Source: a virus. From it: DNA of 21,598 nucleotides. Below are positions 1 to 21,598 of this stretch, piece after piece (positions within the stretch are counted from its first letter, which is position 1; the number at the start of each line of letters is the position of its first letter). Location: IMG/VR virus record IMGVR_UViG_3300042868_001748, positions 1 to 21,598 of that record. One strand, 5' to 3'. A program made the translations under genes and the position numbers. Below the pieces are notes generated by a model. That model had not been told where the DNA came from. It saw only the letters and a program-made list of their open reading frames with translations, and made no database searches.

Positions 1-1
1 C

Positions 2-163
2 GCGCAGGAACTGATTGAGCGCGGGAGGAGAGAGGCGCTGGAGCAGCCGGAGCAGGAGCGCAAACTCACCGACGAGGTGATCGCGGACCTCTGGCACCAG
101 AACGGTGGGTTCCACCATCACTTCGCACGCGCCCTCGAGCGCTGGCTTAAAGGGCAGGCATGA
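2..163 (+). CDS. C-terminal 53 residues of an unknown phage protein (5' end outside window)
   Basis: An open frame runs from the window edge to a TGA at 161-163. Its last codons overlap the ATG of the resolvase gene (ATGA), so it is translated and coupled to the next gene. The visible part is charged and helical. It has a Glu/Arg-rich stretch, then a 'LTDEVIADLW' segment and a 'FARALERWLKGQA' end. Short proteins with a similar 'LTDEqI...FARAIE' tail occur in early or replication regions of proteobacterial phages, but no function is known to me. The 4-base overlap and shared strand suggest an early operon ending in the resolvase. It is too short to place in a family. Confidence 0.7.
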   Translation, partial: AQELIERGRREALEQPEQERKLTDEVIADLWHQNGGFHHHFARALERWLKGQA

Positions 164-639
164 GCTTCATCATCGGCATCGACCCAGGCGCCGCGGGCGC
201 CGTGGCCATCCTCGAGCCCGACGGCAGCCTGGTGCAGGTCTTCGACATGCCCAGCGTCGAGATCGTCAGCAACGGCAAGGCCAAGCGCCGCGTCAGCCCC
301 GAGATGCTGGCCGCCGAGCTGCGCCTGTACAACGTCCACGGCACCACCGCGGTGGTCGAGCAGGTGGGCGCCATGCCCGGCCAGGGCGTCAGCAGCATGT
401 TCGCATTCGGTGAGGCTTTCGGCCTGGCCAAGGGCGTGCTGGCCGGGCTGGGCATCCCGGTGCAGTCGGTGCCCCCGGCGCGCTGGAAGCGGGCCCTGGG
501 CCTGAACAGCGGCAAGGACGCCGCCCGCGCCAAGGCCGCCGCCACCTGGCCTCAGCAGGCCGGGGAGTTCAAGCGCGTCAAGGACGACGGCAAGGCCGAG
601 GCGGCGCTGATCGCGCTGTGGGGTCTCAAGGGGCCCTAG
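160..639 (+). CDS. RuvC-like Holliday junction resolvase (phage type)
   Basis: This 159-aa protein has the RNase H/RuvC fold signature. The N-terminal 'IGIDPGAAGAVAI' places the first catalytic Asp at residue 8. A central 'AVVEQV' gives Glu67. A C-terminal 'DDGKAEAALIALW' helix supplies Asp142/143 and Glu147, where RuvC has its last acidic pair. The length is close to E. coli RuvC (173 aa). Enzymes of this family cut four-way DNA junctions symmetrically, resolving recombination or replication intermediates before packaging. The start ATG overlaps the previous stop. The next gene is the integrase, after 118 bp with its own promoter-like sequence. The family call is firm; that the substrate is a Holliday junction rather than another branched DNA is inferred. 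Confidence 0.88.
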   Translation: MSFIIGIDPGAAGAVAILEPDGSLVQVFDMPSVEIVSNGKAKRRVSPEMLAAELRLYNVHGTTAVVEQVGAMPGQGVSSMFAFGEAFGLAKGVLAGLGIPVQSVPPARWKRALGLNSGKDAARAKAAATWPQQAGEFKRVKDDGKAEAALIALWGLKGP

Positions 640-674
640 GGTTTGCCTGTACGCACCTGTGCCGCATAAATCTG

Positions 675-703
675 TTGACGGCACCTCCTGACGTTGCGAG
701 AAT
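675..703 (+). promoter_or_regulatory. candidate sigma70 promoter for the integrase
   Basis: TTGACG at 675-680 and GAGAAT at 698-703 are separated by 17 bp. The first matches five of six bases of the -35 consensus and the second four of six of the -10. The pair sits about 55 bp before the integrase ATG, in the only non-coding gap on that strand. A 5-bp inverted repeat (CGGAG 711-715, CTCCG 725-729) lies just downstream and could be an operator or leader hairpin. There is no experimental support. Confidence 0.4.
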
Positions 704-757
704 CTCATCACGGAGACGATAGAGCTCCGATCCGCAACACCCAAAGGAACCCACGAC

Positions 758-1714
758 ATGTCCATCAAACTCCGCGGCGACGTCTACTGGCTCGACGTCC
801 AGATCAACGGCCAGCGCATCCGCGAAAGCCTGAAGACCGGCGACAAGAAGCAGGCCCAGGCCCTGGCCGACATCCGGCGCGCCGAGCTCTGGCAGGGCCG
901 GCTGCTCAAGGCCAAGCCCAAGAAGACCTTCCGCGAGGCCTGCGCCCGCTGGCTGCTCGAGAAGGCGCACAAGAAGTCCATCAGCGAGGACAAGGACAAG
1001 ATCAACTACTTCCTGCCGAAGCTGGGCGACCGCCAGCTGTCCAACATCACCCGCGACGACATCGAGCAGATCCTGCCCACCGACGTCAAGCCGGCCACCC
1101 GCAACCGCTACCGCGCCCTGATCCGCTCCATGCTGCGCGCCGCCGAGCGCGAGTGGGAGTGGATCGACCGCGCCCCCGTGCTGCGCACCGAGTCCGAACC
1201 CAAGCGCCGCGTCGCATTTCTGACACGCGAGCAAGCCGAGCTTTTGATGGCCTCTTTACCGGAAAAGTACCGGACTCCTGTCCGTTTCGCTTTACTCACC
1301 GGGTTGAGAAGATCGAATGTCTTCAACCTGACCTGGGACAAAGTGGACCTGCAGCGCGGCACAGTCATTGTCGAGGCAGATGAGGCCAAGGCCGGCCAGC
1401 GCATCCTGGTGCCGCTGAACACCGCCGCCCGCGAGATCCTGAAGGCCCTGCCCGAGCCGCATGAGGGCCGCGTCTGGGGCGACGTCACCCGCGTGTGGTG
1501 CAACACCTGGAAGGCCAGCTGCACACGCGCTGGCGTGCCCTGGCTGCGTTTCCATGACCTGCGCCACACCTGGGCCAGCTGGCACGCGATGGCCGGCACC
1601 CCGTTGTCGGTGCTGCAGGAGCTGGGCGGATGGCACTCGCCGCAGATGGTGCAGCGCTACGCGCACCTGTCGCCAGAGCACCTGGCCGCGGCGGCTGAAC
1701 GGGTCAGCCTGTGA
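758..1714 (+). CDS. int: tyrosine recombinase, phage integrase
   Basis: This 318-aa integrase has an N-terminal arm-binding/SAM-like part and a C-terminal catalytic domain. All expected catalytic residues are visible: Arg184 in 'TGLRRSN', Lys211 in 'ADEAKAG', the 'HDLRH' box with His266 and Arg269, His293 in 'GGWHS', and the nucleophile Tyr301 in 'QRYAHLS'. The N-terminal 50 residues ('GDVYWLDVQINGQRIRESL...') look like the short beta-sheet arm-binding domain of phage integrases. An AAAGGA ribosome site lies about 10 bases before the ATG. The gene ends six bases before the 3' CCA end of a tRNA-His on the other strand, the usual placement of an integrase that uses that tRNA as its attachment site. 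Codons around 1210-1375 are less GC-rich than the rest, hinting at mosaicism. Confidence 0.95.
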   Translation: MSIKLRGDVYWLDVQINGQRIRESLKTGDKKQAQALADIRRAELWQGRLLKAKPKKTFREACARWLLEKAHKKSISEDKDKINYFLPKLGDRQLSNITRDDIEQILPTDVKPATRNRYRALIRSMLRAAEREWEWIDRAPVLRTESEPKRRVAFLTREQAELLMASLPEKYRTPVRFALLTGLRRSNVFNLTWDKVDLQRGTVIVEADEAKAGQRILVPLNTAAREILKALPEPHEGRVWGDVTRVWCNTWKASCTRAGVPWLRFHDLRHTWASWHAMAGTPLSVLQELGGWHSPQMVQRYAHLSPEHLAAAAERVSL

Positions 1715-1720
1715 GGGGGA

Positions 1721-1797
1721 TGGGGTGGCTGATGGGGCTCGAACCCACGACCGCTGGAATCACAATCCAGAGCTCTACCAACTGAGCTACAGCCACC
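1721..1797 (-). tRNA. tRNA-His(GTG), complete with encoded CCA
   Basis: Read on the minus strand, the 77 bases fold as a full cloverleaf. There is an extra 5' G (position -1) opposite C73, which is the identity mark of tRNA-His. The acceptor stem GTGGCTG/CAGCCAC is perfect, the D stem is GCTC/GAGC and the anticodon stem is CTGGA/TCCAG. The loop is TTGTGAT with anticodon GTG. The T arm is GTGGG-TTCGAGC-CCCAT, and CCA is encoded. It closely follows the known E. coli hisR sequence. It looks functional, not a 3' fragment. Its 3' end faces the integrase stop. It is probably the integration target sequence; see the attP entry for why its position is odd. Confidence 0.97.
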
Positions 1798-1811
1798 ACT
1801 GAAGGTGAGAA

Positions 1812-1833
1812 TGGCACAAAAATGACACAAACT
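1812..1833 (+). repeat. integrase arm-type direct repeats, cluster 1 (two copies)
   Basis: TGGCACAAAAA (1812-1822) is followed immediately by TGACACAAACT (1823-1833), giving an 11-bp period of about one helical turn. The motif recurs in cluster 2 beside the lysozyme. Direct repeats about 10-11 bp apart on one side of the core are typical of arm-type integrase binding sites. No protein-binding evidence is available. Confidence 0.6.
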
Positions 1834-1850
1834 CACCGAGAACCGCTCAA
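1822..1850 (-). promoter_or_regulatory. weak promoter candidate for the tRNA-His
   Basis: On the minus strand, TTGAGC (+ strand 1845-1850) and TGTCAT (1822-1827) are 17 bp apart, about 25 bp before the tRNA 5' end. Each matches four of six consensus bases. If it is real, its -10 element overlaps the second arm-type repeat, so integrase binding could block tRNA transcription. The match is weak and could be chance. Confidence 0.25.
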
Positions 1851-1960
1851 CATTCCTTCTAAATCAACAACTTAGCGGTGGGAAGTACCAGAATCACAAG
1901 ACGCTCGGTCAGTATATCCCCCTCTGTGAGCAAATCTCAGCGATGAGTCAGAAGGGCTTG

Positions 1961-1995
1961 TGTCACGAAAAAGTGGCACAAAAATGGCACAGCGT
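1961..1995 (+). repeat. integrase arm-type direct repeats, cluster 2 (three copies)
   Basis: TGTCACGAAAA (from 1961), TGGCACAAAAA (1974-1984) and TGGCACAGCGT (1985-1995) follow one another with periods of 13 and 11 bp. The middle copy is identical over 11 bases to the first copy of cluster 1, about 160 bp away. The last copy touches the stop codon of the lysozyme gene. They are interpreted as the distal arm sites of attP. Confidence 0.6.
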
Positions 1996-2462
1996 CAGAG
2001 CAGTGCCGCTTCAGCCTGCCTGCGCCTGGTCAGGCCGTTCAGGACGCGCCCGGCGGCCTTGTTCCACCTGACGATCTCCTGCTTTGCGGCACACCAGTCG
2101 CCCGCGTCCACGCGCTTCTTCAGCGTGCTGATCCGGTAGTTGCCGGTGCCACAGTTGTAGGCGAAGGAGATGATGGCCGCCAGGCGCCTGTCAGGCTCAC
2201 GCAGCAGCCGCGGCGACATCCTGACCACCGCCGAGGCGAACCCCTCGAGCTCATGGTTCAGGCGGGCGTCAGCCGCCTCACGGGACCAGACCGTCTCCGG
2301 CCCGATGTCAGGGCCTGTGCTGCCCCAGCCAATTGTCCAAGGCCGCTCGCCCGTGCCCGGGTCAGGGTAGGCCCTGCAGCTGCCGTCTGGCAGGCGCCGG
2401 TGGTAGCCCTCAAAGGGCCGCACCAGCAGCTCGGCGCTCAGCCTGATCGCGTCATCGATCAT
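1995..2462 (-). CDS. phage endolysin, T4-type lysozyme (GH24)
   Basis: This 155-aa muramidase cleaves the glycan strands of peptidoglycan to release virions. The GH24 active-site pattern is visible: Glu18 in 'PFEGYHR', Asp34 in 'AYPDPGTG' and Thr43 in 'WTIGWGST', corresponding to the Glu-Asp-Thr triad of T4 lysozyme. The later 'ISFAYNCGTGNY' and 'LTRRRQAE' segments are also typical of the family. No signal peptide or signal-anchor segment is seen, so export should depend on the holin upstream. The start ATG lies inside the end of the holin gene (11-base overlap), indicating coupled translation. It is the last gene of the late operon and its stop abuts the attP arm repeats. Confidence 0.93.
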   Translation of the reverse strand: MIDDAIRLSAELLVRPFEGYHRRLPDGSCRAYPDPGTGERPWTIGWGSTGPDIGPETVWSREAADARLNHELEGFASAVVRMSPRLLREPDRRLAAIISFAYNCGTGNYRISTLKKRVDAGDWCAAKQEIVRWNKAAGRVLNGLTRRRQAEAALL

Positions 2463-2943
2463 GGGCCTGGTACTTCTCGATCGCCCGACCGACGAACCAG
2501 AAGGTGAGCACCATGTTCAGCATGGCGAAGTCGTCAGCGCCCCAGCCCTTGAGCACTACGTCCTGCCAGGGCGCGCCTGACTGCACGGCGATGGCCAAAC
2601 CGGCCGCCTTGACGGTGGCGTACATGCCGAACAGGGCCCAGGTGATGCCAGGACGAACCAGCGCGGAGACGGCAGCGACGAACCAGCCGGCCTCCTTGGC
2701 GGTGGCCGCCTGCTCCTTGAAGGCCTCCTGGATGGCCTTGAGCTGCTCCGTGGAGTGCTCGGCGTACTTCTCCTCCATGCGGAACTGGCCGCGGACCTTC
2801 TCCAGGTCCGTCTGCAGCGTGAACATAGACAGCTCATGCTGGCGCTCGTTCTTCTTGTCGAAGAACTTGAGCACCTCCGGCGCGAGCCGGAACAGACCAC
2901 CGAAGATGGAGCCGAGAAGGCCCCCACCGACAAGCTCAATCAT
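2452..2943 (-). CDS. probable 3-TM holin (gene-transfer-release holin type)
   Basis: This 163-aa membrane protein has a hydrophobic N-terminus ('MIELVGGGLLGSIFGGLF'), a charged coiled-coil-like middle (about residues 30-90), then hydrophobic segments at about 93-125 ('RPGITWALFGMYATV') and 140-155. The arrangement and the 'VRPGITW' turn resemble the three-TM holins linked to GTA and phage release. I chose the ATG at 2943, not the upstream in-frame start at 3024. It overlaps the preceding stop as ATGA and has a GAGGTGG ribosome site, and the 27-residue extension would run antisense-like through the upstream gene. It sits between the XhlA-like gene and the lysozyme, which supports a role in lysis. 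The exact holin class is inferred from topology. Confidence 0.68.
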   Translation of the reverse strand: MIELVGGGLLGSIFGGLFRLAPEVLKFFDKKNERQHELSMFTLQTDLEKVRGQFRMEEKYAEHSTEQLKAIQEAFKEQAATAKEAGWFVAAVSALVRPGITWALFGMYATVKAAGLAIAVQSGAPWQDVVLKGWGADDFAMLNMVLTFWFVGRAIEKYQAHDR

Positions 2944-3203
2944 TTGACCCACCTCGAGCCAAACTGCACCAGGGTGAAGATCAAGACGGCCAGGCCCCAG
3001 ACGCCGATGCCGCGGTTGATCCACATCTGCAGGGTGCGGTCGGTCTTGGAGGTGGCCGTCTCCACGGCCGCCACACGCTGCTCGACGCGGCCAATGCGCT
3101 CGCCCTGATTGGCCTGGCGCTCCTCCACCAGGATGAGCTTCTGCACAGCGTCACCCAGCTTGTCCACTTTGCCCTCCAGGCGGCGGAAGTCGTCGTCTGT
3201 CAT
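2940..3203 (-). CDS. XhlA-like small membrane protein of the lysis cassette
   Basis: This 87-aa protein has a heptad-rich, charged N-terminal part (residues about 5-58, predicted coiled coil) and one C-terminal membrane segment ('GIGVWGLAVLIFTLVQFG', about 65-82) ending 'SRWVK'. This is the architecture of haemolysin XhlA-type proteins, which assist holins, and of other small phage lysis-cassette proteins. The stop overlaps the holin start (ATGA), and its own ATG follows the adhesin stop by one base. A role as a holin partner or antiholin is inferred from position and topology only. Confidence 0.6.
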   Translation of the reverse strand: MTDDDFRRLEGKVDKLGDAVQKLILVEERQANQGERIGRVEQRVAAVETATSKTDRTLQMWINRGIGVWGLAVLIFTLVQFGSRWVK

Positions 3204-3204
3204 T

Positions 3205-4089
3205 TCACAAGTCCTGCGTGTTGGTTGACGGGAATGCTCTGCTGGGCCCCCAAATAATCCTCACCGCTCCAGCCCCACCAGCGCCCCCGTTTTTGTACGA
3301 GTAGACGCCTGAGCCTGCCGAGGTTTCTTCTGCGCCGCCACCGCCGCCGCCAGCCCCGTAAGCTCCGCCGACACCGCCGGTGTACGGACTAAAGTCTTTT
3401 GAGCCACCATTGCCGCCGCCGCTTCCGCCACCACCGGGCGCAGTGCCGTTGGTTCCTTGTCCGAGGATCCCTACACCACCACCTCCACCCCCGTTGCCGT
3501 ATACGTTCTTGCCGCCAACAGTGTTTAGGACACCACGACTTGCGCCAGCCCCGCTGCCGCCAGTTCCAGACACTCCGGCGTTACCTCCAGCACCACCGAC
3601 GCCGGCATAGCCACCAGCGCCAGCGCCGCCGGATCCAATAGCAGGGGTGGTTGAGGTTGAAAATGGAGTTGCATCACCGCCTGCATTTGCAACGGTGCCG
3701 CCTGCAGTGCCTCCTCCAGTGCCTCCAAGACTGACTGAGTTGGTTTGATAGGAGCCCCCCTGACCCCCATTGGCGTACAAGAAGCTGCTGGACAGAAAAG
3801 AACTTTGGCCTCCAGTGCTACCACTTCCAGATCCACCACTACCCCCAGATCCAACTACGACCGCGTAACTTGTGCCTGGTGTGACGCTGATGTTGTTTGC
3901 GTAGGCTAGAGCGCCGCCGCCGCCGCCTGGCGTGTAGAAGTCGCCACCATCTGCCCCTTCACCGCCGCCGCCGACAACGACCACGCACACTTGAGTGACC
4001 CCCGGCGGGCACGTCCATGAGTACGTGCCTGGTGTTGTGTACTGCTGCTGGCCGGTAACTGGATGCCCAGACGTAGTAGCTGAAAACAT
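3205..4089 (-). CDS. glycine-rich tail fibre adhesin, copy 2
   Basis: This 294-aa protein opens with a beta-strand unit ('YTTPGTYSWTCPPGVTQVCVVVVGGGG'-like, residues about 16-43). It continues as long Gly-rich runs broken by Ser, Asn, Ala and Tyr, and closes with 'GAVRIIWGPSRAFPSTNT'. That head, poly-Gly body and C-terminal 'GAVRIIWG.. R.FPSTNT' signature is typical of Gly-rich domain phage fibre proteins. It is comparable in style to the polyglycine-II tip adhesins of T-even phages that bind surface receptors. It is paralogous to the gene at 4543-5274. Codons are visibly more AT-rich than in the virion core genes. The ribosome site is weak; it starts 4 bases after the previous stop, so coupling is likely. 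Receptor binding is inferred. Confidence 0.72.
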   Translation of the reverse strand: MFSATTSGHPVTGQQQYTTPGTYSWTCPPGVTQVCVVVVGGGGEGADGGDFYTPGGGGGALAYANNISVTPGTSYAVVVGSGGSGGSGSGSTGGQSSFLSSSFLYANGGQGGSYQTNSVSLGGTGGGTAGGTVANAGGDATPFSTSTTPAIGSGGAGAGGYAGVGGAGGNAGVSGTGGSGAGASRGVLNTVGGKNVYGNGGGGGGVGILGQGTNGTAPGGGGSGGGNGGSKDFSPYTGGVGGAYGAGGGGGGAEETSAGSGVYSYKNGGAGGAGAVRIIWGPSRAFPSTNTQDL

Positions 4090-4092
4090 GGG

Positions 4093-4539
4093 TTACACCG
4101 TGTAGTTCTGCCCGGCGTTGCTGCCGTACCAGTTGGTGCCGTCAGATGTAAAGACGTACTTGTCCAACCTGTTTGCGGTGGCGGTAATGGTGGGAGTTAC
4201 AGCCCCAGGCCACTTGACGATCGCAGGCCATGACACCGTGCGACTGCCTGTCCCGTCCTGCTTTAGCAGCAGCATGAACGACTTGCCAGCCGCAACTGTG
4301 GGAAAAGTGAAAGTGCAGTTTCCCGTCAACGTGATGAACTGAATCGTTCCGTCTGACAAGTTGATCGTGTAGGCGGTGGAGCTGTTTGCCGTGTTGACCT
4401 TTTCCTTGTAATCGCCGCCCAAGTCAAACTTAGCGGCAGGGCTTGCCACGCCCACGCCAAAGTTGACCACTGCATTGACGGAGCTAGAACCAACTTCCAG
4501 CGCGTTGCTAAGTGTTGCCAGGTTCGATGTCTTGCCCAT
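4093..4539 (-). CDS. small tail fibre/appendage protein
   Basis: This 148-aa protein has an N-terminal 'MGKTSNLATLSNALEVGSSS' leader-like stretch. A compact beta domain follows at about residues 50-148, with 'LTGNCTFTFPTVAAGKSF', 'LLLKQDGTGSRTVSWP', 'VKWPGAVTPT' and 'YVFTSDGTNWYGSNAGQNY'. I recognise this domain from many phage fibre and appendage proteins, particularly in cyanophages, where it is of unknown detailed function. It lies between the two Gly-rich adhesins with 3-base gaps on both sides, so all three are probably co-translated parts of one host-recognition cassette. A GGGGTG ribosome site precedes its ATG. Base composition resembles copy 2 of the adhesin more than the core genes. 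Confidence 0.65.
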   Translation of the reverse strand: MGKTSNLATLSNALEVGSSSVNAVVNFGVGVASPAAKFDLGGDYKEKVNTANSSTAYTINLSDGTIQFITLTGNCTFTFPTVAAGKSFMLLLKQDGTGSRTVSWPAIVKWPGAVTPTITATANRLDKYVFTSDGTNWYGSNAGQNYTV

Positions 4540-4542
4540 TCG

Positions 4543-5274
4543 TCACCCCACCCAAGTGATCATCAGATAGCCCGAGCCTCCGGCGTTGCCGGCCGTGTTG
4601 ATTGCACCGCCGCCGCCTCCACCGCCCGTGTTGGCTGCCGCGGCCGCGCCGCCTGCAGCACCAGCGCCGTAGGAGCCGCCACCACCGCCGCGGTTGGAGC
4701 TGGCAGCACCGCCGCCGGCCATGCTGGCCCCGCCGTTGGCGTTGCCACCACCGCCGCCCCCTCCGCCTTGGCCGTTCAGGAACACCACACCAGCCGAGCC
4801 GCCCGCGCCGTTGTCACCGCCCGCACCGCCCGTGCCGCCACCGCCCGAGCCGCCGATGTTGCTGCCCGAGGTGCCACCAGCAGCGCCGAATCCGCCGCCC
4901 CCACCGCCACCGCCATCGGTGCCTGATTGACCCTTGGCACCACCGCCGCCGCCGTAGGCCGTGACGGTGCCGAAGGTGGTGTTACCGCCTGCGCCGCCCC
5001 CGCCGTTGATGGCCCCGGCCGTGCCTGCTGCGCCCACTGAGTAGGCAACGGACGCGCCGGAGGTCACGGCCAAGTCAATGTCCACGATCGCCCCACCGCC
5101 GCCCCCGCCGCCGCGGTACGTCGAGGTGAAGCCACCGCCGCCACCGCCACCGCCGCCCACCGCGAATACGCGCACGCTGGTGACGCCCACCGGCACCGTC
5201 CAGTTGCCGCTGCCGCTGGTGAAGACTTGCGACTGAGACTTGCCGCCGGAGATGAATTGCGAAAGGGTACTCAT
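4543..5274 (-). CDS. glycine-rich tail fibre adhesin, copy 1
   Basis: This 243-aa protein shows a head unit with 'FTSGSGNWTVPVGVTSVRVF' followed by dense Gly runs to the end. It closes with 'GGSGYLMITWVG', a common end of Gly-rich phage domain proteins. The head aligns by eye with the gene at 3205-4089 (pattern T-P-G-T/S-x-x-W-T-x-P-x-G-V-T), so the two are diverged paralogues, but this copy is far more GC- and Gly-rich. On the + strand the gene reads as long CCGCCACCG-like tracts; these are Gly codons, not a non-coding satellite. The likely role is a trimeric or bundled fibre tip contacting the host surface. It starts 12 bases after the main fibre gene. Confidence 0.7.
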   Translation of the reverse strand: MSTLSQFISGGKSQSQVFTSGSGNWTVPVGVTSVRVFAVGGGGGGGGGFTSTYRGGGGGGGAIVDIDLAVTSGASVAYSVGAAGTAGAINGGGGAGGNTTFGTVTAYGGGGGAKGQSGTDGGGGGGGGFGAAGGTSGSNIGGSGGGGTGGAGGDNGAGGSAGVVFLNGQGGGGGGGGNANGGASMAGGGAASSNRGGGGGSYGAGAAGGAAAAANTGGGGGGGAINTAGNAGGSGYLMITWVG

Positions 5275-5286
5275 GGTGCTACTTTC

Positions 5287-6201
5287 TCAAGCAAAGACCC
5301 AGCCCAAAGTGGCGTTTGCGTAGGTCAACGTGACCGCCGCGTTCAGGCTGTCGATTGTCAGATCCTCGGCCAGGGCCTGAATGTTGTTGCCATTGCGCCC
5401 GACCACGCAGGTGGTGGTGCCCGACAGGTTGCTGACCTTGACCGTGTCCCCCACCGCGGGGGCGGCCGGCAGCGTCAGCGTCAAGGACGCTGTCATGACG
5501 TACAAGCAGTTACTGGCGGCGGCTGTGTTGGTGCTGATCACCTGCAGCGAGGTGCCGCTGCTTCCCACAGCGCCGTAGGCCACCATGTCCACAATGTCGC
5601 CGGCCGGCAGGCCAGAGGTGAACACGACGCTGGTTCCGTTGGTCGCGGTGAAGTCGGTGCCGTTGACCTGCTTGGCGCCGTTGCGATAGACGTCAATCGA
5701 ACCGACGTTGTAGTTGATGGAGAAGGTGGTTTGCGAGGCCGTGGCCGTGTAGGTCTGCCGCGTCGAGCTGGTGGTGACCGCGGCCAGCGCCGCGTCCACG
5801 TAGGACTTGGTGGCGGCAGATGACGCCGAAGTCGGCGTCGGCAGGCCGCTGATGACGCAGTTCGAGGTGGTGAACTGGATGCCCGACGGCACCACCACAT
5901 TGGCGTTGCTCCAGGTCATCGCGTTGACGCCTGACACCGCAATGCCGACATTGCTGGCGCTGGGCCGGTACAGGCCGCTTGACGTCTCGTTCAGAAACGC
6001 GATGCCCGGGGCGCTGACAGTGCCATCAGCCAGCCGGAACGGCGCCAGCATGCCGCCAGCGCCCGTGCGCGACAGCGAGTTGGTCAGCTCGTTGGCGACG
6101 TCGTCCAGCGTCGTGTTGGCCCACGATGCCTCGATCGTGGTGCCGGCCACTACCGGGTTACCTGACGGCAGGGTGTAGGTGCCGCTTGCGTTGCGTGGCA
6201 T
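5287..6201 (-). CDS. tail fibre protein with virion-anchoring N-terminus
   Basis: This 304-aa Thr/Ser/Ala-rich, beta-rich protein has an N-terminal part ('TYTLPSGNPVVAGTTI', 'WANTTLDDVANELT', 'GIAFLNETSSGLYR'). That part matches the conserved module that anchors short-tailed phage fibres to the virion. A 'SAATKSYVDAALAAV' linker follows at about residues 125-140. Then comes the 'QTTFSINYNVGSIDVYRNG' repeat-type domain (about 155-215) and a C-terminal beta domain. It is the first gene of the fibre cassette, directly after the internal proteins, with a GAGGAG ribosome site. The following small fibre and Gly-rich genes probably attach to or replace its distal tip. There is no chaperone or lectin domain at its C-terminus. 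Confidence 0.78.
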   Translation of the reverse strand: MPRNASGTYTLPSGNPVVAGTTIEASWANTTLDDVANELTNSLSRTGAGGMLAPFRLADGTVSAPGIAFLNETSSGLYRPSASNVGIAVSGVNAMTWSNANVVVPSGIQFTTSNCVISGLPTPTSASSAATKSYVDAALAAVTTSSTRQTYTATASQTTFSINYNVGSIDVYRNGAKQVNGTDFTATNGTSVVFTSGLPAGDIVDMVAYGAVGSSGTSLQVISTNTAAASNCLYVMTASLTLTLPAAPAVGDTVKVSNLSGTTTCVVGRNGNNIQALAEDLTIDSLNAAVTLTYANATLGWVFA

Positions 6202-6213
6202 GTCTCAAACTCC

Positions 6214-7968
6214 TCAATCGTTTCCAACGGCCGCGCCGTAGTTGCGCAGTGCTTCAATCAGGAACGGGCTGTAGTTGCGAACGCCGCCCTGAAGGCCGTA
6301 CTTGCCCATGAGCAGGTTCTGCCCGGTCTGCGTGCCCAGCAGCGCCGTGGCGCCTGCATCCATGCCCATCATCGGCAGGCCCATGCCAACGAACGGCAGC
6401 AGCTTCTCAGCCGTGCCAGGCCCGATGTCGGGCAGCTGGTTGCCGTAGACCTGCTGCGCTGTCAGCGCCTGCTGCTGGCCGGCCGCTGTGCCGCGTGAGA
6501 AGGCGGCCTTGTCGGGCGACTTGTCGCGGGCTCGGATGGAGTTGAGCTGCTGGCCGGGTGTCACCACCCCGCCCTGCTTCTGCGCGCCCAGCATGCTGGA
6601 GGCTCGGCTCAGGGTCTTGAACTTCGCGTAGGCCTTGTTGATCTCGTCAGCCTGCGCAGCCACCTCGGGAGGCAGACCTCGAGCGCGCAGCGACTCAATG
6701 GCCGAGCGCACTGCAGACAGCGCCTCTGCCTTCTCGCCGTTGCCGCTCTTGTAGGCGGCCGTGATCGCATTGTTGATGTCGTCCAGCGCCGTCTTGACGT
6801 TGCTGTGCGGCACCACTTCACGGCCAGGCGTGACCGTCTGCGTGACCGGCGCCTTGATGCGCGAGCTGACGATGCCCTTGCCGACCGTCTGGCCACCTTG
6901 GCGCGTGACAGTCGGTGATGTCAGGCCCATGAGCGTGTCTTCCGCCCTACGCACTGCGCCGGCCACATCGTCAGCCACACCCGGCATGTAGGCCTTGGCG
7001 TCGTTCACGATGCCCCTGATCTGCGAGGCAAACGTCTGATCCACCGGCACGCCGCGGGTGCCGTACAGGGCGCCGTAGGCGTCGTTAAAGCGCTTGGACA
7101 GCTCACGCAGGCCCTCGCTGCCCACGGCGGTGACGGGCTTGTCGTACTCAAAGCGCAGCACGCTGCCAGCCTCATCCAGCACCGGCATCGGAGGCGTGGC
7201 CTCCTTGACCAGGATGCGGTTCCAGGACTCAAGCGCAGAGCGCTCCTGGCTGCGGATCAGGTCGCCGGCCACCGGAAGCACCTTGGCCCGCTCGGCAGCA
7301 TTGCGCAGCACGCGGCCGGATCGGGTGGTGTCGTCCACCGCCTTCCACATCGGCACATCCGCGCCCTGGTTCATCAAATCGCGTGCGGCCGGTGTCACCT
7401 TGTCAGACACCACGCCGCCCAAGGCCCTGGTCAGCACGCGCCCTGCCACCTCACCAGCGGCACCGCCCGCCGCGCCGCCGTAGAAGGCGCCAGTGCGATC
7501 TTCTGGGGTCAGCGCGGCCGATGCCGCCCCACTGCCAAGAGCTGCGCTGGTAAGACGGCCGCCAATAAACTGAGCCGCCTTTGGCAGCATTTTGGCGCCG
7601 GCCATGATGCCCTGCTGAGCACGCAGGGCAGGTGCTGCCAGCAACACCGCATCGGCACCGATGTTGCCAATAGTGGCGGCCGTGCCGCCCTGCTCGGTGA
7701 AGGCCTTGCCTTGGTCCAGCAGCGCCTTGTCCTCCGGCGTCAAGTCGGTGAACATGCCCTTGAGGCCAAGCGCAGCACGGTCTAGAGCTGCCTTAGCGCC
7801 GCCGTAGCCCCGCATGAAAGTGCCCATCTGGCCAACGTTTTGCCCGGCGTAAAGGTTTGCCTGGCTCGCCTGCTTCTGCTTGCGCACTTCGCCAAGATCC
7901 TGAGACGCCAGCCGGCGCTCCAGATCCTCCAGCCGGCGCAGCTCCTCAAGTTCCTGGCGCGGGTCCAT
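6214..7968 (-). CDS. large internal virion/DNA-ejection protein
   Basis: This 584-aa protein has a highly charged helical N-terminus (residues 1-45), Ala/Gly-rich helical segments with hydrophobic patches (about 100-190), a long mixed helical middle, and 'NYSPFLIEALRNYG' near the end. I see no enzyme motif. The size, the Ala/Gly-rich amphipathic helices and the position downstream of nozzle and GNAT genes and upstream of fibres match the ejection-protein cluster of short-tailed phages (functional counterparts of T7 gp14-16 or P22 gp7/16/20). Those proteins leave the capsid with the DNA and form a channel across the envelope. The start shares one base with the previous stop (TAATG) and has a GGGAGG ribosome site. 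Function is inferred from context. Confidence 0.6.
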   Translation of the reverse strand: MDPRQELEELRRLEDLERRLASQDLGEVRKQKQASQANLYAGQNVGQMGTFMRGYGGAKAALDRAALGLKGMFTDLTPEDKALLDQGKAFTEQGGTAATIGNIGADAVLLAAPALRAQQGIMAGAKMLPKAAQFIGGRLTSAALGSGAASAALTPEDRTGAFYGGAAGGAAGEVAGRVLTRALGGVVSDKVTPAARDLMNQGADVPMWKAVDDTTRSGRVLRNAAERAKVLPVAGDLIRSQERSALESWNRILVKEATPPMPVLDEAGSVLRFEYDKPVTAVGSEGLRELSKRFNDAYGALYGTRGVPVDQTFASQIRGIVNDAKAYMPGVADDVAGAVRRAEDTLMGLTSPTVTRQGGQTVGKGIVSSRIKAPVTQTVTPGREVVPHSNVKTALDDINNAITAAYKSGNGEKAEALSAVRSAIESLRARGLPPEVAAQADEINKAYAKFKTLSRASSMLGAQKQGGVVTPGQQLNSIRARDKSPDKAAFSRGTAAGQQQALTAQQVYGNQLPDIGPGTAEKLLPFVGMGLPMMGMDAGATALLGTQTGQNLLMGKYGLQGGVRNYSPFLIEALRNYGAAVGND

Positions 7969-9236
7969 TACGGTTGCCTCCCGTGCTTGGCACGCAGCTT
8001 CGCCAGCTCTTCCATCTCAGCCGGGCTGAGTGCACCAGCGCCTGCAGCCGGGGCCGGCGCTGCGCCACCTGAGCGTGCGGTTGCAGCGCCAACGACTCCA
8101 GGGCTGTACCGGCCGACCTGGGTCTTGGCCCAATCGCGGGCAGCCTTGAGCTTGCTCATCAGCATCTCAGGCGGGTCTGACGGGTTGGGCAGGAAGGTGT
8201 TGGCGCGGGCCTGCTCGCCCATGGACAGAGCTGCTCCATACAGCTCGTTGATCTCTTGCGCCGCCTGGCGCAGCACCGTCGAACGCGCCTCCAGCTGCTG
8301 AGGCGTCAGCCCCACAGCCTTGGCCGCGTAGCCCTGCACGGCACCAGGCAGCGCAGACACGGCCGCGCTGCGCAGCCCGAACGCATCAGGGTTGGCGTCA
8401 ACCATCTGCACCAGCCTGTCGGCGCGAGACGCCACCGCAGACAGATCTCCTGCGGCTGACACCTCCTTGTCGAAGGTGCCCTTGGGGATCATCGCTCCCT
8501 GATAGGGCGTGTAGTTGGGCGTGCCATCCGGCTGCAGGCTCAGGACGTAGCTCACACCACTCTTGGTGTTGGTCACCACCTGCTGACCCTGCGGAGTGAA
8601 ACCGGCCGGCGAGAACGAACCCACGGCAGATCCGCCCTTGTTGGCCGCCAGGTCACGCCGCAAGTCCAGGCCCTGATTCTGCAGGTCCAAGCCCATGAGC
8701 CTGAATTCATCTGACTGCCTGTCACGCGACAGCCGGTCCTCACGCGCCTGCGCGGTGCGCTCCTCCTCGCCAGCCATCCGCTCCAGCCCCAGGGCCTGGC
8801 GCTCCAGCGCCGTGCGCCGCTGATCACGCTGCGCGAACGGATCCTTGATGAACTGGCCCTGCGGGGTCATCATGCCGCCGCCGATCTTCATCGGCTCAGC
8901 CGCGGCCGCGGCGCGCTTGAGGAATTGCGCCTGCACAGGCTGGAAGTTCTCCCCCGCGTACTGGGCCGCCATGGCGTTAAGCATTGACGCCTGGCCGCTC
9001 TCGCCCTGCTGCCGTGCGAAGGCCTGCAGCGCCGAGGTGTCCACCTCTTGGCCGTCCATGTCGTCCAGTTGCTGCTGCACCTTGCCCAGGCGCGTGCGCA
9101 GCGCAGACGGCAGAGCCCGGCCCGGCTGCACGGTGTTGGTCAGCGTGCCGTCAGGCGAGTCCATGACGCCCAGCGCCATGGGCAGCATGCGCCGCTTGCG
9201 CTCCTGCACGTCCTCGGCAAAGGTCAGGTCGTTCAT
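7968..9236 (-). CDS. probable internal virion protein
   Basis: This 422-aa protein is Gln/Ala-rich and mostly helical in its first 200 residues ('REDRLSRDRQSDEFRLMG' region). A short beta stretch follows at about 205-245 ('TNTKSGVSYVLSLQPDG'). The helical C-terminal half contains 'RQAAQEINELYGAALSMGEQ' and 'ANTFLPNPSDPPEMLMSKL'. That last region resembles segments I associate with internal proteins of betaproteobacterial short-tailed phages, but I cannot assign an activity. It lies in the ejection cluster, overlapping the next gene by one base. A GAGGG ribosome site precedes the ATG. An alternative role as a tail-associated structural protein is possible. Confidence 0.5.
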   Translation of the reverse strand: MNDLTFAEDVQERKRRMLPMALGVMDSPDGTLTNTVQPGRALPSALRTRLGKVQQQLDDMDGQEVDTSALQAFARQQGESGQASMLNAMAAQYAGENFQPVQAQFLKRAAAAAEPMKIGGGMMTPQGQFIKDPFAQRDQRRTALERQALGLERMAGEEERTAQAREDRLSRDRQSDEFRLMGLDLQNQGLDLRRDLAANKGGSAVGSFSPAGFTPQGQQVVTNTKSGVSYVLSLQPDGTPNYTPYQGAMIPKGTFDKEVSAAGDLSAVASRADRLVQMVDANPDAFGLRSAAVSALPGAVQGYAAKAVGLTPQQLEARSTVLRQAAQEINELYGAALSMGEQARANTFLPNPSDPPEMLMSKLKAARDWAKTQVGRYSPGVVGAATARSGGAAPAPAAGAGALSPAEMEELAKLRAKHGRQP

Positions 9237-9245
9237 GGCGAGCCC

Positions 9246-9596
9246 TCAGTAGGCCGGGCCGTCGCCCGTGTCTGGCATGCCGTAGGCGCCAGGCATCTGG
9301 GGCCGGCGACGGCGACGCATTTCCTCCAACGCGGCGCGCTGCCGGTTGTTGAAGTCCATCGCGCTGCTATCCACGCCCTTCTGCTGCTGCCCGGCCATGT
9401 AGGCCGTGCCCATCTGCGCCAGCGCCTGGCCGATGCCGGGGGCCACGTAGTGCTTGCCGACCATTTGGCCCTGCAGGGGCTGCATGGCTTGGCCGCGCAG
9501 GGCCTCAACCATGGCCTGCTTGCGCTTGAGCTCCTCCTGCTCAGGGCGCATGGCGCCCATCTGCAACAGGTAGTCGAACATCAGATCGTCATTCAT
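9246..9596 (-). CDS. small conserved protein of the ejection cluster
   Basis: This 116-aa protein is rich in Met, Gln and Arg. It has a helical N-terminus ('MNDDLMFDYLLQMGAM'), a central 'GIGQALAQMGTAYMAGQQQKG' segment and a basic 'RRRRR' run near residue 100. I chose the ATG at 9596 over the GTG one codon upstream because GGAGG then sits 6 bases away, and the ATG overlaps the previous stop (TGATG). The Ala/Gly/Gln middle looks membrane-active or amphipathic, as in small internal proteins of short-tailed phages. No family assignment is secure. Confidence 0.55.
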   Translation of the reverse strand: MNDDLMFDYLLQMGAMRPEQEELKRKQAMVEALRGQAMQPLQGQMVGKHYVAPGIGQALAQMGTAYMAGQQQKGVDSSAMDFNNRQRAALEEMRRRRRPQMPGAYGMPDTGDGPAY

Positions 9597-10888
9597 CACA
9601 GGCCTCCGTAGTTCACCTGCAGGTAGCCATTGGCGTGGCGCTTGACCAGGTCAGGGCGCACCGCCTCAACCTCTTGGGCAATCACACCGCGTTGTGGCAT
9701 TCCCATCATTGTGTACGTGTAAATGCCCACCCCGATGGGATGAGTGCCCACGCGCTTGATGTTGGACTTCAAACGCCGGTCAGAGAACATGAACGCAGCC
9801 GAGCCCAGCTGCGCGCCCGCGCCCAGCAGGTTGCCAAAGGCCGCGTTCTGCGCGTTGTAGGCGCCGAGCTGCGCGTCGTAGCCCATCTGCGTGGCGCCCA
9901 GGATGTTGGGCGTCTCGGCGCGGCCGGCCGGGTTGAATGACGGCATCTGCGGCATGCTCACTTGCTGGCCGCTCAGCAGCGCGTTCATCTCGTTCAGGCT
10001 CATGCCGCGGCGCTGCATCTGCTCCGCAATGGCCTGCTGGCGCACGCGGTTCTGCCCGTCGGCGTAGGACTGGTTCAGGCCCTGCTGCTGACCCATGGCC
10101 GCGTTCTGGGCCTGCAGGCGCGACTGATCCAGCGCGGAGGCCTGGCCGAGGGCTTGGTTCTGGAACTGCGCGGCGCCCATGTTCTGGTTGTAGCCGGTGT
10201 TCTGCGACTGCATCTGCATGCCGAACAGGCGCTGCATCTCGTTGCCGCTCTGGTCCAAGGCCTGGAAACGCTCACCCGCCTGGCGTTGGTTGAGCTCGTC
10301 CAGGGCCCGCTTGTAGCCCTCGCTGCCCACCGTGAAACCCTGGTTGGCCAGGCGCGTTTCGAGCTGGTTCTGCTGGTAGTCATGCACCGGCTGCATGCGC
10401 TGCATGAGCTGGTTGGCAACCGTGTCGCGGTAGCTGGAGTCCACCTGCGGGATCGCCCCGCCAAAGTTGAAACCAGTGGCCAGGCCAGGGGTGTAGTCCG
10501 TCAGCGACGTGCCCAGGCTGGCCGGCGCGTTGGCCATGGCCATCTGCGGCAGGTTGGCGTAGTCGAAGGGCTGCCGATACTCCTCAGCCACGCGGTCCAT
10601 GAACCCGCCAGCCAGTTGGCTGCGGTCGTTCTGGACGTTGATTTGCGAGTCCAGCGCGGACTGCAGGCCGGGCGCCAGCGTGGTGTTCTGCGTCCAGGTG
10701 GTGACATTCTGCCCAGTGGCAGGGTCAATCTGGCTGCCGGTGGTCCAGGACTGGCCACCAAAAGGGGTGTTGACGGTCGGACGGTTCGCAAAGTTCTGCG
10801 CCGTCGTGGCCCTCTCCGATGCCTGAGCCTGCGCGGTAGCCGCGCCGAGGTAGTCAGGCGCTGCAGGTGCGCTGCCTTTGCCGCCCAT
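9596..10888 (-). CDS. internal/structural protein with C-terminal S74-type intramolecular chaperone domain
   Basis: Most of this 430-aa protein is Gln/Asn/Ala-rich and helical (about residues 80-340). The last 62 residues are clearly an endosialidase-type chaperone (Peptidase_S74-like): 'SDRRLKSNIKRVG' with the Ser369/Lys374 pair, then 'RGVIAQEVEAVRPDLV' and 'GYLQVNY'. In the endosialidase family this Ser-Lys pair drives self-cleavage after trimer folding. Here the domain is shorter than the classical ones. Proteins of this layout sit next to ejection proteins in many short-tailed phages, so an internal or tail-tip role is likely. The start has a strong AAAGGAG site and lies inside the end of the GNAT gene (35-base overlap). 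Confidence 0.75.
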   Translation of the reverse strand: MGGKGSAPAAPDYLGAATAQAQASERATTAQNFANRPTVNTPFGGQSWTTGSQIDPATGQNVTTWTQNTTLAPGLQSALDSQINVQNDRSQLAGGFMDRVAEEYRQPFDYANLPQMAMANAPASLGTSLTDYTPGLATGFNFGGAIPQVDSSYRDTVANQLMQRMQPVHDYQQNQLETRLANQGFTVGSEGYKRALDELNQRQAGERFQALDQSGNEMQRLFGMQMQSQNTGYNQNMGAAQFQNQALGQASALDQSRLQAQNAAMGQQQGLNQSYADGQNRVRQQAIAEQMQRRGMSLNEMNALLSGQQVSMPQMPSFNPAGRAETPNILGATQMGYDAQLGAYNAQNAAFGNLLGAGAQLGSAAFMFSDRRLKSNIKRVGTHPIGVGIYTYTMMGMPQRGVIAQEVEAVRPDLVKRHANGYLQVNYGGL

Positions 10889-11294
10889 GTCTCACTCCTT
10901 TCAGCCACCGACACTCGTCGGCCTTCATTTCAAACATCACACTGTCGATTGTCTCCGCGACACGTCGGAAGCCCAGCTTGTCATTCATGGCCAGGGCCTC
11001 GTCCAGCGCCTTGGGCGTCAGGCCGTAGACGGCCTCCATCCCGCAGTCGATGAACGGGTAGCGGAAGGCCGCCGCCCACAGCTGGCGCGTCAGGCCGTGC
11101 TCGCCATCGAACGCAACGTGCATCCAGCAGGCGCTGTGCGTCCAGGCGTTGAAGCCCACGGCGCAGGCGATGGTGCCGTCGTCGCGCATGGACGCGATCG
11201 TGCGCAGGTCGGTGCTCCAAGGCAGCCGCGTGCGCCGGTTCATCCACTGCCAGATGACCGGGTACTGCTCGGGTTGATCGGTGACCAGCTTCAT
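10854..11294 (-). CDS. GNAT-like acetyltransferase-fold protein in the virion module
   Basis: This 146-aa protein has a GNAT-like layout. An early strand pair is followed by 'TIACAVGFNAWTHSACWMHVAF' as the central sheet. A helix 'LTRQLWAAAFRYPFIDCGMEAVYGLT' then precedes 'NDKLGFRRVAETIDSVMFEM', the usual C-terminal 'LGF' end of the fold. The classical acetyl-CoA loop (Q/R-x-x-G-x-G/A) is not clear, so catalysis is uncertain. Similar GNAT-like genes are found among structural genes of T7-like and related phages, with unknown substrates. The ATG overlaps the previous stop (ATGA). The last 35 bases also encode the ribosome site and start of the next gene, and the terminal 'RHGRQRQRTCSA' tail may be dispensable. 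Confidence 0.7.
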   Translation of the reverse strand: MKLVTDQPEQYPVIWQWMNRRTRLPWSTDLRTIASMRDDGTIACAVGFNAWTHSACWMHVAFDGEHGLTRQLWAAAFRYPFIDCGMEAVYGLTPKALDEALAMNDKLGFRRVAETIDSVMFEMKADECRWLKGVRHGRQRQRTCSA

Positions 11295-12787
11295 TCCAGT
11301 GAGATCACGTTGAAGTTGTTGGAGCTGCCGCCACCACCGCCTCCAAAGTCACCGAACAGGAAGTCCATCAGGTCAGCGTCAGAGAAGCTGTAGTCCATGC
11401 TGGCCGAGGGGATCTCAGGCAACGGAATTTCAGGCTCTTCCAGCTCGATCCAGTCCCACTCGTCCAGCGGGTTGTCGGAGACAGAACCAACTGGCACAGA
11501 AGGCCTGACGTACACGTCGCCAGCGCCGCCGCCGCTGCCGCTGCCGTCACCTGAGCTGTCAGGAACAGGCACAGGTGGCACTTCCAGCAGCACTTCCTCA
11601 AGATCAATGTCGCCCAGCTCGTCCAGTGGGTCACCGACCTCTGTGATGTCACCAATCTGGTCAATCGCGTCGCGCGCGGGCTGAGAATCTCCAGGCGGCC
11701 CTACCTCAATCTCGCCTTGAGGAATCTCGTCGTACTGTGGGGGCGGCGCACCTTCAGAATCTGGCACCGGAGGACCCATCAAGTCTTCCCAGTCAGGCTC
11801 AGGAAGAACCACCGGCTCCCACTCGTCCACCGGATCACCAGGCACGGTCACCGGATCAGCCTCGCGGATCTGATCACGATCACCGCCGCCAATCGGCTCG
11901 ATGACGATCTCACCTTGCGGCGGGTCTTGCGGCTCAGGCTCAACCGGCGGCCACAGATCCTCTGTGTAGTCAGGAACCTCCTGCTCGTCCTCTGTAGGTA
12001 ATGGCGGCAGGTCCACCGCATCCGGCGGCGCAGGATGTGGGACAGGGAAAGGTGTTGCCACCTCATCCTCTGGCGGCAGCGGAGGCAGGTCCACTACATC
12101 CGGCGGCGTCGGGTCTGGGACAGGGAAAGACTCAACCGGGTCTTCTTCCACCGGCGGCCACAGGTCGTCGATGTAATCAGGCACGTCTGGATCAGGCGCT
12201 GGATCAGGCGTAGGTGCGGGGTCAACAGGCAACGACGGGCCGGGCCCAATGATCACCGGCCCAGGCGTCACAGGCCGGCCGCCACCACCGTCTCCACCGC
12301 CACCAGAAGAAGGAGGCGCAGGGGCCGGCGCGGGCGCGGGCGGCAACGGAGGCCCGACCGGAGGACCAGGCGGGAAGAACGGCGCGGGGGGCGGCGCACG
12401 CTTGAAGTCGATGACGGTCTTGCTGTTGGCCGGGTTGGCCAGCATCGTCACGCCCGGGTTGTTGCTGGTGAAGCCAGGCGATGCACCCCTCAGCGACTCG
12501 ATCAGCGCACTCTGGTACGGCACCTGGCCAGACGATGCCGACTGGTCGCCCTGCCCCACTCCAGGCAGCACCTGAGGCTGAGGAGCCGGCGCAGGTGTGG
12601 GCATGGGCGAGGTGGTGGCCATTGGCCCGATGGAGATGCCGCTGGCTTGCTCCTGAGGCGTCAGCGACGGCCCAGAACCAGAGAAGTACTGGCCCCAGAA
12701 GTCGGTGTTAGACGCGCTGGGGTAGATCCAGGGCAGGCCATTACTGAGCTGCGTCGCCTGGGTCGTCTGTTCTGCCGTCAATGCCAT
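11291..12787 (-). CDS. proline- and acid-rich repeat protein of the virion module
   Basis: This 498-aa low-complexity protein is not assignable to a family. The N-terminal 130 residues are ordinary. Residues about 130-160 are nearly pure Pro/Ala/Gly, and about 160-460 are dominated by Pro, Asp, Glu and Val. It ends with a Gly6 run and 'NNFNVISLE'. Internal repeats are plain: 'VPDY(I/T)(D/E)DLWPPVE' occurs twice, a 22-residue 'FPVP...VDLPPLP' unit twice, 'PQGEI' twice, and degenerate '(D/N)P(V/L)DE' units three times. I chose the ATG at 12787, which overlaps the nozzle stop (TGATG) and has GGTGGGG 7 bases away, over the GTG at 12790. Its place between nozzle and GNAT suggests a tail-tip or internal structural role. 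Function is unknown. Confidence 0.75.
   Translation of the reverse strand: MALTAEQTTQATQLSNGLPWIYPSASNTDFWGQYFSGSGPSLTPQEQASGISIGPMATTSPMPTPAPAPQPQVLPGVGQGDQSASSGQVPYQSALIESLRGASPGFTSNNPGVTMLANPANSKTVIDFKRAPPPAPFFPPGPPVGPPLPPAPAPAPAPPSSGGGGDGGGGRPVTPGPVIIGPGPSLPVDPAPTPDPAPDPDVPDYIDDLWPPVEEDPVESFPVPDPTPPDVVDLPPLPPEDEVATPFPVPHPAPPDAVDLPPLPTEDEQEVPDYTEDLWPPVEPEPQDPPQGEIVIEPIGGGDRDQIREADPVTVPGDPVDEWEPVVLPEPDWEDLMGPPVPDSEGAPPPQYDEIPQGEIEVGPPGDSQPARDAIDQIGDITEVGDPLDELGDIDLEEVLLEVPPVPVPDSSGDGSGSGGGAGDVYVRPSVPVGSVSDNPLDEWDWIELEEPEIPLPEIPSASMDYSFSDADLMDFLFGDFGGGGGGSSNNFNVISLE
11984..12127. repeat. imperfect tandem duplication within the Pro-rich gene
   Basis: Two 66-bp units at 11984-12049 and 12062-12127 (78-bp period) each encode a 22-residue FPVP...EDE block. 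Both contain near-identical DNA, such as GGCGGCAGGTCCAC versus GGAGGCAGGTCCAC and GGGACAGGGAAA in each. They are flanked by two copies of the VPDY..DLWPPVE block. The similarity at DNA level suggests a fairly recent in-frame duplication. Confidence 0.75.
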
Positions 12788-14400
12788 CACATCACCCCAC
12801 CAATTTCACTGAGCACGTGCGCCGACAGAAACGACGTGCCCGGGAAGCCGCGCAGCTTCATGCGCAGCGATCCGTAGTAACCCAACGCAGCCGTGCCGAA
12901 CCAGGCCTCGTAACTGTTGTTGGTCACCCACACCGCCTGGCTCCAGACACCTGAGTCCCACAACGCAGCGCCGGGGCTAAGAAACGCAGGCGAGCCCGCG
13001 GTGTCGTTAAAGGCGTACTGGGTGTTGATCGTCAGCTGAGCGCTAGGCGCTGAAGGCCCAAAGAAAATTGGGCGGGCCATGCTGAACTTTTTTAATTGAC
13101 CCGGCGTGCCGAACGCGTTGAAAGCGCACTGCACCTCGCCCAGCACGTACGATCCGCCAGTGCCGTCAATGGCCACCCCGTCCAGGTCACCGTACAGGCC
13201 CTTGCAGGTGGTGCCGTTGGCCTGCCCGAAGTAAAGCTCGCCACCGATGACCGCCGCGCTGCGCATGGGCATACCGTCGAAGCTGCACCAGGCTCCGGTG
13301 GTGACGTTCATGGCGAACTGCCGGTATAAATCGCCATCCACGGGCAACGAGATCACCAGCACGTCAGAAGACGGCACCACGAAGACGTTCCAGAACTTCT
13401 CGTCGCGCAGCCGGCGAACTAGAGGCGCAAAAACCGTCTGGATTTTGGCCGCGGGCCCGATGTTCTGGTTGTCTGCACTGAACTGGCCCGTGAACAGGCG
13501 CGACATCGGCACCAGGCCGAGCTGCGAGACGATCATTACGTCGCCACCGAACGTGGTGAAGTACCGACCGTGCAGCGGCACCGGGCCCACGTACCAGACG
13601 CCCTTGAGCTCAAACGTGGCTGCGCTGGTGGGATCGGTGCCCTGCCACACGCCCACATCGCCCTCGGTGCCTATCACCACCAGGTAGTCGTCCACCGAGA
13701 TGCCGGCATCGGTGGTCCAGTTGACCATGGCCGACACGTAGCCGCCGTTGCGCAGCAGCGAGCCCATGGGGAACGACGTCACCGTGCCGGTGATCGCGTC
13801 CACCGCGTTCATGTAGTAGACGTTGGGGCTGTCCGCAAACGTGAACCAGACGCGGCGCTTCCAGACCATCACCGTGCGCACTGAGGTGGTCATGCCGGTG
13901 ACGGTGCCGGTGCGGTTGACCCAGCCCGAGGTGGTGCTGTAGGTCCAGTAGCCGGCGCCAGGCGATACGGCCAGCAGGAAGGTGTCGGCCGCGGTGGAGA
14001 ACTGGGTCGTCCACCACTCGTCTGCCGTGCTGCCGGTGCCCGTGACAGCCACCGTCGGCGTGCCGCCCGAGGTGACGTCGTAGATGTTGCCGTTGGCGGC
14101 CATGAACACCTTGTCATTGGCCGAGCTGGGCGCCTTGTACGAGAAAACCGCCTCCACCGACTGCGGCACGGTGGCCACCTCAACGGCGTCGGCAAACTCG
14201 GACCAGCCACGGCGCAGCTCCACGCCCTGCTGCCCCGGGATCAGGTTGGTCAGCACCAGCGCGTCGCGCGGGTCCATCGCACTGATCGGGTCGCGGTAGT
14301 TCAGGCCGCCCACCGGCGCCGGGATGATCGCGGACTGGGCCACCTGCGAGGCGGCCGCCCTTCGCGGCACCTTGAAGGGCTTTAGCGGCACCAGAGGCAC
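12787..14400 (-). CDS. tail nozzle-like protein (T7 gp12/P22 gp10 functional type)
   Basis: This 537-aa beta-rich protein starts with 'IPAPVGGLNYRDPISAMDP' and 'ALVLTNLIPGQQGVELRRGW', the typical opening of phage nozzle or distal tail-tube proteins. Repeated Trp/Tyr/Gly beta strands follow ('VMVWKRRVWFTFADSPNVYYM', 'YLVVIGTEGDVGVWQG', 'GDVMIVSQLGLVPMS') that look like propeller blades. In short-tailed phages this protein forms the hexameric distal tube through which DNA passes and to which fibres attach. The start is a GTG at 14400, one base after the adaptor stop, with a G-rich ribosome site. The next ATG is 41 residues in and would delete the conserved opening. The type is confident; equivalence to gp10 or gp12 specifically is by function. 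Confidence 0.75.
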   Translation of the reverse strand: MPLVPLKPFKVPRRAAASQVAQSAIIPAPVGGLNYRDPISAMDPRDALVLTNLIPGQQGVELRRGWSEFADAVEVATVPQSVEAVFSYKAPSSANDKVFMAANGNIYDVTSGGTPTVAVTGTGSTADEWWTTQFSTAADTFLLAVSPGAGYWTYSTTSGWVNRTGTVTGMTTSVRTVMVWKRRVWFTFADSPNVYYMNAVDAITGTVTSFPMGSLLRNGGYVSAMVNWTTDAGISVDDYLVVIGTEGDVGVWQGTDPTSAATFELKGVWYVGPVPLHGRYFTTFGGDVMIVSQLGLVPMSRLFTGQFSADNQNIGPAAKIQTVFAPLVRRLRDEKFWNVFVVPSSDVLVISLPVDGDLYRQFAMNVTTGAWCSFDGMPMRSAAVIGGELYFGQANGTTCKGLYGDLDGVAIDGTGGSYVLGEVQCAFNAFGTPGQLKKFSMARPIFFGPSAPSAQLTINTQYAFNDTAGSPAFLSPGAALWDSGVWSQAVWVTNNSYEAWFGTAALGYYGSLRMKLRGFPGTSFLSAHVLSEIGGVM

Positions 14401-14401
14401 G

Positions 14402-15151
14402 TCAGGCCCCCACGCCCGTGTCAGGCGTGTTGATCAGCGGCTGGATGTAGGGGAAGCGGAAGTCCCGCGCCATGCTGAGCACCGGAGCGCCCTTCTCGGC
14501 GCCCTTGCGGTTCTCGAAGCTCACCTGGAAGTCGCGCATGGCCGCCGAGCTGTCCAGGCCCTTCATCTCGAGCCACTTCACGCGGGTGTACAGCGTCACC
14601 AGCGTCGGATCGAGCAGGGTCACGTCGCCGTTCTTGGTGACGCGGTTCTTGTACAGCGTGCTGTCATCCTGGTCGCGGACCCAGGCCTGCGACAGGTAGA
14701 AGACGTTCATCGTCTGCGGTGCAGACGGCGGCGCCAGGACGTAGATCTTGTTGTCCCGCACCTGCCAATAGAACGACAGCGTGGGCAGCGTCGTGCGGAT
14801 CAGCAGCTGCTGCCACATCTGAGGCGACACCGGCCCCAGCGACGGAAACTGCGTCGTCGCGTTCCAGTTGGTCTGGTCAATCCAGTCGAAGAAGTCCTCG
14901 GGCAGGTCGAAGGCTTTTTCCTTCTGCCCGCTGGTGTCTTGCTGGATCGGGATCTGGTAGTTCTTCACCAGCTCCTGCCAGTCGTACATGGACAGCAGCT
15001 CGATGCCGGACATGTTGACGGCCTGCACCATCTGCTGCACCGCGGGGTCGGTGCTGCCGGCAGGGTCAGACGGGGTGGGGAAGGCCACCATCCCGGCCAC
15101 GTTCTGGACGATGGCCGAAAGGGTCGATTCGTTGACGATCTGGAAGGCCAT
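14402..15151 (-). CDS. head-tail adaptor-like tail protein (T7 gp11/P22 gp4 functional type)
   Basis: This 249-aa mixed alpha/beta protein has a helical N-terminus ('MAFQIVNESTLSAIVQNVAGM', 'VQQMVQAVNMSGIELLSMYDW'), a 'AFDLPEDFFDWIDQTNWN' segment and a C-terminal helical part ('LVTLYTRVKWLEMKGLDSS'). The pattern of 'W-x-x-L', '(L/F)-P-x-D-F' and 'Y-x-x-R-V-x-W-x-x' resembles the adaptor or tube-A proteins that bind the portal in short-tailed phages. It directly precedes the nozzle-like gene with one base between, as adaptor and nozzle genes usually pair. A GGAAGGG ribosome site precedes the ATG. The assignment rests on recollection of this pattern plus gene order. Confidence 0.68.
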   Translation of the reverse strand: MAFQIVNESTLSAIVQNVAGMVAFPTPSDPAGSTDPAVQQMVQAVNMSGIELLSMYDWQELVKNYQIPIQQDTSGQKEKAFDLPEDFFDWIDQTNWNATTQFPSLGPVSPQMWQQLLIRTTLPTLSFYWQVRDNKIYVLAPPSAPQTMNVFYLSQAWVRDQDDSTLYKNRVTKNGDVTLLDPTLVTLYTRVKWLEMKGLDSSAAMRDFQVSFENRKGAEKGAPVLSMARDFRFPYIQPLINTPDTGVGA

Positions 15152-15164
15152 CCCCTACCCTTCC

Positions 15165-15776
15165 TCAGGCTGCGAGCGGCTCCGCGGCCACGGCGCGCTT
15201 GCCGGGCTTGGCCTGGGCCTGCAGGGCTTCGACCATCGTGCGCAGGTTCTCGATCTCCGCGTCGCGCTTCTGCAGCTCGGCGTTCATGCGCTCGATGGGG
15301 GCGTTGTTGGCCGCCACCTCCATGAAGGCCTTGGCGCGCTGCTTGTCAGCCTGGAAGGACATGAACTTCTGCCCCAGGTTGTCAGGCGCGTCGGCCAGCT
15401 GCTCCACCGTCACGATCTTGAAGTACTTGTACTCCTCGACCTTCGACGGCGTCATGCCCGGCAGCGCGGTCAGGGGCGTGCCCACCACCGCGTCCTGCTG
15501 GCCGGCCTTCCACTTCTGGTAGCGGTCAGCAAAGCGCTGGGCGTCCTGCTCGGTGACCTGGCGGTAGATGACCGAGGTCTTGTCACCAGGGACATGGATG
15601 CGGATGAAGTCCCGCTCCTCGTACACAGCCCGGCCAGCCTCGCGGCTCTTGCCAGGGTGCATGACAGGCTCGCGCAAGAACTCCACGTACAGGCGCGCGT
15701 CGTGCGCGTACCGAGACTCATCCGGCCTAGCCAGGTGCGTGGGCTCATCAAACACAGTGGAAGTCGTGGGTTGCAT
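15165..15776 (-). CDS. conserved head-associated protein of unknown function
   Basis: This 203-aa protein has an N-terminal alpha/beta part ('RDFIRIHVPGDKTSVIYRQVTEQDAQRF'). A helix-hairpin-like segment follows at about residues 99-135 ('TPLTALPGMTPSKVEEY', 'IVTVEQLADAPDNLG'), and then a coiled-coil-like helix (about 155-190, 'RMNAELQKRDAEIENLRTMVEAL'). I recognise this layout from genes lying just downstream of capsid genes in various phages, where the role is unknown. It may be a head-completion or packaging accessory. It has a strong AAGGAG ribosome site and sits 26 bases after the decoration-like gene. Confidence 0.6.
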   Translation of the reverse strand: MQPTTSTVFDEPTHLARPDESRYAHDARLYVEFLREPVMHPGKSREAGRAVYEERDFIRIHVPGDKTSVIYRQVTEQDAQRFADRYQKWKAGQQDAVVGTPLTALPGMTPSKVEEYKYFKIVTVEQLADAPDNLGQKFMSFQADKQRAKAFMEVAANNAPIERMNAELQKRDAEIENLRTMVEALQAQAKPGKRAVAAEPLAA

Positions 15777-15802
15777 GCTGTTCTCCTTCTTCTTGGGGGG
15801 CT

Positions 15803-16309
15803 TTACAGCGTGCGGCCGACGACCGGGTACGAGAACATCGCGTCGGCGTTGGTCGCCGCAGCGCCACCCGTCGCGGTGCCCAGCACCAGGCCGCTGATGC
15901 TTTCAGAGCCTGCAGTGGCGTCGTCATCAACCGCGCCGCCGGTGGCGGTGCTGTTGAGCTGGGTCCCCTTGGCGGCGCTGGCCAGCGTGCGAACGCTGCC
16001 CTTGCCGTAGATCTGGAACCAGCCGTACTGGTTGTCAGCCATCACGGCTTGGGCCGCGCCACAACGAGAACCAGGACCAGACGCGCCAGGGGCGGTTGTG
16101 GTCAGCGTGGTCATGATGAAGTCAAAACCCGTCTCCTCGACGCACAGGTAGCCGGCGCCCGTGATCGCGCCATCAGCGCGGCCATAGATGAACTCCTGGT
16201 AGCCGTTGGTCGGATCGTCGTAGCCACCCACGGTGCCCAGACGAAATTCGGGAACGGCCGTGGCCGCAGTAATTTGGTCCTTGCTCAGACCGATGACAGC
16301 TTGTGCCAT
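15803..16309 (-). CDS. capsid decoration/stabilising protein (probable)
   Basis: This 168-aa protein is rich in Ala, Gly and Thr with beta character. Its N-terminal part reads 'VPEFRLGTVGGYDDPTNGYQEFIYGRA'. A 'QYGWFQIYGKGSVRTLASAAKGTQL' stretch lies at about 93-118. The end, 'SGLVLGTATGGAAATNADAMFSYPVVG', is a very common close in small capsid-associated proteins. It lies directly after the major capsid gene, as decoration genes often do. A terminator lies between the two, and the CAGGAG ribosome site lies just past the T-run, so its expression is probably lower than that of the capsid gene. Capsid location is inferred. Confidence 0.62.
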   Translation of the reverse strand: MAQAVIGLSKDQITAATAVPEFRLGTVGGYDDPTNGYQEFIYGRADGAITGAGYLCVEETGFDFIMTTLTTTAPGASGPGSRCGAAQAVMADNQYGWFQIYGKGSVRTLASAAKGTQLNSTATGGAVDDDATAGSESISGLVLGTATGGAAATNADAMFSYPVVGRTL

Positions 16310-16326
16310 GTTTGAATCTCCTGAAG

Positions 16327-16367
16327 AAAAAAACCCGAGAGGATTGGGTCACCCCGCCCCTCTCGGG
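16327..16367 (-). terminator. strong Rho-independent terminator after the major capsid gene
   Basis: On the minus strand, CCCGAGAGG and CCTCTCGGG form a perfect 9-bp stem (16359-16367 with 16334-16342) around a 16-base loop. Seven T residues follow (16327-16333). It lies 27 bases beyond the capsid stop and ends about 17 bases before the start of the next gene. It is the only clear intrinsic terminator in the late region. Confidence 0.9.
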
Positions 16368-16393
16368 AAAGGCGACCCACGACGGTCCACCAA

Positions 16394-17365
16394 TCAGTTC
16401 TGCAGACGGCCTTGGAACTGCGCGCCGCAGCAGGTCAAGTTGCCGGCCCAGCCCAGGATCTGCACCTCGGCGTCCTGGTTGATCGCGTAGCGCCGGTTGG
16501 GCGACAGCGGGACCATGTTCCGATCCTTGTGGGGGCGCCACTTGATGTACTTCGTGTTCAAGAAGAACCCGGTGGACGACGGGCAGAAGCCGCCGATACC
16601 GCCGTCGAGCACCACGTCCGCGTCCATGAACTTCAGGGACGGGAAGCCGAGGTTGCCCGTCTCGGGGCTGGAGAAGCGCTGCAGGGCCTGCAGGGACGAC
16701 ATGTAGAAGCCCCAGTAGACGGTGTCCACGACGATCAGGTCAGGACGGTCATTGCCCCGCGTGCAGGACGCCCACAGCGTGTTCATCGCGTTCTGGATCG
16801 TGGTCGGTCCAGGGGTCACGGTGTTGTCGCTGAAGTCGTACTTCTGGTTGCGCCAGAAGGTCCAGGTGCCACGGTCGATGCCGCCGTAGGTGCCGCTGGT
16901 GTTGGTGGAGGCCACGGCGGCGTTCAGGCCGGTGATCTCCTTGCCACCAGAGCCGGTGCCGTCGGAGTACACCGACTGCGCCAGCTTGTTCATCATCGTC
17001 GCCTCGGCCACGTTCAGACGCGCCTCGAGCAGGTCGATGAAGGCTTCCTTGCCGCTGTTCTGCAACATCTCCAGGCCGCTCATAACGACCGGGACAGCGA
17101 ACTGCTTGATGCTGAATTCAGCGGCGCTGATGACGTCCTGCGCGGCCACCGGCAGCAGGTCATAGCCCGAATAGAACCCGGCGTTGCCGTTTTCGGCAAA
17201 GCTGAGCTCTTCCAGGATGACGTTGCCGCCGCTGATCGTCTTGATGTTGCCGCGCTGGTTCAGGCGCGACAGCAGGGCGTTGTTCTTGGTGACGTTGTCC
17301 GCGATCTGACGCGAACGCGACTGGATGGTGGTGGCGACGATGTCGCTCACATTTGGAAATACCAT
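16394..17365 (-). CDS. major capsid protein, HK97-fold type
   Basis: This 323-aa protein has the makeup of a short-tailed-phage major capsid protein. A helical N-terminus ('IVATTIQSRSRQIADNVTKNNALLSRL') is followed by 'GGNVILEELSFAEN' (E-loop-like region), 'FSIKQFAVPVVMSGLEMLQNSGKEAFIDLLEARL' (spine-helix region), and a C-terminal beta part with 'PDLIVVDTVYWGFYMSSLQ' and 'LGFPSLKFMDADVVLDGG'. It is similar in size and pattern to capsid proteins of Bordetella BPP-1-type phages. Upstream is a scaffold gene; downstream is a terminator and a decoration-like gene. GGAG precedes the ATG by about 8 bases. It is the only late gene with a long leader. Confidence 0.87.
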   Translation of the reverse strand: MVFPNVSDIVATTIQSRSRQIADNVTKNNALLSRLNQRGNIKTISGGNVILEELSFAENGNAGFYSGYDLLPVAAQDVISAAEFSIKQFAVPVVMSGLEMLQNSGKEAFIDLLEARLNVAEATMMNKLAQSVYSDGTGSGGKEITGLNAAVASTNTSGTYGGIDRGTWTFWRNQKYDFSDNTVTPGPTTIQNAMNTLWASCTRGNDRPDLIVVDTVYWGFYMSSLQALQRFSSPETGNLGFPSLKFMDADVVLDGGIGGFCPSSTGFFLNTKYIKWRPHKDRNMVPLSPNRRYAINQDAEVQILGWAGNLTCCGAQFQGRLQN

Positions 17366-17550
17366 GATGAAAACTCCATCTGAGTTGGGGATGGCCTTTC
17401 GGCCGCCAGTTCAGATGCGCCTACGCGAACCTTCTCAGTCCGGTTGTGCCGTAGGTGGGACGGCCTTGCGCCGTCTCCTGCGAGCTTTCGGTGGCTGGGG
17501 TGCTGGGCACACCAAGATGCGATTACTCGCACCCTGGTGCGAATTATCCA
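17366..17550 (-). promoter_or_regulatory. structured 185-nt leader of the major capsid gene
   Basis: This is the largest gap in the late region. On the minus strand, in order, it holds: GATAAT (17543-17548), a weak -10 candidate with no good -35; a near-perfect inverted repeat CGCACC-CT-GGTGCG (17528-17541); a hairpin GACGGC-N5-GCCGTC (17459-17475); and a GGCC-GAAA-GGCC tetraloop hairpin (17393-17404). That last hairpin has CTGA/TCAG outer pairing, ends about 20 bases before the capsid ATG, and leaves the GGAG ribosome site free. No ORF with a ribosome site is apparent. It probably stabilises or boosts capsid mRNA, or holds a late promoter. Confidence 0.5.
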
Positions 17551-18681
17551 TCAGCGTGAGTTCATCGAAATGGCCGCCTCAATGGCCGAGCGCACATCTG
17601 TCGGGTCTTGCCGCAGCGCGCCAGCCGGGGCCGCGCCGGTCACGCTCACCGCGGCCTGGCGGGCCCTTTGCGCCACCGCCGTCTGGTTCTGCGCGCCGCG
17701 GGACTTGGCCCGGCCCTGCAGCACCGAGCGCACGCGGTCGTTCAGCATGCAGGCCTTCTTGTAGGCGTCCACCAGGCTCAGTTCCTGGCCGCGGCGCTGG
17801 GCCGTCTCCAGCAGATCGGCCATCTCCTCGCGCACGTCCTCACCGAACTCGGCGCGCTGCAGGAACTGCCCCACCTCGGACTGCGCCTTCTGCGTCACCA
17901 TCTGCTGCTGCGCGAGCTGGGCCTGCTGGAACTGCGTCAGCATCTGCTGCACGGGCGCCAAGCGCTGGTTGAGCGCCTGTTCAAGCGCGGCCTGCTGCGG
18001 GTCCACCCTTGGCGTCTGGCCAGCCAAGGCGCCGTCTAGAAGCTCGATGAACTGGTTACCAAAGCGCCCGGTGCCGAACTGGTTGACGATCCCCGCCACC
18101 AGCTGCGCAAGCTCAGGCGCCGTGCCGGTGCGCAGCCTGGCCGCCGTACTCATCAGGTTGTCGATGGCCTGCAGCGGGTTGCTGTTCTCGGCCTTGATGA
18201 AGGCCTCGTAGGGCTGGATGGTGCGCATTACCGCGTCGTAGGCCTTGCGGGCCTCGGACGACTCCTGCAGCGTGCGCTGCACCTCAACCTCGCGGCGCTG
18301 GATCTCTGCGCGCACCGGCTCGGGCAGCTGGCCCCAATGCTCTCGGGTTTCTGGGCGCCAGGCCTGGGGTGCTCGGTCGCCCTGCTGCCGCGGGCCGGCC
18401 TTGGGCCCGGGCTGGATGCCCTCGGTCTGCTCCTTGGGCTTGAACTTTCCGGTTTCGTCGCGTTGTTGAAGCGACTGGCTTTCAGGCTTCTGGCCCTCGG
18501 ATAGAGCGTCGAGGTTTTGACCTTTGGAGGAGGCAGCCTGCGTCGCCGGGGCACTCCCCAGCTCTTCGCCCAGGTCACTCCTAGACGGAGCAGGCTGCGC
18601 AATGGGCTCGGGCGCCGTGTCAAGCGCTGCAGTGTCCAGCGCGGCCGAAATGGCGTCTCTCATCGTCGTGGGTTCGCTCAT
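17551..18681 (-). CDS. capsid scaffolding protein
   Basis: This 376-aa protein is highly charged and mostly helical. The disordered N-terminus (residues 1-110) is rich in Pro, Ser, Gln and Glu. A helical region with 'PEPVRAEIQRREVEVQRTLQ' runs from about 118. Long Gln-rich coiled-coil-like helices lie at about 225-275 ('QQALEQALNQRLAPVQQM'). The basic C-terminal helical part (about 310-350) ends '...RSAIEAAISMN'. The order of an acidic disordered start, coiled coils and a basic helical end next to the capsid gene is the hallmark of phage scaffolds, which guide capsid assembly and then leave. No protease domain is visible. Confidence 0.82.
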   Translation of the reverse strand: MSEPTTMRDAISAALDTAALDTAPEPIAQPAPSRSDLGEELGSAPATQAASSKGQNLDALSEGQKPESQSLQQRDETGKFKPKEQTEGIQPGPKAGPRQQGDRAPQAWRPETREHWGQLPEPVRAEIQRREVEVQRTLQESSEARKAYDAVMRTIQPYEAFIKAENSNPLQAIDNLMSTAARLRTGTAPELAQLVAGIVNQFGTGRFGNQFIELLDGALAGQTPRVDPQQAALEQALNQRLAPVQQMLTQFQQAQLAQQQMVTQKAQSEVGQFLQRAEFGEDVREEMADLLETAQRRGQELSLVDAYKKACMLNDRVRSVLQGRAKSRGAQNQTAVAQRARQAAVSVTGAAPAGALRQDPTDVRSAIEAAISMNSR

Positions 18682-18687
18682 GTGGTG

Positions 18688-19011
18688 CTACCTGTTTTGG
18701 AGTTGTGAGATCGCGCGCTCTACGTCGCGTCGAGAGAACGTGCCGCCCTGGGTGTAGAGGCGCTCACGCTGTGCCTGGGCCTGCGCCCAGGTGTTCTTGA
18801 AGTCGTCGGCCAGCGTCACGTTGTTGGCCCGCATGTATTCGCGGTGCTTGCTGCGGGTGCTGATGTCGCTGCCGTCAGTGGCCTGCAGGCCGTCGTAGTG
18901 CCGATCACCCCACAGCGCGCCCGCGTCGTTGCGCATGGGCTCGCGGTGGTCGGCAGTGACTTCGATCAACTCTCCGGTGTGGCGGTCTTGGATGTAGCGG
19001 CGACGGGTCAT
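18688..19011 (-). CDS. conserved small phage protein with SRSKHREY motif
   Basis: This 107-aa protein starts 'MTRRRYIQDRHTGELIEV' and has 'ISTRSKHREYMRANN' at about residues 50-64. I recognise this pairing (an initial 'R-Y-I-Q-D' plus a 'S-R-S-x-H-R-E' box) from small proteins lying near head genes in many proteobacterial phages. The role is unknown. The C-terminal half is helical and Gln/Arg-rich. The ATG overlaps the stop of the 629-aa gene (ATGA) and the stop is 6 bases before the scaffold start, so it is coupled to both. It could be a head-assembly accessory. Confidence 0.62.
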   Translation of the reverse strand: MTRRRYIQDRHTGELIEVTADHREPMRNDAGALWGDRHYDGLQATDGSDISTRSKHREYMRANNVTLADDFKNTWAQAQAQRERLYTQGGTFSRRDVERAISQLQNR

Positions 19012-20897
19012 GGCTCCACTTCCTCTTCTTCCTTCTTGCGATCACGCAGCGCTGCGATGGCGGCCGCGGTGCCCAGGCCGCCTGCAGCAATGCCGCCCAG
19101 CAGCAACGGGTCAGCGTTGCCGTAAATCATCTTGCGGTAGTCGGCGGTTGCCTTCAGAGGCTCCAGGCGGCCGGTTTGCGGGTTCTTGGACGTGCGCATG
19201 GCGCCAGCCTCGGAGAACGTGTCGCGCACCAGCTTGTATTCCTCCGGCGTCATGCGCTCCATGGTGGTGGCCATGGGGTTGAGCGCCGCATGCGGCTCGG
19301 CGCGAGAGCGCTGGAAGTCCCAATCGAACCACTGGTTGGAGAAGCCGCCGATGCCCCGAGGCTCGCCGCCCTCCTTGATCTTGCGCAGCGCCGTGGCGTA
19401 CATCGGGCCAATCGTTGCGGCTTTGTCGGGCTCGTAGAACGGCAGGTTGCGCAGGTGCGCGGGGATCGTGCTGCGGATGGCCCCGGTCTTGGCGTCGCGG
19501 AACTTCGTCTCCTGCGGAGTGGACACGACATTGCGGAACTGCTCGGCTTCGATCTTGTCGGCATCGTCGCCCGCGCGGCGGCGTGCGGTTTCGTACATCT
19601 TGGCCTGGCGGCTCTTGGGCTGCGCGTTGTTGTACGCGTTCAGCATCTGCTGCTCGTACACCGCGCGCGTGCCGGCGTTGGAACGCACTGCCTCGCGCGT
19701 CAGGTCCGCAATGTGCCTGTCGATGGCCGAAATGTTGGACGTCTGCGGCTCAACCATGGCAAAGCCCAGGGAGCCCGTCTTGGGGCCCAGGCCGCGCACC
19801 TGGTTCATCAGGCGCTCAACGTAGAACGCCTCAGGCTCGTCAGGTCGGCGCCGGAAAAACTGATCGTCCTGGCGCAGCATGCTGGCCAGCTCGGAAACGT
19901 ACTGCCGGTTGGCGGTGTTGGCCACACCCGTGCCACCGCGGGCCGATGCCTGCACACCGTAGGCCTCGTTGATGGCGCTGTTAAATCGGTTGGCCGCGCC
20001 CTCGCCCGGGATGGCCTGGTTCAGCCCCACAGGCGAGTACCCGGCCCACTCCACAATCTCGTCCTCGCTGCGCGGCCTCATCTGCGCCCACTCCACCAAG
20101 TTCTTGGTGATCGGCGCATTGCCCGAGGTGATACCGAACCCGAGGCGGTTCATCAACTCAAGGCGAGACGGATCCGCGCCGGGGTCCACCGACTGCACCA
20201 GGCGCTTGTGAATGTCCAGCGCCAGACGCGGATCAAGGTCGTTGTAGTCGATGGCCTGCGCGGAGATCTTGGCCTGGTCGGCCAGCGTCATGGGAGGCGC
20301 GTCTGCCCCCAAGCCGCCAGGGATGGCCAACTCGCGCCGGCTTTTCAAGTCCGACAGCTTCACCTCTGGCGTCTCGGCCATGGCGCGGCCGAACTGAGCC
20401 ACGCGCTCCTGCTCGGTCATCGTGTGCACCGGCTTGCGTCCGTACTTCTTGACGAACTCAGCCTCGCCTTCAGGCGTGCGCAAGTCCGCCGTGATCTTGG
20501 GCACCTTGGGCTTGATGTTGGCCACGGCGGGGTCAGGCGCTGCCTTTGTTTCGGCCTGGCGCACTGCATCCTCGACCACAGCGCGCAGGCTCGGGCGGTT
20601 GACTGCATCGTTGGCTGCCTCTGCAACCTTGGCCCCCTTGCGCACCTTGTTGGCCGCATTGGCCACGCCGCCCACCACCGGCACGGCTCCTAGGCTGGCC
20701 AGGGCCATGCCGAGCTTGTCCTTGTCGCGCCTGGCGCGCTCAAAGTCGCGGCCGGCCTGGGCCGTGCCCACCACCGGCAGGAAGCCCGTGGCGATGTCGA
20801 TGGCCATGTCGCCCAGGTCAGCGTCCTCGGGCGTGTCCAGGGACACGTACTTGCGGGCCCTGTCACGCAGGGCGGCGATGACTGCTTGTGCGTCCAT
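19008..20897 (-). CDS. 629-aa virion-module protein of unknown function with helix-hairpin-like motif and C-terminal membrane segment
   Basis: This is a large soluble-looking protein with two membrane-prone ends. Residues about 30-80 contain 'DMAIDIATGFLPVVGTAQAG' and 'LASLGAVPVVGGVANAA', a Gly/Ala-rich pair seen in phage virion proteins. Residues 367-395 carry 'VRGLGPKTGSLG' then 'AIDRH', resembling the hairpin plus 'D-R/T-H' motif of HhH-type glycosylase-like phage proteins. Residues 516-590 hold 'GGFSNQWFDWDFQRSRAEPH' and 'SEAGAMRTSKNPQTGRLEP'. A membrane helix lies at 597-617, followed by an acidic tail. A GAGGAG ribosome site precedes the ATG. It sits between a fibre-associated gene and the scaffold. 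A packaged or ejected protein is plausible, but nothing proves it. Confidence 0.7.
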   Translation of the reverse strand: MDAQAVIAALRDRARKYVSLDTPEDADLGDMAIDIATGFLPVVGTAQAGRDFERARRDKDKLGMALASLGAVPVVGGVANAANKVRKGAKVAEAANDAVNRPSLRAVVEDAVRQAETKAAPDPAVANIKPKVPKITADLRTPEGEAEFVKKYGRKPVHTMTEQERVAQFGRAMAETPEVKLSDLKSRRELAIPGGLGADAPPMTLADQAKISAQAIDYNDLDPRLALDIHKRLVQSVDPGADPSRLELMNRLGFGITSGNAPITKNLVEWAQMRPRSEDEIVEWAGYSPVGLNQAIPGEGAANRFNSAINEAYGVQASARGGTGVANTANRQYVSELASMLRQDDQFFRRRPDEPEAFYVERLMNQVRGLGPKTGSLGFAMVEPQTSNISAIDRHIADLTREAVRSNAGTRAVYEQQMLNAYNNAQPKSRQAKMYETARRRAGDDADKIEAEQFRNVVSTPQETKFRDAKTGAIRSTIPAHLRNLPFYEPDKAATIGPMYATALRKIKEGGEPRGIGGFSNQWFDWDFQRSRAEPHAALNPMATTMERMTPEEYKLVRDTFSEAGAMRTSKNPQTGRLEPLKATADYRKMIYGNADPLLLGGIAAGGLGTAAAIAALRDRKKEEEEVEP

Positions 20898-20918
20898 CAG
20901 CTCCTCACTCTGGCTTGC

Positions 20919-21221
20919 TCAGGCCCACATCCTGCTGGGTGTCTTGACCTCGACCTTGTAGGCGTCCAACTCCGGGGCCTCGTCGGTGTGGCGCACGTTG
21001 GCGTGCCAGCCATCAATCGGAGCCATCTCAGGCACTTCGCCTTCATCGGTCTGGAGCATCTTGCCCGTGGGCTTGTAGATCACACCGATGACATCGACAG
21101 CGGCGTACTTGGGCACCTTGACGGTTTCCACGATGTCGTCCTGCACGTTGGTCTGCTCGGTGAACAGAACGCTGTCAGCCTCGGCCTTGTCAGCGAATTT
21201 CAAACAGTAGTCTGTGTACAT
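20919..21221 (-). CDS. small fibre-associated protein of unknown function
   Basis: This 100-aa protein starts 'MYTDYCLKFADKAEADSVLF' and ends 'GWHANVRHTDEAPELDAYKVEVKTPSRMWA'. Small phage proteins with the same closing pattern ('GWHVN...L..Y.V...TP.RVWA') commonly lie just downstream of tail fibre genes, and here the upstream neighbour is a fibre C-terminus nine bases away. The activity is unknown. It could be a fibre chaperone or a small cap. An AAGGAA ribosome site supports the ATG. Confidence 0.62.
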   Translation of the reverse strand: MYTDYCLKFADKAEADSVLFTEQTNVQDDIVETVKVPKYAAVDVIGVIYKPTGKMLQTDEGEVPEMAPIDGWHANVRHTDEAPELDAYKVEVKTPSRMWA

Positions 21222-21230
21222 GGTGTTTCC

Positions 21231-21598
21231 TTATGCTGTGATGGCCTGCAACTCGGCATTGCTCAGACGGCGAGGGTAGTAGGAGATGCGGCGGAGGTGG
21301 CCATTAAGAAATAGCGTTCCATCGCCATCAGCGCCAAGTTTCAGCCCGGTAACTGTCGGAATAACTGCCGGAGGTGTATCCGTACCAACGGTTCCACCAT
21401 TGCGCACCCAAGCAATATCATCGACCTTATACCCAAAGGCAGATTTTGTAATTGTGTTTAGCAGCGCTGTAACTATAACTCCGGCCCATTGCGTAGACCC
21501 ACTAGAAACACCGATAAACGCTGTTTGGGCGCTGGCGTTTGTTGCCCGGATAACCATTCGGTTGTTGTTGGTGCCATCTGAAAACGCAGTTGCCGCAT
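21231..21598 (-). CDS. C-terminal part of a tail fibre with concanavalin-like (LamG) fold, cut by the window edge
   Basis: An open frame runs from the right window edge to a TAA at 21231-21233, about 122 visible residues. Beyond the first Met (21557) it stays open as 'AATAFSDGTNNNRMVI', so the true start lies outside. The sequence 'DGTNNNRM', 'FIGVSSGS', 'VDDIAWVRNGG' and 'DGTLFLNGHLRRISYYPRRLSNAELQAIT' is the standard end of LamG or concanavalin-like lectin domains at phage fibre tips. Such domains bind surface glycans. Its DNA is more AT-rich than neighbouring head genes, as often seen for exchangeable host-range modules. It is unusual to find it upstream of the scaffold. Confidence 0.75.
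   Translation of the reverse strand, partial: AATAFSDGTNNNRMVIRATNASAQTAFIGVSSGSTQWAGVIVTALLNTITKSAFGYKVDDIAWVRNGGTVGTDTPPAVIPTVTGLKLGADGDGTLFLNGHLRRISYYPRRLSNAELQAITA

Follow-up and report, generated by a model that had tools for sequence, protein, structure and literature searches.

A likely tRNA-dependent lysogeny module with a tRNA-His gene between attP and the integrase gene of a temperate phage

The window (the whole stretch of DNA analyzed here, which is an entire IMG/VR record, 21,598 bp long, classed as 'linear' and incomplete) likely carries a 'disrupt and replace' integration module, that is, a module for tRNA-dependent lysogeny, with the host gene hisR as its putative target. In the mechanism that we propose, the integrase (Int), probably together with IHF, would recombine the attP core, consisting of the 7-nt anticodon loop and a few flanking bases (1888–1899), with the anticodon loop of host hisR. 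Because attP has lost the tRNA 3′ half, hisR would be cut and not rebuilt. In the resulting prophage, the phage tRNA-His would follow the cut loop after 96 nt, on the strand of the loop, and would supply tRNA-His, possibly from the promoter of the host operon, where hisR is commonly the final gene. The sequence itself shows how the att site is built, that it lacks the 3′ half, and how the tRNA gene is placed and conserved.

The tRNA-His gene and the attP core

The gene for the tyrosine integrase (int, 758–1714, plus strand) matches phrog_1 (E = 9.5e-72) and PF00589 (E = 2.8e-26). It is adjoined upstream by a gene for a RuvC-like Holliday junction resolvase (160–639, plus strand; phrog_1770, E = 5.2e-36), an enzyme that is encoded next to int in most relatives. 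Only 6 bp separate the int stop codon from a complete tRNA-His(GTG) gene on the minus strand (1721–1797), the proposed replacement for hisR and the single tRNA detected by ARAGORN in the whole window. On the far side of the tRNA from int, all on the minus strand, are the gene for the endolysin (phage lysozyme; 1995–2462; phrog_7, E = 1.6e-39; PF00959, E = 5.1e-29), the final protein-coding gene in the late operon, and genes for small phrog_6637 and phrog_937 proteins, fibre-like proteins and more virion proteins. A sequence-only reading of this DNA had described a complete 77-bp tRNA-His with its 3′ end facing int and with phage genes on both sides. This description was borne out in full: the ARAGORN call (1721–1796) plus the encoded G−1 at 1797 gives exactly 77 bp with CCA at 1721–1723, int converges on the tRNA 3′ end, and the endolysin and minus-strand late genes occupy the other flank. 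The capsid protein of the window shares 72% identity with the capsid protein of Stenotrophomonas phage BUCT555 and 64% with its counterpart in Myxococcus phage Mx8. Within the late operon (3205–5274), two glycine-rich fibre-like proteins encoded at 3205–4089 and 4543–5274, both phrog_863 matches, flank a short fibre-like gene.

Ten distinct versions of the tRNA-His were found among the relatives, and all of them retain G−1, the encoded CCA, an unchanged anticodon loop and complete pairing of the stems. The stem pairs are 100% kept even though 13 cells at four pairs are changed on both sides, a level that was reached by none of 500 shuffles. Judged from these sequences, the phage tRNA-His is maintained as a working gene. 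The closest host hisR gene seen is 96% identical to it, and other good matches are 88–94% identical.

The attP site most likely corresponds to 1812–1991, a separate site beside the tRNA that does not include it, since the arm repeats, the sole IHF site and a conserved ATCACAA all lie there. An 18-nt repeat is present as TGGCACAAAAATGACACA on the int side of the core (1812–1829, plus strand) and as TGGCACAAAAATGGCACA on its lysis side (1974–1991, plus strand); these are putative arm-type Int sites, and zero such repeats are expected by chance even with two mismatches allowed. The sequence AATCAACAACTTA (1862–1874, plus strand) is the sole perfect match in the window to the IHF consensus WATCARNNNNTTR (0.21 expected); the site is conserved in the window and L018 clades and was not found in the L025–L039 clades. 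The core, CCAGAATCACAA (1888–1899, plus strand), contains ATCACAA at 1893–1899, the complement of the 7-nt tRNA-His anticodon loop TTGTGAT, and we infer the exact crossover bases to lie within it. The 9-bp sequence GAATCACAA occurs twice in the 21.6 kb (0.07 expected), once in the tRNA anticodon arm (1757–1765) and once at 1891–1899, where it lies between the two arm-type repeats together with the IHF consensus. This place in the window contains the loop and a few neighbouring bases only, with no tRNA 3′ half, whereas same-family relatives without a full tRNA have at the corresponding place the 3′ half of a tRNA gene, which stops at the anticodon loop. A classical attP, with a tRNA 3′ half running from the crossover to the 3′ end, was found in the positive controls L036, L038 and L040 and not in the window.

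Representatives of the L018 clade have two perfect IHF consensus sites in opposite orientation, 67 and 121 nt to the right of the tRNA and astride the attP core. The replacement tRNA itself retains the anticodon-loop core (1757–1765) that is also present in attP (1891–1899). With a core shared by the tRNA and attP, the phage tRNA of a lysogen may be available as the target of another integration.

Relatives and alternative explanations

A search with Int yielded 80 viral loci, and more were added by three further searches. A full tRNA-His(GTG) to the right of int and on the opposite strand is present in 44 contigs, the window and 43 others, although contigs counted here and below share ancestry and do not represent independent events. 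The gap between int and the tRNA is about 10 bp in most of these contigs and a stretch of about 270–440 bp in some. The ATCACAA motif was found in 42 of 42 full-tRNA contigs with enough flanking sequence, compared with 0.75% of shuffled stretches. It lies 97–107 nt from the tRNA (120 nt in the group that keeps the 3′ half and 140 nt in L080), and the bases beside it vary among contigs. Thirty-eight of the 42 lack the 3′ half; the other four (L035, L036, L037 and L039) combine a classical 3′ half with the full tRNA. Five relatives (L031, L038, L040, L081 and L090) have only the classical tRNA-His 3′ half. The same integrase family also includes 3′ halves of tRNA-Cys (16 loci) and, in other loci, of tRNA-Ser or tRNA-Asn. 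In these relatives without a full tRNA, arm-like repeats (such as TGTCACGTTTTTGGCACA) come after int, and the 3′ half comes next. In L066–L075, the region about 100–170 bp to the right of int seems to contain no 3′ half but a tRNA-Ser 5′ half that ends at the anticodon loop; if true, the tRNA would be restored on integration by joining this phage-borne 5′ half to the 3′ half of the host gene.

An alternative explanation is that the tRNA-His serves lytic translation or the evasion of tRNA-cutting defences and that its place beside attP is incidental. tRNAs are common in phages, this one is encoded on the same strand as the late operon, and the window has no recognizable terminator between that operon and the tRNA. 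An additional supply of tRNA-His during lytic growth is possible, but the representatives L018, L019, L025, L028, L032, L033 and L036 have an intrinsic terminator at the end of the late operon, ahead of attP, which separates this operon from the tRNA. Moreover, a full tRNA and a lost 3′ half coincide in all 38 core-only contigs, the isotype of the tRNA (His) is that of the core's target in every case, and the tRNA-rebuilding relatives have no full tRNA save for the four contigs with both. We therefore consider a purely lytic or defensive role unlikely.

Slightly less probable still is the proposal of the sequence-only reading that attP holds the full tRNA, with crossover within 1721–1797 and a functional tRNA-His at both ends. 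The tRNA anticodon arm does contain the same 9 bp as the core, and int is adjacent. Yet both arm repeats and the IHF site lie on the same side of the tRNA, around the second copy at 1891–1899, a separate core at the place where relatives keep the 3′ half. The phages L035, L036, L037 and L039 have the classical 3′ half at that place plus the full tRNA beside int, and the core of the classical relatives is also found there.

For the phage genes on both sides of the tRNA, the sequence-only reading had offered a free or circular phage, two tandem prophages or a permuted assembly as possible settings; a phage with a circular or permuted map fits. In records of 34–38 kb, which corresponds to genome size, the tRNA is well inside and the records are cut at different points; the major capsid gene is to the left of int in G020, G022 and G043 and to its right in G011, G013 and G1122. 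The phage genome map is circular or permuted, and phage genes on both sides of attP are thus expected. Tandem prophages or an artefact that placed phage genes on either side of a host tRNA would fit a linear and incomplete record such as the window, but are highly improbable given that int is followed by a full tRNA-His in 44 contigs with different ends, that the core comes next wherever the contig is long enough, and that no host tRNA-Pro or tRNA-Arg neighbours are found beside the tRNA-His. One 71-kb record, G1124 (L245, L324 and L325), was considered as a tandem prophage pair and not used, as it joins two related but different phages with different integrases; its att sites are tRNA-Leu-like and tRNA-Ser, one per phage.

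Modelled integration and host hisR genes

To model the junctions of the proposed disrupt-and-replace integration, hisR genes from Burkholderiales genomes (L118, L121 and L122) were joined by script to the phage arms at the 7-nt loop, and the products were analyzed with ARAGORN. Neither modelled junction contained a tRNA for the window or for any other phage of this type that was tested, and the window core at 1888–1899 was too short to give a hybrid in silico. The functional tRNA-His that had been predicted at both ends is thus not produced in the model, and the phage gene would be the sole intact copy at the locus. After modelled insertion, this gene is on the same strand as the cut gene and 96 nt downstream of the cut in the window; in the other tested phages of the window type it is 96–106 nt beyond the loop (139 nt in L080). 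The modelled junctions of L036, L037 and L039 contained a hybrid tRNA-His in addition to the phage tRNA, those of L038, L040, L081 and L090 contained the hybrid only, and L031 gave a hybrid in two of the three hosts.

Loss of a single-copy hisR is lethal unless the gene is replaced. Among 60 sampled, partly incomplete genomes, two full-length hisR matches were counted in only 3 of the 55 with a match. Since hisR is mostly single-copy, its breakage is expected to be lethal unless the phage tRNA takes over. In the sampled Burkholderiales, hisR is commonly preceded by tRNA-Pro and tRNA-Arg. The classical 3′ half of L035–L040 is identical over 47 nt to hisR genes such as L121, which points to a putative betaproteobacterial host group.

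No prophage with the predicted junctions was found in the genomes or viral contigs searched. The genome collection contained only integrases of at most 50% identity, several of them beside other tRNAs, and 401 further genomes of one family gave none at the set limit. The attL pattern gave nine matches in genomes (L109–L117), none of them a prophage: eight were ordinary tandem hisR pairs and one was hisR followed by tRNA-Phe. Neither the attL nor the attR pattern had a match in the viral contigs. Six Burkholderiales genomes (G058, G061, G068, G084, G103 and G112) have a full hisR and a separate or distant tRNA-His 3′ half, as left by mobile elements that use the anticodon loop. Stretches fetched at such hisR elements (e.g., G058, G061 and G103) had no match to any window protein, including the integrase.

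We also looked at how the tRNA might be expressed. The stretch between the core and the tRNA had no good sigma-70 match in 15 representatives (best scores, 7–9 of 12), and other scans for promoters reported none there either, although the hosts may use promoters that the scan misses. A promoter-like match at 1940–1911 of the window is on the lysis side of the core and, by eye, is not kept in L004 or other clades; it was rejected. Capture of the host hisR promoter upon integration is plausible. We tentatively suggest, as a possibility that falls somewhat short of probable, that the module is a replacement switched on by integration: a promoterless tRNA, shielded from late transcription in several relatives, would be expressed only behind the host tRNA-Pro-Arg-His promoter, and the module would have originated by gain of a tRNA cassette between int and a classical attP, as in L035, L036, L037 and L039, followed by loss of the 3′ half.

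Comparison with known systems and origin of the module

tRNA-dependent lysogeny has been described in actinobacteriophages (Guerrero-Bustamante and Hatfull, mBio 2024, PMC10865867), where cores of 8–17 bp are used, the tRNA is not rebuilt, and a phage tRNA of the same isotype is required for lysogeny. The window displays the sequence features of such systems: a short core, its own tRNA-His and a PF00589 integrase with arm repeats. It shares with Fionnbharth, Cluster L, Cain, Gaia and Mollymur a tyrosine integrase, a short core that matches part of a host tRNA gene, the lack of a rebuilt tRNA (for the window, as modelled), a tRNA of its own with the isotype of the core's target, arm-type sites around the core, and close relatives that do rebuild the tRNA (PMC10865867). 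It differs in phage lineage, in its putative betaproteobacterial hosts, and in the use of tRNA-His rather than tRNA-Lys, -Ile or -Leu. The window tRNA lies between the attP core and int, is oriented as the cut gene would be and has no good promoter match, whereas in Fionnbharth the tRNA gene is overlapped by another gene and is served by a strong promoter of its own (PMC10865867). A further difference is that the present family includes contigs in which a 3′ half and a full tRNA occur together. A similar case is that of Sinorhizobium meliloti prophages like Mesorhizobium phage vB_MloP_Lo5R7ANS (PMC11476347), but that phage is T7-like, and two genes and a distance of about 1.4 kb separate its tRNA-Leu from int. 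With the classical anticodon-loop tyrosine integrases (L031, L038, L040, L081 and the phages that use tRNA-Cys, -Ser or -Asn), the window has in common the integrase family and the position of the core; in those phages a tRNA 3′ half is present and restores the gene, which is not the case for the window phage. New here are the lineage, the use of tRNA-His, the tRNA between the attP core and int, and intermediates that bear on the origin of such systems. More generally, the attP of a temperate phage should be considered before a role in lytic translation is ascribed to any tRNA gene of that phage.

Among several possible histories, the authors of the actinobacteriophage study listed one in which a tRNA was gained and the 3′ half then ceased to be under selection; they called the matter and the relation to classical tRNA-rebuilding systems unclear, and noted that the spread outside Actinobacteria needs study (PMC10865867). 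The integrase family analyzed here holds hisR-rebuilding, both-type and replace-only phages side by side. The integrases of L035–L040 are very similar, and a tRNA cassette of roughly 100 bp is present right behind the int stop in four of these phages and absent in two (L038 and L040). The simple order would be gain of a tRNA beside a classical attP first and loss of the redundant 3′ half second; alternatively, L038 and L040 possibly lost the cassette, the support for forks within L035–L040 being weak. The contrast of L035–L037 and L039 with L038 and L040 makes the order of events testable.

On the integrase tree, the full-tRNA state needs at least five changes. L081, which has only the 3′ half, clusters with the full-tRNA phages L025–L028 and L032 (support 85/93), and L031, also with the 3′ half, clusters with L029, L030 and L033 (support 99/96). 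The tRNA of L028 is identical to that of the window despite their different integrase clades, and the same was observed for L032 and L033, which suggests that the tRNA cassette has been exchanged between phages.
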